Shown: positions 1 through 64,000 of the stretch, piece by piece | Layout: the number at the start of each line of letters is the position of its first letter | Position numbering within the stretch: position 1 is the stretch's first letter | Source of the DNA: Pseudomonas yamanorum | GTDB lineage: Bacteria; Pseudomonadota; Gammaproteobacteria; Pseudomonadales; Pseudomonadaceae | Assembly: GCF_900105735.1 (NCBI RefSeq) | Contig: NZ_LT629793.1 | Coordinates: forward strand, 6,386,001-6,450,000 | Direction of reading: 5' to 3' | Length of the DNA stretch: 64,000 nucleotides | Translations under genes and position numbers: made by a program | The notes under the pieces: model-generated | What the model was told of the DNA's origin: nothing | Databases searched by the model: none | What the model saw: only the letters and a program-made list of their open reading frames with translations

Positions 1-202
1 CAAAGGAAAATGAATAGACATGGGATTGCACGTCGCAGGCGCAGCCGGGGTAGTGGTTATCGCGCCAGGTGCCGCCAAGGGCATCGGCCTGCTCGGCGAC
101 AAAGAAGTCGTTGAACCCGGCTTCCTTGAGTTTGATCGCCATGCACAGGCCGGCAAATCCGGAACCGATGATGGCGATGTCGACGGTGTCATGGGCATTC
201 AT
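1..202 (-). CDS. Flavin-dependent monooxygenase (Baeyer-Villiger/FMO type), N-terminal fragment
   Basis: Only the first 67 codons are in the window; the gene runs off the left edge. The start ATG at 202 gives MNAHDTVDIAIIGSGFAGL, a Rossmann FAD-binding motif (GxGxxG) at about residues 13-18, followed by the FMO/BVMO-type GGTWRDNHYPGCACDV segment near residues 43-58. Members of this family oxidise ketones to esters, or long alkanes in the AlmA branch, using FAD and NADPH. The gene is divergent from an alpha/beta hydrolase and close to alkB. A BVMO plus esterase pair fits subterminal alkane or ketone degradation, but the substrate is inference. Family assignment is secure; the subfamily is not. 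Confidence 0.8.
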   Translation of the reverse strand, partial: MNAHDTVDIAIIGSGFAGLCMAIKLKEAGFNDFFVAEQADALGGTWRDNHYPGCACDVQSHVYSFSF

Positions 203-505
203 AGGCTGTCCCTCGTGGGCCGGTGGCGCCTTACGGGTTTCGACATCGGATGTGCTCCTTGTTTTTGTTTTGGCTTTTTAGATAGAACACCATTGCAAAG
301 AAAAATTGAATTATTTATTTTAAAAAAGATTTTAAATAATCTACCTGAAAATATCGTCTAGGCTACGACCCAGTTCCTCAAGTGCGACTTATCCGACGGA
401 CGAGAGCTTTTACGCACGCAGTTAGGTCCAGGGGTGGACGATGGCTGAGGTCTTGACCAATACCGGTCGGGCCGCCAGCAACGCAGGGATGCAGAGGACC
501 GAGCT
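203..505. other. Divergent AT-rich intergenic region between monooxygenase and hydrolase
   Basis: This stretch contains no supported gene. Bases 255-350 are strikingly AT-rich for this genome and include TATTTATTTTAAAAAA at 312-327. A nearly identical tract (TATTTATTTAAAAAAA, 1638-1653) lies in front of alkB. The region must hold the promoters of both divergent genes, but I cannot place a confident -35/-10 pair. Confidence 0.5.
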
Positions 506-1504
506 ATGGCTGTCGAATGGGTTGTCGCTGCGGGTGTGTTTGTAGGGTTAAGCGTAGTGTTGTGGGGCTTCAGTGCCCGGATGACACGGCGTATAGAAGC
601 CGCTGTTCCGATCAACGGGCGCTTTCTGGAGATCAACGGCGAGCGCTTTCATTATGTAGACGAGGGCAAGGGCCCGCCGCTGGTGATGATCCACGGGCTG
701 ATGGGCAGCAGTCGCAACCTGACGTATGCCTTGTCTGCCCAATTGCGTGAGCACTTTCGGGTGATCACCCTGGATCGTCCGGGTTCGGGCTATTCCACCC
801 GGCATGCCGGGACGGCCGCCGACCTGCCTGGCCAGGCCCGGCAAGTCGCGAGCTTTATCAAGACTCTGGACCTGGATAAGCCGTTGGTGCTGGGGCATTC
901 CCTCGGCGGGGCGATTTCCCTGGCGCTGGCGCTGGACCATCCCCACGCGGTGTCCGGATTGATCCTGGTGGCGCCGCTCACCCATCCCCAGCGCATGCTG
1001 CCGCTGGTGTTTATGTCCTTGGCGATACGTCCGGGATGGTTGCGGCGCTACATGGCCCACACCCTGACCATGCCTATAGGCCTGCTGACGAAAGGCTCGG
1101 TGGTCAAGGGCGTGTTCGCCCCCGACCCCGCTCCGGAAGACTTCGCCACCCGCGGCGGAGGATTGCTTGGCATGCGGCCCGACAACTTCTATGCCGCCTC
1201 CACCGAGATCAACCTGGTCAACGATTTCCTGCCGGACATGGTCAAGCGCTACCCGCAATTGACCCTGCCCATCGGGTTGATCTATGGCGCGCAAGACAAG
1301 GTGCTGGACTTCCGCAAACACGGTCAGGCCCTGGCCAGCCGGGTGCCGGGCCTCAAGCTGCAGTTGGTGGAAGGGCGCGGGCATATGTTGCCGATAACGG
1401 CTACCGAGCGTGTCGCGGCCCTGGTCGAGCAGGTGGCCAAGCGTGTCCGGCCACCGGAAAGCGCCACGATTTTGCATCCGCCATTTGCCGTGGCGAGCAA
1501 ATAA
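506..1504 (+). CDS. Alpha/beta hydrolase (esterase-like)
   Basis: A 332-residue alpha/beta-hydrolase fold protein. It begins with an N-terminal hydrophobic segment (about residues 3-23) that looks like a membrane anchor or signal. The oxyanion-hole region HGLMGSS is near residue 70, the nucleophile elbow GHSLGG at 130-135 (Ser132), the catalytic Asp is probably in YGAQDKVLDF near residue 265, and the His is in GRGHMLP near residue 292. Its position opposite a Baeyer-Villiger-type monooxygenase suggests that it hydrolyses the ester product. A BVMO plus esterase pair of this kind is known from P. fluorescens DSM 50106 (bmoF1/estF1). Lipase or haloalkane-dehalogenase-like activities are alternatives. 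Confidence 0.85.
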   Translation: MAVEWVVAAGVFVGLSVVLWGFSARMTRRIEAAVPINGRFLEINGERFHYVDEGKGPPLVMIHGLMGSSRNLTYALSAQLREHFRVITLDRPGSGYSTRHAGTAADLPGQARQVASFIKTLDLDKPLVLGHSLGGAISLALALDHPHAVSGLILVAPLTHPQRMLPLVFMSLAIRPGWLRRYMAHTLTMPIGLLTKGSVVKGVFAPDPAPEDFATRGGGLLGMRPDNFYAASTEINLVNDFLPDMVKRYPQLTLPIGLIYGAQDKVLDFRKHGQALASRVPGLKLQLVEGRGHMLPITATERVAALVEQVAKRVRPPESATILHPPFAVASK

Positions 1505-1656
1505 TTGTGCGACTGAACTCGCGGTTCCACGCCGTCAATGCTTGCCCTAGACACCTGACCAAGCGGCTGAAAAAGAGACTGCCCGGTCACGTTCAAAAGG
1601 GTTCAAGAATTTAGTTGACGACCTAACGATTCCGCGCTATTTATTTAAAAAAATTA

Positions 1657-1676
1657 TTTCAATGTCTAATTTGAAA
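1657..1676. promoter_or_regulatory. Candidate operator TTTCAA-N8-TTGAAA upstream of alkB
   Basis: TTTCAA (1657-1662), eight bases, then TTGAAA (1671-1676) form a perfect 6-bp inverted repeat. A further direct copy of TTGAAA lies at 1683-1688. The same arrangement occurs at 6088-6107 in front of fadE. The remainder of the 318-base gap between hydrolase and alkB (1505-1822) is AT-rich from about 1610 to 1725 and shows no gene. The binding protein is unknown. Confidence 0.45.
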
Positions 1677-1822
1677 CAATTTTTGAAATGCCTAAGAGCG
1701 AATAAAATAATGAAAAAAACGCCTTTTATCGCATGGTTGAATTCTCGGAGCAGTCATCGCTCCGTGTACCTGTCTAGTGTTGATTTTTGCTCCCTGCCCA
1801 CCTGCCGCGTACGGAGGTTGCC

Positions 1823-3103
1823 ATGAATCAGACCCTGGCTGCCCCGAACGTCTGGACCGACGGCAAACGCCACCTGTGGTGGCTCGGCATTATGCCCCTG
1901 GCAACCCCTTTGCTCTCTGGCGCCCTGGCCATCTCCACCGGTGTGCAACAGCTGTGGTGGGTTGGCGTACTGGTGATCTTCGGCCTGATCCCATTAATCG
2001 ACGGCCTGCTGGGTGAAGACGTCAGCAACCCGCCGGAATCCGCCGTCAGCAACCTTGAATCCCAAAGCTACTACCGCTGGATCGTCTACACCGGCGTGCT
2101 GTTTGTCATCTCCTCGGTGGTGATCACCGGGTGGCTGGCGGCCGGTGGCATCGACTGGATCATCGGCGGCGGTCTGCTGCACGCTACCGCCACCCTGGAC
2201 CCGTCGAGCTGGCTGGCCAAGACCGCCGCGTTCATCACCGCTCGCACCCAACTGCACGGCGAAATCAGCTGGTTCACCTACCTGGGCATGGCGATGTCCA
2301 CCGGCGCCGCCACCGGCATCGCCATCAACACGGCCCATGAACTGGGGCACAAGCCGCGCCTGCTGGAAGTCATCCTGGCCAAGATCACCCTGGCGCCGAC
2401 CTTCTACGGGCACTTCTACACCGAACACAACCGTGGCCACCACGTACGTGTCGCCACTCCGGAAGATCCGGCCAGTTCGCGGTTGGGGGAGAGCTTCTGG
2501 GCCTTCCTGCCACGCTCGGTGTGGTTCAGCGCCCGCTCGGCATGGAACCTGGAACGTGAGCGCCTGCGCAAACTCGGCCTGCCGGCCTGGCACTGGAAGA
2601 ACGGCGTACTCAGCGCCTGGATGTACAGTGTGGTGTTGTGGGGCGCGATGATTGCGTGGCTGGGCGCGGCAGTGATTCCGTTCCTGATCATCCAGGGCAT
2701 CTACGGTTTCTCGCTGCTGGAAGTGGTGAACTACGTCGAGCATTACGGTCTCAAGCGCCAGAAGTTGCCCAACGGTCGTTATGAGCGCTGCTCGCCACGG
2801 CATTCGTGGAACAGCAACCGGATTGTGACCAATATCTTTCTGTTCCAACTACAGCGCCACTCTGACCATCACGCCAACCCAACCAGAAGTTATCAGTCCC
2901 TGCGTCACTTTGATGAATCGCCGCAACTGCCCTACGGTTATGCCAGCATGATTGTCTGGGCTTATGTACCGTACTTGTGGCGACGACGCATGGATCACCG
3001 AGTCCTTAATCACTATGCCGGGGATATCACCCTGACTAATCTTCAACCGTCACAACGTTTGAAGTACCTGGAGAAGTACAGCAACACCACCAGACCCTTC
3101 TAA
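1823..3103 (+). CDS. alkB: Alkane 1-monooxygenase AlkB
   Basis: Membrane di-iron alkane hydroxylase that oxidises the terminal carbon of medium-chain n-alkanes to 1-alkanols using electrons from rubredoxin. The 426-residue length is typical. The histidine boxes are all present: HELGH (172-176), HNRGHH (202-207), the NYVEHYG signature (303-309) and QRHSDHH (344-350). Several hydrophobic segments fit the six-helix topology. The start at 1823 is chosen because GGAGG precedes it by six bases; an upstream in-frame start at 1787 lacks this. No rubredoxin or rubredoxin reductase is encoded nearby, so electron transfer must be supplied from elsewhere. Secreted Pra-like proteins and a FadL-type channel follow. 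Confidence 0.95.
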   Translation: MNQTLAAPNVWTDGKRHLWWLGIMPLATPLLSGALAISTGVQQLWWVGVLVIFGLIPLIDGLLGEDVSNPPESAVSNLESQSYYRWIVYTGVLFVISSVVITGWLAAGGIDWIIGGGLLHATATLDPSSWLAKTAAFITARTQLHGEISWFTYLGMAMSTGAATGIAINTAHELGHKPRLLEVILAKITLAPTFYGHFYTEHNRGHHVRVATPEDPASSRLGESFWAFLPRSVWFSARSAWNLERERLRKLGLPAWHWKNGVLSAWMYSVVLWGAMIAWLGAAVIPFLIIQGIYGFSLLEVVNYVEHYGLKRQKLPNGRYERCSPRHSWNSNRIVTNIFLFQLQRHSDHHANPTRSYQSLRHFDESPQLPYGYASMIVWAYVPYLWRRRMDHRVLNHYAGDITLTNLQPSQRLKYLEKYSNTTRPF

Positions 3104-3250
3104 CGTAAATCAGTCAGTTGTAGGGCGTACTCGGGATCTGTGTATCGCGCAGGTTCTCATCGCCCAGGCTTTACCGGTTTCGAGTACGGCTTAGTTGCAA
3201 GACAGTTGTTTGACCCGAACAAAAATAAAATTAAGGGAAGGACGTACACC

Positions 3251-3745
3251 ATGCAAAACCCTGCCAAGTTCACGACGCACATTGTATTGGCCGCCCTGGG
3301 CCTGATTGTTTACCACCAGGCCCAGGCCGCCCGTATCGAACCCGCCGGCAGTGCGTTTACTGCCCAGGGCCCCATCAGCTTTTCCAAGGGCGCGCTGATC
3401 AGCGCGGACTGCACCATCAAGGTCGCCGGCAAAGTGGCGGCGGATGGCTCGTCGGTGAATGTCGACAAAGTTGAATTCGACGGCGGCCTCAAGTGCAGCC
3501 GGGTGGAAGCGATCAACTTGCCGTGGGTATTGGTGGCTAAAGATACCAAGAGCGGCTCGATGTCGAAGATTGCCGTCGATGTGCACGCCTTTGGGTTGGG
3601 CGGTAAATGCGGGCCTTCTACCGCCGATGGAACTTGGGATAACGCCACTGGCAAGTTAGAAGCGGCCAATGTGCCGATCGGCGAAGACTGCACGATTAAA
3701 ACGGTGTCGATCAAGATGCCGCCGACTTTTAAAGTTGTTGAGTAA
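3251..3745 (+). CDS. Secreted Pra-like alkane-associated protein (PraA-like)
   Basis: A 164-residue exported protein. The start is at 3251, with GGGAAGG about ten bases upstream. Residues 1-27 form a signal peptide ending in QAQA-A. The mature part begins RIEPAGSAF and contains five cysteines, suggesting disulfides. It shares its architecture with the next gene: an IEPAGSAF/IAPAGSPF-type start, then a CTIKVAGKVAADGS/CNIAFSGQVAADGT segment and an INLPW/LNLPW motif. The two are therefore probably tandem duplicates. Pra proteins of Pseudomonas are alkane-induced extracellular proteins that help growth on hydrocarbons, which fits the position behind alkB. The precise symbol is uncertain. Confidence 0.65.
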   Translation: MQNPAKFTTHIVLAALGLIVYHQAQAARIEPAGSAFTAQGPISFSKGALISADCTIKVAGKVAADGSSVNVDKVEFDGGLKCSRVEAINLPWVLVAKDTKSGSMSKIAVDVHAFGLGGKCGPSTADGTWDNATGKLEAANVPIGEDCTIKTVSIKMPPTFKVVE

Positions 3746-3876
3746 CAGTTAGGCGTTGTAACGGTAATCGAATTGAAATTTGGCTGGAAAGGGAAGTTCT
3801 GCAGATTCACCGTGACCTCTCGATCATGGCCATTACCCCTGGCGAATTGACTCGCCATAACATGTGAGGAAAAACA

Positions 3877-4380
3877 ATGAAAAGCTTGAAAACCCTCGTT
3901 TGTGTAGGTTCGTTTGCGTTGTGCTTCGGCGCAGCTTCGATGGCCAATGCGGCCTATACCATTGCTCCGGCGGGTTCGCCCTTCGCAACTACCGGCAGCA
4001 TTACTGTGAAGTCGCCGGCGTCGCTGCAACAGCCTGTAACTTGCAATATTGCGTTTTCCGGCCAAGTGGCGGCTGATGGTACCTACGCTCAGATCAACAG
4101 TGCGACCGTCAATGGCAGCAACCCTCTGTGCGGTGTTCCAAAACTGCTGAACCTGCCATGGAAACTGCAAGTGACCGCCGGTGCCAACCCAAGTTACACC
4201 GGTACCGTATCGGTGAACTTCTCGGTTGTCTCTAACTGTGCATCGGCCGCCGTGCCAATTGCAGTGACCTGGAACAACGGCTCCAACCTCCTGAGTATTG
4301 CGACACAACAGGCAGTTGGGTCTTGCACCATCACCGCGCTGACTGCAACACCGAACCCAGCATTCGTCATTTCGCCATAA
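3877..4380 (+). CDS. praB: Alkane oxidation protein activator PraB-like
   Basis: A 167-residue secreted protein preceded by GTGAGGAAAAACA. The signal peptide MKSLKTLVCVGSFALCFG...ANA is cleaved near residue 25, giving a mature start AYTIAPAGSPF. Cysteine-containing segments (PVTCNIAF, GSNPLCGVP, VSNCAS, GSCTI) and LNLPWKLQ match the Pra family of extracellular, alkane-inducible proteins reported to stimulate alkane oxidation in Pseudomonas. The mechanism is not established; an emulsifying or substrate-binding role is plausible. It lies 131 bases after its paralogue and is followed by a perfect hairpin, then a FadL-type gene. Confidence 0.75.
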   Translation: MKSLKTLVCVGSFALCFGAASMANAAYTIAPAGSPFATTGSITVKSPASLQQPVTCNIAFSGQVAADGTYAQINSATVNGSNPLCGVPKLLNLPWKLQVTAGANPSYTGTVSVNFSVVSNCASAAVPIAVTWNNGSNLLSIATQQAVGSCTITALTATPNPAFVISP

Positions 4381-4423
4381 GTACCGCTCCGCGCAAGACG
4401 TGATGATCACACGTTGAAATAAA

Positions 4424-4447
4424 CAGGTGCCTCGTCAGAGGCACCTG
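4424..4447. terminator. Perfect 10-bp stem-loop after praB
   Basis: CAGGTGCCTC (4424-4433), loop GTCA, GAGGCACCTG (4438-4447). The stem is perfect. On the + strand no T-run follows, so it may be a processing or partial-termination hairpin between praB and the outer-membrane channel gene. Read on the minus strand it is followed by TTTATTTC and would look more like an intrinsic terminator. Confidence 0.55.
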
Positions 4448-4506
4448 TCGAGGTAAGCCCGATCGGGGTTAACGCCCGTGATGGAAAAAATAATAAGGAG
4501 TGGAGC

Positions 4507-5913
4507 ATGAATAATAAGAAACAACAGGCTCAAGCGTTTCTCGGCCTGGCATTGTTGGGCGGGCTCATGGCCGCGGCAGGGTCGGTCCAGGCCGGCGGCT
4601 TCGCGACTCCGACCTATGGTGCCCAAGGCTGGGGCCGTGCCTTCGGGGGTGGCTCGCTGTTTCAGAACGATCCATCCGCGGCGTTCAACAACCCGGCGGC
4701 CATGGCCTTTATCGATCGTAACGTCGCCGAGCTCACCGTCAACTATGCGCGGATCAACATCAAATACAAAGGCACCGAAAAGGACTACGCCGGCAATGCG
4801 CCGCAGCTGGTAGACCCGGATACGCTGGCCGGCACGCCCAATGACAACAAAGGCGGGCAGGGCGGCTTCACCGCTTGGGTACCGACCGGATTTGCGGTGA
4901 TGCCGATTGGCGATCGCTTCGCCTTTGGTCTGAGCCAGGTGGTTCCCATGGGTGCACGTACTACATGGGATTCCGACTGGATTGGACGAGATTTTGCCGT
5001 CGACACGCGCATTGAAACCGTTGGCCTGACGGGCGCGCTGTCGTTCAAGGTGAATGATCAGTTTTCCATTGGCGGCGGTGCAATTGTTCAACATACCAAA
5101 GGCTTCGTCAGTCAGAACATAGACCTGTATTCCGCCGCGGCCGTGTCTCCGATCGGACTTCAGTTTCCTTCCGGCGTAGGCCACTCGCTGATTCGCGTCA
5201 AGGTGGACAATACCTCCGTCGGCTGGTTTGGCGGCCTGGCCTGGAAGCCTACAGACAAAGATACCTTGGGCCTTGCCTACCACGCCAAGATCAAGAACAA
5301 GCTGGAGGGCAAATACAATATCTACGCTGACCCCTTGAGCCAGTCGCTGATCGAGGGCGGTCTCCCAGGCCTTGCCTACCCAGGTCTGGACCTGAAGCTC
5401 AACGGTGCCAACGCCAGCACACAACTTGATGTCCCGGCCAACGCCACCATCGACTGGGTTCACCAGTTCAGTGATCGTTTCAGCCTGGGTGCCAGTGTCA
5501 TGTGGACCCAATGGTCGTCATTCAAGGCGCTGACCTTGAAGTCTGACGGCAACCAGATTGTGTCGATTCCTTATAACTACAAGGACGCCTGGATGGTCTC
5601 CCTCGGCGGTGACTATAAACTCACCAACGATCTCACTGTGCGCGCCGGTGTGGCCACGGACCAGACGCCGACCCGTAACTCCACCCGTGACCCACGCATC
5701 CCGGATGGTGACCGGATCTTCACATCCCTGGGCTTTGGCTACAAAGTTCGTGCGATTCCGGGGTTGGGTATCGACGGTTCCTACTCCCACCAATTCGTGG
5801 AAAAAGCCAAGCTGCAAACCCACAACCAGGATCGTCTGGGGGCAGCCACCCTGGATGGCAAGGCGGACGCCTATGGGGACGTAGTCAGTATGGCGATCTC
5901 CTACGAGTTCTGA
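4507..5913 (+). CDS. fadL: OmpP1/FadL-family outer-membrane hydrocarbon/fatty-acid channel
   Basis: A 468-residue outer-membrane beta-barrel protein of the FadL family, which lets hydrophobic substrates such as long-chain fatty acids or hydrocarbons cross the outer membrane. The start ATG at 4507 follows AATAAGGAGTGGAGC. A signal peptide ends near residue 28 (SVQA-GGFATP). The family motif NDPSAAFNNPAAMAFID (about residues 55-71) carries the NPA sequence, and the chain ends in an aromatic residue (SMAISYEF), as expected for Bam-dependent barrel insertion. The position between alkB/pra and fadE indicates uptake of alkanes or fatty acids. Two hairpins follow the gene. Confidence 0.88.
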   Translation: MNNKKQQAQAFLGLALLGGLMAAAGSVQAGGFATPTYGAQGWGRAFGGGSLFQNDPSAAFNNPAAMAFIDRNVAELTVNYARINIKYKGTEKDYAGNAPQLVDPDTLAGTPNDNKGGQGGFTAWVPTGFAVMPIGDRFAFGLSQVVPMGARTTWDSDWIGRDFAVDTRIETVGLTGALSFKVNDQFSIGGGAIVQHTKGFVSQNIDLYSAAAVSPIGLQFPSGVGHSLIRVKVDNTSVGWFGGLAWKPTDKDTLGLAYHAKIKNKLEGKYNIYADPLSQSLIEGGLPGLAYPGLDLKLNGANASTQLDVPANATIDWVHQFSDRFSLGASVMWTQWSSFKALTLKSDGNQIVSIPYNYKDAWMVSLGGDYKLTNDLTVRAGVATDQTPTRNSTRDPRIPDGDRIFTSLGFGYKVRAIPGLGIDGSYSHQFVEKAKLQTHNQDRLGAATLDGKADAYGDVVSMAISYEF

Positions 5914-5990
5914 TCCACCGTTGTGGCGTGTGTCGGTGTCAGCCTGCAGTCAGCGCATCTTTCTGCACATCTCACACCGGTATTGCATCG

Positions 5991-6012
5991 ACGGGTCGCC
6001 CACGCGACCCGT
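5991..6012 (+). terminator. Stem-loop after fadL-like gene (first of two)
   Basis: ACGGGTCGC (5991-5999), loop CCAC, GCGACCCGT (6004-6012): a perfect 9-bp stem followed by TCCGATCCCTTTTTC. The T-run is 11 bases away, so this is a weaker terminator than the hairpin at 6039. Confidence 0.5.
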
Positions 6013-6038
6013 TCCGATCCCTTTTTCACTGACCTGAA

Positions 6039-6066
6039 CGGCTGATTCATTCAGCCGCTATTTTTT
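6039..6066 (+). terminator. Rho-independent terminator after fadL-like gene
   Basis: CGGCTGA (6039-6045), loop TTCAT, TCAGCCG (6051-6057), then CTATTTTTT. It has a classical stem plus T-tract and separates the alk/fadL genes from the fadE operon. Confidence 0.85.
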
Positions 6067-6087
6067 CGCCCAAGCATTAAATAAAAA

Positions 6088-6107
6088 TTTCAAAACAAAA
6101 TTTGAAT
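6088..6107. promoter_or_regulatory. Candidate operator TTTCAA-N8-TTGAAT upstream of fadE
   Basis: TTTCAA (6088-6093), eight bases, TTGAAT (6102-6107), with an additional TTTCAA at 6114-6119. It repeats the arrangement found upstream of alkB at 1657-1676, suggesting a common regulator of alkane oxidation and beta-oxidation. It sits just after the terminator and about 95 bases before the fadE start. Confidence 0.45.
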
Positions 6108-6201
6108 TTATCTTTTCAAGTTTGTAGTGTGGCTTTACGTCACAGGTCATTCCGATCTGCTTGGGCGTTGGCCGTACCCTGAATTGAGTAGAGGTATCCC
6201 C

Positions 6202-8739
6202 ATGGTTATCTGGTTATTGGCGGGACTCGCAGCAGCGATTGCCCTGGCGTATCGACAAGCCGCTGCCACCCTCTGGCTGGGTGCCGGCCTGGTCTGGCTG
6301 GCGGTCGGTTACCTGTTCAACGTGGTCGCCGGTTTCGGCGCCAGTGTGGTGGCGGTGCTGGTGCTATTGCCCGCGCTGCTGCTGACGATCAAACCCCTGC
6401 GCCGCGCGCTGTTGACCAGCAAGGCCCTGGGCCTTTTCCGCAGCATCATGCCGGCGATGTCCGACACCGAGCGCGCCGCCATCGAATCCGGCACCGTGTG
6501 GTGGGACGCCGAGCTGTTCAGCGGCAAACCGCGCTGGGAGCGCCTGCTGCAAGCCGCACCGGCCAGCCTCAGCGCTGAAGAACAGGCTTTCCTCGACAAC
6601 GAAGTGGAGACCCTGTGCGACATGTCCAACGACTGGGAAACCACCCAGGTCTGGCAGGACATGTCCCCCGAAGGCTGGCAGTACACCAAGGATGCCGGCT
6701 TCCTCGGCATGATCATTCCCAAGCAGTACGGCGGCAAAGGCTTCTCCCACTATGCGCATTCGCAAGTGGTGATGAAGCTCTCGACCCGTTGCTCGGCGGC
6801 GGCGATTTCGGTGATGGTGCCCAACTCCCTGGGCCCGGCAGAACTGCTGCTGCACTACGGCACCGACGCCCAGCGCAACTATTACCTGCCACGCCTGGCC
6901 CGTGGCGAAGACATCCCGTGCTTTGCCCTGACCAGCCCGTATGCCGGCTCCGACGCCGGGGCCATTCCAGACCTGGGCGTCGTTTGCAAAGGCCTGCACG
7001 AAGGTGAGGAAGTGTTGGGTTTCCGCGTGACCTGGGACAAGCGCTACATCACCCTCGGCCCAATCGCCACCGTGCTCGGCCTGGCATTCCGCGCCGAAGA
7101 CCCGGACGGTTTGCTCGGCCAGCCCGGCTCCCTGGGCATCACCTGTGCGTTGATCCCGACCACCCATCCGGGCGTGAACAGCGGCCGGCGTCACTGGCCA
7201 CTCAACGCGGTATTCCAGAACGGCCCAACCACCGGCAAGGATGTGTTCATCCCGCTGGAATGGGTCATCGGTGGCCGCGAACAAGTGGGCAACGGCTGGC
7301 GCATGTTGATGGAGTGCCTGGCGGCTGGCCGGGCGATTTCCCTGCCGTCGGCCAACGTCGGCCTGGGCAAGGTGGCCGTGCGCGGCACCACCGCTTATGC
7401 GGCGATGCGCAAACAATTCGGCCTGCCCATCGGCAAGTTCGAAGGCGTACAAGCACCATTGGCACGTATGGCCGGGCATCTGTATGCCTGCGATGCGGTG
7501 CGCAAGGTTTCAGTGGCGTCACTGGATGCCGGTGAAAAACCGTCGGTGATCTCGGCCATCGCCAAATACCACGTCACCGAGCGCGCGCGGATCATCGTCA
7601 ACGACGGCATGGACATCGTCGCCGGCAAGGGCATCTGCATGGGCCCCAACAACTTCCTCGCTCGGGCCTACCAGCAAAGCCCCATCGCCATCACGGTGGA
7701 AGGCGCGAACATCATGACCCGCTGCCTGATCATCTACGGCCAGGGCCTGATTCGTTGCCATCCCTATGTGTTCCGCGAGATGGAAGCGGCGCGCAACACC
7801 GACCGGCGCAAGGCCCTGGTGGATTTCGACAGCGCGATGTTCGGCCATCTGAGCTTTGTGCTGGCCAATACCGTACGCGCAGCGGTGCATTCGCTGACGG
7901 GCGGGCGCTTGATTTCGGTGCCGGGCAAGACCGATCCGGCGCTGGCGTCCTACTACCGCCAGGCCAATCGGCTGTCGGTGGTGCTGGCGTTGATCTCGGA
8001 TATTTCCATGGGCGTGCTGGGCGGTGCCCTCAAGCGCAAGGAAAGTATCACCGGGCGGTTGGGGGACATTCTGTCCCAGCTGTACATCCTGTCCTGCGTG
8101 CTCAAGCGCTTTGAAGATGATGGCCGGCCCCAGGCAGATCTGCCGCTGGTGCATTGGGCGGCTCAGGACGCGTTGCTGCGGGCCCATGAAGCCCTGGCTG
8201 AAGTGCTCGACAACTATCCGTCGAAAGCCGCAGCGACGGTGGTGCGTGGCTTGACCTTCCCGTTTGGCATTCCCCTGCGCAAACCATCGGATCGCCTGCT
8301 GGCGCAAGTGGCGGAACTGGTGCAAGTGCCGGGGGAAACCCGTGACCGCTTGCTGGGCAATTCCTACATCCCGCGGCCGGAAATCGACAAACTGGCTTAT
8401 GGCGAACTGGGCTTCCGCCTGTTGCCACAGGTGGAACTGATCGAGGCGCGGCTCAAGGGCGCGATCAAGCAAGGCCTGATCGAACCGATGCCGATTTCCG
8501 GCACTGCGTTTACCCCGTGGCGGGTCAAGGCACGGGCGTTGGACCTGATCAGCGACGACGAAGACAGCTTGCTGGCGCGTTATGTGGAATACGGCGATCA
8601 CGCGATCCAGGTGGACGACTTCCCGCAGGACTTCGGCTTGCTGGAAGCCTTGCAACAGCGCCAACAGGCGCTGGAACAGGCCGCCAAACCGACCGCCAGG
8701 CGCCGCGCCAATCAAAGCGAAAACGCGCCGGTCAACTGA
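6202..8739 (+). CDS. fadE: Acyl-CoA dehydrogenase FadE
   Basis: First step of beta-oxidation: FAD-dependent conversion of acyl-CoA to trans-2-enoyl-CoA. The 845-residue protein matches the large, membrane-associated FadE type. It has a hydrophobic N-terminus (about residues 1-70), a conserved linker (TVWWDAELFSGKPRWE), then the dehydrogenase core with CFALTSPYAGSDAGAIPD and ITVEGANIMTR and a C-terminal extension, all closely resembling E. coli FadE. The start ATG at 6202 follows AGAGGTATCCCC; an upstream in-frame start at 6127 would place the membrane segment unusually far in. It heads the run fadE-SDR-maoC-thiolase-fadD, with a REP doublet between it and the SDR gene. Confidence 0.93.
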   Translation: MVIWLLAGLAAAIALAYRQAAATLWLGAGLVWLAVGYLFNVVAGFGASVVAVLVLLPALLLTIKPLRRALLTSKALGLFRSIMPAMSDTERAAIESGTVWWDAELFSGKPRWERLLQAAPASLSAEEQAFLDNEVETLCDMSNDWETTQVWQDMSPEGWQYTKDAGFLGMIIPKQYGGKGFSHYAHSQVVMKLSTRCSAAAISVMVPNSLGPAELLLHYGTDAQRNYYLPRLARGEDIPCFALTSPYAGSDAGAIPDLGVVCKGLHEGEEVLGFRVTWDKRYITLGPIATVLGLAFRAEDPDGLLGQPGSLGITCALIPTTHPGVNSGRRHWPLNAVFQNGPTTGKDVFIPLEWVIGGREQVGNGWRMLMECLAAGRAISLPSANVGLGKVAVRGTTAYAAMRKQFGLPIGKFEGVQAPLARMAGHLYACDAVRKVSVASLDAGEKPSVISAIAKYHVTERARIIVNDGMDIVAGKGICMGPNNFLARAYQQSPIAITVEGANIMTRCLIIYGQGLIRCHPYVFREMEAARNTDRRKALVDFDSAMFGHLSFVLANTVRAAVHSLTGGRLISVPGKTDPALASYYRQANRLSVVLALISDISMGVLGGALKRKESITGRLGDILSQLYILSCVLKRFEDDGRPQADLPLVHWAAQDALLRAHEALAEVLDNYPSKAAATVVRGLTFPFGIPLRKPSDRLLAQVAELVQVPGETRDRLLGNSYIPRPEIDKLAYGELGFRLLPQVELIEARLKGAIKQGLIEPMPISGTAFTPWRVKARALDLISDDEDSLLARYVEYGDHAIQVDDFPQDFGLLEALQQRQQALEQAAKPTARRRANQSENAPVN

Positions 8740-8763
8740 TTGGAACTGGGGGAACACGGTCAA

Positions 8764-8852
8764 TGTGAGAGCTGGCTTGCCTGCGATAGCGTTGGTTCAG
8801 TGCCAGATGTGTTGGCTGACACACCGCAATCGCAGGCAAGCCAGCTCCCACA
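8764..8852. repeat. REP doublet (REPIN-like) between fadE and the SDR gene
   Basis: Left arm TGTGAGAGCTGGCTTGCCTG and right arm CAGGCAAGCCAGCTCCCACA are inverted around an unrelated spacer. The total of about 89 bases can fold into one long hairpin. The arm sequence is of the Pseudomonas REP type found at seven other places here. The left arm has a one-base difference (TGTGAGAG rather than TGTGGGAG). Confidence 0.85.
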
Positions 8853-8898
8853 GGGATCGGGTTTCCATGGCAACACCGTGTTGTGAGTGAATTTATCC

Positions 8899-10242
8899 AT
8901 GAGTGACAGCTACCTCTCGTTCGTCAATTCCCCTTGGGGCCGCTGGCTGGCGCAGACTGCGGGCCTGCCGCAACCCCTGGCGCTGCAACGCCATCGCAGC
9001 GGCCAACACGGCCTGGCCAACCCGGTGATCGTGGCCGGGGCAGGGCGCCTGGCTGCTGAGATCCAGCGCATCTTCAGTGCCACCGACACGGTGCCCGCCA
9101 CCGCCGCGACCCTCAAGGCGCCCTCTACAGTCAAGGTCCAGGGCGCGGTGTTCGACGCCAGCGCCATCGCCGACCTCAAGCAACTGGACGAGCTCTACGA
9201 ATTCTTTCACGCCAACGCCAAGCGCCTGGGCCAACACGCCCGGGTGGTGGTGCTGGGCACCGCGCCGGAGCTGTGCAAGGACTTGCCGCAGGCCATCGCT
9301 CAACGCGCCCTTGAAGGGTTGGTGCGCTCACTGGCCAAGGAGCTGCGCCGGGCGATCACCGTGCAGTTGATCTACGTCGCACCGGGTGCCGAAGGTGCGC
9401 TGGAAAGCAGCCTGCGGTTCTTCCTGTCGCGGCGCTCGGCCTATGTCTCGGGGCAGGTGGTACGCCTTGAGAAACCGGTCGACACCCAAGCCGAAATCAA
9501 TTGGGACAAACCCCTCGGCGGCCGCCGTGCCCTGGTCACCGGCGCATCCCGTGGCATCGGCCTGGCAATCGCTCAGGTGCTGGCCCGTGACGGTGCGCAG
9601 GTGGTCTGCGTGGATGTGCCCCAGGCCCAGGAATCATTGCAACAAGCGGCCAGCAGTGTCGGTGGTACGGCACTGGCGCTGGACATCACCGCCACTGACG
9701 CTACGCAGCAGTTGCAAGCCCATGTCAGCCAACACGGCGCATTCGACGTGGTGGTGCACAACGCCGGGATCACCCGCGACAAGACCATCGCCAAGATGAC
9801 CGAAGCGGCGTGGCGCAGCGTACTGGCGGTCAACCTGGAAGCGCCGCTGCACCTGAGCACTGCCTTGCTGGAAAGCCAAGGCCTGAACCCAGGTGGGCGG
9901 ATCGTGTGTGTCTCGTCGATTTCCGGCATTGCCGGCAACCTCGGGCAAAGCAACTACGCCACCTCCAAGGCCGGGGTGATCGGCCTGGTACAAGGCCTGG
10001 CACCGCTAGCGGCGGCGCAGCAGGTGACGGTGAATGCGGTGGCCCCCGGTTTTATCGAGACCCAGATGACCGCGAAGATCCCGCTGATGATTCGCGAAGC
10101 AGGGCGGCGGATGAATTCCATGTCCCAGGGCGGGCAACCCATCGACGTGGCGGAAACCATTGCCTGGCTGGCGCATCCGGCGTCCGGCGGGGTCAATGGC
10201 CAGGTGGTGCGGGTCTGCGGCCAAAGCCTGTTGGGAGCCTGA
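8899..10242 (+). CDS. Two-domain SDR 3-oxoacyl reductase (FabG-like, FabG4 type)
   Basis: A 447-residue NAD(P)-dependent short-chain dehydrogenase. The first ~200 residues are a divergent Rossmann-like domain. The second half is a classical SDR with the nucleotide motif TGASRGIG (about residue 213), NAG (VVHNAGITRD) and the active-site SSISG...YATSK. Long FabG4-type proteins of this kind reduce or oxidise 3-keto/3-hydroxyacyl-CoA with R stereochemistry. The start ATG at 8899 is preferred over the GTG four codons upstream. It is followed after three bases by maoC, so hydratase and dehydrogenase are probably co-translated steps of one cycle. Confidence 0.85.
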   Translation: MSDSYLSFVNSPWGRWLAQTAGLPQPLALQRHRSGQHGLANPVIVAGAGRLAAEIQRIFSATDTVPATAATLKAPSTVKVQGAVFDASAIADLKQLDELYEFFHANAKRLGQHARVVVLGTAPELCKDLPQAIAQRALEGLVRSLAKELRRAITVQLIYVAPGAEGALESSLRFFLSRRSAYVSGQVVRLEKPVDTQAEINWDKPLGGRRALVTGASRGIGLAIAQVLARDGAQVVCVDVPQAQESLQQAASSVGGTALALDITATDATQQLQAHVSQHGAFDVVVHNAGITRDKTIAKMTEAAWRSVLAVNLEAPLHLSTALLESQGLNPGGRIVCVSSISGIAGNLGQSNYATSKAGVIGLVQGLAPLAAAQQVTVNAVAPGFIETQMTAKIPLMIREAGRRMNSMSQGGQPIDVAETIAWLAHPASGGVNGQVVRVCGQSLLGA

Positions 10243-10245
10243 CCT

Positions 10246-11136
10246 ATGGACTATGTGACGCAGATTATTGACCCACCGCCATCACGTTCGCGGCTGCTGC
10301 TGGACGGGGTCCTGGCCCTGCGCAAACCCAAGGTGGAAGGGGCGCCGACGTTACCGAAAGACCGCCTGGTGCGTTCGGCCGTTGAGCTGTCTGCCCAGGG
10401 AATTGCGGCCTACGGTCGGGCCTGCGGTTTCCGCCGCGAGCAAGGCGTGCCGCTGTCCTATCCCCATGTGCTGGCGTTCCCGCTGCACCTGATGCTGCTG
10501 ACCCGGCCGAGCTTCCCGTACCCGGCCAGCGGCATGGTGCATTTGGCCAATCGCATCCGCCAGCATCAACGGCTCGAGGAGGGCCAGGCCCTGCGGCTCG
10601 AAGTGTATTGCGAGCGCTGGGTGGCCCATCCCAAGGGCCAGGCCTTGAGCATCGCCACCCGTGCCTACAGTGCGGGCACCCTGGTGTGGGAGAGCGACAG
10701 CCTGTACCTGCGCCGTGACGTAAAAGACCCGGTCGGCGAACCGTGGGACGACGTGCTGCCGTTGCAGGAAGAGGGTTTGCTGCGCACCCAACGCTGGGTG
10801 CTGCCGGCCGACCTCGGGCGTCGTTTCGCCAAGGTCTCGGGGGATTTCAATCCGATTCATACCTCGGTGATCGGCGCCAAACTCTTCGGCTTTCGCCGGG
10901 CCATCGCCCACGGCATGTGGACCCTTGGCCGCGCACTGGCCGCCCAGCAACCGCCGGGTGGACTGGAGCAGGCCGAAGCCCACTGCGACTTCAAGTTGCC
11001 GATCTTCCTGCCCGGCCAGGTCGCCTTGTGGAACGTCCCGCCAACCGGCCCGCGCCGTGAGTTTGAAGTGCGTAATTTCGCCGGTGACAAACCCCATATG
11101 CGTGGGCTGTTTATCTGGAATGAGAACCCTCGATGA
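10246..11136 (+). CDS. MaoC-family enoyl-CoA hydratase
   Basis: A 296-residue double-hotdog hydratase. The C-terminal half carries the hydratase-2 signature FAKVSGDFNPIH followed by AIAHGMWTLGRAL. The Asp and His of the D-x5-H motif (Asp200 and His205, approximately) are the usual catalytic pair. MaoC enzymes of this class hydrate trans-2-enoyl-CoA to the (R)-3-hydroxyacyl-CoA. The partner FabG-type reductase ends three bases upstream and the thiolase start overlaps its stop (ATGA), so the three genes form a tight operon. MaoC proteins can also act in polyhydroxyalkanoate supply. Confidence 0.87.
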   Translation: MDYVTQIIDPPPSRSRLLLDGVLALRKPKVEGAPTLPKDRLVRSAVELSAQGIAAYGRACGFRREQGVPLSYPHVLAFPLHLMLLTRPSFPYPASGMVHLANRIRQHQRLEEGQALRLEVYCERWVAHPKGQALSIATRAYSAGTLVWESDSLYLRRDVKDPVGEPWDDVLPLQEEGLLRTQRWVLPADLGRRFAKVSGDFNPIHTSVIGAKLFGFRRAIAHGMWTLGRALAAQQPPGGLEQAEAHCDFKLPIFLPGQVALWNVPPTGPRREFEVRNFAGDKPHMRGLFIWNENPR

Positions 11137-12431
11137 GTGACTACAGCTTCAACCCGGCCCCGACCCGCCGCGTGGCGATTATCGGCGGCAACCGCATTCC
11201 GTTCGCCCGTTCCAATACGGTGTATGCCCAGGACAGCAACCAGGATTTGCTGGTCGCCGCCCTGCAAGGCCTGGTGGATCGCTACAACCTTCACGGCCTG
11301 CGCCTGGGCGAGTTTGCCGCCGGTGCGGTGATCAAGCATTCCCGGGATTTCAACCTGGCCCGGGAAAGCCTGCTGTCCACCACGCTCTCTCCCGAAACCC
11401 CGGCCTACGACCTGCAACAAGCCTGCGGCACGGGCCTGGAAGCGGCGTTGCTGGTGGCGAACAAGATCGCCCTCGGGCAGATCGAAGTGGGCATTGCCGG
11501 CGGTTCCGACACCACCTCTGACGCGCCCATCGGCATCAACGAGTCCCTGCGCCGCACGTTGCTTTCAGCCAACCGCGCCAAGGGCACCGGCGCCAAGTTG
11601 AAGGCCTTGATGGGTGTGCGTCCGTCGATGTTCTTCAAGCCGCTGCTGCCGCGCAATGGCGAACCGCGTACTGGCCTGTCCATGGGTGAACACTGTGAAG
11701 AAATGGCCAAGCGTTGGCAGATCAAGCGCCTGGCCCAGGACGAACTGACCCTCACCAGCCACCAACGGTTGGACGCGGCCTACAAGCAGGGTTTCTTCGA
11801 CGATTTGATCAGCCCGTATCGCGGCCTGGCCCGGGACAACAACCTGCGGGCCGACACCAGCCTGGAGAAACTCGCCGGCCTGTCCCCGGCCTACGACCGC
11901 CAGAACGGCACGCTCACCGCCGGCAACTCCACGCCCCTGACCGATGGCGCCTCGGTGGTGCTGCTGGCCAGCGAGGAATGGGCCGCCGAACGTGGCTTGC
12001 CGGTTTTGGCTTATTTGCGAACCGGTGAAACCGCAGCGGTGAATTTCGTCGACGGCACCGAAGGCCTGCTGATGGCCCCGGCCTACGCCGTGCCACGCAT
12101 GCTCAAGCGCGAAGGCCTGACGTTTGCCGACTTCGACCTGTTCGAGATCCACGAAGCCTTCGCCGCCCAGGTGCTGTGCACCCTCAAGGCCTGGGAAGAC
12201 CCGGACTATTGCCGCGACCGCCTGGGCCTCGAGGCGCCGCTGGGCAGCATCGACCGCGCCAAAATGAACGTCAACGGCGGCTCCCTCGGCTGCGGTCACC
12301 CGTTCGCTGCCACTGGCGGCCGGCAGCTCGCAGCACTGGCCAAGGCCATCCACCAGCGGGGCGGCGGCCGAGGCTTGATATCGATCTGCGCGGCGGGTGG
12401 GTTGGGCATTACCGCTATCGTCGAAAAGTAG
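11133..12431 (+). CDS. Acetyl-CoA C-acyltransferase (thiolase, FadI-like)
   Basis: A 432-residue thiolase that cleaves 3-ketoacyl-CoA to acetyl-CoA and a shortened acyl-CoA. The catalytic features are visible: the acylated cysteine in LQQACGTGLEAAL (about residue 98), the His in EIHEAFAAQ (about 339), and the C-terminal GCGHPFAATGGRQ (about 388-400) with the second Cys replaced as in FadI-like members. The length and the CGHPFAATG form fit the FadI/trifunctional-beta branch. The start ATG overlaps the maoC stop. It completes the dehydrogenase-hydratase-reductase-thiolase set encoded by the operon. Confidence 0.9.
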   Translation: MSDYSFNPAPTRRVAIIGGNRIPFARSNTVYAQDSNQDLLVAALQGLVDRYNLHGLRLGEFAAGAVIKHSRDFNLARESLLSTTLSPETPAYDLQQACGTGLEAALLVANKIALGQIEVGIAGGSDTTSDAPIGINESLRRTLLSANRAKGTGAKLKALMGVRPSMFFKPLLPRNGEPRTGLSMGEHCEEMAKRWQIKRLAQDELTLTSHQRLDAAYKQGFFDDLISPYRGLARDNNLRADTSLEKLAGLSPAYDRQNGTLTAGNSTPLTDGASVVLLASEEWAAERGLPVLAYLRTGETAAVNFVDGTEGLLMAPAYAVPRMLKREGLTFADFDLFEIHEAFAAQVLCTLKAWEDPDYCRDRLGLEAPLGSIDRAKMNVNGGSLGCGHPFAATGGRQLAALAKAIHQRGGGRGLISICAAGGLGITAIVEK

Positions 12432-12462
12432 TTCCCACCATAAAAACAACAAGGAGACTGCC

Positions 12463-14166
12463 ATGAACGCTGTAAGCCTGGAACAGACCGAACGCCTCTG
12501 GTTGAACGCTTACCTGCCCGGCGTACCGGCAGACATCGACGCAGGCATCGAGGACTACCCGTCGTTGCGCGAGGTGTTCTTGGAGCACCTGCACAAATTC
12601 AGTGAACGCGTAGCCTACGTCAGCATCGGCACCGAGATGACCTATGCCGACTGGGAGGTGCAGGGCATCGCCTTTGCCGCGTGGCTGCAAGCCCAGGGCG
12701 TGAAGAAGGGCGACCGGGTGGCGCTGATGATGCCCAACTGCTTGCAGTACCCGATCTGCCTGCTGGGCACGATCCTCGCGGGCGCCGTGGTGGTCAACGT
12801 CAACCCGCTGTACACCGCCCGGGAGCTGCAGCATTTGCTCAAGGACAGCGGAGCGGAGACCCTTGTGATCTTCGAAAACTTCGCCCACACCCTGGAGAAG
12901 GTGGTCGCGGCCAGCACCGTCAAACGTGTGGTGATTGCCGCCATCGGCGATCTGCTGGGCACCTTCAAGGGCGCGGCGATGAACTTCATCCTGCGCAGCG
13001 TGCAGAAGCAGGTCCCGCGCTTCAACCTGCCGGGCGCCGTGCGCTTCAACCAGGTATTGAAACAGGGACGCGGCCAGACCCATTTGGCCGTGCCGATGAA
13101 CCGCGAAGACCTCGCCTTCCTGCAATACACCGGCGGCACCACCGGCGACGCCAAGGGCGTGATGCTCAGCCATCGCAACATCATCGCCAACCTGTTGCAG
13201 GCCAAGGCGTGGGTGGGTGATCAGTTGGACCAGAACCGGCAGGAAACCAACGTCACGCTGCTGCCGCTGTACCACATCTTTTCCCTGACGGTGAACTGCC
13301 TGATGTTCATGTGCCTGGGCGGGCGCAACATCCTGATCGCCAACCCGCGGGACGTGAAACGGGTGCAGATGATCCTGCGCAAGGAGCGTTTCAACGGGAT
13401 TGCCGGGGTGAACACGCTGTTCAATGGCCTGCTGGAAAACAAGGAATTCTGCGCCAGGGACTTTTCCGACCTGCGCATGGTGATCGCCGGCGGCATGGCC
13501 ACCCACACCGCCGTGGCCAAGCGCTGGAAGGAAGTCACCGGCTTACCGATCATCGAAGGCTACGGCCTCACCGAGTGCTCGCCGGTGGTGAGCATCAGCC
13601 CCATCGACATCTCACGCATGCGCGAGATGGAATTCACCGGCAGCATCGGCGTGCCGCTGCCGTCGACCTGGGTGCGGTTTGTTCGTGAGGACGGTGAACT
13701 GGCGGAGCTGGGCGAGCAGGGTGAACTGCAGGTACGCGGACCGCAGGTGATGCAGGGTTACTGGAAACGCCCGGCGGAAACCGCCGAGGTGCTGGATGCC
13801 GACGGGTGGCTGTCTACCGGGGACATCGGGGTGATGAATGAGCAGGGCTTCATCCGCCTGGTGGACCGCAAGAAAGACATGATCCTGGTGTCCGGGTTTA
13901 ACGTGTACCCCAACGAAATTGAAGACGTGGTGGCGTTGCATCCCGGCGTGGCGGAAGTGGCGGCGATTGGCGTGGAGGATGGCGTGACCGGCGAGCGGGT
14001 GAAAATCATCGTGGTGCGTAAGGACCCGAGTTTGACCCAGGAACAGATCCTGGCCCATTGCCGGGAATATTTGACGGGGTACAAGGTGCCGCGGTTTGTG
14101 GAGTTTCGTACGCAGGAGTTGCCCAAGACGACGGTGGGCAAGGTGCTGCGAAGGGCACTGCGCTAA
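12463..14166 (+). CDS. fadD: Long-chain fatty-acid--CoA ligase FadD
   Basis: A 567-residue ANL-superfamily adenylate-forming enzyme that activates fatty acids to acyl-CoA at the inner membrane. The P-loop-like motif YTGGTTGDAKGVMLSH is near residues 220-235, the adenylation motif EGYGLTECSPVV near 366-377, the FACS-type hinge DGWLSTGDIG near 447, and the C-terminal lysine in PKTTVGKVLRR. The start at 12463 follows AAGGAGACTGCC, an excellent ribosome binding site. The gene closes the beta-oxidation operon 31 bases after the thiolase and is followed by a REP doublet. Confidence 0.93.
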   Translation: MNAVSLEQTERLWLNAYLPGVPADIDAGIEDYPSLREVFLEHLHKFSERVAYVSIGTEMTYADWEVQGIAFAAWLQAQGVKKGDRVALMMPNCLQYPICLLGTILAGAVVVNVNPLYTARELQHLLKDSGAETLVIFENFAHTLEKVVAASTVKRVVIAAIGDLLGTFKGAAMNFILRSVQKQVPRFNLPGAVRFNQVLKQGRGQTHLAVPMNREDLAFLQYTGGTTGDAKGVMLSHRNIIANLLQAKAWVGDQLDQNRQETNVTLLPLYHIFSLTVNCLMFMCLGGRNILIANPRDVKRVQMILRKERFNGIAGVNTLFNGLLENKEFCARDFSDLRMVIAGGMATHTAVAKRWKEVTGLPIIEGYGLTECSPVVSISPIDISRMREMEFTGSIGVPLPSTWVRFVREDGELAELGEQGELQVRGPQVMQGYWKRPAETAEVLDADGWLSTGDIGVMNEQGFIRLVDRKKDMILVSGFNVYPNEIEDVVALHPGVAEVAAIGVEDGVTGERVKIIVVRKDPSLTQEQILAHCREYLTGYKVPRFVEFRTQELPKTTVGKVLRRALR

Positions 14167-14180
14167 GCCCGAGTGAACAC

Positions 14181-14286
14181 GATCAAAAATGTGGGAGCGG
14201 GCTTGCTCGCGAATGCGGTCTGTCAGTCAACATCTCCATCGACTGTTCCACCGCATTCGCGAGCAAGCCCGCTCCCACATTTGATC
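14181..14286. repeat. REP doublet between convergent fadD and iolR
   Basis: GATCAAAAATGTGGGAGCGG at the left mirrors the right arm ending CTCCCACATTTGATC. The inner arms are GGGCTTGCTCGCGAATGCGG and its complement. The element is nearly perfectly palindromic over about 100 bases and probably serves as a bidirectional transcription end between convergent genes. It is of the GCGGGCTTGCTCGCGA arm subtype, shared only with 36945-37049. Confidence 0.88.
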
Positions 14287-14308
14287 TTTGGTGGCTGAAA
14301 GGTCGCCG

Positions 14309-15205
14309 TCAGTCGTCGAACCCCACCTGCTCATGAATCTCATCGACCTTCAATTCCAGCCGATACGCCACGGCAATAAACAACGCCTGGCACAGGCACA
14401 GCGTCGCACTCAGTGATCTGAACGCAAACGACGAGCCCTCATTCACCAGCAACACCGTGCTCGCCCGCTTGGCCAGGGGCGACAGGTTGCTGTCCGTAAT
14501 AATCAACGTCTTGGCCTGATGGTGCTGGGCAATCCGCAGGCAGTGCTGGGTTTCCTTGCCATAGGGAGTAAAGCTGATGGCAATCACCAAGTCATTCGCC
14601 CGCACACTGCGCATCTGCTCGCGATAACTGCCGCCCAGCCCCGACACCAAATGAATCCGCTTGTTGGTGTGCTGCAGGTTGTACACCAGGTAATCCGCCA
14701 CGGCGAACGAACGGCGCACGCCCACCACGTAGATATTGTCGGCATTCACCACCAGGTCCACGGCCTTTTCAAACGCCGCGTCATCCAGCTCTAGCCCCAG
14801 GCGCTCGATGCCGGACAGCGTGGCGTTCACACATTCGCGCGCCAGGTCGCCGCCGCTGGCTTTCTGCGACTTGTTGGCGATCATGCTGCGGATGCGTTGC
14901 TGGTAGTTCTGCACCGGCGTGGTCTTGTGGGTGTAGGCCTCGCGGAACAGCGCCTGCATTTCACTGAAGCCACTGAACCCGAAACGCTGGGAAAACCGCA
15001 CGATGGCCGACGGGTGCACTTCGCATTCACGGGCGATGTCGCTGATGCGGTCGACCATGATCCGGTCGCTCTGCTGGCTCATGTAGCTGGCGATGCGCTT
15101 GAGCTGGCGGGGCAGGCTCTCGTATTCATCGGTGATCAGCTGCAACAGCCGCTCGGCGTTCAGCGGCGGGCTGACGAGTGCGTCTTCCGGGGCGCTCTGG
15201 GACAT
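14309..15205 (-). CDS. iolR: RpiR-family transcriptional regulator of inositol catabolism (IolR)
   Basis: A 298-residue RpiR/HexR-type regulator with an N-terminal helix-turn-helix (about residues 20-95, with MVDRISDIARECEVHPSAIVRFSQRFGFSG) and a C-terminal SIS domain (about residues 135-280) that binds phosphorylated sugars. It is transcribed divergently from iolC. In other Proteobacteria, for example Sinorhizobium meliloti, an RpiR-type IolR represses iol genes and binds GGAA-N6-TTCC. That motif is present between this gene and iolC at 15373-15386, supporting the name. The likely inducer is a phosphorylated intermediate such as 2-deoxy-5-keto-gluconate 6-phosphate; this is inference. Confidence 0.88.
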   Translation of the reverse strand: MSQSAPEDALVSPPLNAERLLQLITDEYESLPRQLKRIASYMSQQSDRIMVDRISDIARECEVHPSAIVRFSQRFGFSGFSEMQALFREAYTHKTTPVQNYQQRIRSMIANKSQKASGGDLARECVNATLSGIERLGLELDDAAFEKAVDLVVNADNIYVVGVRRSFAVADYLVYNLQHTNKRIHLVSGLGGSYREQMRSVRANDLVIAISFTPYGKETQHCLRIAQHHQAKTLIITDSNLSPLAKRASTVLLVNEGSSFAFRSLSATLCLCQALFIAVAYRLELKVDEIHEQVGFDD

Positions 15206-15370
15206 AGGGAATCCTTCTGGCTTGTTCTTATAGGGCGCGTTCAGTCGCCCCTGACCAATAAGTCGATGTGCGCAAGTCTACAGGGTAGGCGCAAAAAAAT
15301 ACCTCGGCATCCCGCCCCACGGTACGGCTGAAACGATGCACCGTGGCTGGAACACGCCGATGATGGCGTA

Positions 15371-15415
15371 TTGGAAAATATATTCCACGAAAAATATTTA
15401 TAGAATAAATATTGA
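15371..15415. promoter_or_regulatory. Candidate IolR operator, iolR-iolC intergenic (two boxes)
   Basis: Box 1, TTGGAAAATATATTCCA (15371-15387), contains GGAA-N6-TTCC. After 13 bases comes box 2, TAGAATAAATATTGA (15401-15415). The same two boxes with the same 13-base gap occur inverted at 26831-26875 in front of the inositol ABC importer. The site lies midway between the divergent iolR and iolC genes and could control both. Confidence 0.75.
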
Positions 15416-15440
15416 TTGGCGCCGCCAGACGTTCTAGTCT
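15412..15440 (+). promoter_or_regulatory. Possible iolC promoter
   Basis: TTGATT (15412-15417), 17 bases, TAGTCT (15435-15440). The match to sigma-70 consensus is weak, but the spacing is right and the -35 abuts the candidate IolR operator, as expected for a repressed promoter. A low-confidence placement. Confidence 0.3.
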
Positions 15441-15509
15441 GCTTGCACCAAGAGCGTATGCCGCCACCACGACGGCACACGCAGGCTGATAAAAATAACA
15501 GGAGCCAGC

Positions 15510-17447
15510 ATGGGCCAGACTCGTTTTGCCAGTGGGCGTCAATTGGATCTGATTTGCCTGGGACGCCTGGGCGTCGACCTTTACGCACAACAAGTGGGTG
15601 CACGGCTGGAGGATGTCTCAAGCTTCGCCAAGTACCTCGGCGGTTCCTCCGCCAACATCGCGTTCGGCACCGCGCGGCTGGGGCTCAAGTCCGCGATGTT
15701 GAGCCGGGTGGGGGACGACCATATGGGGCGTTTCCTGCTGGAGTCCCTGGCCCGTGAAGGTTGCGATGTCAGCGGCATCAAGGTCGACCCGGAACGCCTC
15801 ACCGCTCTGGTGCTGCTGGGCCTCAAGGACCGCGAAACCTTTCCGCTGGTGTTCTACCGCGAGAACTGCGCCGACATGGCCCTGCGCGCCGAAGACATCA
15901 GCGAAGCCTTCATTGCCTCCAGCAAGGCGCTGCTGATCACCGGCACTCACTTCTCCACCGACGGCGTGTACAAGGCCAGCATCCAGGCCCTGGACTACGC
16001 CGAGCAGCACAACGTCAAACGCGTGCTCGACATCGACTACCGCCCGGTACTCTGGGGCCTGGCCGGCAAGGCCGACGGTGAAACGCGGTTTGTCGCCGAC
16101 CAGAATGTCAGCCAGCACGTGCAGAAAATCCTCCCGCGCTTCGATCTGATCGTCGGTACTGAAGAAGAATTCCTGATTGCTGGTGGCAGCGAAGATTTGC
16201 TCACGGCACTGCGCACGGTACGTGGCCTGACTTGCGCAACCCTGGTGGTCAAGCTCGGCCCGCAGGGCTGCACGGTGATCCACGGTGACATCCCGGCCCG
16301 CCTCGAAGACGGCGCCATCTACCCTGGCGTGCGGGTGGAAGTGCTCAACGTCCTGGGCGCCGGTGATGCCTTCATGTCCGGCTTCCTCAGTGGCTGGCTT
16401 GAAGACGCCAGCGACGAGCGCTGCTGCCAGTTGGCGAATGCCTGCGGCGGCCTGGTGGTGTCGCGCCACGCCTGCGCACCGGCGATGCCGACCCGTGCCG
16501 AACTCGATTACCTGTTCAACAGCCCGGTGCCGATTACCCGTCCGGATCAGGACGCGGTGCTGCAACGACTGCACCAGGTCAGTGTGCCGCGCAAAGTCTG
16601 GAAGCAGCTGTTTGTCTTTGCCTTCGACCACCGCTGGCAGTTGGTGGAACTCGCCCAAAAAGGCGGCCAGGACCCGGCGCGCATCAGCGCCCTCAAGCAA
16701 CTGTTTATCCAGGCCGTGGAACGGGTTGAAAGCAAACTGGCGGAGCAGGGCGTCGAAGCCGATGTGGGGGTTCTGGCTGACCAACGCTTCGGCCAGGACG
16801 CGCTGAACGCTGCCAGCGGTCGTGGCTGGTGGATCGCCCGTCCGGTGGAAGTCCAGAACTCACGGCCGCTGGCCTTTGAACACGGCCGCTCGGTGGGCAG
16901 CAACCTGATTGCCTGGCCCCAGGAGCAAATCATCAAGTGCCTGGTGCAGTTCCATCCTGACGACGAGCCGCTGCTGCGCCTGGAACAGGAAGCACAACTC
17001 AAGAGCCTGTACCAGGCGTCCCTGGTCAGCGGCCATGAATTGCTGCTGGAAATCGTGCCGCCCAAGGACCATCCGTCCACCTATCCCGACGTGCTCTACC
17101 GCAGCCTCAAGCGCCTGTACAACCTGGGCATTTACCCGGCGTGGTGGAAGATTGAGGCGCAGTCGGCCGCAGACTGGAAAAAGCTCGACGAACTGATCCA
17201 GGAACGCGACCCCTACTGCCGGGGCGTGGTGCTGCTGGGCCTGAATGCTTCCGCCGAATGCCTGGCCGATGGCTTCCAGCAAGCCAGCCAGAGCCAGACC
17301 TGCCGCGGTTTCGCCGTGGGCCGCACGATTTTCCAGGAGCCAAGCCGTGCCTGGCTGGCGGGGGAGATCGACGATGAGGGGTTGATTCAACAAGCCCAAG
17401 GCATATTCGAACAACTGATCAATGCCTGGCGCAGTGCTCGAAGTTAA
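15510..17447 (+). CDS. iolC: Fused 5-dehydro-2-deoxygluconokinase / DUF2090 aldolase-like protein (IolC)
   Basis: A 645-residue fusion. Residues about 10-330 are a PfkB sugar kinase (GRLGVDLYA near the N-terminus, LGAGDAFMSGF at 282-292 with catalytic Asp286) that phosphorylates 2-deoxy-5-keto-D-gluconate. Residues about 345-640 form a DUF2090 TIM-barrel domain (FVFAFDHRWQLVELA start), which in proteobacterial iol clusters is thought to supply the missing IolJ aldolase step giving malonate semialdehyde and dihydroxyacetone phosphate. No separate iolJ is present here, consistent with that view. ACAGGAG precedes the ATG. A REP doublet separates this gene from iolE. Confidence 0.92.
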   Translation: MGQTRFASGRQLDLICLGRLGVDLYAQQVGARLEDVSSFAKYLGGSSANIAFGTARLGLKSAMLSRVGDDHMGRFLLESLAREGCDVSGIKVDPERLTALVLLGLKDRETFPLVFYRENCADMALRAEDISEAFIASSKALLITGTHFSTDGVYKASIQALDYAEQHNVKRVLDIDYRPVLWGLAGKADGETRFVADQNVSQHVQKILPRFDLIVGTEEEFLIAGGSEDLLTALRTVRGLTCATLVVKLGPQGCTVIHGDIPARLEDGAIYPGVRVEVLNVLGAGDAFMSGFLSGWLEDASDERCCQLANACGGLVVSRHACAPAMPTRAELDYLFNSPVPITRPDQDAVLQRLHQVSVPRKVWKQLFVFAFDHRWQLVELAQKGGQDPARISALKQLFIQAVERVESKLAEQGVEADVGVLADQRFGQDALNAASGRGWWIARPVEVQNSRPLAFEHGRSVGSNLIAWPQEQIIKCLVQFHPDDEPLLRLEQEAQLKSLYQASLVSGHELLLEIVPPKDHPSTYPDVLYRSLKRLYNLGIYPAWWKIEAQSAADWKKLDELIQERDPYCRGVVLLGLNASAECLADGFQQASQSQTCRGFAVGRTIFQEPSRAWLAGEIDDEGLIQQAQGIFEQLINAWRSARS

Positions 17448-17478
17448 ACCCCGGTCGTTGAATTGGAATGCAATCAAA

Positions 17479-17566
17479 TGTGGGAGCTGGCTTGCCTGCG
17501 ATGGCATCACCTCGGTACACCTGTTAGACCGAGTCGCCCGCATCGCAGGCAAGCCAGCTCCCACAT
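17479..17566. repeat. REP doublet inside the iol cluster (iolC-iolE)
   Basis: Arms TGTGGGAGCTGGCTTGCCTG and CAGGCAAGCCAGCTCCCACA are inverted over about 88 bases. A secondary inner inverted repeat is also visible (CTCGGTACAC...GACCGAGTCG). It sits in the 164-base gap between iolC and iolE and could form a stable hairpin within the operon mRNA. Confidence 0.88.
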
Positions 17567-17611
17567 AAAGCAGATCTCAGGTCACTCTGAAAAACAATAA
17601 TAGGTGCAGCC

Positions 17612-18505
17612 ATGCCCGCTATCCGAATTGGCATCAACCCGATCTCCTGGAGCAACGACGACCTGCCGGCCCTGGGCGGCGAAACGCCGTTGAGCACGGC
17701 CCTCAGCGAAGGCAAGGACATCGGCTACGAAGGTTTCGAACTCAACGGTAAATTCCCCAAGGACGCCAAGGGCGTCGGTGATGTGTTGCGCCCGTATGAC
17801 CTGGCACTGGTCTCCGGCTGGTACTCCAGCCGCCTGGCCCGGCGCTCGGTGGCGGAAGAAATCGAGGCCATCGCCAGCCATGTCGAACTGCTGCGCGAAA
17901 ACGGCGCCAGCGTGTTGGTGTACGGCGAAGTCGCCGACTCGATCCAGGGTTCACCGGTACGCCTGATGGAACGCCCGCGTTTCCACAGCGAACAGGCCTG
18001 GCAGGAGTACGCCGATAAACTCACCGAACTGGCGCGCTTCACCCTGTCCCAAGGCGTGCGCCTGGCGTACCACCACCATATGGGCGCCTACGTCGAATCC
18101 CCGGACGACATCGACCAACTGATGCGCCGCACCGGCCCGGAAGTCGGCCTGCTGTTCGACTCGGGCCACTGCTACATGGGCGGCGGCGAACCGATCGAGG
18201 TGCTGCGCAAACACATCGACCGCATCTGCCACGTGCACTTCAAGGACGTACGCAAGCTGGTGGTGCAACTGGCGCGCAACCAGATGTGGAGCTTCCCGGA
18301 CTGCATCGTCAACGGCACCTTCACCGTGCCCGGCGACGGTGATATCGACTTCGCCGAGCTGCTGGACGTGCTGCTGGCCGCCAATTACAAGGGCTGGCTG
18401 GTGGTGGAGGCGGAACAGGATCCTGCCGTGGCGCCGAGCTACATCTATGCGAAGAAAGGCTACGACACGCTGCGCGCGCTTCTCAGCGAGAGGATTGGAC
18501 AATGA
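17612..18505 (+). CDS. iolE: Myo-inosose-2 dehydratase IolE
   Basis: A 297-residue TIM-barrel enzyme of the sugar-phosphate isomerase/epimerase fold, converting 2-keto-myo-inositol to 3D-trihydroxycyclohexane-1,2-dione. It starts MPAIRIGINPISWSNDDLP, typical for IolE. It carries the metal-binding pattern with YHHHMG (about residue 152), GLLFDSGHCYMGG (about 180), HVHFKDVR (about 208) and VEAEQDP near the C-terminus. The start follows AATAGGTGCAGCC. The stop overlaps the iolB start (ATGA), so translation of IolE and IolB is coupled. Confidence 0.93.
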   Translation: MPAIRIGINPISWSNDDLPALGGETPLSTALSEGKDIGYEGFELNGKFPKDAKGVGDVLRPYDLALVSGWYSSRLARRSVAEEIEAIASHVELLRENGASVLVYGEVADSIQGSPVRLMERPRFHSEQAWQEYADKLTELARFTLSQGVRLAYHHHMGAYVESPDDIDQLMRRTGPEVGLLFDSGHCYMGGGEPIEVLRKHIDRICHVHFKDVRKLVVQLARNQMWSFPDCIVNGTFTVPGDGDIDFAELLDVLLAANYKGWLVVEAEQDPAVAPSYIYAKKGYDTLRALLSERIGQ

Positions 18506-19296
18506 GCCTGTTGGTCAAAAGCAGCAAACGCGGGCAAACCATGGTCGCCCTGGAAGAAGGGCGCCTGGAATATGTAGGGTTTGCCGCCTACCGCCTGAGC
18601 CTGGGCGAAACCCTGCCCGTGACGGCCGGTGATAAAGAGCTGTGCCTGGTGCTGCTCAGCGGCCGGGTGACGATTCAGGGCGAAGGCTTCAACTGGGAAA
18701 ACCTCGGTGATCGCCACTCGGTATTCGAAGACAAATCCCCCTTTGCCGCTTATTTGCCGCCAGGCACCGACGCCCAGGTCACCGCGTTGAGCGACGTACA
18801 AATCGCCGTCTGCGCCGCTCCCGGCTCTACCGACGCCGGCCTGGCCCCCCGCCTGATCCGCCCCGAGCAATGCAAGCGCAGCGTACGCGGCAAGGGCGCC
18901 AATACCCGCTATGTGTGCGACATCCTGCCCGACAGCGAACCCGCCCATTCGCTGCTGGTGGTGGAAGTGCGCACGCCCTCCGGTCACTCGTCGAGCTACC
19001 CGCCCCACAAGCACGACACCGACGACTTGCCGCACCAGAGCTTTCTCGAAGAAACCTATTACCACCAGATCAACCCGCCCCAGGGCTTTGTGTTCCAGCG
19101 GGTCTACACCGACGACCGCAGCATCGACCAGGCCATGGCCGTGGAAAACAGCGACCTGGTGGTGGTGCCCAAGGGGTATCACCCGGTCAGCGTGCCGTAT
19201 GGCTACGAGTCTTACTACCTGAACGTGATGGCCGGCCCCAAGCGCGCCTGGCACTTCCATAACGACCCGCAGCACAGCTGGCTGCTGGATCTTTAA
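18502..19296 (+). CDS. iolB: 5-deoxy-glucuronate isomerase IolB
   Basis: A 264-residue bicupin that isomerises 5-deoxy-D-glucuronate to 2-deoxy-5-keto-gluconate. The C-terminal cupin shows [18 protein letters not shown] (about residues 169-186) with the metal-binding HxH...E pattern. It ends in [19 protein letters not shown], which is very characteristic of IolB. The first codons overlap the end of iolE, and iolA follows after 22 bases. Confidence 0.93.
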
Positions 19297-19318
19297 GCAC
19301 TTTCGACGGAGAACAATA

Positions 19319-20821
19319 ATGAGCAACGCCCCGGTAATCGGCCATTACATCAACGGCCAGGTGCAGGACAGCAGTAGCGAGCGCTTCAGCAATGTGTTCA
19401 ACCCGGCCACGGGCGAAGTCCAGGCCCGCGTCGGGTTGGCCAGCCAGAAGACCGTCGATGAAGCCGTCGCGTCGGCACTCAAAGCCTTCCCGGCGTGGTC
19501 CGAGCAATCGTCCCTGCGCCGGTCGCGGGTGTTGTTCAAATTCAAGGAACTGCTCGACCAGCACCATGACGAACTGGCCGAAATCATCAGCCGCGAACAC
19601 GGCAAGGTGTTCTCCGATGCCAAGGGCGAAGTCACTCGCGGCATCGAGATTGTCGAGTACGCCTGTGGCGCGCCGAATCTTTTGAAAACCGATTTCAGCG
19701 ACAACATCGGCGGCGGCATCGACAACTGGAACCTGCGCCAGCCACTGGGGGTGTGCGCCGGCATCACCCCGTTCAACTTCCCGGTGATGGTGCCGTTGTG
19801 GATGATCCCGCTGGCACTGGCCACCGGTAACTGCTTCATCCTCAAGCCGTCCGAGCGCGACCCCTCCGCCAGTTTGCTGATGGCCCGCCTGCTGACCGAA
19901 GCCGGCCTGCCCGACGGTGTGTTCAACGTGGTGCAGGGTGACAAGAACGCGGTAGACGGCCTGTTGCAGCACCCGGATATCGAGGCGATTTCGTTCGTCG
20001 GTTCCACCCCGATTGCCGAGTACATCCACCAGCAGGCCACCCAGCGCGGCAAGCGTGTGCAGGCATTGGGCGGGGCGAAGAACCATATGATCGTGATGCC
20101 CGACGCCGACCTGGATCAGGCGGCCGACGCCCTGATCGGCGCGGCTTACGGCTCGGCCGGCGAGCGTTGCATGGCGATTTCGATTGCCGTGGTGGTGGGC
20201 GATGTCGGTGACCATCTGATCGAAAAACTGCTGCCGCGTATCGACCAGTTGAAGGTCGGCAACGGCCTGCAGAAAGACAGCGAGATGGGCCCGCTGGTCA
20301 CCGCTGAACACAAGGCCAAGGTCGAAGGTTTTATCGACCAGGGCGTGGCCCAGGGCGCGAAGCTGATTGTCGACGGTCGTGGCTTCAAGGTGCCAGGCGC
20401 GGAGGGTGGTTTCTTCGTCGGCGCGACCTTGTTCGATAACGTCACCACCGAGATGAGCATCTACCAGCAAGAGATTTTCGGGCCGGTGCTGGGCATCGTG
20501 CGGGTGGCGGATTTTGCCAGCGCCGTCGCCTTGATCAACGCCCACGAGTTCGGCAACGGCGTGTCGTGTTTCACCAGTGACGGCGGCATCGCCCGTGCCT
20601 TTGCCCGCACCATCAAGGTCGGCATGGTCGGCATCAACGTGCCGATTCCGGTGCCGATGGCCTGGCATTCGTTTGGTGGCTGGAAGCGCTCGCTGTTCGG
20701 CGACCACCATGCCTACGGCGAAGAAGGCATTCGTTTCTACAGCCGCTACAAAAGCGTGATGCAACGCTGGCCCGACAGCATCGCCAAGGGCCCTGAATTC
20801 AGCATGCCAACCGCCAAGTAA
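19319..20821 (+). CDS. iolA: Methylmalonate/malonate-semialdehyde dehydrogenase (CoA-acylating) IolA/MmsA
   Basis: A 500-residue aldehyde dehydrogenase that converts malonate semialdehyde to acetyl-CoA and CO2, the last step of inositol breakdown; it may also serve valine degradation as MmsA. The NAD-binding region [14 protein letters not shown] is near residue 150. The catalytic cysteine is Cys284 in GERCMAIS, and the C-terminus [13 protein letters not shown] is typical of MmsA. The ribosome binding site is GACGGAGAACAATA. It lies within the iol operon between iolB and iolI, which favours the IolA role. Confidence 0.93.
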
Positions 20822-20849
20822 TTTTTTTCGAGTGTGGAGCACAACAATA

Positions 20850-21665
20850 ATGAAGTCGCCTCTACGTTTTGCCCTGAACCGCATGGTCGCCCCCAGCCTT
20901 TCCCTGCCGGACTTTATCCAGCTGGCGGTGACCCTGAAATGCGACGCCATCGAGATCCGTAACGACCTCAAGGGCATCGAGATTGAAGACGGCACTCCCG
21001 CCAGCCGCGTGCGCGAACTGTGCGCGGTGCACGGCATCACCGTGCTGTCGATCAACGCGTTGTACCCGTTTGATGTATGGAATGACGAGCGCCGCGCCCA
21101 GGCCATCAAGTTGGCCGTCTATGCCAACGAAAGCGGTGCGCAGGCGTTGGTGATGTGCCCGTTGAACGACCGCGCCGACCCGCGCAACGAAGCCCAGCGC
21201 GCAGCCGGTTTGCGCACTGCATTGAGTGAACTGGCGCCGATCCTGCGGGAATACGGGATTCTCGGTTTTGTCGAACCCCTGGGGTTTGAAGAATGCTCCC
21301 TGCGCCGCAAGCGCGTGGCAGTGGATGCGATCAAGGCCATCGGTGGCCTGGATGTGTTCCGCGTGGTGCACGACACCTTCCACCACCACCTGGCCAGCGA
21401 ACATGAGTTCTTTCCCGAACTGACCGGGCTGGTGCACATCTCCGGTGTGGAAGACGCCGACGCGCCGCTGAACACGATCCGCGACGGTCACCGCGTGCTG
21501 GTGGGCGAGGGCGATATCCTCGGCAATGCCGCGCAGATCGACACGCTGCTCAGCACCGGCTACAGCGGTTACTTGTCGTTCGAACCGTTCGCCGAAAGCG
21601 TGCACGGCCTGGCGGATATCAGGCAGGCGTTGGGGGCGAGTATCGCCCACCTGCAGAAACGATAA
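20850..21665 (+). CDS. iolI: 2-keto-myo-inositol isomerase IolI (TIM barrel)
   Basis: A 271-residue xylose-isomerase-like TIM barrel. The metal and active-site pattern resembles Bacillus IolI: EIRNDLKG near residue 32, [10 protein letters not shown] (about 68-77), FVEPLGFEE (about 140), [10 protein letters not shown] (about 173) and VHISGVED (about 197), with GEGDI near 219. IolI interconverts 2-keto-myo-inositol and 1-keto-D-chiro-inositol, linking D-chiro-inositol to the pathway. The ATG at 20850 lies behind GTGTGGAGCACAACAATA and is preferred to the GTG at 20832. It is ten bases upstream of iolD. Confidence 0.82.
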
Positions 21666-21675
21666 GGGGCACCCC

Positions 21676-24637
<2,962 letters not shown>

Positions 24638-24667
24638 CCACCTGTTCCACTGGAGGAACCCGGCCAG

Positions 24668-24758
24668 TGTGGGAGCTGGCTTGCCTGCGATAGCGGTGTA
24701 TCAGGCGACAGTGATGTTGAATATGCCGCCGTCATCGCAGGCAAGCCAGCTCCCACAT
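24668..24758. repeat. REP doublet between iolG and iolH
   Basis: TGTGGGAGCTGGCTTGCCTG and CAGGCAAGCCAGCTCCCACA flank a 51-base spacer as inverted arms. It is the second REP doublet located within the iol gene series. Confidence 0.88.
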
Positions 24759-24798
24759 TTGATCGGGTTCCACCCTCAGATTCGGGAGAGCTTCTAAC

Positions 24799-25659
24799 AT
24801 GCGCATCGCATTAGACCCCTACATGTACCGCCACCTGCCCCTCGGCCAAATGGTCGACAAGGCCGCCGAGCTCGGCTACCAGCACATCGAACTCTCACCC
24901 CGTGAAGACTTCCTGCCGTTCTACAAGGCGGCCCGGGTCGACCGGGCGCGCATCAAGGAGTTTCGCAAGGCCTTGAGCGATGCCGGCGTGCAACTCTCAT
25001 CCCTGCTGCCCATGTACCACTGGGCCGCCGCCGACGAAGGCCTGCGGGTTGCCGCCGTACGCAACTGGAAACGCGCGATCCAGATCGCCGTGGAAATGGA
25101 CTGCGAGCTGGTCAATACCGAATTCACCGGCCAGTCCGACAACCCGCTGGTGTGCGAGAACCAGTTCATGCGCTCCATGGACGAGCTGATGCCGGAGTTC
25201 GAACGCGAAGGCGTCAAGCTGGATATCCAGGCCCACCCGTACGACTTCTGCGAGCGCAACAACGAGTCGGTAGACATCATTCGCGGCCTCGACCGCGACT
25301 GGATCAACTACCTCTACGCCGCGCCGCACACGTTCTTCTATGACGACGGCAAGGGCGATATCGCCTCGATGCTCAAGTACGCAGGTTCCAAACTCAGCCA
25401 CTTGATCATCGCCGACACCTACAACCACCGCGCTTCGTCCAACCTGCGCTACATCGTCAACCCGCCTGGCGTCACCGCCACCGTGCACCAGCACCTGGAC
25501 ATCGGCCAAGGCGAGGTCAACTGGGAGGCGTTTTTCGGCACCCTGCGGGAAATCAAGTTCGACGGCATCGCCACGGTCTCGGTGTTTGCCTGGGAAGACC
25601 GGCCGGATGAGTCCAATCGGATGATGCTGGAGCGGGTCACCCGCGAACTTTGCTGTTAG
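24799..25659 (+). CDS. iolH: Sugar-phosphate isomerase/epimerase family protein, IolH-like
   Basis: A 286-residue TIM-barrel protein starting [20 protein letters not shown], with [16 protein letters not shown] (about residues 29-44), LLPMYHWA (about 70), [13 protein letters not shown] (about 99) and [12 protein letters not shown] (about 139-150). The wording closely resembles Bacillus IolH. The family binds a divalent metal through Glu/Asp/His at barrel ends. The biochemical role of IolH is not established; epimerisation or isomerisation of an inositol-derived keto compound is likely. It is preceded by a REP doublet and followed by a four-hairpin palindrome, so its expression may be partly uncoupled from iolG. 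Confidence 0.78.
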
Positions 25660-25662
25660 ATA

Positions 25663-25772
25663 GATCGTTCCCACGCTCTGCGTGGGAACGCCTCGCTGGA
25701 CGCTCCGCGTCCGCTCTTAATGTGACGCAGAGCGTCACGGGCTACATTCCCACGCAGAGCGTGGGAACGATC
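25663..25772. repeat. 110-bp four-hairpin palindromic repeat
   Basis: Four consecutive small palindromes share the core CGC-NNN-GCG: 25667-25689 (loop TCT), 25698-25712 (TCC), 25722-25738 (AGA) and 25747-25767 (AGA). The outer pair are inverted copies of each other and are bounded by GATCG...CGATC at 25663 and 25772, so the whole element is also one large inverted repeat. It differs from the REP doublets elsewhere in this window. It resembles the intergenic repeat families known to be abundant in P. fluorescens genomes. Confidence 0.85.
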
Positions 25773-25785
25773 AAGGAATCGACCC

Positions 25786-26826
25786 ATGCGAATCGGACTG
25801 GTTGGATACGGCAAAGGCGGCCGTGTATTTCATGCACCCCTGATAGCCAGCCTGCCAGGGGCGACCTTTGTCGGCGTGGTGACGCGGTCACCCGAACGTC
25901 GCCAGCAACTGGCGACGGATCACCCCGGTGTGAAAGCCTTCGACAGTATCGGGCAGATCACCGAGGCCGGTGTCGACGTGCTGGTGATCTCCACCACCCT
26001 CAAGGGCCGTCCGGCCCTGGTGCTGGAGGCCATCGAGCACGGGGTGGCGGTGGTCAGCGACAAACCCTTCGCCAGCAACGCCGAACAGGCCCAGGCCTTG
26101 ATTACCGCCGCCGAGCGCCAGGGCGTGCTGCTCAGCGTCTATCAGAACCGGCGCTGGGATTCGGATTTCCTGACCCTGCGCAAGCTGATCGATGCCGGCG
26201 CCCTGGGCACCATTACCCGCTTTGAATCCCGGGTGGAGCGCTACAACCCAGACTCCGTGGGCAATGCCAGCGGCGGCGGTTTCCTGCGGGACCTGGGCAG
26301 CCATCTGGTGGACCAGGCCATGCAGCTGTTCGGCCCGGTGGAGCGGGTCTTCGCCCAGTTGCACTACACCGCCGATGAGCCCAACGTGGATCACGGCTTC
26401 TTTGTATCGCTGACCCACGCCAACGGGGTGATTTCGCACCTGTGGGGCAGCGCCCTGCAAAACAGCCAGGCCCCGCGTTTTCGGGTAAATGGCACCGCCG
26501 GTTGTTACACCGTCGAAGGGCTGGACGGTCAGGAAGACGCGCTGCTGGCCGGCAAGACCCCGAAAACCGAAGGCGAGCACTGGGGCGCCGAAGAGCACCG
26601 ACGCTGGGGCTGGTTCGAGCAAGGTCCGGATCGTGAGCGGGTGCCGTCGGAAAAGGGCCGTTGGAATCAGTTCTACAGTCAGCTGCAAAGCGCCGTGGAA
26701 GGCCATGGCGAGTTGCCGGTGAACGTCCTGGATGCCTTGGCAACCACCCGTGTACTGGACGCGGCACGCCTGAGTGCCGAGCGTCAGCAGGTGGTGGAAA
26801 TGGCGGCTGTGGAGCCGCACAGATGA
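25786..26826 (+). CDS. Gfo/Idh/MocA oxidoreductase (possible scyllo-inositol dehydrogenase)
   Basis: A 346-residue NAD(P)-dependent dehydrogenase. The Rossmann start is MRIGLVGYGKGGRVFHAPL, with the catalytic-type lysine in VVSDKPFASN (about residues 92-101) and DLGSHLVDQAMQLFG (about 173) in the C-terminal domain. The GYGKGGRVFHAPL form resembles the IolW/YvaA-like branch (scyllo-inositol dehydrogenases) more than IolG. Lying at the end of the iol genes, it may feed scyllo-inositol or another isomer into the pathway. Substrate and cofactor are inference. The control region of the inositol importer begins immediately after its stop. Confidence 0.75.
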   Translation: MRIGLVGYGKGGRVFHAPLIASLPGATFVGVVTRSPERRQQLATDHPGVKAFDSIGQITEAGVDVLVISTTLKGRPALVLEAIEHGVAVVSDKPFASNAEQAQALITAAERQGVLLSVYQNRRWDSDFLTLRKLIDAGALGTITRFESRVERYNPDSVGNASGGGFLRDLGSHLVDQAMQLFGPVERVFAQLHYTADEPNVDHGFFVSLTHANGVISHLWGSALQNSQAPRFRVNGTAGCYTVEGLDGQEDALLAGKTPKTEGEHWGAEEHRRWGWFEQGPDRERVPSEKGRWNQFYSQLQSAVEGHGELPVNVLDALATTRVLDAARLSAERQQVVEMAAVEPHR

Positions 26827-26830
26827 AAAA

Positions 26831-26875
26831 TAGAATAAAATTCTAAAACAGGTTGATATGGAAATTATTTTCCAA
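26831..26875. promoter_or_regulatory. Candidate IolR operator upstream of inositol ABC importer (two boxes)
   Basis: TGGAAATTATTTTCCAA (26859-26875) contains GGAA-N6-TTCC. Its complement, TTGGAAAATAATTTCCA, matches 15 of 17 bases of the site at 15371. Thirteen bases away is the palindrome TAGAATAAAATTCTA (26831-26845), mirroring the second box at 15401. The copy is inverted relative to the first site and lies about 320 bases before the binding-protein gene. Confidence 0.75.
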
Positions 26876-26964
26876 TAAAGTCATTTCCAGGTTGCATAAA
26901 GTACGTTCGGACTCGATTCGGGCGACTCGACAAAAACAAGATCAAAACAACCAGGTACCGTCAG

Positions 26965-27144
26965 ATGAAAATCTTCAACGCTGTACTGCGAGTTTTACGT
27001 CCTGCCCTCAAGCCTCGCGGTCTGCCCCGCGCCCGGCCGTTTTACTTCTCCCTCCTGAATGTCCTGTGCGTCGAAAGCAAGGGCTCCCTGGTGTGCTGCA
27101 TTCCGGGGGCGCCGATCATTCGACTGCCGACCGCTTCGCTCTGA
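26965..27144 (+). CDS. Possible small ORF (59 aa) upstream of the inositol importer
   Basis: An open frame beginning MKIFNAVLRVLRPALKP and ending IIRLPTASL, in the 366-base gap between the dehydrogenase and the importer. Third positions are GC-rich as in real genes here, and it is arginine/leucine/proline-rich with two adjacent cysteines (LVCCIPG). The ribosome binding site is poor (GGTACCGTCAG). It could be a leader peptide, a small basic protein or chance. I do not recognise it. The remaining bases to 27192 contain only the importer's ribosome binding site region. Confidence 0.3.
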   Translation: MKIFNAVLRVLRPALKPRGLPRARPFYFSLLNVLCVESKGSLVCCIPGAPIIRLPTASL

Positions 27145-27192
27145 AAAACGCAACGTCCACAAAACCAACAAGAAATTGGAGACAGACCGTTC

Positions 27193-28128
27193 ATGAAGAC
27201 CCCGATCCGTTTTACCGCGCTGGCCCTGTCCATGATGCTCGCCAGTGGTTTCGCCACGGCAGCCGATATCAAGGTGGGCGTGAGCATGTCGGCGTTCGAT
27301 GACACCTTCCTGACTTACCTGCGTGAGGACATGGACAAGCAAGCCAAGTCCTACCCAAAGGGTGACGGCGTGCAGCTGCAGTTCGAAGACGCCCGCGCCG
27401 ACGTGGTCAAGCAGCTGAGCCAGGTCGAGAACTTTATCAGCCAGAAAGTCGACGCCATCATCGTCAACCCGGTCGACACGGCGTCTACCGCCAATATCAG
27501 TAAAGCGGCCCTCGCAGCGGGCATTCCGCTGGTGTACGTCAACCGTCGTCCCGACCAGACGGATCTGCCCAAAGGCATCGTGGCCGTGACCTCCAATGAC
27601 GTCGAGGCGGGTCGCCTGCAAATGCAGTACATCGCCGAAAAGCTCGGCGGCAAGGGCAAGATCGTGATCCTGTTGGGTGACCTGGCGAACAACTCCACCA
27701 CCAACCGCACCAAGGGTGTTAAGGAAGTTCTGGCCAAATACCCGGACATCAAGATCGAGCAGGAACAGACCGGCATCTGGCTGCGTGACAAGGGCATGAC
27801 CCTGGTCAACGACTGGTTGACCCAGGGCCGTGAATTCAACGCGGTGCTGGCCAACAACGACGAGATGGCCATCGGTGCGTCCATGGCGTTGAAGTCGGCG
27901 GGCACCAAGCCGGGCACCGTGTTGATCGCCGGGGTGGATGGCACGCCGGACGGTTTGAACGCGATTACCAAGGGCGACATGGCCGCGTCGGCCTTCCAGG
28001 ACGCCAACGGCCAGGCCGTAGGTTCGGTGGAAGCGGCGCGCAAGATGGCCAGGCACGAGCCGGTCGAGCAGAACGTGGTGATCCCGTTCAAGCTGATCAC
28101 CCCGGACAACGTCAAAGACTTCAAGTAG
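27193..28128 (+). CDS. Inositol-type sugar ABC transporter, periplasmic binding protein
   Basis: A 311-residue type-I periplasmic binding protein (ribose/RbsB-like fold). A signal peptide (residues 1-23, ending FATA-A) precedes IKVGVSMSAFDDTFLTYLRE. Characteristic segments are DAIIVNPVDT (about 86-95), IPLVYVNRRPD (about 110-120), LLGDLANNSTTNRTKGV (about 157-173) and VLANNDEMAIGA (about 217-228). It delivers substrate to the ATPase and permease encoded next. Location beside iol genes and behind an IolR-type operator indicates myo-inositol; the specificity itself cannot be read from the sequence. TTGGAGAC is the ribosome binding site. Confidence 0.88.
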   Translation: MKTPIRFTALALSMMLASGFATAADIKVGVSMSAFDDTFLTYLREDMDKQAKSYPKGDGVQLQFEDARADVVKQLSQVENFISQKVDAIIVNPVDTASTANISKAALAAGIPLVYVNRRPDQTDLPKGIVAVTSNDVEAGRLQMQYIAEKLGGKGKIVILLGDLANNSTTNRTKGVKEVLAKYPDIKIEQEQTGIWLRDKGMTLVNDWLTQGREFNAVLANNDEMAIGASMALKSAGTKPGTVLIAGVDGTPDGLNAITKGDMAASAFQDANGQAVGSVEAARKMARHEPVEQNVVIPFKLITPDNVKDFK

Positions 28129-28191
28129 CCCTTAATAACAACAATAAACCGGCAGGGCAGCCACGGCGGCCCTGCTGACGGAGTACCCGAT

Positions 28192-29751
28192 ATGTTTGCT
28201 CAAGCGACTGCTTCGCAAGCCCCGCTGCCGGGCCCTCAGCCCGACGGGCTGATCGAGCCCTACCTGCTGGAGATTTCCAATATCAGCAAAGGCTTTCCCG
28301 GCGTCGTGGCCCTGGCCGATGTGCAGCTGCGGGTGCGCCCCGGCTCGGTGCTGGCGCTGATGGGCGAGAACGGTGCGGGCAAGTCGACGCTGATGAAGAT
28401 CATCGCCGGCATCTATCAGCCCGACGCCGGTGAAATCCGCTTGCGTGGCAAGCCGATCAAATTCGAAACACCGTTGGCGGCGCAGAAGGCCGGGATCGCG
28501 ATGATCCACCAGGAACTCAACCTGATGCCCCACATGAGCATCGCCGAGAATATCTGGATCGGCCGCGAACAGCTCAACGGCCTGCACATGGTCAACCACC
28601 GGGAAATGCACCGCTGCACCGCCGAATTGCTGGCGCGGCTGCGGATCAACCTCGACCCGGAAGAGCACGTCGGCAACCTGAGCATCGCCGAGCGGCAGAT
28701 GGTCGAGATTGCCAAGGCCGTGTCCTACGACTCCGACATCCTGATCATGGATGAACCGACCTCGGCCATTACCGACAAGGAAGTGGCCCACCTGTTTTCG
28801 ATCATTGCCGACCTCAAGTCCCAGGGCAAAGGCATCATCTACATCACCCATAAAATGAACGAAGTGTTCGCCATCGCCGATGAAGTGGCGGTGTTCCGCG
28901 ATGGCGCCTATATCGGCCTGCAGCGGGCCGACAGTATGGACAGCGACAGCCTGATCTCGATGATGGTGGGGCGTGAGCTGAGCCAGCTGTTCCCGGTGCG
29001 GGACAAGCCCATCGGCGATCTGCTGCTGTCGGTGCGCGACCTGCGCCTGGACGGGGTATTCCAGGGCGTGTCGTTTGACCTGCACGCCGGGGAGATTCTC
29101 GGCATCGCCGGGTTGATGGGGTCCGGGCGGACCAACGTGGCGGAAACCATTTTCGGCATCACCCCAAGCTCCGGCGGCGAAATCCAGCTGGACGGCAAGA
29201 CCGTGCGCATCACCGACCCGCACATGGCCATCGAGAAGGGCTTCGCGCTGCTGACCGAAGACCGCAAGCTCAGCGGCCTGTTCCCCTGCCTGTCGGTGCT
29301 GGAAAACATGGAGATGGCCGTGCTGCCGCATTACTCGGGCAACGGCTTTATCCAGCAAAAAGCCCTGCGTGCCCTGTGCGAAGACATGTGCACCAAGCTG
29401 CGGGTGAAAACCCCGTCCCTGGAGCAGTGCATCGACACCTTGTCCGGTGGCAACCAGCAAAAGGCCCTGTTGGCCCGCTGGCTGATGACCAACCCACGGC
29501 TGCTGATCCTCGACGAACCCACCCGCGGTATCGACGTGGGCGCCAAGGCCGAGATCTACCGGCTGATTTCCTACCTGGCCAGCGAAGGCATGGCCGTGAT
29601 CATGATTTCCTCGGAGCTGCCGGAGGTGCTGGGCATGAGCGACCGGGTGATGGTGATGCACGAAGGCGAACTGATGGGCACCCTGGACCGCGCCGACGCG
29701 ACCCAGGAAAAAGTCATGCAACTGGCTTCCGGTATGACGGCGGTCCACTAA
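28192..29751 (+). CDS. Inositol-type sugar ABC transporter, double ATP-binding protein
   Basis: A 519-residue protein with two tandem ABC domains, as in RbsA/MglA-type importers. The first has Walker [10 protein letters not shown] (about residues 62-70) and Walker [11 protein letters not shown] (about 184-193), with the signature shortened to NLSIAERQM. The second begins near residue 275, with signature [15 protein letters not shown] (about 418-432) and Walker [13 protein letters not shown] (about 438-449); its Walker A position reads GLMGSGRTN, the usual degenerate form in this family. It lies 63 bases after the binding protein and is the second gene of the importer operon. Confidence 0.92.
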
Positions 29752-29811
29752 CGAACAGACGGCACCGGCCCGTTGTGGCCGGCGCAACGCGATAAAAAAA
29801 GGTGAGTGGTT

Positions 29812-30849
29812 ATGAACGCGATACTGGAAAGCAAACCCGAGGAAAAGAAGCCCGCCGCGGCGCCGGTCAAACACCGTCGACGCATGCCCACCGAGCTGAG
29901 CATCCTGCTGGTGCTGATTGGCATCGGCCTGGTGTTTGAGTTGTTCGGCTGGATCGTGCGCGATCAGAGCTTCCTGATGAACTCCCAGCGCCTGGTGTTG
30001 ATGATCCTGCAAGTGTCGATCATCGGCCTGCTGGCAATTGGCGTGACTCAGGTGATCATCACCACCGGGATTGATTTGTCCTCGGGCTCGGTGCTGGCCT
30101 TGTCGGCGATGATCGCCGCCAGTCTGGCGCAGACTTCCGACTTTTCCCGTGCGGTGTTTCCGTCCCTGACTGACCTGCCGGTGTGGATACCGGTGGCGAT
30201 GGGGCTGGGTGTGGGGCTGCTGGCGGGGGCCATCAACGGCAGCATTATTGCGGTCACCGGGATTCCACCGTTTATTGCGACCCTCGGCATGATGGTCTCG
30301 GCCCGTGGCCTGGCGCGTTACTACACCGAAGGCCAGCCGGTGAGCATGCTCTCGGACTCCTACACGGCCATCGGCCACGGCGCGATGCCGGTGGTGATCT
30401 TCCTGGTGGTGGCGGTGATCTTCCATATCGCCCTGCGCTACACCAAGTACGGCAAATACACCTACGCCATCGGCGGCAACATGCAGGCGGCGCGCACCTC
30501 GGGCATCAACGTCAAGCGCCACCTGATCATCGTCTACAGCATCGCCGGCTTGCTGGCGGGCCTGGCCGGTGTAGTGGCGTCGGCACGGGCAGCCACCGGG
30601 CAGGCGGGCATGGGCATGTCCTATGAGCTGGACGCGATTGCCGCCGCGGTGATCGGCGGCACCAGCCTGGCGGGCGGGGTAGGGCGCATCACCGGCACCG
30701 TGATCGGCGCGCTGATCCTCGGGGTGATGGCCAGCGGGTTTACCTTCGTCGGCGTGGATGCGTACATCCAGGACATCATTAAGGGTCTGATCATCGTGGT
30801 GGCGGTGGTGATCGACCAGTATCGCAACAAGCGCAAACTCAAGCGCTAA
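29812..30849 (+). CDS. Inositol-type sugar ABC transporter, permease
   Basis: A 345-residue integral membrane permease of the RbsC/BPD_transp_2 family, with about eight to ten hydrophobic segments after a basic cytoplasmic N-terminus (KPEEKKPAAAPVKHRRRMP). Family signatures seen are ITTGIDLSSGSVLALS (about 82-97), GIPPFIATLGMM, AIGGNMQAARTSGINV and AVIGGTSLAGGVGRI. The ATG at 29812 follows AAAAAAGGTGAGTGGTT; the GTG two codons upstream is less likely. It is the last gene of the importer operon, followed after 29 bases by a REP doublet. Confidence 0.92.
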   Translation: MNAILESKPEEKKPAAAPVKHRRRMPTELSILLVLIGIGLVFELFGWIVRDQSFLMNSQRLVLMILQVSIIGLLAIGVTQVIITTGIDLSSGSVLALSAMIAASLAQTSDFSRAVFPSLTDLPVWIPVAMGLGVGLLAGAINGSIIAVTGIPPFIATLGMMVSARGLARYYTEGQPVSMLSDSYTAIGHGAMPVVIFLVVAVIFHIALRYTKYGKYTYAIGGNMQAARTSGINVKRHLIIVYSIAGLLAGLAGVVASARAATGQAGMGMSYELDAIAAAVIGGTSLAGGVGRITGTVIGALILGVMASGFTFVGVDAYIQDIIKGLIIVVAVVIDQYRNKRKLKR

Positions 30850-30878
30850 CGCGGTCCTGAGGTTTACACAGATCAAAA

Positions 30879-30967
30879 TGTGGGAGCTGGCTTGCCTGCG
30901 ATAGCATCAACTCGGTCAATCTGTCAGATCGAGTCGCTTGCATCGCGGGCAAGCCCGGCTCCCACAT
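30879..30967. repeat. REP doublet after the inositol importer, hybrid arms
   Basis: The left arm TGTGGGAGCTGGCTTGCCTG pairs with a right arm CGGGCAAGCCCGGCTCCCAC that has diverged by several bases. An inner inverted repeat (ACTCGGTCAATCTGTCAGATCGAGT region) is also visible. It marks the end of the iol island. Confidence 0.82.
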
Positions 30968-31270
30968 AGGCGTTTTGCCACCAACGTTTAACCGTTTGTC
31001 TTCTATATAGCTCCACAACACTGAATTTCTTGCTATAAACGCACTCCGATGACCGTTCGCCGAGCCCGTCCTGGTGCCTTTGCGGGTTATCTTGGAAAAA
31101 ATGCCTGTCATTTCAGTTGCTGAGCCCTCAAGTCGGCCTTAGACTGCCGCCCCTCGTAAATTGAGTGCCGGGTGGCGCTTGAAATGGACGGCGCCTTTCC
31201 GAGACCTGCAGAGGTCGGCCGGAACGCTCCCTTATTCGCCTTAATGCACGTATTTTTTATAGAGAAATCA
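30968..31270. other. Intergenic leader before the DksA-like gene
   Basis: There is no supported gene. The segment runs from the REP doublet to the DksA-like start. It includes an AT-rich stretch (31240-31270, ending ATTTTTTATAGAGAAATCA) directly before the start codon. I see no strong -35/-10 pair or Zur-type palindrome. Confidence 0.4.
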
Positions 31271-31675
31271 ATGACAAAGGAAAAGTTGCTGGCCATGCCG
31301 GCGGATGACTACATGAATGCCGAGCAGCACGCTTTTTTCGAGAAGTTGTTGCAAGACATGAAAGTGGAACACCACGAGCGCATCGAGCAGAACCGCATCG
31401 CCATTGAAAGCCTGGACACCCCGGCTGACCCGGCTGATGCCGCGTCTGTCGAAGAAGAACGCACCTGGCTGGTGAATGCCATCGACCGCGACCAGCGCAT
31501 GCTGCCGCAACTTGAGCAGGCCCTGGGCCGTATCAAGGAAGACTCCTTCGGCTGGTGCGATGACAGCGGCGAGCCTATCGGCCTCAAACGCCTGCTGATC
31601 AGCCCGACCACCAAGTACTGCATCGAAGCGCAAGAGCGCCACGAGCAAATCGACAAGCACCAGCGTCAAGCCTGA
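31271..31675 (+). CDS. DksA/TraR-family RNA-polymerase-binding factor with reduced zinc site (DksA2-like)
   Basis: A 134-residue DksA paralogue that should bind in the RNA polymerase secondary channel and modulate transcription with ppGpp. The coiled-coil tip retains both acidic residues (Asp53 and Asp56 in DPADAA). The C-terminal globular part has Cys96, Ser99, Cys117 and Ala120 where canonical DksA has four zinc-binding cysteines, so zinc binding is probably weak or absent. This matches the Pseudomonas DksA2 concept, in which a zinc-independent copy substitutes under zinc limitation. The start ATG at 31271 is chosen by homology to DksA length. A hairpin follows the gene. Confidence 0.85.
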   Translation: MTKEKLLAMPADDYMNAEQHAFFEKLLQDMKVEHHERIEQNRIAIESLDTPADPADAASVEEERTWLVNAIDRDQRMLPQLEQALGRIKEDSFGWCDDSGEPIGLKRLLISPTTKYCIEAQERHEQIDKHQRQA

Positions 31676-31684
31676 TGCGGTGAA

Positions 31685-31716
31685 CTGCTGGAGCCGGGTT
31701 ACCCGGTTCCCAGCAG
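31685..31716 (+). terminator. Hairpin after the DksA-like gene
   Basis: CTGCTGG (31685-31691) pairs with CCAGCAG (31710-31716), with an inner CCGGG/CCCGG stem and a TTA loop. It is a strong stem-loop without a T-run, followed by AAAACAGCTGG. It is probably a 3' end or stabilising structure rather than a classical intrinsic terminator. Confidence 0.45.
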
Positions 31717-31838
31717 AAAACAGCTGGTTCCCCCCGTTTATTGATCTGCTGCAAGCCCCCCACTAAAGGCCCATGGATAATGGCTACGTAGTGGCGTCTA
31801 ATGCAGTCACAATAACGACAAGCAGCGGGGTAACGAAC

Positions 31839-33443
31839 ATGGCTGGAGACGGATCTCTCATGGGCGCAGCAGTGTCACCCCCTCCGGTGACGCGACAGTT
31901 GCCCGGCTGGTTGACGCCGCTCCTGCAAAGTACCGCCCTGGTGCTGTTGCTGCTGGGCCTGGCGTTCGCCCAACTGTCGATTTACCTGTGCCTGCCGGTC
32001 GCCCTGCTACTGATCTGGCTACCCCGCCTGACACATCGCACCCCCAGCGCCGCACCTTCCGAAGCCACCGATGCGATCGGCGAGCTGACCCGCGACCTGT
32101 CCTACACCACCAGCCATAACGCATTGTCTGCTGCCGGCGTGGCCTATTCGGTCAAGCAACTGGCGGCCAGGCTGCAATCACAATTAGGCGCGGCGAAGCA
32201 GATCGTCAGCAGTGCCGAAGTGATGATCGGCACCGAGAAAATCACCTCGGAGCTGAGCCGCCAGGCCCTCGGCGCTGCCAGCCAGGCTCATCAACGCAGT
32301 ACCGAAGGGCGTGAGGTACTGGCGCAATCCATCACCCGCATGCACCAGCTCAGCCAGCGCGCCAATGACAGTCGCCAATTGATCGAGGCCTTGAGCCAGC
32401 GCAGCGAAGAAATCCAGCGTGTCACCCTGGTGATTCAGTCGATTGCCAGCCAGACCAACCTGTTGGCCTTGAACGCGGCGATTGAAGCCGCGCGGGCCGG
32501 TGAACATGGTCGTGGGTTTGCGGTCGTCGCCGACGAAGTGCGTGGCCTGGCCGGGCGAACCGCCACGGCGACCGATGAAGTCGGGGTGATGGTGGCGGAT
32601 ATCCAGCAGCGCACCGCCCAGGTGGTGGAGCAGATCCGGCAGTTGTCGGCGGATCTGCAATCCGGTGTCGAACAGGTAGAGCACGCCGGGGAGCAACTGG
32701 ACAGCATCGCCACCCTGGCGGCGAACGTGGAGGGCCAGGTCAACGAGATCGCCCAAGGCACGGACACTAACCGCGACCAACTCGACAGCCTGTTCCATGC
32801 GGTGGAGCAGATGCGTAGCGACTTGACCGTCAGCGACCAGCAAACCCAACAGTTGGCCGCTGCCGCCGTACAAATGGAAGGGCAGGCCGAAACCATCAGC
32901 GAGCGCCTCGCCGAGGTCGGCCTGGACGACTATCACCAGCGTATCTATGACCTCGCCCGCGAAGGGGCGAGCCGGATCGCCGCGCAGTTTGAAGCGGACG
33001 TCCTGCAAAACCGCATCAGCCTCGATGACCTGTTCGACCGCCACTACACCCCCATTCCCAATACTCAACCCAGCAAGTACCACACGCGCTTTGATGGCTA
33101 CACCGACCAGGTACTGCCGGCGATCCAGGAAGCCTTGTTGCTTCGGCATGAAGGACTGGTGTTCGCGATTGCCTGCACGCCACAGGGTTATGTGCCGACC
33201 CACAACAAGGTGTTTTCCCAAACGTTGACCGGCGATGCCCAGGTGGACGCGGTACAGAACCGCACCAAGCGCAAGTTTGAAGATCGCACCGGGATCCGCT
33301 GCGGCAGCCACCAGCAGGCAGTGTTGTTGCAGACCTACACCCGCGATACCGGTGAGTTGATGCACGACTTGTCGGTGCCGATCACGGTCAATGGCCGGCA
33401 CTGGGGCGGCTTGCGCCTGGGCTATAAACCCGAGGGGCGCTGA
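31839..33443 (+). CDS. Methyl-accepting chemotaxis protein with C-terminal Cache-like domain
   Basis: A 534-residue chemoreceptor. Two adjacent hydrophobic segments near the N-terminus (about residues 24-65) anchor it with almost no periplasmic part. A long coiled-coil signalling domain follows, with the MCP hairpin core [34 protein letters not shown] near residues 205-240. The chain does not end there: the last ~120 residues (from about 415) form a globular domain with [17 protein letters not shown] and [20 protein letters not shown], which resembles Cache/PAS sensor modules. Alternative starts at 31773 and 31860 are possible; I favour 31839 because GGGG lies eight bases upstream. The ligand is unknown. 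Confidence 0.85.
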
Positions 33444-33475
33444 CTCAGCGAGGCGATTGTTGCAGGTTATGCAAG

Positions 33476-33501
33476 GGAGCTATTCCGGGGATAGCTTTTT
33501 C
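33476..33501 (+). terminator. Rho-independent terminator after the chemoreceptor
   Basis: AGCTAT (33478-33483), loop TCCGGGG, ATAGCT (33491-33496) followed by TTTTT. A short but classical stem plus T-run 35 bases after the stop codon. Confidence 0.7.
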
Positions 33502-33568
33502 CAACTGGAGGAAAACCGTAGCATGGCGAACATTGTTAGCCAGCTAACTAATTCTCTGGAGGCGTTCC

Positions 33569-33772
33569 ATGCAAACCAAAGTCGATGTGGCTGTGATGAT
33601 TGGCAGTGGCGTACCGCCCACCCTGCGTGCGTTGGGGCAGAAGGCCTGTTGGGTGGTGTTGCTTAACGGTGAGCAGCGCGGCACGGCATTTGCCAGCCGC
33701 GATGAAGCCGAAGAGTGCAGGGCTGCCTGGGAGGCGCTGTTGCACCTGGAGCAGTCAGACAGCCTGCATTGA
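33569..33772 (+). CDS. Small conserved-type hypothetical protein (67 aa)
   Basis: The 67-codon frame starts at an ATG preceded by CTGGAGGCGTTCC, a good ribosome binding site, directly after the chemoreceptor terminator. The product begins MQTKVDVAVMIGSGVPP and ends EALLHLEQSDSLH, with a cysteine-containing middle and an amphipathic C-terminal helix rich in Glu and Ala. There is no signal peptide or recognisable domain. It converges with the next gene, with only four bases between their stops. Confidence 0.65.
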   Translation: MQTKVDVAVMIGSGVPPTLRALGQKACWVVLLNGEQRGTAFASRDEAEECRAAWEALLHLEQSDSLH

Positions 33773-33776
33773 AAGG

Positions 33777-34013
33777 TCAGCGTGGCTGGTGCAGGCGCTG
33801 GTTCAACTCATCGACCGCAATTGCCCAGACTGCGTCTTCACGCAGTTCATCTTTGAGAAATTGGGCTTGTTGCGGTGACCAGAAATCCGCGTCAATCAGC
33901 TTTACGTCATTGGGCAGGGTGTGTTCGCCGATAAAGGCGTCAATCGCCTCGGGGGACGATTCCAGTCCAAGTTGTTCAAACAGGTCTTCGAGGGTGTAAG
34001 TCGGCGCTTCCAT
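33777..34013 (-). CDS. DUF2789-family protein
   Basis: A 78-residue acidic protein starting MEAPTYTLEDLFEQLGL and containing IDAFIGEHTLPNDVKLIDADFW and SPQQAQFLKDELRED, the hallmark segments of DUF2789. The function is unknown. The internal ATG at 34013 is chosen because GGAG lies seven bases upstream on the minus strand; an in-frame ATG four codons earlier (34025) overlaps that ribosome binding site. It is monocistronic on the minus strand. Confidence 0.8.
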   Translation of the reverse strand: MEAPTYTLEDLFEQLGLESSPEAIDAFIGEHTLPNDVKLIDADFWSPQQAQFLKDELREDAVWAIAVDELNQRLHQPR

Positions 34014-34096
34014 ATCGTTCTCCATGCGGGCTGATCATCGTATGCATGGGAGGGTTGTGGCGGGGCAGAGTTCGATCGGATTTTCGCGCCGGGTAA

Positions 34097-34327
34097 TCAG
34101 GAAGTCAGCGCGCCTGAATCGACGGCGGCCTTAAGGGCTTTGGCGGCATCCTTGGCAGCGGTGTGGGCAGCGTCTACGGTTTTGAACCAGCGGTCCTTTT
34201 CTACCTGGTGGGTCGTTACGGTGGTCAGGGGAGCCTTGGCCCGCATCACAATCACGGCCTGGAACTCACCGTCTACTTCCCTGGCTTCGCCATGGATGAA
34301 AAATTCGCCAATATCAAATTCCGTCAC
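34097..34327 (-). CDS. Small hypothetical protein (76 aa)
   Basis: The predicted product starts VTEFDIGEFFIHGEAREVDG from a GTG at 34327, preceded by AGGGAAGG. A longer in-frame start at 34384 adds 19 residues without a ribosome binding site. The first half looks like beta strands (FQAVIVMRAKA, TTVTTHQV), and the second half is an Ala/Lys-rich helix (AAHTAAKDAAKALKAAVD). No family is recognised. It may be a small cytoplasmic stress or regulatory protein, but this cannot be shown. Confidence 0.6.
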   Translation of the reverse strand: MTEFDIGEFFIHGEAREVDGEFQAVIVMRAKAPLTTVTTHQVEKDRWFKTVDAAHTAAKDAAKALKAAVDSGALTS

Positions 34328-34470
34328 GTATAGCCTTCCCTTGGAGGTGATTGCGCTGATGAAACCTGAACCGCAAGGGGACAAATCTCAATGGACGGAC
34401 CAGTATGGCAGTTGTTACGCGCTGGCGGCGCAGTAAAGTCAACCAGATGACGAAACGACAACCCAGGCGT

Positions 34471-34725
34471 TCAGCCTTGGGTGGCGCAGAGGATGGCTTC
34501 CAATTGCCTGGCCAGTTCGCAAGCCTCGCTATGGCCACTGCGAAAGCCTTTGACGCGCCCGCTGGGCACTTCAAGAATATGGAAGAAGTTCCTGCCGGCG
34601 GGCAACACCCGATAGAGCGCCGAATGCAGGCCACCGTCGTGGGCGCTTAGGGAGTAGAATTGGCCGTCATCCAGAAAAGATGAGCCCGTGTTCGAGGGTG
34701 TGGCAATCGGTTGAGGTCGTTGCAT
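34471..34725 (-). CDS. Small hypothetical protein (84 aa)
   Basis: An 84-residue product with a good ribosome binding site (AGGAGCTGATT) before the ATG at 34725. It begins MQRPQPIATPSNTGSSFLDD. The middle reads FYSLSAHDGGLHSALYRVLPAGRNFFHILEV, suggesting a small beta-sheet fold. The C-terminus is a helix ending in LARQLEAILCATQG. No known domain is recognised. Confidence 0.6.
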   Translation of the reverse strand: MQRPQPIATPSNTGSSFLDDGQFYSLSAHDGGLHSALYRVLPAGRNFFHILEVPSGRVKGFRSGHSEACELARQLEAILCATQG

Positions 34726-35118
34726 AATCAGCTCCTGTCGATTGAAGTTGCGGACCCGTTTGCAGTATTTCGGGTGGTTTTGACCCGTGGTGCTGTTTTA
34801 GTATTGTCGTCAGCAACCGGCGTCCGGTTCCATCCAAGGCATTAGTTTCTGTGTTGGATGTCGGAAAACTGCATTTTTAAAAGGTTATTGTCTGAAGTGG
34901 GTCGGCCAGTGTTCTCTGGTCGTTAAACCTGTGATTTCCTGCAACGCCTGGCGACCTGCGTAAGGTGCGTCGGGCACGCCTGTACTAGTCTTATGGCTTG
35001 GCAGCGTGATCTTCTTCAGTTTTTTTCAGTGGATGTGTTGTGTGATCGTGCCGTTTCGGCCGTTTTTTTGTGTTGCCCGCTTGGGCGGACAGCACCCTTT
35101 TGATGTGGGGGCGTTTCC
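34726..35118. other. Long intergenic region (393 bp) with possible untranslated transcript
   Basis: No open frame here looks coding. The base composition is more AT-rich than that of the surrounding genes. Two T-runs occur: CTTCAGTTTTTTTCAGTGG near 35010-35030, and GCCG-TTT-CGGC-CGTTTTTTT at 35050-35069, the latter a weak intrinsic terminator. It could be the long leader of the 35119 gene or contain a small RNA ending near 35069. The evidence is only suggestive. Confidence 0.35.
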
Positions 35119-35589
35119 TTGGCAGTCAGTAATCTGGATATGCACGCGTTATTCGTGCTGGGTGATTTGCGCGCAAAGTTGGTCAAGCAGTTTCAATCCC
35201 GTTTCGTCTACATCACTGAGCAGACACCTGAAGGTATCTACATCGCCGAGATCGATACCGAATCGGCGCTGGTGGTGGACGACAAGCCACGCCTGGAACT
35301 CAAGGTCGGTGATCATTTCCGGGCGGCTGTATTGCCCAGTCGCGAAGGCGGCAAGTTCGAGCTGAAGTTTCGCGATATCAAGTTGACGGTGTATGGCCTG
35401 GGCGATTACGCCTTTGTGTCCTCGACCGAAGGCCAGGGCATCGTGTTCAAGGAAGGCCACAGTGTGATGTTGGTGTTCGCCGCCAATGAGCAACTGGTAG
35501 AAGGCTTGACCAAAACCCTGAAGGCCGTCACCGGCAAGGCCGCCAAATGGCGCAAGGGTGAACTCGTGACCTTCAAGGCCAGCGAGTAA
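35119..35589 (+). CDS. Hypothetical protein (156 aa), PilZ-like beta-rich
   Basis: A 156-residue cytoplasmic protein with no signal peptide. The start is taken as the TTG at 35119 (MAVSNLDMHALFV), with GTGGGGGCG upstream; an ATG seven codons later (35140) is possible. The sequence is beta-rich (FVYITEQTPEGIYIAEIDTE, RLELKVGDHFRAAVLPS, GKFELKFRDIKLTVYGLGD). The C-terminus is basic (KAVTGKAAKWRKGELVTFKASE). I do not recognise a named family; PilZ-like is only an impression of fold. The next gene overlaps its stop by one base (TAATG), so the two are co-translated. Confidence 0.65.
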   Translation: MAVSNLDMHALFVLGDLRAKLVKQFQSRFVYITEQTPEGIYIAEIDTESALVVDDKPRLELKVGDHFRAAVLPSREGGKFELKFRDIKLTVYGLGDYAFVSSTEGQGIVFKEGHSVMLVFAANEQLVEGLTKTLKAVTGKAAKWRKGELVTFKASE

Positions 35590-35786
35590 TGAGCCAGGGT
35601 AGGGCGCAGTTCCACGAGCAGCACCTGCTCGATGCGCAAGCCAGGGCGGCTCAATTGTTTGCCCGCAAGTCCGAGTTGCAGGGCGCCTGGTTGAACTGGG
35701 TCGCCGGCCAGTTGTATGAACTCAAGCCCGCCGAATTCGCCAGCATGGTGCGCCGTGAGTTGCAGCGGCTGAACAATCCGCCGTAA
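35589..35786 (+). CDS. Small hypothetical protein (65 aa) co-translated with the preceding gene
   Basis: A 65-residue helical protein (MSQGRAQFHEQHLLDAQARA ... VRRELQRLNNPP) whose ATG overlaps the preceding stop codon. The sequence is amphipathic, Ala/Gln/Leu/Arg-rich, with two tryptophans in GAWLNWVAGQLYELKPAEF. Overlap and spacing argue that it is translated together with the 156-aa protein, possibly as a partner. The function is unknown. Confidence 0.6.
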   Translation: MSQGRAQFHEQHLLDAQARAAQLFARKSELQGAWLNWVAGQLYELKPAEFASMVRRELQRLNNPP

Positions 35787-35907
35787 AAGCTGCGACATGC
35801 CATGTTTGCCGGAACCTCTACTACAGTTGAGTTGACTTAAGTATTCAGAGGCTTCGCGGTGTAACAGCAAAGCCATTCGCTATGGCTGTAGGCATGAGGT
35901 GCAAAGC

Positions 35908-36921
35908 ATGAAAGGAATTCGAGCGCTGTTGGCGGCCTCGCTGACGACCCTGAGTCTGTCGGCGTCGCTGCCGGTCTCGGCCGCCCAGGCGCCGATTCAT
36001 TTTGCAGACCTGAACTGGGAAAGTGGCAGCCTGATCACCGAGGTGCTGCGGGTGATTGTCGAAAAAGGCTATGACCTGCCCACCGACACCTTGCCCGGCA
36101 CCACCATTACCCTGGAAACCGCCCTGGCGAAAAACGACATCCAGGTGATCGGCGAAGAATGGGCCGGCCGCAGCCCGGTGTGGGTCAAGGCCGAGGCTGA
36201 AGGCAAAGTGGTGGGCCTTGGGGATATCGTCAAGGGCGCCACCGAAGGCTGGTGGGTGCCGGAGTACGTGGTCAAGGGCGACCCTGCCAAAGGCATCAAG
36301 CCCCTGGCGCCGGAACTGCGCAGCGTGAAGGACCTGGCGCGTTACAAGGACGTGTTCAAGGACCCGGAAGCGCCGAGCAAGGGCCGTTTCCTCAACAGCC
36401 CGATTGGCTGGACCTCGGAAGTGGTCAACAAACAAAAGCTCAAGGCCTACGGGCTTGATGACAGCTACGTGAATTTCCGCAGTGGCTCGGGTGCCGCGCT
36501 GGACGCCGAGATTGCCTCGTCGATCCGCCGGGGCAAACCGGTGCTGTTCTATTACTGGTCACCTACGCCGCTGATGGGGCGCTACAAACTGATCCAGCTG
36601 GAAGAGCCGCCATTTGATGCCGAGGCGTGGAAGACGCTGACCGATGCAGACAATCCTGACCCGAAACCTACACGTTCCCTGGCTTCCAAACTGAGCATTG
36701 GTGTGTCCACACCGTTCCAGAAAGAGCATCCGCAGATCGCCGAGTTCTTCGCCAAGGTCGACTTTCCGATCGAACCGTTGAACAAGGCGCTGGCCGAGAT
36801 GAGCGAGAAGCACAGCCAGCCACGTGAAGTTGCCCAGGCGTTTCTCAAGGATCATCCGGAAGTCTGGAAGGCGTGGCTGACTGAGGATGTGGCCCAGAAG
36901 GTCGAAGCCAGCCTGAAGTAA
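35908..36921 (+). CDS. OpuAC-type (glycine betaine/quaternary amine) periplasmic binding protein, orphan
   Basis: A 337-residue periplasmic protein with a signal peptide (residues 1-25, VSAAQA). The mature part has IHFADLNWESGSLITEV, the GEEWAGRSPVWVKAE segment and the paired aromatic patches typical of OpuAC/ProX quaternary-amine receptors (GATEGWWVPEYVV, LFYYWSPTPLMGRYKL). The start at 35908 follows ATGAGGTGCAAAGC. No permease or ATPase gene adjoins it, so it either serves a transporter encoded elsewhere or acts as an alternative receptor. Osmoprotection or choline/carnitine-like uptake is the probable role. Confidence 0.85.
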   Translation: MKGIRALLAASLTTLSLSASLPVSAAQAPIHFADLNWESGSLITEVLRVIVEKGYDLPTDTLPGTTITLETALAKNDIQVIGEEWAGRSPVWVKAEAEGKVVGLGDIVKGATEGWWVPEYVVKGDPAKGIKPLAPELRSVKDLARYKDVFKDPEAPSKGRFLNSPIGWTSEVVNKQKLKAYGLDDSYVNFRSGSGAALDAEIASSIRRGKPVLFYYWSPTPLMGRYKLIQLEEPPFDAEAWKTLTDADNPDPKPTRSLASKLSIGVSTPFQKEHPQIAEFFAKVDFPIEPLNKALAEMSEKHSQPREVAQAFLKDHPEVWKAWLTEDVAQKVEASLK

Positions 36922-36944
36922 CACCGATATAACAGCCCGATTGA

Positions 36945-37049
36945 GATCAAAAATGTGGGAGCGGGCTTGCTCGCGAGCGCGGTGTGTCAGTCGCCAGATG
37001 CAGTGACTGGCACACCGCATTCGCGAGCAAGCCCGCTCCCACACTGATC
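36945..37049. repeat. REP doublet between convergent binding-protein and TonB-receptor genes
   Basis: GATCAAAAATGTGGGAGCGG pairs with the right arm ending CGCTCCCACACTGATC. The inner arms GGGCTTGCTCGCGA and TCGCGAGCAAGCCC are perfect complements. It is the same subtype as 14181-14286 and, like it, lies between convergent genes. Confidence 0.88.
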
Positions 37050-37077
37050 TCATTCTTGCCTTGGAACTTGCCGGGCT

Positions 37078-39204
37078 TTAGAACTTCGTCTGCACCGCCA
37101 GCTCAAACGTCCTCGGCGACCCGAGGTAATACGCCGGCGACACATGGGCAAACTCGGCATACACCTCATTGGTCAGGTTGCGCACCCGACCCGTCACGGA
37201 GGTGTGCTGATCCACCTTGTAGGTCAAAAACGTCCCAAACAAGGTATACGCCGGCACCGTCAGGGTGTTGGCATTGTCGGCGTACACTGACGCCACATAC
37301 CGTGCATCCACACCCCCTTGCCAATCCTCCGCAAAGTCATAAGTCAGCCACAAATTACCCACTTGCCTGGGCACATTGGTCGGCGTGTTGCCCTTGCGCG
37401 ACACCACGGCGCCGCTGGCAGTTTTCTCGTTGAAGTCCTCGTACTCGGCATCGACCCAGGCGTAGTTGCCCTCCAGCAATAGCTTGGGCGTGACCCGCAA
37501 CGAATTGGCCAGTTCGATACCCTTGGACGTCTGCGCGCCCACCGGAATGCTGTTGGTCGGGTCCTGCGGGTCGGTGACGGCGAAGTCCTTCCGTTCGATC
37601 CTGTAGGCAGCGACGGTGGCCGAACCGCGACCGTCGAGGTAGTCGAACTTGCTGCCCACTTCCCACTGTTTGCCGGTGGACACGTCGAACACCTGGGTGG
37701 TGCTGCTCGGCTGTTCGGCGGCGGTGCTGTATTGCACGTAGACATTGGCTTGTGGAATGAACTGATACGTCAGGCCGATGCGCCCGGTCACCGGCTCCCA
37801 GCTGCGCTTGACGTGCCGGGGATTGCTGGCAGTGATGTCCCGGTGGTTGGTGACTTCAAGGTCAATCGCGTCGTAGCGCAGGCCCGTGAGCAGCGACAGT
37901 TTGTCGGTCAGGCCCAGGCGGTTTTCGACGAACAACGCCTTGGTGGTGACGGCGTTGGTCTTGTCCGGGTCGAAGCCGGGCTTGGTGCCGGGAAGATCAT
38001 AGAAATGCCCTGGATCGTAGTTGTTCGGATCCACCGTGTTTTTGGCGGATACGTTCAACGGGTTGTTGGTGGTGCTGTTGACCTTGTACTCAAAGCCGCC
38101 CGACCAGGTCGTGCTCAAGCCGAAGAACGTGTCGTCATGGCGCAGCTCGAACTGGTTGCCGTTCTGCTCACCCTGATGTCGCACCTGATAGGCCGTCGAG
38201 CGATTCACCGCGCTGTTATCGGCGTTGTACTGGTAGGTTTCCAGGTTGCGATAGTCGCGCTGGCTGTCGAGGTGATAGAGGGTGTTTTTCAGGGTGGTGC
38301 TGTCGTTGATCCGGTAGTCGATGATCGAGCGCACCCAGATTGTGCGTTGCTCATAACGGCCGTCGGCCACGTTGTAGTTGTTGAAGCGGTTGTGCTTGTC
38401 GATCTTCAACTCGCCGGACTTCGGGTTGAGCACCGGCGTGCCCCAGTAGGGGCTGTCTTCGTGTTCGTCCTGGTATTCCAGGGCCAGGGTGTGGGACAGG
38501 TTCGGGGTGAAGTCACTCAGCAGGGAAAACGCCACGCTCCAGGCATCGCGCTGTTGGCGATCGATATAGGTGTGGTTGGTGTTGCGGCTCACGTCCAGGC
38601 GCGCGTAATGCTGGACGTCGGCGCCCGGCTCGGTCAGGGCGTGGTTCAGGCCGAAGGCCATCCCGGCGGTGTCGTAGCTGCCATACGTCAGTTGCCCTTC
38701 GGCGGCTTGTTCCTCACGGGTGGCCAGCTTGGTCACGTAGTTCAGTGAACCACCGACGGAACCGGCACCGTTGATCAGCGAAGAGGGGCCACCGACCAAT
38801 TCGACCCGGTCATAAATCCACGCATCCACCGGGCGAGCCAGGCCGCCGGACACCGCGACGCCATTGAACATCTGGGTAATCTGGCTGCTGGTGAAACCCC
38901 GATAAGAGATAAAACCGCCAAACCCCGGCGGCGCGCTGGCGTTGACCCCGGGCAGGGTATTGGCCGCGTCCTGAAACGTCTTGGCGCCTCGGCGCTCGAT
39001 GTCATTGCGATTGGCAATGCTGATGGACGCCGGAGTTTCCCGCACGCTCAGCCCCAGGCGCGAGGCCATGCCGCTGGACTGATCCAGGGCCAGGCCGGCA
39101 TCGCCGGGTTGCTCGCCATCAATGGTGGTCGGTGCCAGCTCAATCGCCCAGGTGCTGACAGGCAGGCAGCCGAACAGGCCCGCCAGAAGGGGTAAATGTT
39201 TCAT
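37078..39204 (-). CDS. TonB-dependent (siderophore-type) outer-membrane receptor
   Basis: A 708-residue TonB-dependent transporter. A signal peptide (about residues 1-20, ending STWA) precedes a plug domain with RETPASISIANRNDIERRG and FISYRGFTSSQITQMFNG, and the VELVGGPSSLINGAGSVGG motif (about residues 125-143). A 22-strand barrel follows, ending in a terminal Phe (FELAVQTKF). The start at 39204 (MKHLPLLAG) is chosen since an upstream in-frame start would bury the signal peptide. It lies 95 bases downstream of a DUF2946 gene on the same strand, suggesting co-transcription. The substrate (ferric siderophore or another metal chelate) is undetermined. Confidence 0.9.
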   Translation of the reverse strand: MKHLPLLAGLFGCLPVSTWAIELAPTTIDGEQPGDAGLALDQSSGMASRLGLSVRETPASISIANRNDIERRGAKTFQDAANTLPGVNASAPPGFGGFISYRGFTSSQITQMFNGVAVSGGLARPVDAWIYDRVELVGGPSSLINGAGSVGGSLNYVTKLATREEQAAEGQLTYGSYDTAGMAFGLNHALTEPGADVQHYARLDVSRNTNHTYIDRQQRDAWSVAFSLLSDFTPNLSHTLALEYQDEHEDSPYWGTPVLNPKSGELKIDKHNRFNNYNVADGRYEQRTIWVRSIIDYRINDSTTLKNTLYHLDSQRDYRNLETYQYNADNSAVNRSTAYQVRHQGEQNGNQFELRHDDTFFGLSTTWSGGFEYKVNSTTNNPLNVSAKNTVDPNNYDPGHFYDLPGTKPGFDPDKTNAVTTKALFVENRLGLTDKLSLLTGLRYDAIDLEVTNHRDITASNPRHVKRSWEPVTGRIGLTYQFIPQANVYVQYSTAAEQPSSTTQVFDVSTGKQWEVGSKFDYLDGRGSATVAAYRIERKDFAVTDPQDPTNSIPVGAQTSKGIELANSLRVTPKLLLEGNYAWVDAEYEDFNEKTASGAVVSRKGNTPTNVPRQVGNLWLTYDFAEDWQGGVDARYVASVYADNANTLTVPAYTLFGTFLTYKVDQHTSVTGRVRNLTNEVYAEFAHVSPAYYLGSPRTFELAVQTKF

Positions 39205-39299
39205 GGTTGAATCCTGAAAAACATGGCTTGAAAACAACCCACAGCCGTCCGCACTCCCGCTGGAGGCAGCCGCATGGGCCAATCAAAAAAGCGCAGGTA

Positions 39300-39689
39300 T
39301 CAGGCGAGGGCGGGCGGGGCGCGCGGATTAGCCGCAGGCCAGGTGAAGCGGGCAGGAACGTCAGCGCTGGCAACGATGGCCGGCGGCGGCGCATGGGGTT
39401 GCGGCAGCACCGCCACATTGAGGCTGGAGTTGAGCGCCGGGCCCATGCCGCCGGTGGAGCACAGCGGGCAACCGAAGGCCTTCGAGAGCGTGGGCAGGGA
39501 TTCATCGGTGGACTTGTAAGGCGCCGGGGCCTGGGTGCGCGGGTCCACCGTACAGAACTGGCCGCCGATGCCATTGAGCTGCATCCCGACCATTTGCCCA
39601 TGACCAATGCTGCAGGCGAACACATTGAACAGGACGCAGCAGTAGAGCATCCAGGCAATGAGCGAGCAGTCGGTACGGGCGAGTTTCAT
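39300..39689 (-). CDS. DUF2946-family protein
   Basis: A 129-residue small protein with a hydrophobic N-terminal segment (about residues 6-28, LIAWMLYCCVLFNVFACSIG), a GHGQ motif and a CPLCSTGG motif near residue 75. The C-terminal tail is Pro/Ala-rich. These Cys/His-containing features are typical of DUF2946, which in Pseudomonas is often found beside TonB-dependent metal receptors, as here. The start at 39689 (MKLARTD) is preferred because the upstream extension is highly basic and unlike the family. Metal binding is plausible but not shown. Confidence 0.75.
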   Translation of the reverse strand: MKLARTDCSLIAWMLYCCVLFNVFACSIGHGQMVGMQLNGIGGQFCTVDPRTQAPAPYKSTDESLPTLSKAFGCPLCSTGGMGPALNSSLNVAVLPQPHAPPPAIVASADVPARFTWPAANPRAPPALA

Positions 39690-39782
39690 GGGGCGGCACT
39701 TTATCATCAGCCGCCGACGAATTGCCTGCAAAAAATCTCAAGAGGGCTATCCTCTTCCGGACTTTTCGAAGGATATCCAGCC

Positions 39783-40220
39783 ATGAGCTTTTTTGTCGCG
39801 CGATGGATTGTCGGGGTTTTTGGCTTCATCAGCCTGGTGCATTTGTACTGGGCAGCCGGTGGCAAATTGGGCGTTACCGCAGCCATTCCGCAGCTGCCGG
39901 GTGAGTTCGCCAGCGGCCCACGGCCCGCGTTCAAGCCGTCGGCACTGGGGACGCTGTTGGTGGGCGTGGGGTTGGTGGCGATTGCGGTGTTGGTGTGTCT
40001 GCGGGCCGGGCTGTATTTCGAGCCGGTGCCCAACCATGCGTTGCAGTGGGGGATCAGTGCAGTGGCACTGGTGATGTTTGCCCGGGCGATTGGGGATTCG
40101 GAGCTGGTGGGTTTTTTCAAGAAGGTCGGCGGGTCGCGGTTTGCGCGGCTGGATACGTTTTTTTACTCGCCGCTGTGTCTGGTGTTGGGGGCGGGGTTGT
40201 TGGTGGTAGCGTGGAGTTGA
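39783..40220 (+). CDS. DUF3995-family membrane protein
   Basis: A 145-residue protein with four hydrophobic segments (about residues 5-24, 56-74, 89-105, 125-143), containing LVHLYWAAGG near the N-terminus and FARAIGD in the third region, as in DUF3995. The function is unknown. The ATG at 39783 follows GAAGGATATCCAGCC. It is divergent from the DUF2946 gene and is followed by the AT-rich promoter region of the amidase locus. Codon usage in the second half is unusually T-rich at GTG/TTG codons. Confidence 0.8.
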   Translation: MSFFVARWIVGVFGFISLVHLYWAAGGKLGVTAAIPQLPGEFASGPRPAFKPSALGTLLVGVGLVAIAVLVCLRAGLYFEPVPNHALQWGISAVALVMFARAIGDSELVGFFKKVGGSRFARLDTFFYSPLCLVLGAGLLVVAWS

Positions 40221-40268
40221 CAGGCTAAAAAATAAAACCACAAAAACCACATAAGCAACAAATCCAAC

Positions 40269-40298
40269 TTGACACTCGCCCACCGCGAGGCGTTTATT
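40269..40298 (+). promoter_or_regulatory. Sigma-70-type promoter for the amidase locus
   Basis: TTGACA (40269-40274), 18 bases, TTTATT (40293-40298), 41 bases before the amidase ATG. The -35 is a perfect consensus. An inverted CGCC...GGCG pair within the spacer (40277-40292) could be an operator. Confidence 0.55.
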
Positions 40299-40339
40299 GA
40301 CGTACCCATGGACTTTTCGTAGACGTCCCAGGATACTCA

Positions 40340-41770
40340 ATGAACACAGATGCCTCGTCGTCCTTTATGCCCAGCGTGCTAGACGCGGCCGACCGTATCC
40401 GCCAAGGCACACTCACCCCCGTGCAATTGGTCGAGCAAAGCCTCGAAGCCATCAAAACCCACAATTCCACATTGAATGCCTTTGGCGACGTCTACACCGA
40501 ATCCGCGCTGGAGCAGGCGAAAATCCTGACCGCCGAAGCACAGGCCAACCAGTTTCGCGGTCCGCTCCACGGCATCCCCTTCGGCATCAAAGACCTGTTC
40601 TCCACCGCCAACCTGCGCACCACTCGCGGTTCGCTCACCGGCCTGGACAACGTCCCCACACAAGACGCCCCGATCATCCGCCGCCTCAAAGAGGCCGGCG
40701 CGATCATCCTCGGCAAGACCGCTACCACCGAATTCGGCTGGACCGGCGCCAGCACCTCCCGGGTCTTCGGCAACGGCCGCAACCCGTGGAACCCACAACT
40801 CACCAGCGGCGGCTCCAGCTCCGGCTCGGCCATCGCCGTGGCGGCACGTATGGTCCCGGCTACGCTGGGCTCCGATGGCGGCGGTTCGGTGCGTATCCCC
40901 GGTGCCTTCTGCGGTGCATTCGCCCTTAAAGGCTCCCTCGGGCGCATCCCCACCTGGCCCTGGTCCGCCACTGAGATGCTCAGCCACGCTGGCCCGATCA
41001 CCCGCACCGTGCGCGACAGTGCGTTGCTCTTCGATATCCTCTCTGGGCCCGACCCATTGGATCACCAGGCTTTGCCCGCGCCGACCGAGTCCTACCTGTC
41101 GCGCTGCGACCAGCCGTTGGGTCCTTTGCGTGTGGCGTACTGCCCGACCTTGTTCGAGACGCCCGTGGACCCGGTCATTGCCGCTACCGTGGAAGCGGCG
41201 GTGCATTACCTCGCCGACGAGCTGCCGGCTACGGTCACCACCCTGACCCTGGACTGGCAAGACCCGCTGGCCACCTTCGAAACCCTGTGGGTTGGCGGGC
41301 GCGGGATCGCCTACGGCAAATCCCTGGCCGATCGCCTCGACCAACTGGACCCAGGCTTCGCCGCACTGATCAAACGTTCCGCCGATTACGACTTGGCGGC
41401 CTACCTCAAGGCCGTGCAACAACGTGCACTGTTCGCCAATCAGGTACACGCGTTGTTTAACGACTACGACGTGTTGCTGATGCCGACGATGCCGATTCTG
41501 CCGTTCGCCGCCGACCGGGTTGCCCCCGAGGGCTGGCCAGGGGAGGAGGGCGCAGTGCCCTGGGCACGCTGGACGCCGTTTACCTACCCGTTCAATATCA
41601 CCGGCAACCCCGCCGCCAGCCTGCCCTGTGGCTTTAGCCCGTGCGGTTTGCCGATTGGCTTGCAGGTGATCGGCCGGCGTTTTGCCGATGCCCAGGTGCT
41701 GCAATTCTGCGCAGCCGTGGAAGCCATCGCCCCGTGGGATCAGCACCTTCCCCCGATGCTGAATCCCTGA
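40340..41770 (+). CDS. Amidase (amidase-signature family)
   Basis: A 476-residue amidase-signature enzyme that hydrolyses a carboxamide with a Ser-cisSer-Lys triad. The residues are Lys84 (GIPFGIKDLF), Ser159 (SGGSSSGS) and Ser183 (GSDGGGSVRIPG), with the same spacing as in FAAH (75 and 24 residues apart). It is the first gene of a locus that contains a DeoR-type regulator, an M20 amidohydrolase, two kinases and a symporter. The substrate is unknown; amide, ureide or carbamoyl compounds are candidates. The stop codon is followed by 213 bases before the regulator. Confidence 0.9.
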   Translation: MNTDASSSFMPSVLDAADRIRQGTLTPVQLVEQSLEAIKTHNSTLNAFGDVYTESALEQAKILTAEAQANQFRGPLHGIPFGIKDLFSTANLRTTRGSLTGLDNVPTQDAPIIRRLKEAGAIILGKTATTEFGWTGASTSRVFGNGRNPWNPQLTSGGSSSGSAIAVAARMVPATLGSDGGGSVRIPGAFCGAFALKGSLGRIPTWPWSATEMLSHAGPITRTVRDSALLFDILSGPDPLDHQALPAPTESYLSRCDQPLGPLRVAYCPTLFETPVDPVIAATVEAAVHYLADELPATVTTLTLDWQDPLATFETLWVGGRGIAYGKSLADRLDQLDPGFAALIKRSADYDLAAYLKAVQQRALFANQVHALFNDYDVLLMPTMPILPFAADRVAPEGWPGEEGAVPWARWTPFTYPFNITGNPAASLPCGFSPCGLPIGLQVIGRRFADAQVLQFCAAVEAIAPWDQHLPPMLNP

Positions 41771-41983
41771 TTGATTGCACCCGGAGTGAGCTCAACAGAA
41801 GCCCGCCCGTGATAAACGCTTTGTGTTGTCCTGCCCTTTCACACCCTGATGAGTGAGAGGTACCCCGTGACCCTGTCCATGGCCGTATTACGCTCTATGC
41901 TCCCTGCTGGACCGGCTTGCGCCGCGTCTCGCCGTGGGTCGCGCAATACCGCCCGCCTGAACCTGCCCTGGAATACCTCTTTT

Positions 41984-42742
41984 ATGCTCAACCAGCCACG
42001 TCTCGACGAAATCATGCTCCTGCTCACCCAACACCAGCGCGTCAAGGCGTCGGACCTTGCGCAGACGCTGTTCGTCTCCGAAGAAACCATCCGCCGCGAC
42101 TTCAAGTACCTGGAAGAAGCCGGCAAGCTGCGGCGTATCCACGGTGGCGCGATCCTGCCGCGGCTCAACGAAGAACAGCCGCTGCAAGTGCGCAGCCGCA
42201 TCAAGCCCCAGGCCAAGACGCGCATCGCGGTGTGCGCGGCGAAGCTGGTGAGCGAAGGCATGGTGCTGTTTCTCGACACCGGCACCTCGACCTTGGCCCT
42301 GGCCCAGCAACTGATTGGGTTCAGCCAGTTGCGCATCGTCACCAACTCCCTGGACATCGCCCGCCTGATCACCGAACAAAGCGCCAACCAGGTGCTGGTG
42401 GTGCCTGGCGATGTACGCCGCAACGACAACGCGCTGATTGGCGCCCACACCCTGGAATTCGTCCGACAGTTCCACTACGACATTGCCTTCATGGGCATCG
42501 GCGCTGTCGACCTGGAGCTGGGGTTCATGGACTACCAGGAACCCGAGGCGCTGCTGCGCCGAGAGCTGACCAAACACAGCCTGCGCAGCGTGATCCTGGC
42601 CGACGACGCCAAGTTCGGCCACCGCACCTTTATCAATACGCTGCCGTTCAGCGCCGTCACGACCCTGGTCACCAATCGTGCGCCGTCCGGCGATTTTGCG
42701 ACCCGCCTGGAGCAAGCCCATGTCGACGTCCTTTACCCCTGA
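41984..42742 (+). CDS. DeoR/GlpR-family transcriptional regulator
   Basis: A 252-residue regulator with an N-terminal winged helix (RLDEIMLLLTQHQRVKASDLA then VSEETIRRDFKYLEEAGKLRRIHGGA, residues about 6-55) and a DeoRC sensor domain (LVSEGMVLFLDTGTSTLALA, residues about 90-109). This domain in DeoR proteins binds phosphorylated metabolites. That fits the two kinase genes in the same locus. The ATG at 41984 starts directly at the family-typical N-terminus; an in-frame upstream start at 41849 would add 45 unrelated residues. Its end overlaps the next gene by 23 bases. Confidence 0.88.
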   Translation: MLNQPRLDEIMLLLTQHQRVKASDLAQTLFVSEETIRRDFKYLEEAGKLRRIHGGAILPRLNEEQPLQVRSRIKPQAKTRIAVCAAKLVSEGMVLFLDTGTSTLALAQQLIGFSQLRIVTNSLDIARLITEQSANQVLVVPGDVRRNDNALIGAHTLEFVRQFHYDIAFMGIGAVDLELGFMDYQEPEALLRRELTKHSLRSVILADDAKFGHRTFINTLPFSAVTTLVTNRAPSGDFATRLEQAHVDVLYP

Positions 42743-44000
42743 GTTGCTGTCGCCCAGTGAACAGGACCTTGCAACCTTCGAGGCGCTGTTCCGCGATACC
42801 TCAGCCATCGGCGCGACTCAGGCCGGTGGGCTGCATCGCCTGGCGGCCTCGGCCGAAGACGGCGCTGTGCGCGACTTGTTCGCGGCCTGGCTGGCCGAAC
42901 GCGGCTTTGAAGTGCGCGTGGATGCAGTGGGTAACCTGTTCGGTTTGATGACCTTTAACCCAGACGCGCCCTACGTGCTGTGTGGCTCGCACCTGGACAG
43001 CCAGCCGAGCGCCGGGCGTTTTGATGGCGTCTACGGTGTGTTGGCTGGCGCGGTCGCGGTGGCCAGCGTTGCCCGGCAGTTGCGCGAGCGCGGCGAAGTG
43101 CCGGCGTGCAACCTGGCGGTGGTGAACTGGACCAACGAGGAGGGCGCGCGCTTCCAGCCCAGCCTGATCGGCAGTAGCGTGTTTACCGGCGACCTGTCGC
43201 TGCAAGACGCCTGGGCCTGCCGCGATGGCGACGGCATCAGCCTCAAGCATGCGCTGCAACAGATCGGTTATCTGGGGGAGGGCCGGGTGGAACTGAACGT
43301 TGCCGGTTACGTGGAGATCCACGTCGAACAAGGTGACGGCCTTGAGCGCGACGGCCTGGCCATCGGTGTGGTCCGCGACACCTGGGCGGCCCTCAAGCAA
43401 CGGATTCGTTTTATCGGCGAACAGAACCACACTGGCCCTACGCCCATGACCGCGCGCAAGGATGCCTTGCTGGCCGCCGCCCACGCGATCACCGCTGTGC
43501 GGGCCGAAGCCGACCTGCACGGGGCACAACTGCACAGCTCGGTGGGGCGCCTGGAGATTTACCCCAATTCCCCCAACGTGGTGCCCTCCCGTGTAACGCT
43601 GCACGTCGAGTACCGCTCCCCGGACACGGAGTTGCTGGCCGCCGCCGGTGAGCGCCTGGACGCCAGTCTCAAGGCCACCGCCAGCGCCACGTCTACGGAC
43701 TACAGCATCGAAAGTCGCGCACTGCGTGAACCGACCCACCTGCACCACGGCTTTTCCGAACTGGCCTACAGTGTTGGCCAGCAACTGGGCTTGCCCATCG
43801 GCAACAGCGTCACCGTCTCAGGCCACGACGCCATCAGCCTGAGCCGGCATTACCCGGTGTGCCTGCTGTTTATCCCAAGCAGCAATGGCGTGTCCCATAA
43901 CGAAGCGGAGTTCACCACCGAGGAGGACATGCGCAACGGTTTGCACATGCTGACCGCGTTGTTGCACCGCGCCTGTTCCACCCCCAACGCCTACCGCTGA
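42720..44000 (+). CDS. M20-family Zn-dependent amidohydrolase (allantoate / N-carbamoyl-amino-acid hydrolase type)
   Basis: A 426-residue metallo-amidohydrolase. The metal ligands can be read as the His in CGSHLDS (about residue 84), the Asp in GRFDGVYGV (about 95), the Glu pair NWTNEEGARF (about 130), the His in VEIHVEQGDGLE (about 200), and SHNEAEFT near the C-terminus (about 395). This pattern is shared by allantoate amidohydrolase, beta-ureidopropionase and N-carbamoyl-L-amino acid hydrolase. It begins inside the DeoR gene, implying translational coupling. The substrate is unknown; together with the upstream amidase it suggests stepwise cleavage of C-N bonds. Confidence 0.87.
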   Translation: MSTSFTPELLSPSEQDLATFEALFRDTSAIGATQAGGLHRLAASAEDGAVRDLFAAWLAERGFEVRVDAVGNLFGLMTFNPDAPYVLCGSHLDSQPSAGRFDGVYGVLAGAVAVASVARQLRERGEVPACNLAVVNWTNEEGARFQPSLIGSSVFTGDLSLQDAWACRDGDGISLKHALQQIGYLGEGRVELNVAGYVEIHVEQGDGLERDGLAIGVVRDTWAALKQRIRFIGEQNHTGPTPMTARKDALLAAAHAITAVRAEADLHGAQLHSSVGRLEIYPNSPNVVPSRVTLHVEYRSPDTELLAAAGERLDASLKATASATSTDYSIESRALREPTHLHHGFSELAYSVGQQLGLPIGNSVTVSGHDAISLSRHYPVCLLFIPSSNGVSHNEAEFTTEEDMRNGLHMLTALLHRACSTPNAYR

Positions 44001-44008
44001 GGTCTGCC

Positions 44009-44965
44009 ATGTCGAGTCGTTTGCAAGCAAAGTCACGGCTGCTGGGCGCCCTGGAGGCCGCCGGTTTGTCCGCCCATGTGGTGATCGAAGAGGGCGCCGC
44101 CGGGATTGCCTCGCCGGTGCGGCTGGCCACCGAGTGGACCGGCTATACCGTCACCGCGCCATGGGGGCGGTGTTACGCCAAAGTCTTGCATGACGACATG
44201 CGCGCGCTGATCGACATCGAACGCACCGCCCGCGCCACCCAACTGGCGGCGGATTGCGACGTGACGCCCGGCGTGCGCCTGGTGGATGCGGCGGCCGGCG
44301 TGTTACTGCTGGATGCCTTGCCCGCCAACGAATGGCGCTGGGCACGCCTCGACGAATTGATGCAGCCCCAGCGTCTGCAAGCGCTCTGGGCCCTGAAGAA
44401 ACAACTGCACGCCGGCACCTCGCCGGGCTTCACCCGCTCGCCGCTGCAAGATATCCAGCACCTGCGCGAGCTGTGCGTGCGCTACAGCGTGGCCCTGCCT
44501 ATTGACCACGCCTGGATCAGCACCTGCATTGACCTGGCCTGGACCTCCTTGCAATTGAGCGCCAGCGACTCGGTACCGCTGCACGGCGACGGCGTGGCGA
44601 GCAACGTGATGATCGGCCCCGACGGCGCCTTGCAACTGATCGACTTCGACTACGCTGGCTGCGGCGATCCCTGGTACGACGTGGCCATCAGCCTCAACGA
44701 GCTGTATGTCTTTGAAAGCGATTGGCGCGAAGGCATCCATGCCTGGGCCGGCGAATGCCGTGAAGGCGATTATGCCCGCTGTCGCTTGTACGCCTTGATC
44801 AACGATTGGTACTGGACCCTGTGGGGCCTCTGGGTCGGCGCCACCTCGGCGCGGCCGTTGGAGTTCTCCAAGGTTGGGCAATGGACGCTGTTGCGTTGCC
44901 GCCAGAGTCTGCAAGACCCACGGTTTGAAGGTTGGCTACGTCAGGTACAGGAGGGGCAGGCATGA
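44009..44965 (+). CDS. Aminoglycoside-phosphotransferase-fold kinase (choline-kinase-like), copy 1
   Basis: A 318-residue small-molecule kinase of the APH/choline-kinase fold. The catalytic loop HGDGVASN (192-199) and the metal-binding DFDYA (212-216) are intact. The N-terminal lobe is short but includes YTVTAPWGRCYAKVL with the probable ATP-binding lysine. It lies eight bases after the M20 gene, and its stop overlaps the start of a second kinase (ATGA). The acceptor is unknown; an alcohol or amino-alcohol is likely by family. Confidence 0.85.
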   Translation: MSSRLQAKSRLLGALEAAGLSAHVVIEEGAAGIASPVRLATEWTGYTVTAPWGRCYAKVLHDDMRALIDIERTARATQLAADCDVTPGVRLVDAAAGVLLLDALPANEWRWARLDELMQPQRLQALWALKKQLHAGTSPGFTRSPLQDIQHLRELCVRYSVALPIDHAWISTCIDLAWTSLQLSASDSVPLHGDGVASNVMIGPDGALQLIDFDYAGCGDPWYDVAISLNELYVFESDWREGIHAWAGECREGDYARCRLYALINDWYWTLWGLWVGATSARPLEFSKVGQWTLLRCRQSLQDPRFEGWLRQVQEGQA

Positions 44966-45897
44966 AAGCGTTAGGTGAGGCGTGTACGCCACAAGAGTGT
45001 CAGCTGGAAGCGGCGGTGCGCGGGGTTGCCAGTTGGGGCGGCAGCGGCATTCGTTATGAACCGGTCAGCGGCGGGATTTCCAACACCAACTGGCGGGTGG
45101 AAGTGGCCGGGGTCGACACCGCGTATTTCTTCAAGGTGCCGGGGGTGGGCACCGAGATGTTTATTGACCGTCGCACGGCCCACGACGCCAGCCTCAAGGC
45201 CGCGCAAACCGGCTATGGCGCGCCGGTGTTTGCCTTTCTTGAAGAGTTTGGCGTGGAAGTCTTCGAGTTCATGGAAGGCTGGCGTGCCTCCTCCAACCAT
45301 GACTTCCTCGACCGCGACGTGCGTCATAACGCGCTGCACGCCCTCAAGGCCTTCAACGACCAGCCGCCGTTGGTGCAGACCAAAACCGTGTTCGACATGA
45401 TCGCCGAGCACCAGCGCCAGGTGGAGCAACTCAACGGCTGCAAGCCCGCCGACGACGCGTGGCTGCGCCGCCAATGCGACCGCGCCCGGGGCGTGCTGCA
45501 AGCCTCCGGCATGGATTTGGCGCCGTGCATGAACGACACCCTGGCGGGTAATTTCATGCTCAACGACCGTCGGCAGATTCGCCTGGTGGATTTTGAATAC
45601 GCCTCCAACAACGACCGGCATTACGAACTGGCGCTGTGGTTCGGCGAAATGTTTTTCACCGATGAAATGGAGCTGGCCCTGATCGAAGACTACTTCGGCC
45701 AGGTTACTCCGCAGAACCTGGCACGCATCAAATTGCACAAGGCCCTGGCGGATATCAAATGGTCGACCTGGGCGATGGTGCAGCACGCGGTGTCGCAGCT
45801 GGATTTCGACTTCTACAAATACGGCACCTGGAAGCACATGCGTGCCCGCAGCATCATCAACGATTCGCAATGGGAAACCTGGCTAAGACAGGCTTGA
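44962..45897 (+). CDS. Choline/ethanolamine-kinase-fold protein, copy 2
   Basis: A 311-residue kinase of the choline-kinase branch (GGISNTNWRVEV near residue 36, FKVPGVGTEMFIDR near 58, FEFMEGWRASS). The Brenner motif reads MNDTLAGN (190-197): the catalytic Asp192 and Asn197 are kept, but the usual His two residues before the Asp is Met. DFEYASNN (about 212) supplies the metal ligand. The ATG overlaps the previous stop; GGAGGGGCAGGC precedes it. Having two diverged kinases side by side suggests either two acceptors or a heteromeric enzyme. Confidence 0.85.
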   Translation: MKALGEACTPQECQLEAAVRGVASWGGSGIRYEPVSGGISNTNWRVEVAGVDTAYFFKVPGVGTEMFIDRRTAHDASLKAAQTGYGAPVFAFLEEFGVEVFEFMEGWRASSNHDFLDRDVRHNALHALKAFNDQPPLVQTKTVFDMIAEHQRQVEQLNGCKPADDAWLRRQCDRARGVLQASGMDLAPCMNDTLAGNFMLNDRRQIRLVDFEYASNNDRHYELALWFGEMFFTDEMELALIEDYFGQVTPQNLARIKLHKALADIKWSTWAMVQHAVSQLDFDFYKYGTWKHMRARSIINDSQWETWLRQA

Positions 45898-46027
45898 GCC
45901 TGCGCCGTACAACAATAATGCATTGAATGAAGTCACTTGGGCGCTGATTGGTGCCTGCGTTTTCACTGCTTGATTTTTGTTTGATCACACAAAAAAACGA
46001 TCCACAAATTCAAGGAGCACCCGACTC

Positions 46028-46282
46028 ATGAAATCCGATAACGCGCCACCCGGACGCCTGAAAAGCCAAATTTTCGGTGTGTACTTTTTCCTGTTGCTGA
46101 TGCTCGCCTTATTCCCGCCGTTCTATTTGAGCGTGAGCGGCAGTACCGCGTTGGTACTGGGCATTCCGTTGCCGATCTTCTACTGGATCGCCATTGCCGT
46201 CCTCGCAGGCCTTGGCCTGTGGGCGTTGTACGTCGCCGAGCTGAAGGCCGGCGAAATTCCCGAAGAGGGGGATGCGCAATGA
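46028..46282 (+). CDS. DUF3311-family small membrane protein (symporter partner)
   Basis: An 84-residue protein with two hydrophobic helices (about residues 15-35 and 44-66) and an acidic tail ending PEEGDAQ. DUF3311 proteins are typically encoded just upstream of sodium/solute symporters and probably act as accessory subunits. Here the stop overlaps the symporter start (ATGA). The ribosome binding site AAGGAGCACCCGACTC supports the start at 46028. The 130 bases before it are AT-rich (GATTTTTGTTTGATCACAC), so a promoter separate from that of the kinases is possible. Confidence 0.82.
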   Translation: MKSDNAPPGRLKSQIFGVYFFLLLMLALFPPFYLSVSGSTALVLGIPLPIFYWIAIAVLAGLGLWALYVAELKAGEIPEEGDAQ

Positions 46283-47811
46283 TCAGCACCACCAGCGATG
46301 CCCACCTCTTTATCACCTTCGGCGTTATCGGCCTGTTTCTGGCCGGGATGATCGCCGTGCTGTACGCCACCAACCGCGAGAGCACGAGTTTTTCCGACTA
46401 CGCCGTAGGCGGGCGCTCCTATGGGCCGTGGTACATCGCCATGTGTTACACCAACTCCTGGTGGCCGGGCTCGACCTTTACCGCGTTTTTCGCCCTGACC
46501 ATCGGCGGCGCCCTGGGCTTCTACGGCATGGTCTACGCCACCCTTGGCGTGACGGCGATGTACCTGATGGCCCGCCGCGCCTGGACATGGGGCCAGCGTT
46601 TCAACCTGCGCACCCAGCCGGACTTGCTCGGCATGCGCTTCAACAGCCCGGTGGTCAAGCGCGTCGCCTCGATCATCGGCATCATCTCGGTGTTCCCGTG
46701 GGTGGTGATGGGCATCCAGGCCTTGGCGATGCTGTTCCAGTTCGCCAGCTTCGGCCGCTGGGGCGTCACCACCTGCCTGATCGCCGGCGTAGTGGTAGTG
46801 CTGGTGCGCCAGTACTGGACCGTGAGCATGGGCATGCGCGGGCTGATCATGACCGATATGTTCCAGGGCCTGATCGCCTATGTCGTGTGTGCGGTGCTGT
46901 GTGTGTTCCTGCTGTTCGGCGATCAGGCGTCGTTCTCCAACCTGTCGCACCTGCCGGCCAAGATGTTGCTGATTCCCGGCGCCAGCGGCACCGGCTATGG
47001 CCCGCTGTATATGTTCAGCCTGATCTTCACCGGGGTGATCGGCTCGATGTGCTGGCCCATGAGCTTCCAGCGCATCTACACCGCCAGCGGTGTGAAGGCG
47101 GTGAAGAAAGGCACGCTGTACACGATCCTGCTGGTGGGTGGTTTCTACGGGATTCTGATGCTGTTTGCCGCGGCCATCAGCCAGGACCCGAACGTCATCG
47201 CGCACCCGCAACAAGGCTGGTTCCTGTCACTGTTCGACATCGGCGGGCCGTGGATGCTGGCGCTGGCCATCGTCATCGTACTGGCGGCGAGCATCGGCCA
47301 CGTCGACGGCTGCGTGCAGGTATGCGGCACTCAGTTCGCCAACGACCTGGCCACCTGGAACACTCCGCGTACCGACCGGCAACTGACGCTGCTGGCCAAG
47401 TCCGGGATGGTGGTGTTTATCGTCGCCGCCTCGGTGCTGGCGTACCTGACCTTTGATTACGCGCGGCTGCAATTGCTGGCGCAGATTTCCTACCAGGGGA
47501 TTATCCAGTTGGCGGTGCCGCTGTTCTTCGGGATCTTCAGCCGCCGCGGCAACAAGGAAGGCGCGATTGCCGGGATGCTAGCGGGGATTGTGGTGGCGAT
47601 CGTGCTGACGACGATGTACCCGGACGACATTCCCGGGCTGGGGTCGTTGACCAGCGGGATCGTCGGGTTGGTGGTCAATGCGGGGATTTTTGTGGCGTGT
47701 GCACTGGCGATCAAGCCGAGCGCGGAGGAGAGTGCGCGGGTGGAGCAGTTGTTTGAGATGGCGGCGCCGGGTCGTAAAGTGCCGATGGGGGCGACGCCGG
47801 TCCTGAACTGA
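46279..47811 (+). CDS. Sodium/solute symporter (SSS family)
   Basis: A 510-residue inner-membrane transporter with about 13 hydrophobic helices. The sequence FSDYAVGGRSYGPWYIAMCYTNSWWPGSTF near residues 35-65 is typical of SSS TM1-TM2, and GVIGSMCWPMSFQRIYTAS near residue 255 includes the family Q-R-Y/I motif. It presumably imports the substrate handled by the amidase, M20 hydrolase and kinases. Overlap with the DUF3311 gene indicates a two-subunit transporter. The start ATG at 46279 is favoured over an upstream in-frame codon, as it fits the SSS N-terminus. A REP doublet follows. Confidence 0.88.
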   Translation: MISTTSDAHLFITFGVIGLFLAGMIAVLYATNRESTSFSDYAVGGRSYGPWYIAMCYTNSWWPGSTFTAFFALTIGGALGFYGMVYATLGVTAMYLMARRAWTWGQRFNLRTQPDLLGMRFNSPVVKRVASIIGIISVFPWVVMGIQALAMLFQFASFGRWGVTTCLIAGVVVVLVRQYWTVSMGMRGLIMTDMFQGLIAYVVCAVLCVFLLFGDQASFSNLSHLPAKMLLIPGASGTGYGPLYMFSLIFTGVIGSMCWPMSFQRIYTASGVKAVKKGTLYTILLVGGFYGILMLFAAAISQDPNVIAHPQQGWFLSLFDIGGPWMLALAIVIVLAASIGHVDGCVQVCGTQFANDLATWNTPRTDRQLTLLAKSGMVVFIVAASVLAYLTFDYARLQLLAQISYQGIIQLAVPLFFGIFSRRGNKEGAIAGMLAGIVVAIVLTTMYPDDIPGLGSLTSGIVGLVVNAGIFVACALAIKPSAEESARVEQLFEMAAPGRKVPMGATPVLN

Positions 47812-47841
47812 GCCCACCTCTCAAAAACCAATGAAGATCAA

Positions 47842-47932
47842 CTGTGGGAGCTGGCTTGCCTGCGATAGCGATGTATCAGTGGCAGAGATGTTGACTGACA
47901 CTCCGCTATCGCAGGCAAGCCAGCTCCCACAG
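47842..47932. repeat. REP doublet between convergent symporter and sigma-54 activator genes
   Basis: CTGTGGGAGCTGGCTTGCCT and its complement AGGCAAGCCAGCTCCCACAG flank a 51-base spacer. It is the most symmetrical member of the set, and the inner GCGATAGCG/CGCTATCGC also pair. Confidence 0.88.
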
Positions 47933-47958
47933 TTTTAACCGTGTTCCTGATCAGAGTC

Positions 47959-49779
47959 CTAGTTTTGCCGCAGTCGCTTGTACAGGGTATTGCGGCTGAC
48001 GCCGAGCTCCCTGGCCAGGTGAGAAATATTACCGCCCGCCGCCTTCAACCGCTGGGCAAGGTCCATGCTGTCGTCCAGCTTCTCACCGGCTGGCTCTGGC
48101 ACCAGCCCATTCAAATCCACAAAAAAATCATCCGGCAAATGTTCCACCCGAATCGGCAGCTCTTCCGCCATGGCCAGCGCCACCTGCAACACGCTGCTCA
48201 CCTGGCGTAGATTGCCCGGCCACGGATGCTGTTCAAACAAGGCCAGTACCTCGTTACTCAATCCGGCCCACTGCGTCGGCTCGCGATGCTGTTGCCACAG
48301 CTGCTTGAACAACGCCTGTTTATCCGTGCGCTCCCGTAGCGGCGGCAGCTCCAGGGTCAGGCCACCGATTCGGTAATACAGGTCTTCGCGAAAACGCCCG
48401 AGCTGTACCTGTTCGCGCAGCGAGCGGTTGGTGGCGGAGATGATCCGCAAATCCACCGGGTACAACTCGCTGCTGCCTACAGGCTGAACACAGCGTTCCT
48501 GCAACACCCGCAACAGCCGGGCCTGGGTCGGCAGCGGCATGTCGCCGATCTCGTCGAGGAACAGCGTGCCTTTATCTGCCTTGCGGATCAGCCCGATACT
48601 GCCTTTCTGGTTGGCGCCGGTGAACGCGCCTTTTTCGTAGCCGAACAGTTCCGACTCCACCAGTTCGGCGGGGATCGCTGCGCAGTTGACGGCGATAAAT
48701 GCTTGTTGGCTGCGGGAACTGGCCTGGTGCAGGGCTTTGACGAACACTTCCTTGCCGACGCCGGTTTCGCCATGGATCAGCAACGGAATGTCCTTTTCCA
48801 GCAGGCGCTCGGCCTGACGCACGGCCTTTTCCACGCGGGCATCGCCGAAGTGCAGGGTCTTGAGACTGATGGCCGTGGGGCCGGATTCGCTGGGCTTTTT
48901 CGTTTCCACAAACACGCGAGCCTGCACTGGCGCCTGTTTCGGCCGTTTCAGCAGGCATTGGAAACGGTTGCGCCCGGCGGCTTGCAGCGAGAAGGGCAGG
49001 CCTTCGGGCTGGTTGAGCAGTTCCAGCAGCGACACCTTGAACAGGCTGTCGATCAACACCCGCGACAGGCTGATGCCCAGCAGGTTGTCAGCCCGGCGAT
49101 TGGCCGACAGTACCTGGCCGCTTTCATCAAAAATCAGCAGCCCGGCCCATTGGCTGTCGAGATTGTTCAACCCGGTATTGAACGTCAGCTGGAAATGCTC
49201 ACCGCGAAACAGGTTGAGGATCAGCCGGTTCTCGACGGTCTGGCTCATCATCTTGACCATGCCCAGGGTGTGGGAGGGCGGCAGGTAGCTGTCGCTGGAC
49301 ACATCCAGCACCGCGATGATTTCCCGCTGCGCATCGAAGATCGGCGCTGCCGAGCCGGTCATGAAACGGTTGGCCTTGAGGAAGTGTTCGTCGTGTTCGA
49401 TATGCACTGCCTGGGCACAGGCCAGGGCGGTGCCGATGGCGTTGGTGCCGCTGGAACGCTCCATCCAGCTGGCGCCGGCGCTGAAACCATGGGCCAGCTT
49501 GGGTTCGATAAAACGTTGGGTGCCCCACGAAGTCAGCACCTGGCCCTGGTTGTCGGCAAGCATGATCAGGCAGTTGGAATTGCTGAGAATGTTTTCGTAG
49601 TAGGGCAGCACTTCCTGGTGGGTGGTCTGCACGAGGGAATGCTGGCTTTCGAGCAATTGGCTGACGCCGTCTGCGGGCAGTTGGTCGAAGCTCGGCGTGC
49701 TCTGGTGATCCAGGCCATAGGCCCGGCAGCGGCGCCAGGAGTCCTGGATGATGGCATCGTGCGCCAGCGGTGTGCTCAT
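47959..49779 (-). CDS. Sigma-54-dependent activator, AcoR type (GAF-AAA-Fis)
   Basis: A 606-residue enhancer-binding protein. An N-terminal GAF-like sensor (about residues 75-200, with SSGTNAIGTALA) and a PAS-like segment (about 215-280) precede the AAA+ domain with Walker A GETGVGKE (337-344), the sigma-54 contact loop GAFTGA (384-389) and LFLDEIGD. The C-terminal Fis-type helix-turn-helix reads GNISHLARELGVSRNTLYKRLRQ. It is divergent from a six-gene ABC importer with its own -24/-12 promoter and a TGTTCA array, so it almost certainly activates that operon in response to a small molecule sensed by the GAF domain. Confidence 0.92.
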   Translation of the reverse strand: MSTPLAHDAIIQDSWRRCRAYGLDHQSTPSFDQLPADGVSQLLESQHSLVQTTHQEVLPYYENILSNSNCLIMLADNQGQVLTSWGTQRFIEPKLAHGFSAGASWMERSSGTNAIGTALACAQAVHIEHDEHFLKANRFMTGSAAPIFDAQREIIAVLDVSSDSYLPPSHTLGMVKMMSQTVENRLILNLFRGEHFQLTFNTGLNNLDSQWAGLLIFDESGQVLSANRRADNLLGISLSRVLIDSLFKVSLLELLNQPEGLPFSLQAAGRNRFQCLLKRPKQAPVQARVFVETKKPSESGPTAISLKTLHFGDARVEKAVRQAERLLEKDIPLLIHGETGVGKEVFVKALHQASSRSQQAFIAVNCAAIPAELVESELFGYEKGAFTGANQKGSIGLIRKADKGTLFLDEIGDMPLPTQARLLRVLQERCVQPVGSSELYPVDLRIISATNRSLREQVQLGRFREDLYYRIGGLTLELPPLRERTDKQALFKQLWQQHREPTQWAGLSNEVLALFEQHPWPGNLRQVSSVLQVALAMAEELPIRVEHLPDDFFVDLNGLVPEPAGEKLDDSMDLAQRLKAAGGNISHLARELGVSRNTLYKRLRQN

Positions 49780-49802
49780 GGCGGTGACCCTTGCTTTATT
49801 GT

Positions 49803-49903
49803 TGTTCTGGGGTGCGGAAGGCCCGTTCAGTGTTGTTCAGAACTGTTCATTGTCAACCCGGCGGTTGTTCAGTTGTTCAGGTTGACCTGTTCATTTCTGT
49901 TCA
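49803..49903. promoter_or_regulatory. Helically spaced TGTTCA repeat array (candidate enhancer)
   Basis: Direct copies of TGTTCA start at 49834, 49844, 49866, 49874, 49888 and 49898, with near-copies TGTTCT at 49803 and CGTTCA at 49824. Distances between main copies are 21, 10, 10, 22, 22 and 10 bases, close to whole helical turns; the copy at 49874 is out of phase. The array lies between the divergent activator gene and the sigma-54 promoter at 49956, as expected of an upstream activating sequence. Confidence 0.7.
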
Positions 49904-49955
49904 GGGGCCCATCGCCTTTTTGTCTAACCCGTTGACCGGCCTGGGTTTTGGGTTG

Positions 49956-49972
49956 TTGGCACGGAACTCGCT
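49956..49972 (+). promoter_or_regulatory. Sigma-54 (-24/-12) promoter of the ABC importer operon
   Basis: TTGGCACGGAACTCGCT: GG at 49958-49959 and GC at 49970-49971 have the required 12-base register. It matches the consensus TGGCACG-N4-TTGCT with one substitution (TCGCT). Transcription would begin near 49983, 34 bases before the first ATG at 50017. Confidence 0.75.
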
Positions 49973-50016
49973 CTGTGCTCTTGCCAGAACCATTCCAATA
50001 ATAAAAAGGTCGTGTC

Positions 50017-51111
50017 ATGTCATTGACCCTGGAGCACGTCACTCGCGTTGTCGAAGGCCAAACCTGGATCGACGACGCCAACCTGCGTTTCGAAGCCGGT
50101 TCCTTCAATGTATTGCTGGGCCGTACCCTGTCCGGCAAGACCAGCCTGATGCGCCTGATGGCCGGCCTGGACAAGCCCGACAGCGGGCGCATCCTGATGA
50201 ATGGCGTGGACGTCACCCAGAAGCCGGTGCGCCTGCGCAATGTGTCGATGGTCTATCAGCAGTTCATCAACTACCCGACCATGACTGTGTTCGAGAACAT
50301 CGCCTCGCCGCTGCGCCAGGCCGGAGTCTCTGCCGAGCAGATCCAGAGCAAAGTCCTTGAAACCGCAAAAATGCTGCGCATCGAGAAATTCCTCCAGCGT
50401 CACCCCCTGGAACTCTCCGGCGGCCAGCAGCAACGCACCGCCATGGCCCGGGCGCTGGTCAAGGACGCCGAGCTGATTCTGTTCGATGAACCCCTGGTGA
50501 ACCTGGACTACAAACTGCGGGAAGAACTGCGCCAGGAAATGCGTGAGCTGTTCAAGGCGCGCCACACCATCGCGATCTACGCCACCACCGAACCCAACGA
50601 AGCCTTGGCCCTGGGCGGCACCACCACGATTCTGCATGAGGGCCGGGTGATCCAGAGCGGCAAGGCGGCCGAGGTCTATCACCAGCCGCAAACCGTGCTG
50701 GCGGCCGAGCTGTTTTCCGAGCCGCCGATCAACCTGATGCCCGGGCGTATCAGCGGCAATGAAGTGAGCTTCGCCAACTTCGTGCACTTCCCGCTGAACG
50801 TCGACTTGCGACCCATCGGTGAAGGCGAGTTTCGCTTTGGCGTGCGTCCCAGCCATATCAGCCTGGTACCGAGCAACGACGATGACCTGGAGCTGGCAGT
50901 GACCGTGGAAGTCGCCGAGATCAGCGGCTCGGAAACCTTCCTGCACGTGCGCAGCGAACACTTCCTGCTGGTGCTGCACTTGCCCGGGGTGCACGAGTAC
51001 GACGTCGACGCGCCGATCCGCATCTATATCCCTACCCACAAATTGTTTGTGTTCGATGGCCAGGGACGTTTGGTTCAGGCCCCCGGCCGACGTGTCGCGA
51101 GGGTTGCCTGA
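50017..51111 (+). CDS. ABC transporter ATP-binding protein, GlpS-like
   Basis: A 364-residue ATPase of the MalK/UgpC-like group. The Walker A is GRTLSGKT (35-42), the signature LSGGQQQRTAMARALV (about 131-146) and the Walker B LILFDEPLVNLD. A C-terminal TOBE-like regulatory domain begins near residue 240. The unusual Walker A and sequence flow correspond to GlpS of the glycerol importer GlpSTPQUV of Rhizobium leguminosarum. It is the first gene of the sigma-54-driven operon and shares one base with the next gene. Confidence 0.88.
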   Translation: MSLTLEHVTRVVEGQTWIDDANLRFEAGSFNVLLGRTLSGKTSLMRLMAGLDKPDSGRILMNGVDVTQKPVRLRNVSMVYQQFINYPTMTVFENIASPLRQAGVSAEQIQSKVLETAKMLRIEKFLQRHPLELSGGQQQRTAMARALVKDAELILFDEPLVNLDYKLREELRQEMRELFKARHTIAIYATTEPNEALALGGTTTILHEGRVIQSGKAAEVYHQPQTVLAAELFSEPPINLMPGRISGNEVSFANFVHFPLNVDLRPIGEGEFRFGVRPSHISLVPSNDDDLELAVTVEVAEISGSETFLHVRSEHFLLVLHLPGVHEYDVDAPIRIYIPTHKLFVFDGQGRLVQAPGRRVARVA

Positions 51112-52208
51112 TGGCCGAGATCCATTTGCAGAACCTGGCCCACAGCTACAGCTCCAAGCCAAACGGCCCCGAGGACTACGCGATTCGCGAGATGAACCAC
51201 GTCTGGGAGCAGGGTGGCGCCTATGCCTTGCTCGGGCCGTCGGGCTGCGGCAAGTCGACCTTGCTCAACATCATCTCCGGCCTGCTCAGCCCGTCCGAAG
51301 GCCAGGTGCTGTTCGACACCAAGGTGGTCAACGAGTTGACCCCGGAAAAACGCAACATCGCCCAGGTGTTCCAGTTCCCTGTGGTGTACGACACCATGAC
51401 CGTGTTCGATAACCTGGCCTTTCCCTTGCGAAACCAGGGCATGGCCGAGGCGAAGATTCACAGCAAGGTGCAGGAAATTGCCGAGGTGCTCGACCTGCAG
51501 AACCTGCTGGGTAAAAAAGCCCGCAATCTCACCGCCGATGAAAAACAGAAAGTCTCCATGGGCCGCGGGCTGGTGCGGGATGACGTTTCGGCGATCCTGT
51601 TCGACGAACCGCTGACGGTGATCGACCCGCACCTGAAGTGGAAGCTGCGGCGCAAGCTCAAGCAGATCCACGAGCAGTTCAATATCACCATGGTCTACGT
51701 GACCCATGACCAACTGGAAGCCTCGACCTTCGCCGACAAGATCGCGGTGATGTACGGCGGGCAGATCGTGCAGTTCGGCACGCCCCGGGAGTTGTTCGAG
51801 CGGCCCAGTCACACCTTTGTTGGCTATTTCATCGGCAGCCCTGGGATGAATCTGATTGAGGTGCAGGCAGAGGCGGGCGGTGTGCGCTTTGCCGGGACAC
51901 ACCTGGCGTTGTCCGAGGCGTTACAGCAGCGCATTGGCGAAACCCCCTACAAGAAGCTGCAGGTCGGCATCCGCCCGGAATTTATCCATGTGTGGGATGA
52001 GCACAATCCCGACGCGCTACAGGCGCAAGTCACCCATGTCGAAGACCTCGGCACCTACAAGATCATGACCCTCAACCTCGACGGCGCCCCGTTGAAAGTG
52101 CGCCTGGCCGAAGACAAACCAGTGCCCGAGGGCCAGGCGTCCATCAGCTTTCCGGGGCAGTGGCTGATGGTGTATGCCGACGACTACTTGCTGGAGGTGC
52201 AGCCATGA
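51111..52208 (+). CDS. ABC transporter ATP-binding protein, GlpT-like (degenerate signature)
   Basis: A 365-residue second ATPase. Its Walker A GPSGCGKST (42-50) is canonical, but the ABC signature reads LTADEKQKVSMGRGLV instead of LSGGQ. Together with the GlpS-like subunit, which has a canonical signature, it probably forms a heterodimer with one full and one weak ATP site. The Walker B region ILFDEPLTVIDP and a C-terminal regulatory domain are present. The start overlaps the previous stop (TGATGG), and the end overlaps the permease start (ATGA). Confidence 0.88.
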   Translation: MAEIHLQNLAHSYSSKPNGPEDYAIREMNHVWEQGGAYALLGPSGCGKSTLLNIISGLLSPSEGQVLFDTKVVNELTPEKRNIAQVFQFPVVYDTMTVFDNLAFPLRNQGMAEAKIHSKVQEIAEVLDLQNLLGKKARNLTADEKQKVSMGRGLVRDDVSAILFDEPLTVIDPHLKWKLRRKLKQIHEQFNITMVYVTHDQLEASTFADKIAVMYGGQIVQFGTPRELFERPSHTFVGYFIGSPGMNLIEVQAEAGGVRFAGTHLALSEALQQRIGETPYKKLQVGIRPEFIHVWDEHNPDALQAQVTHVEDLGTYKIMTLNLDGAPLKVRLAEDKPVPEGQASISFPGQWLMVYADDYLLEVQP

Positions 52209-53071
52209 ACAAGGTGCAAAACAACAAGGCCTGGTGGCTGGTATTGCCGGTGTTCCTGCTGGTGGCCTTCAGCGCGGTGATCCCGATGATGACCGTGGTC
52301 AACTACTCGGTGCAGGACATCTTCGACCAATCCAGTCGCTACTTCGTCGGCGCTGACTGGTACAAACAGGTGCTGCTGGACCCACGCCTGCATGACTCGC
52401 TGCTGCGTCAGTTCATCTACTCCGCCTGTGTGCTGTTGATCGAGATTCCGCTGGGCATCGCCATCGCCCTGACCATGCCCACCAAGGGCCGCTGGTCGTC
52501 GCTGGTATTGATCGTGATGGCGATTCCACTGCTGATCCCATGGAACGTGGTCGGTACCATCTGGCAGATCTTTGGGCGTGCCGACATTGGCCTGATGGGT
52601 TCCACGCTCAACGCGATGGGCATCAGCTACAACTACGCCGCCAACACCATGGACGCCTGGGTCACGGTGCTGGTGATGGACGTGTGGCACTGGACGTCCC
52701 TGGTGGCGCTGCTGTGTTTCTCGGGGCTGCGGGCGATCCCGGATGTGTACTACCAGGCGGCGCGGATTGATCGGGCGTCAAGTTGGGCGGTATTCCGACA
52801 TATCCAGCTGCCAAAGCTGAAAAGCGTGCTGCTGATCGCGGTGATGCTGCGCTTCATGGACAGTTTCATGATCTACACCGAGCCGTTTGTGCTGACGGGC
52901 GGCGGGCCGGGGAATGCCACCACCTTCCTCAGTCAGACGCTTACCCAGATGGCCGTAGGCCAATTCGACCTGGGCCCGGCGGCGGCGTTCTCCCTGGTGT
53001 ACTTCCTGATCATCCTGTTGGTGTCCTGGCTGTTCTACACCGCCATGACCCACTCCGACGCCAACCGCTGA
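52205..53071 (+). CDS. ABC transporter permease, GlpP-like
   Basis: A 288-residue inner-membrane permease of the MalF/UgpA type, with six hydrophobic segments starting at WWLVLPVFLLVAFSAVIPMM. It contains the cytoplasmic EAA loop as IPDVYYQAARIDRASSWAVFRHIQLPKLK (about residues 178-206) for docking to the ATPase. The ATG at 52205 overlaps the upstream stop. It pairs with the next permease to form the membrane channel. Confidence 0.9.
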   Translation: MNKVQNNKAWWLVLPVFLLVAFSAVIPMMTVVNYSVQDIFDQSSRYFVGADWYKQVLLDPRLHDSLLRQFIYSACVLLIEIPLGIAIALTMPTKGRWSSLVLIVMAIPLLIPWNVVGTIWQIFGRADIGLMGSTLNAMGISYNYAANTMDAWVTVLVMDVWHWTSLVALLCFSGLRAIPDVYYQAARIDRASSWAVFRHIQLPKLKSVLLIAVMLRFMDSFMIYTEPFVLTGGGPGNATTFLSQTLTQMAVGQFDLGPAAAFSLVYFLIILLVSWLFYTAMTHSDANR

Positions 53072-53081
53072 GGCCGCCAAC

Positions 53082-53882
<801 letters not shown>

Positions 53883-53889
53883 GGAGTCG

Positions 53890-54165
53890 ATGATGGAATG
53901 GATGGCCTGGACCACCCCGACTGCACTGTTCTTTGCCGCGATCGGCCTGCTGCTGGTGGGCATGACGACCTGGGAATTGCGTTCGCCGAGTATCCCCCGG
54001 CGTGGTTTGTTACCGATCAGCACCACCCGTGGTGATCGCTTGTTTATCGGTCTTCTCGGCAGCGCCTACCTTCATTTGTTGGTGATCGGCGTAACCGGCT
54101 GGAGCATCTGGGTGGCGTCCGCGCTGTCTCTGGTGTGGCTGTTGTCTGTGATGCGTTGGGGCTAG
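53890..54165 (+). CDS. DUF2160-family small membrane protein, GlpU-like
   Basis: A 91-residue membrane protein with three hydrophobic segments, beginning MMEWMAWTTPTALFFAAIG. The central RSPSIPRRGLLPISTTRGDRLFIGLLGSAY motif is typical of DUF2160, which is always found within GlpSTPQUV-type operons between permease and binding protein. The function is unproven; an accessory subunit is likely. GAGGAGTCG precedes the tandem ATG codons at 53890 and 53893. Confidence 0.85.
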   Translation: MMEWMAWTTPTALFFAAIGLLLVGMTTWELRSPSIPRRGLLPISTTRGDRLFIGLLGSAYLHLLVIGVTGWSIWVASALSLVWLLSVMRWG

Positions 54166-54200
54166 CTGCCCCTTTTGAACCCCAAAACCAGGAGGTCTCT

Positions 54201-55943
<1,743 letters not shown>

Positions 55944-55981
55944 CCCCGACGCAGCAGATCAAAAGGTGGGAACCCGGTTTG

Positions 55982-56070
55982 TGTGGGAGCCGGGCTTGCC
56001 CGCGATGCAGGCACCTCGGTCTGTCAGTCAGACCGCGGTGATGCCATCGCAGGCAAGCCAGCTCCCACAT
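55982..56070. repeat. REP doublet between convergent GlpV-like and batD genes
   Basis: The left arm TGTGGGAGCCGGGCTTGCCC and right arm GGCAAGCCAGCTCCCACA are inverted but diverged. An outer pair (GGTGGGAACCCGGTTT and AAGCCCGGTTCCAAC) extends the similarity. It separates the two convergent operons. Confidence 0.8.
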
Positions 56071-56116
56071 AAGCCCGGTTCCAACTTTGGTTTTAGGGTG
56101 TTTGTAAAAGGGGGGG

Positions 56117-57757
56117 CTACTTGGGATACAGCGGCGGCAAGCTGGTGCTATCCCCCGCAGGGTCCTGCTCACGCTCCGCCATCGGAATCGCCTTCACCGC
56201 CCGCCACAATTCCTCACCCTGCCAATACTGCCCGCTCTCGCTGTACAGCGCGCCGTTCAACCCGTCCAACGCATCTGACAGCGGCACAAACCGCGCGGCC
56301 ATGTCCGCCAGGGTTTCCGGCTGCTGTCGCGCCCAGGCATCCAGTGCCTGACGCGTGGCCTGCGGGTCATTGGCCTGGCTTGCCCGCTTGAGGTCGTCCA
56401 GCAAGGTACGCGGGCTCGGGCCGGTTTGCGCGGCGCGCAAAATCGCCGGCTGCCAGCGTGCACGCCACCACAAACCGAAGCCCAGCAGGGTGGTGCAGGC
56501 CAGGATCAGGCTGGTCAGTTGCCAGATCCACAGGCTGTCATTGTCCGGCGCGGTGATCACCGTTGGGCTGGCCGGCGTGTCCACGATCAGGCTCGGATTG
56601 GTCGCCACTTGCAGGGTGCGCGCCGGCAGGCTGGTGCGTTCCAAGTGGTCTTCGTGGGTGTTCCACCACACCACTTCCACCGCTGGTAATTCCAGTGCGC
56701 CGACACGGTTGGGCACCAGGGCTTCGCGATCTTCGCGACTGCCGATCAGGCCACGGTCGTTGTTCTGGTTGCTCAGCACTGGCTGGTCCGGATAGCGGCG
56801 CAGGCCCGGGATGTCGCTCAGCGCCAGCGGCGGCAGTTGCGCGCCGGCCAGGCCTTCGGCTTTCAAGGTCAGGCTGCGGGTCAGGGAGTCGCCGACCTGT
56901 ACGTGATCGGGCTCGGGGTTCCAGCTTTCCATCAGCGTCAGGCTGCGTGCCGGCAGCCAGGGAGCGTCGGCCGGGTACATTGCCGGCTTGGCCTTGACCG
57001 TCAGGGACAGCTCCGGCGAGCTGACGTGGATCAGTTTGCCGGGTTTGGAGCCTTGGGGGTTGTTGTCCTGGGCGGGCCGCGGCTCCACCAGGGTGGCGCT
57101 GAATGTCTGCGCCGGAATAGTCAACGTGCCGCTGTGCTGCGGGTAGATCGCATAGCGGGTTTCGATCACGCCATGGCGTATGCCGTTGATGACTTTCTCG
57201 TAGGTGCGCGATTCGCCCAATTGTTCGATGCGTGTATCGTCCACCTGCAACGGCGTGAGGCTGCTGTCGTCGTACAGCGACACCGAGTGGTAGACGCGCA
57301 CGGTCAGCAGCGCCTGGGCCTGGACGTAGACACTGTCCTGGTCGAGGTTGGTTTCGATGAACACCGGGGCCAGTTGGGCCTCGGTGTTCTGGCTGACGGT
57401 CTCCACCACTTGCAGGGTGATCGGCTGGGTCTTGAGTTCGCCGATCTGCAAGGGCGGAATCACCACGGTGCCGTTCTCTTTGGGCAGCAGGGTGATGATC
57501 CAGCGGGTGGTGGCGTGGTTGTCGCCGCCCAGGGTGGTGAGCTGGTTGATCTGGCGTGTGCCGCTCACTTCAAACAGCGGGTCCAGGGGCGCCAGGTCCG
57601 GTTTGCCGAACAGTGTGACGTCGTTGGACTCCACCGTCAGTTCCACCGTCTCCCCGGAATTGATGCGGCTGCGGTCGACACTGGCCACCAGGCCGGCTGC
57701 CTGGGCCTGGCTGGCCCACAACGCGAGGGTGAGAAGAAGGGCGGTGCAGCGGTTCAT
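56117..57757 (-). CDS. batD: BatD-like membrane protein
   Basis: A 546-residue protein with a signal peptide (MNRCTALLLTLALWASQAQA). A long periplasmic beta-sandwich region follows (SVDRSRINSGETVELTVES onward, BatD/oxygen-tolerance family). A transmembrane segment lies near residue 400 (LWIWQLTSLILACTTLLGFGLWW), and the C-terminal part is a helical cytoplasmic domain. BatD proteins belong to MoxR-associated clusters linked to cell-envelope integrity and stress tolerance. The start at 57757 overlaps the batB end by four bases. It is the last gene of the cluster. Confidence 0.88.
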   Translation of the reverse strand: MNRCTALLLTLALWASQAQAAGLVASVDRSRINSGETVELTVESNDVTLFGKPDLAPLDPLFEVSGTRQINQLTTLGGDNHATTRWIITLLPKENGTVVIPPLQIGELKTQPITLQVVETVSQNTEAQLAPVFIETNLDQDSVYVQAQALLTVRVYHSVSLYDDSSLTPLQVDDTRIEQLGESRTYEKVINGIRHGVIETRYAIYPQHSGTLTIPAQTFSATLVEPRPAQDNNPQGSKPGKLIHVSSPELSLTVKAKPAMYPADAPWLPARSLTLMESWNPEPDHVQVGDSLTRSLTLKAEGLAGAQLPPLALSDIPGLRRYPDQPVLSNQNNDRGLIGSREDREALVPNRVGALELPAVEVVWWNTHEDHLERTSLPARTLQVATNPSLIVDTPASPTVITAPDNDSLWIWQLTSLILACTTLLGFGLWWRARWQPAILRAAQTGPSPRTLLDDLKRASQANDPQATRQALDAWARQQPETLADMAARFVPLSDALDGLNGALYSESGQYWQGEELWRAVKAIPMAEREQDPAGDSTSLPPLYPK

Positions 57758-59496
57758 CGAGTCTTGTCCTGATGTTGTTGCTGTTCGTACCAGAATTTGC
57801 GTCGCAGCAGCTCGCCGGGGTTGTCCGGGATCTGCCGCAGCCATTGTTCCAGGGCCTGGCGCTGTTCGTCTTCAATGTTGCCGTTTGCGGGGCGCAGGGG
57901 CGGGGTGGTGGTTTGCTCATCACCCAACTCGCTGCCGGGGACCTCGTTGCTGCCGGTGTGGGGCGTGGCCCCGGTTTGCGTGTCGGTCGCGCCGGGCTGG
58001 CCCTGGCCTTGGGACGTCTGCTCGCCACCGGTGGCGGTCTGGCTGCTGGCGCCCGGTTGCGCAGTCTGGCCGGGTTGCGTGGTTTCGTCATCCTCGTTTT
58101 TTGCCGGTTTGGCCGGCTCGGTTTTTTCCGGTTCCTGCTGCATCAGGCTTTCCACCAGCGCTTTGTTCTTCAGCGCCGGCTGCAAGTCGGGCTGGGCTTC
58201 GAGGGCTTGTTCGTAGGCGTCGATCGCCGCTTCCAGCTCGCCGCTTTTGGCCAGGGCATTGCCTCGATTGTAGTGGGAATAGGCGTCGCTGCCCTCGGCA
58301 AACCGTTTGGCGGCTTCGGCATAGTTGCCCGCTTCATACAGTGCGACGCCTTGCCATTGCGGGTCTTCGAAATGTTCGGCCGCTTCGGCCGGGCGTTTTT
58401 TCTTCAGCAGCAGTTGGCCCTGTTGGTCGGGGCGCAACCACAGGTCCTGGAAGTCGAAGGCATAGCTGGGCTGCGGCGCGCCCAACAGCAGCAGCGGCAA
58501 GAAGAACAGCCAGCCACGGCGCCCGGCGCAGGCGGCCAGCAGCAACAGCGGCAAGAGCAGCCAGTAACCCTGATCGGCCCAGGTGTCGAGGTGCAGCAGT
58601 TGGCCGTCATTGCGCAGGCTTTGCGGGCCGTCCAGCATCCCGAGGTGGCGCAGGTCCTTGTCGTCCAGGCGTGCCTGGCGGTAGAGGCCGCCCATTTCGC
58701 TGGCGAAGGCCTTGAGGGTCGGGCTGTCGAGACGCGGTACGAGAATTGCGCCTTGGGCGTCCTTGAGGAATTCGCCGCTTTCCTGGGTCACCGGGGTGCC
58801 TTCACGGCTGCCGATGCCGAGGATCGACAAGCTCGGCGCCTGGTTGCTTTGCAACTGCAGGCGAATGCCCTGGCGCTCCTGCTTGGACAGCGACGAGCCG
58901 ATCAGCAGCAGTCGGCCCTGGCCGAGGCCGCCATGCTTGAGCAGACTCAGGGCTTTTTCCACCGCCAGGTCTGCGCGGTGGCCGGGCTCGGGCATGATCG
59001 AGGGGCGCAGGGCTTCCAGCAGGTTATGGCTGGTGGCCAGGTCGTCGGACAGCGGCACCAGCGTGTGGGCGCTGCCGGCGTAGACCACGATGGCGGTCTG
59101 CGCATCGCTGCGGGCCTGGAGCAAGTCGAACAGCTTGCGCCGCGCCTGTTCGAGACGGCTGGGCGGGCTGTCGGTGGCGAGCATTTCCGGGGTCAGTTCC
59201 AGCAACACCACCAGTGGGTCGGAGGGTTTCTGACTGGGCTGCTCGACGCGCTGCCAGCTCGGGCCGAGCAACGCCAGCACGGCTAGCAGCCAGGCGATGC
59301 CGAGCACCACCCACGGTGATTTGCTTTCGCGGCCACTGCCACCGCTGAGCAAGGCGGCATGGAACGCCGGAGGCAGAATCATCTGCCAGCGCCCGGCGCG
59401 TTTCTGGCGGTGCCACAACTGCCACAGCAACCAGCCGAGCAGCGGCAACAGCAACAGCCACCAGGGGCGGAACCAGTGCGGCCACAAGGCGATCAT
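57754..59496 (-). CDS. batB: BatB-like von Willebrand A and TPR protein
   Basis: A 580-residue protein. The N-terminal membrane helix (WWLLLLPLLGWLLWQLW) and a second helix (about residue 70-85) flank a VWA domain whose MIDAS reads LLELTPEMLATD rather than DxSxS, so it is probably degenerate. A second hydrophobic block near 310-345 precedes TPR repeats (AAEHFEDPQWQGVALYEAGNY, DAYSHYNRGNALAKSGELEAAIDAYEQAL), followed by a Gln/Thr/Gly-rich disordered tail. This fused BatB/BatC layout is common in Pseudomonas. It overlaps batA and batD by four bases each. Confidence 0.87.
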   Translation of the reverse strand: MIALWPHWFRPWWLLLLPLLGWLLWQLWHRQKRAGRWQMILPPAFHAALLSGGSGRESKSPWVVLGIAWLLAVLALLGPSWQRVEQPSQKPSDPLVVLLELTPEMLATDSPPSRLEQARRKLFDLLQARSDAQTAIVVYAGSAHTLVPLSDDLATSHNLLEALRPSIMPEPGHRADLAVEKALSLLKHGGLGQGRLLLIGSSLSKQERQGIRLQLQSNQAPSLSILGIGSREGTPVTQESGEFLKDAQGAILVPRLDSPTLKAFASEMGGLYRQARLDDKDLRHLGMLDGPQSLRNDGQLLHLDTWADQGYWLLLPLLLLAACAGRRGWLFFLPLLLLGAPQPSYAFDFQDLWLRPDQQGQLLLKKKRPAEAAEHFEDPQWQGVALYEAGNYAEAAKRFAEGSDAYSHYNRGNALAKSGELEAAIDAYEQALEAQPDLQPALKNKALVESLMQQEPEKTEPAKPAKNEDDETTQPGQTAQPGASSQTATGGEQTSQGQGQPGATDTQTGATPHTGSNEVPGSELGDEQTTTPPLRPANGNIEDEQRQALEQWLRQIPDNPGELLRRKFWYEQQQHQDKTR

Positions 59497-60581
59497 CGAC
59501 GCCTCCGCAAACGCAGGCGTTTCAGGCGTTCGCGCCATTCAGGATTGGGTTGCAGGAAACGGCCCTTGCTGGACAGTTTGTTGAACAGCCGTTGCAAGGC
59601 GTTATCGGGCCAGCGTTCCTGGATCACCAGCAGCATGCTGAGGATCAGCGCCAAGGCCAGCGGCGCGCTGTACAACGCCTGGGCGGGGCGCGCCTGAGTC
59701 GGTTGCTGGGCCACGGGCTCAAGCTGGTCGAGGGTTTCCTTGACCTTTAGCAGTTCGTTGCCGTCGCGGGCGCGGAAGTAGCGGCCGCCGGTGGCCTCGG
59801 CGATGGCCTTGAGGGCCGGTTCGTCAAGATCCAGGCTTGGGTTGACGCCGAGGACGCCCAGGGAACCGGTTTCCTCGGGGTCTGCGCCGATGCCGATCGG
59901 GTAGATTTTCACGCCTTCTTCGGCGGCCAGGCGGGCGGCGGTCAGCGGGTCGATTTCGCCGGCATTGTTGGCGCCGTCGGTGACCAGGATCAGCACCCGG
60001 CTTTGGGCCGGACGCTGGCGCAGGCGCTTGAGGGCCAGGCCGATGGCGTCGCCAATCGCGGTGTTTTTGCCGGCGATGCCGATTCGTGCTTCATCCAGCC
60101 AGGTGCGTACGGTGCGTCGGTCAAAGGTCAGCGGTGCTTGCAGATAAGCCTGGCTGCCGAACAGGATAAGTCCCACGCGGTCACCTTCGCGGCCTTCCAG
60201 GAAATCCCCCAGCAGGTGCTTGACCAGGCTCAGGCGACTGACGTCTTCGTCTTGCCACTGCATATCGGGGAAGTCCATCGAGCCAGAGACGTCCACGGCC
60301 ACCAGCAAATCACGGCCGCTGGCAGCAATGGGCAGCGGCTCGCCCAGCCATTCCGGGCGTGCGGCGGCGGTCAACAGCAGCAGCCACAGGAACACGAACG
60401 GCGCTTGCTGGCGCCATCCCGGCAGGTTGACCCGCGCGCGGCGGCGGGCCAGGCCTTCGAGGTCGCTGAGGAAGCTGACTTTCAGCGCCGGTTCGCCACT
60501 GTCGGCCACCGGCAGGATGAGGCGCAGCAACCACGGCAGTGGCAACAGGGCAAAGATCCACGGCCAGGCGAACTCAAACAT
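59493..60581 (-). CDS. batA: BatA-like von Willebrand A membrane protein
   Basis: A 362-residue protein with N-terminal hydrophobic segments (about residues 5-24 and 62-72), a complete VWA domain with MIDAS DVSGS at 97-101 and the Thr/Asp positions in LVTDGANNAGEIDP, and a C-terminal transmembrane helix (LYSAPLALALILSMLLVIQ). It presumably interacts with other Bat proteins and MoxR through the metal-dependent VWA surface. The start at 60581 overlaps the end of the DUF4381 gene by eight bases. Confidence 0.9.
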   Translation of the reverse strand: MFEFAWPWIFALLPLPWLLRLILPVADSGEPALKVSFLSDLEGLARRRARVNLPGWRQQAPFVFLWLLLLTAAARPEWLGEPLPIAASGRDLLVAVDVSGSMDFPDMQWQDEDVSRLSLVKHLLGDFLEGREGDRVGLILFGSQAYLQAPLTFDRRTVRTWLDEARIGIAGKNTAIGDAIGLALKRLRQRPAQSRVLILVTDGANNAGEIDPLTAARLAAEEGVKIYPIGIGADPEETGSLGVLGVNPSLDLDEPALKAIAEATGGRYFRARDGNELLKVKETLDQLEPVAQQPTQARPAQALYSAPLALALILSMLLVIQERWPDNALQRLFNKLSSKGRFLQPNPEWRERLKRLRLRRRR

Positions 60582-61068
60582 GTTTGCGAATCCAGGTGTC
60601 GACCGCTTGGGTCAGCCCGGCGATGGCCTTGTCGTCGAGTTTGCATTCGGGCTTGTAGGCGCCTTCCACCAGCACCATCCAGCGGGTCAGTCCGGCAGCG
60701 GGGCAGCGGTTGTCGAGGAACGCCAGCCACTTGCGGCCGTTGAGGGTGTGGCTCTGGCTGTAGGGGTAGTCATTGCGGCACAGGCGTTTGAGCAGGCCGT
60801 TGAGTTGTTGCAGCCAGGCACCGGCCGGCGCGCCGTCGTACGGCTTGGGCATCAGGGCCAGTTCGGCGAGGGCGGCGATGCGCAGCGGGTCCAGGGGCTG
60901 CTCGGCACGGGCCAGCGGGCGCTTGGCCGGCAGGAAGCGGCGCAGCCACCACAGGCCCCAACCCGCCAGCGGGATGATCAGCAGCAACAGCCACCAGCCC
61001 GGCGCCGGCGGCCAGAAGCCGATCACGGGCGGGGCGATCAGGGGTTGCAGTTGGTCGAGGCTGCTCAT
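60574..61068 (-). CDS. DUF4381-family protein
   Basis: A 164-residue protein with one transmembrane segment (GWWLLLLIIPLAGWGLWWL, about residues 24-42) and a cytoplasmic C-terminal helix-rich domain ending TQAVDTWIRKHV. DUF4381 genes lie between DUF58 and batA in MoxR clusters. The function is not known. It overlaps DUF58 by four bases and batA by eight, so its translation is coupled to both. Confidence 0.87.
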   Translation of the reverse strand: MSSLDQLQPLIAPPVIGFWPPAPGWWLLLLIIPLAGWGLWWLRRFLPAKRPLARAEQPLDPLRIAALAELALMPKPYDGAPAGAWLQQLNGLLKRLCRNDYPYSQSHTLNGRKWLAFLDNRCPAAGLTRWMVLVEGAYKPECKLDDKAIAGLTQAVDTWIRKHV

Positions 61069-61997
61069 TGCTTTTTAACCGGGCGTTGCGGGTTCAGGTA
61101 TTCGCGCAGTTGCTCGACCATTTCACCCTGGGTACTCAAGGGCATCAACAGCACCCGCAGCTTTTGCGCGAGCAATTCCCAGCGTGCGCTGCGGGCTTCG
61201 GCCTGGGCTTTGTAGGCTTGGCGCAGGTCGAAATTCAGGGTGTCCAGTTCCAGCTGGGCGCCGCGCTCGGCGAAGCGCAGCAGCCCGGCGGCGGGCAGGG
61301 CGTGGTCCAGCGGGTCGGACACCGGCAACAGCAGCAGGTCGCAATGCCGCGACAACAGGCTCAGCTGTTGCTCGGCGCCTTCAGTCAGGGCGCGCTCGTC
61401 GCAGATCACAATGACCAGGCTGCCCGGGCGCAATACTTCCCGGGCACGGCGCAAGGCCATGCCGAGGGCGTCGGCTTCCGGGCGGCGCTCGGTATTGAGG
61501 CTCTGGTTGACCCGTACCAGACGGTTGAGCAGTTGCAGCAGGCTTTGCTTGCTGCGCCGGGGTTTGATTTCGTAGTGCTCGCTGTCGCCGAACACCAGTC
61601 CGCCGACCCGGTCGTTATGGCCCAGTGCCGCCCAGCCGATCAGGCTCGCCGCCTGGGCCGCCAGCACCGACTTGAACATCTGCCCCGAGCCGAAAAACAG
61701 CCGGCAGCTTTGCTCCACCATGATGAAGATCGGTCGTTCGCGCTCTTCATGGAACAGTTTGGTGTGGGGCTCCTGGGTGCGTGCGGTGACGCGCCAGTCG
61801 ATGGTACGTACATCGTCGCCGGCCTGGTAGACCCGCACCTGATCGAAGTCGACCCCGCGCCCGCGCAGTTTCGAGTGGTGCAGGCCGATCAGCGGGCTGC
61901 GCTGGCTCGGCGTGGAAAACAACTGCACTTCTCGGACGCGATGGCGCATCTCGATCAATTCGCTCAAGGTGACACGGGTTCCATCGCCAGCGTTCAT
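61065..61997 (-). CDS. DUF58 protein (MoxR-associated)
   Basis: A 310-residue cytoplasmic DUF58 protein. The signature HSKLRGRGVDFDQVRVYQAGDDVRTIDWRVTARTQEPHTKLF (about residues 40-81) is clear, followed by a VWA-like domain (IFIMVEQSCRLFFGSG). DUF58 proteins work with MoxR ATPases; how is not established. The ATG at 61997 begins five bases after the moxR stop; a TTG three codons upstream overlaps that stop and is an alternative. Confidence 0.9.
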   Translation of the reverse strand: MNAGDGTRVTLSELIEMRHRVREVQLFSTPSQRSPLIGLHHSKLRGRGVDFDQVRVYQAGDDVRTIDWRVTARTQEPHTKLFHEERERPIFIMVEQSCRLFFGSGQMFKSVLAAQAASLIGWAALGHNDRVGGLVFGDSEHYEIKPRRSKQSLLQLLNRLVRVNQSLNTERRPEADALGMALRRAREVLRPGSLVIVICDERALTEGAEQQLSLLSRHCDLLLLPVSDPLDHALPAAGLLRFAERGAQLELDTLNFDLRQAYKAQAEARSARWELLAQKLRVLLMPLSTQGEMVEQLREYLNPQRPVKKQ

Positions 61998-62002
61998 GGG
62001 CG

Positions 62003-62962
62003 TCAAGCGACGGCAACGACGTCGAGAATGCGTTGCACCACGCGGTCCTGGTCGATGCCGGCGGCTTCAGCTTCGAACGACAGGATGATGCGGTGACGCA
62101 GCACGTCGAACAGCACCGCCTGGATGTCTTCCGGGCTGACGAAATCGCGACCGGCCAACCAGGCGTGGGCCCGGGCGCAGCGGTCCAGGGCAATCGAGCC
62201 GCGGGGGCTGGCGCCATAGGCAATCCACTCGGCCATTTCCGGGTCGAACTTGGCCGGGGTGCGGGTGGCCATCACCAGTTGCACCAGGTATTCCTCCACC
62301 GCGTCAGCCATGTACAGGCCGAGGATTTCCTTGCGCGCGGCGAAAATCGCCTGCTGGCTGACCCGGCGCTCGGGCTTGGTCTCGCCGTTTAGCGCTTCGC
62401 CACGGGCCTGCTGCAGGATGCGGCGCTCGACAGCGGCGTCCGGGAAGCCGATTTTCACGTGCATCAGGAACCGGTCGAGCTGGGCTTCAGGCAGCGGGTA
62501 GGTGCCTTCCTGCTCGATGGGGTTTTGCGTGGCCATCACCAGGAACAACGGCGACAACTCGTAAGTGCTGCGCCCCACGCTGACCTGGCGCTCGGCCATG
62601 GCTTCGAGCAATGCCGACTGCACCTTGGCCGGGGCCCGGTTGATTTCGTCCGCCAGCACCAGGTTGTGGAAGATCGGACCTTGCTGGAACACGAAACTGC
62701 CGGTTTCCGGGCGATAGATCTCGGTGCCGGTGATGTCGGCGGGCAGCAGGTCGGGGGTGAACTGGATGCGATGGAACTGTGCCTCGATCCCTTCGGCAAG
62801 CTCCTTGATAGCCTTGGTCTTGGCCAGGCCGGGAGCGCCTTCAACCAGCATATGGCCATCGGCGAGCAGGGCAATGAGCAAGCGCTCGATGAGTTTTTCC
62901 TGGCCGAGAATCTGCGTTGAAAGAAAGGTTCGCAGCGCAAGCAGCGCTTCACGATGTTCCAT
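62003..62962 (-). CDS. moxR: MoxR-type AAA+ ATPase
   Basis: A 319-residue MoxR ATPase, a chaperone-like AAA+ protein thought to activate or assemble partners. The P-loop reads EGAPGLAKTKAIK (about residues 41-53), the Walker B LVLADEINRAPAKVQ (about 102-116), the sensor 1 VMATQNPIEQEGTYPLPEAQLDRF (about 148-171). It is the first gene of a six-gene minus-strand operon with DUF58, DUF4381, BatA, BatB and BatD. No strong promoter is visible in the 208 bases upstream, which hold a short REP-type repeat. Confidence 0.92.
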   Translation of the reverse strand: MEHREALLALRTFLSTQILGQEKLIERLLIALLADGHMLVEGAPGLAKTKAIKELAEGIEAQFHRIQFTPDLLPADITGTEIYRPETGSFVFQQGPIFHNLVLADEINRAPAKVQSALLEAMAERQVSVGRSTYELSPLFLVMATQNPIEQEGTYPLPEAQLDRFLMHVKIGFPDAAVERRILQQARGEALNGETKPERRVSQQAIFAARKEILGLYMADAVEEYLVQLVMATRTPAKFDPEMAEWIAYGASPRGSIALDRCARAHAWLAGRDFVSPEDIQAVLFDVLRHRIILSFEAEAAGIDQDRVVQRILDVVAVA

Positions 62963-63123
62963 CGATGACGGTTCCTGGAGGGGTGAGACTGGGCATTGCG
63001 AAAAATGCCAGGCCTGGGGGCGTTACTTTAATGCATCGGAGGGGGTGGCGACTAACGGCGCGGGGGGTATTTTTTGGGAAATGTGGGAAATTTCCGAGGT
63101 TTTTTCCGATAGACGCCTGCCTT

Positions 63124-63153
63124 TGTGGTGAGGGAGCAAGCTCCCTCGCCACA
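63124..63153. repeat. Short single REP-type palindrome (GAGGGAGC-core)
   Basis: TGTGGTGAGGGAGCAAGCTC plus CCTCGCCACA form a 30-base imperfect palindrome containing GGGAGCAAGCTCCCTC, the complement of the GIII 16-mer (GAGGGAGCTTGCTCCC) described for P. fluorescens SBW25. Unlike the other nine elements it is a single short palindrome rather than a spaced doublet. Confidence 0.8.
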
Positions 63154-63170
63154 TTGTGCGGGTTTGGCAG

Positions 63171-63527
63171 CTAGGCCCGGATATAGGTCCCGGTGCCCTT
63201 GAGAATGTTCTGCAAGGTTTCTTCCACTTCGGCCAGGTCCGACTCTGCGGTGCCGTGGCTGATTTCCAGATGATCGCTGCCGCCCAACGCATCGGCATCC
63301 GCTGCGCCAATCTCCACGAGCAACGTCGTGGCACTCAGGGTGATCTTCAACCCGTCCAGGGTCGACGGCTCGTAATCCCAGGTGATCTCCACCTCGTCCT
63401 CATCCGGATAACGGGTCACCATGAACATCTCGCCCTTGTCGCCGTGGCAGCAGAGCATGGCCATGTTGTCTTCTTCGTCATCGCACGGGTTGACGATCAG
63501 GTGGGCGGTGGTGAGTTGCAATGGCAT
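63171..63527 (-). CDS. Hypothetical protein (118 aa)
   Basis: The product starts MPLQLTTAHLIVNPCDDEED and is acidic. The sequence NMAMLCCHGDKGEMFMVTRYPDEDEVEITWDYE suggests a small beta-rich fold with two adjacent cysteines, and SATTLLVEIGAADAD with EVEETLQNILKGTG closes the chain. There is no signal peptide. The start at 63527 is preferred over an upstream in-frame start at 63572, which would add residues outside a plausible fold. The function is unknown. Confidence 0.65.
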   Translation of the reverse strand: MPLQLTTAHLIVNPCDDEEDNMAMLCCHGDKGEMFMVTRYPDEDEVEITWDYEPSTLDGLKITLSATTLLVEIGAADADALGGSDHLEISHGTAESDLAEVEETLQNILKGTGTYIRA

Positions 63528-64000
63528 GGTTAATCCTGTCTGGGGGAGGGCGAAGCAGGGCAATTGTGCCATTGCGGCGAATTTTGTGCTGCATCGTGTG
63601 TCAGACCTTTTGGCATGACCTGGCGGGCTACATCAGTCATTTCCGATACTCGGCGCCCCGGGATTTCTCTGAAAAACACCCGGTTGCCCAAGTCGCAACC
63701 CGCCAGCAGCGTGCCGATGACCGAATATGTCGCAGCGTCGCAAGCAGCCTGCTTCCTACACTCGTTAAGCTGCGCAACGGATGTGCCCTGCCGGGAGTCT
63801 GACCTGCCCGTCGTACCGTCACCTGGCAAGGTGCGCATCTTATGGAAGTTGAATGTGACCTCATTGTCTTGTCCAGCTTCACCCACCTGTCACTCTGAAT
63901 TCGTTACTGTAGACCGCGAACAGAGCTGACGGTCTCCCCGCAAGGGGATAACACGCGACGCTTCCATCAATAACAAGCCCAAGCGGAGTACCACAGATGG
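63528..64000. other. Upstream region of a gene entering at the right edge
   Basis: No supported gene is seen over these 473 bases. An open minus-strand frame (63530-63886) lacks a family resemblance or good ribosome binding site. Near the right edge, AAGCGGAGTACCACAG precedes ATGG at 63997-64000, a likely start codon of a plus-strand gene outside the window. CCCCGCAAGGGG (63935-63946) is a short palindrome in its leader. Confidence 0.4.

Follow-up and report, generated by a model that had tools for sequence, protein, structure and literature searches.

Organisation of the locus

Which compound is processed by a set of seven genes that combines two hydrolases, two kinases, a transporter and a DeoR-type regulator? 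This question is raised by a locus of Pseudomonas yamanorum included in a stretch of 64,000 nucleotides (positions 6386001-6450000 of contig NZ_LT629793.1), hereafter called the window. The answer that we favour, and that we regard as fairly probable, is ethanolamine, or a close 2-amino alcohol, bound in an amide or amide-like conjugate; the genes would form an inducible operon that degrades this conjugate via phosphorylated intermediates. In the ORF listing, the seven ORFs are all found on the + strand, between positions 40340 and 47811 of the window:

40238..40268, + strand: candidate operator made up of four CMAC-N5 direct repeats (period 9), in an aligned upstream block
40340..41770, + strand: amidase-signature hydrolase (PF01425, 332 bits)
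41984 (likely ATG)..42742, + strand: DeoR/GlpR-type repressor (PF00455, 143 bits; PF08220, 61 bits)
42720..44000, + strand: M20 hydantoinase/carbamoylase-type amidohydrolase (NF006772, TIGR01879)
44009..44965, + strand: kinase 1, APH superfamily (PF01636, 58.4 bits)
44962..45897, + strand: kinase 2, choline/ethanolamine kinase family (PF01633, 72.3 bits)
46028..46282, + strand: small membrane protein, DUF3311-like below the cut-off (PF11755, 12.4 bits)
46279..47811, + strand: SSS-family sodium:solute symporter (PF00474, 62 bits)

A preliminary description of this DNA had reported seven consecutive same-strand genes with three overlaps, and the ORF listing agrees exactly: the DeoR and M20 genes share 23 bases (42720-42742), and ATGA overlaps join kinase 1 to kinase 2 (44962-44965) and the small protein to the symporter (46279-46282). 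The open frame of DeoR extends from 41849 to 42742 with a likely start at ATG 41984, and the frame of the small protein is open from 45977 with a likely ATG at 46028. The amidase stop lies 213 bp before the likely DeoR ATG, or 78 bp before the earliest start codon in that frame, and a tight coupling is therefore proposed only from DeoR onward. The Pfam families matched above their cut-offs are Amidase, DeoRC, HTH_DeoR, Peptidase_M20, APH, Choline_kinase and SSF; the families first assigned to the amidase, the regulator, the M20 protein, both kinases and the symporter are thus retained, whereas the assignment to DUF3311 falls below the cut-off.

Conservation and distribution

Twenty-five Pseudomonas-type loci were retrieved with kinase 1 alone as query. 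In 24 of them all seven genes are found, arranged identically, and the 25th (L009) stops at a contig end in kinase 1. The symporter of L015 is matched as two overlapping pieces and may therefore be frameshifted. Another 28 loci contain both kinases, mostly with M20 and DeoR, and come from rhizobia, agrobacteria, Pantoea, Paracoccus, Arthrobacter and others (a gene was counted as present in a locus when detected by tblastn at E 1e-10 with more than 35% of the reference covered, within the stretch fetched). The gene set is carried by replicons of the P. syringae group, Pantoea, Rhizobium and Agrobacterium, including Ti and Ri plasmids. Relatives of the kinases are also found, as sequences, in Erwinia, Klebsiella and Paraburkholderia, and those of kinase 2 occur on 98 plasmid records. 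The locus is sporadic in the genus, being detected in 9 of 199 Pseudomonas genomes by a survey with kinase 2, and a class-level genome sample yielded zero additional loci. The seven genes are a conserved unit beyond chance. Their earlier reading as one pathway gains support from this conserved neighbourhood and from the candidate operator before the first gene.

This candidate operator abuts a TTGACA (-35-like) hexamer at 40269-40274, ahead of the amidase gene. The block is aligned in the window and in 14 of the 25 Pseudomonas-type loci, with degenerate repeats in L025 and L026. The CMAC pattern was written post hoc from the alignment, and many of the Pseudomonas loci are closely related. In its four-copy form it occurs once in the window and never in 50 local shuffles; for the two-copy form, 44 upstream matches were counted in the 53 loci versus a shuffle mean of 2.7. 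The repeats are also present in other proteobacterial orders, all within Pseudomonadota, and the pattern was not found upstream in 26 of the 53 loci, Arthrobacter among them. We infer that DeoR binds the CMAC repeats; that it senses a phosphorylated metabolite would be consistent with the gene content. General consensus scans gave one promoter-like and eight terminator-like sites, which is not above the shuffles (1.8 and 6.9, respectively).

Hydrolases and transport

The amidase displays the Lys-Ser-Ser motifs and remains under the cut-offs of all 25 best NCBIfam models listed. The M20 protein matches Peptidase_M20 (65 bits), NF006772 (623 bits, cut-off 424) and the hydantoinase/carbamoylase subfamily TIGR01879 (318.1, cut-off 204), and contains all the motifs GSHLDSQP, GRFDG, WTNEEG, EIHVEQG and SGHDA. 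It reaches neither the allantoate deiminase AllC equivalog TIGR03176 (213.6, cut-off 597.75) nor the ErtE model (257.7, cut-off 520). Against the PDB, both hydrolases recover general relatives only. The ureido substrate that had been suggested for the locus is not supported, the M20 protein being above the broad hydantoinase/carbamoylase models and far under AllC.

The small membrane protein does not reach the cut-off of DUF3311 (12.4 bits versus 30, E 0.17). Its relatives are found in 24 of the 25 Pseudomonas-type loci and in 4 of the 28 others, which are exactly the loci with an SSS symporter, and it is probably the partner of this symporter. The symporter itself reaches no NCBIfam cut-off (49.5 versus 625 for MctP) and has zero matches in the PDB. 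In the further loci, import is assigned either to the SSS pair or, in rhizobia, to an ABC importer of the peptide type. The periplasmic binding protein of pRi1724 gave PDB matches scattered over peptide, opine and nickel binders, and no ligand is proposed for it.

Kinases

Kinase 2 exceeds the cut-off of Choline_kinase (72.3 bits versus 29). Its structure model (pLDDT 88.9) was compared with the PDB using Foldseek: ranks 1 to 44 among the best 50 matches are choline/ethanolamine kinase entries, with a TM of 0.78 to 3dxq. In LicA (PMC4364537), the choline site comprises Tyr197, Glu213, Trp251, Trp254, Tyr268, Thr29 and Val178, together with the catalytic Asp and Asn. These positions were mapped onto kinase 2 by reading the alignment. 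Residues E229, W267, W270 and Y287 are conserved in 171 of 172 sequences and Y213 in 168, and the catalytic D192 and N197 are kept in at least 168. The position of LicA Thr29 is occupied by S or T in 168 of the 172 sequences, and that of Val178 by Leu in 147. At the level of the aligned residues, kinase 2 retains the aromatic and Glu cation pocket of LicA. A weak match to ThiK was also detected (37.8, NCBIfam cut-off 299).

Kinase 1 is above the cut-off of APH (58.4 bits versus 23.2) and under that of Choline_kinase (24.2 versus 29). The best PDB matches of its model (pLDDT 94.2) are 3dxq and LicA; as modelled, this protein is choline-kinase-like by fold only, with an altered pocket. Among 149 sequences, E231 is conserved in 147, W269 in 143 and W272 in 123; position 215 is variable (Y in 72, R in 42), the position of LicA Tyr268 is V or L in 126, and Lys288 is invariant. 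Only part of the cation pocket of choline/ethanolamine kinases is thus kept in kinase 1. For both kinases, the structure and profile matches to choline/ethanolamine kinases rank above those to resistance kinases.

Accessory genes

A gene for a HisN-type phosphatase of the IMPase family is found in 17 of the 28 further loci. Three of the five proteins scanned are above the TIGR02067 cut-off of 275.15 (L035, 306.5; L037, 291.1; L051, 298.3) and two are under it (L050, 271.4; L048, 229.2); the PDB entry that the pRi1724 protein matches best is named inositol monophosphatase. Six of 24 Pseudomonas-type loci and the plasmid locus L040 encode an unrelated phosphatase of the HAD-IB type, 26-67 bp 3' of the SSS gene. 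For all four scanned out of these seven proteins, the best model is the Pseudomonas histidinol-phosphatase, with scores that fall short of the HolPasePseu cut-off (222-244 versus 280).

Disposal genes of the ethanolamine type were found in 13 out of the 28 further loci: an ammonia-lyase (EutB in nine, EutC in eight), a class III PLP enzyme (four) or a GS-like ligase (two). In the stretch fetched for the other 15, one of which (L045) runs into a contig end, there was no EutB, no class III PLP enzyme and no GS ligase, and the 25 Pseudomonas-type loci likewise gave no match to them. In G404, an incomplete EutB begins 3' of kinase 2. The residues expected to form the ethanolamine site of EutB are kept in the five in-locus proteins checked out of nine (L068, L035, L067 and L073 were left out), with two shifted one position later. 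The class III PLP protein of L046 matches the PRK06148/PRK06149 and PbfA models below their cut-offs. The Arthrobacter locus contains a GS-like ligase (GS domain detected, no NCBIfam cut-off reached) and a C26 hydrolase; genes annotated as aldehyde dehydrogenase and SDR accompany them.

The sole EutB match of the P. yamanorum genome is at 4234166-4235452, outside the operon. Co-occurrence of EutB with the locus was considered as a test and rejected: it has no power in Pseudomonas, because EutB is present in 25 of 25 locus genomes versus 190 of 199 of the genus sample, including all nine positive in the kinase 2 survey.

Two observations concern other flanking genes. A ThiM-like gene lies 122 bp 3' of SSS in L011 and L012 (family scan: L011), and an allophanate hydrolase and a formamidase are encoded downstream of the locus on a P. 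oryzihabitans plasmid.

Proposed pathway and alternative explanations

The reactions below, their order and the inducer are our proposal, built on the genes, their conservation, the folds, the pocket residues, the neighbours and the repeats. The SSS pair, or in rhizobia the peptide-type ABC importer, would import the compound; the amidase and/or the M20 hydrolase would cleave a C-N bond, and the two choline/ethanolamine-type kinases would phosphorylate the hydroxyl, phosphorylation being likely to follow uptake. Kinase 2 would most likely act on the cationic amino alcohol itself; its cation pocket argues against the binding of a neutral N-acyl ethanolamide. The most likely substrate of kinase 1 would be a related species with an acidic group, perhaps the conjugate before cleavage. 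Release of DeoR from the CMAC repeats would be triggered by the phosphorylated amino alcohol. Disposal would depend on the lineage, through a histidinol-phosphatase-like phosphatase and ethanolamine ammonia-lyase, through a class III PLP enzyme (which may be a phospho-lyase) or through gamma-glutamylation; in P. yamanorum the last steps would be supplied from elsewhere in the genome, where the distant EutB is encoded. This scheme leaves the step order unexplained: if one and the same free amino alcohol were handled by both a kinase and a phosphatase, the result would be a futile cycle. A more detailed version, which we put forward only tentatively, is that kinase 1 phosphorylates the intact acidic conjugate, M20 or the amidase cuts the phosphorylated amide and kinase 2 captures the free amino alcohol. 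The phospho-amino alcohol would then be both inducer and branch point towards interchangeable disposal modules (phosphatase with EutBC, class III PLP enzyme, gamma-glutamylation), in a widespread undescribed route.

The amino-alcohol substrate of the preliminary description is backed, and narrowed towards ethanolamine, by the kinase folds, the pocket of kinase 2 and the phosphatase, EutB, PLP and GS neighbours. The narrowing is what a first alternative disputes: the substrate might be another hydroxylated amine (such as 1-amino-2-propanol, serinol, hydroxylated amino acids or N-alkyl ethanolamine conjugates), with EutBC neighbours that act on a close analogue or are incidental. The invariant Lys288 and variable residue 215 of kinase 1 hint at an acidic substrate, more than half of the further loci (15 of 28) show no disposal gene in the stretch fetched, and the models matched by the L046 protein cover various substrates. 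On the other hand, the nine EutB-containing loci, with presumed ethanolamine-site residues kept in the five proteins checked, and the resemblance of the Arthrobacter set to an ethanolamine route speak for ethanolamine, and we judge this alternative rather unlikely.

Further from the favoured reading stands the catabolism of a purine ureide (allantoate-type) or of N-carbamoyl amino acids, the kinases being of side relevance. It would account for the M20 scores above the cut-offs of the hydantoinase/carbamoylase model and of one "allantoate amidohydrolase" subfamily model. The distance of this protein from AllC and ErtE, the two kinases left unexplained and the annotated plasmid neighbours, in which no set of ureide genes was seen despite the two genes of the P. 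oryzihabitans plasmid, make it improbable. A detoxification system, in which a toxic antibiotic (aminoglycoside-like or otherwise hydroxylated) is inactivated by the kinases and broken down by the hydrolases, would fit the APH matches of both kinases, the sporadic distribution of the locus and the plasmid records of kinase 2. It appears very unlikely, given that choline/ethanolamine kinases outrank resistance kinases and that a locus with its own importer, an additional phosphatase and enzymes for deamination suits feeding and not protection. Least credible of all is a salvage of thiamine or thiazole by thiamine-kinase-like enzymes acting on a hydroxyethyl group: the ThiK match of kinase 2 is weak, the ThiM-like gene accompanies 2 of 24 loci only, in flanks that vary, and the EutBC, HisN and GS neighbours would have no role.

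Relation to known systems

A literature search, judged by titles and abstract openings, found no description of this pathway or locus. If the favoured reading is true, a conserved gene set of plant-associated bacteria feeds on a nutrient not named in the literature searched, and two families of kinases, currently annotated as "aminoglycoside phosphotransferase" or "choline kinase", would gain testable functions. There would also be several unrelated ways to dispose of one amino-alcohol phosphate, and a phosphorylated-amide route would bring to light an ethanolamide of plants or microbes not yet known as a nutrient.

The EutB and EutC genes of the further loci recall the cobalamin-dependent EutBC system. 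However, eut systems take up free ethanolamine, whereas in the present loci the EutBC step would come after importers, two hydrolases and two kinases, and the operon of the window is without EutBC. The amino-alcohol kinase/phospho-lyase pathway of Erwinia and Pseudomonas (biochemistry of the 1970s) consists of an amino-alcohol kinase followed by a PLP lyase, and hydroxylysine kinase and phosphoethanolamine phospho-lyase reportedly follow the same logic. The class III PLP genes of four further loci are reminiscent of these systems; however, most of our loci with accessory genes have a phosphatase, and to our knowledge neither hydrolases nor a DeoR regulator belong to the known systems. The M20 protein resembles the hydantoinase/carbamoylase family (HyuC, beta-alanine synthase, AllC) by its motifs, broad models and PDB relatives, but it is under each equivalog cut-off listed and is adjoined by two kinases. 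The Arthrobacter locus, with its ligase, C26 hydrolase, annotated aldehyde dehydrogenase and SDR, parallels the gamma-glutamylethanolamide route of S. coelicolor (GlnA4, SCO1611-1613, SCO1615), although the section of PMC9397018 on this route mentions neither a kinase nor a phosphatase nor an amidase/M20 step ahead of the ligase. Finally, kinase 2 shares its predicted fold and cation-pocket residues with LicA (PMC4364537), which feeds cell-wall phosphocholine, whereas kinase 2 belongs to a putative catabolic operon with a second, divergent kinase.

Gene content and distribution of the operon

The preliminary description had proposed seven consecutive same-strand genes with translational overlaps. 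The open reading frames of the window bear this out, the overlaps being exact to the base, and the families it named are upheld by Pfam, except for the small protein, which resembles DUF3311 with a score below the Pfam cut-off. The likely start of the DeoR gene is at 41984 and that of the small membrane protein gene at 46028. The catalytic motifs of the amidase and the M20 hydrolase are in place. Full-text searches, judged by the entries listed and with a coverage mostly outside subscription journals, gave no description of this locus.

A scan with kinase 1, using one genome per GTDB species, recovered 25 loci, of which 24 are named Pseudomonas and one (L011) Gammaproteobacteria only. By tblastn, the amidase, DeoR, M20 and kinase 1 genes are present in 25/25 of these Pseudomonas-type loci; kinase 2, the small protein and the SSS symporter are present in 24/25, the exception being L009, which stops at kinase 1. 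In L015, the symporter match is split into two overlapping pieces. The flanks of the operon vary between loci: the upstream OpuAC-TonB-DUF3995 flank of the window recurs in L007, L008 and L010, and its TonB-DUF3995 part in the shorter L009; the downstream AcoR-ABC flank of the window recurs in L005 and L006. At 47959-49779 in the window, a sigma-54 activator gene is followed by ABC transporter genes; of the 25 loci, just L005 and L006 have them beside the operon, and they were taken as flank. In L011 (13648-14460) and L012 (13923-14735), a ThiM-like hydroxyethylthiazole-kinase gene lies 122 bp past the symporter (family scan on L011).

The distribution is sporadic. Kinase 2 is found in 9/199 Pseudomonas genomes, in 6/398 genomes of the phylum sample (the window's own genome counted), in 1/369 genomes of the class sample, which is the window's own, and in 10/248 genomes of the family of genome G307 (probably Rhizobiaceae). 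In PLSDB, relatives of kinase 2 occur on 98 plasmid records (E 1e-5), including Agrobacterium (33) and Rhizobium (30). A set of 28 further loci comprises 14 from annotated plasmids, picked for diversity out of these 98 records, and 14 from 13 genomes; it is partly non-independent (two Ri/Ti plasmids, two Pantoea). All 28 contain kinase 1 and, by construction, kinase 2. DeoR and M20 are each present in 26, the amidase in 15 and a peptide-type ABC binding protein in 20, and the symporter with the small protein in four (two Pantoea plasmids, the P. oryzihabitans plasmid and Arthrobacter). The Arthrobacter locus is devoid of DeoR and has a GntR gene by annotation.

Candidate operator

Upstream of the amidase gene, the window contains the following feature:

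40238-40268, four-fold repeat CCACAAAAACCACATAAGCAACAAATCCAAC, period 9, abutting TTGACA

The repeat block aligns across the window and the 14 loci, out of the 25, that were compared, the repeats being degenerate in L025 and L026. The repeat pattern was defined post hoc from this alignment, and the Pseudomonas sites share descent. In its four-copy form it occurs once in the window, in seven of the loci and in none of 50 local shuffles of the window. A looser two-copy form is found in front of locus genes in 27/53 loci (18/25 Pseudomonas-type and 9/28 further loci); 44 of its 92 matches have such an upstream position, where shuffled sequences give on average 2.7 out of 15.3. Its carriers, all Pseudomonadota, include pRi1724, Shinella, pRL12, pAtS4e, Paracoccus, Thioclava and both Pantoea; it is absent from the Arthrobacter locus.

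The chemoreceptor gene that neighbours the locus on pRi1724 (L035, 14929) is preceded, at a distance of 151 bp, by a separate CMACA repeat pair, which suggests chemotaxis to the substrate under the same repressor as the locus.

Substrate pockets of the kinases

The AlphaFold models of kinase 1 (pLDDT 94.2) and kinase 2 (pLDDT 88.9) both have 3dxq, LicA and other choline/ethanolamine kinases as top matches. According to PMC4364537, the choline pocket of LicA consists of Tyr197, Trp251, Trp254, Tyr268, Val178 and Glu213, with Thr29 and Asp176 on the choline hydroxyl. As read from the alignment, the equivalents in kinase 2 are Y213, W267, W270, Y287, L194 and E229, with S40 and D192 for the hydroxyl. 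Among 172 kinase 2 sequences, D192 is conserved in 172, W267, W270, Y287 and E229 each in 171, Y213 in 168 and L194 in 147, with S or T at position 40 in 168. Among 149 kinase 1 sequences, D194 (146), E231 (147) and W269 (143) are conserved, W272 is found in 123, and position 215 is Y in 72 and R in 42; the Tyr268 position is V or L in 126, and Lys288 is invariant (149/149). We infer that kinase 2 acts on a cationic amino alcohol and kinase 1 on a more acidic relative.

Phosphatases joining the locus

No phosphatase gene is found in the window copy, where the convergent AcoR-like gene comes next after the symporter. A HisN-type gene of the inositol-monophosphatase family (PF00459) is present in 17/28 further loci, directly 3' of kinase 2 on pRi1724. 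A HAD-IB gene (PF12710) lies 26-67 bp after the symporter on the P. oryzihabitans plasmid and in 6/24 Pseudomonas-type loci, a base that includes L004, which ends 96 bases past the symporter. Four of these seven HAD-IB proteins were scanned, and each has its top score, below cut-off, with the Pseudomonas histidinol-phosphatase model; in the PDB, the best match of the pRi1724 HisN-type protein is named inositol monophosphatase, and histidinol-phosphatase comes third. Both families are nearest in NCBIfam to histidinol-phosphate enzymes, and two unrelated phosphatase families have thus joined the locus. Histidinol phosphate is itself a 2-amino-alcohol phosphate.

Candidate disposal modules and proposed pathway

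EutB is present in 9/28 further loci and EutC in 8/28, the L035 stretch being cut inside EutB; both are confirmed by Pfam in L044. The residues that we take to bind ethanolamine are kept in the five in-locus EutB copies checked. In genomes G307, G628, G586 and G524, the locus EutB is an extra copy, the other one lying at a different site (and being split in G586); in G404, a truncated EutB start directly follows kinase 2 at the contig end. A class III PLP enzyme occurs in L046, L069 and L070, with a more distant one in L073; that of L046 matches the PRK06148/PRK06149 and PbfA models below cut-off. Ethanolamine-phosphate phospho-lyase belongs to the class III lyases, according to PMC8154272. 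A GS-like ligase is found in L046 and in the Arthrobacter locus (L048), which also contains a C26 hydrolase as well as genes annotated as aldehyde dehydrogenase and SDR, the same kinds of enzymes as in the S. coelicolor ethanolamine route described in PMC9397018. Altogether, 13/28 further loci have at least one such module (EutB, class III PLP enzyme or GS-like ligase); none was found within the stretch fetched in the other 15, and the 25 Pseudomonas-type loci yielded none either. Chromosomal EutB is present in 25/25 operon carriers, which is uninformative since it is near-universal in Pseudomonas (190/199 genomes).

In the proposed pathway, a compound would be imported, its C-N bond hydrolysed and its hydroxyl O-phosphorylated; the phosphate ester would induce the operon via DeoR, and the amino alcohol would be disposed of by a lineage-specific route. 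Phosphorylation before hydrolysis would explain the need for a phosphatase; the cation pocket of kinase 2 favours a free amine as substrate. Judging by the peptide-type importers, the compound would be a small zwitterion, for instance an aminoacyl or glutamyl ethanolamide.

Other neighbouring elements

On pRL12 of Rhizobium johnstonii 3841 (L047, 14444-18699), PxpA and genes annotated as biotin-dependent carboxylase/allophanate hydrolase (5-oxoprolinase type) adjoin the locus; this may hint at a glutamyl partner or be due to chance. The Ri/Ti plasmids have a gene of the N-formylglutamate-amidohydrolase family inserted between those for EutB and the amidase (L035, 1122-1910; L054, 4089-4916). 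On the P. oryzihabitans plasmid (L040, 14346-21394), the operon is followed by a group of genes for an allophanate hydrolase, a BMP-type ABC transporter and a formamidase.

In the window, a 41-nt inverted repeat (47840-47934; arms 93% complementary and 13 nt apart) separates the symporter from the convergent AcoR-like gene; it resembles a REP/REPIN element, and it could act as a bidirectional terminator. Elsewhere in the window, a PfkB kinase is fused to DUF2090 (15510-17447), as in IolC-type inositol catabolism.
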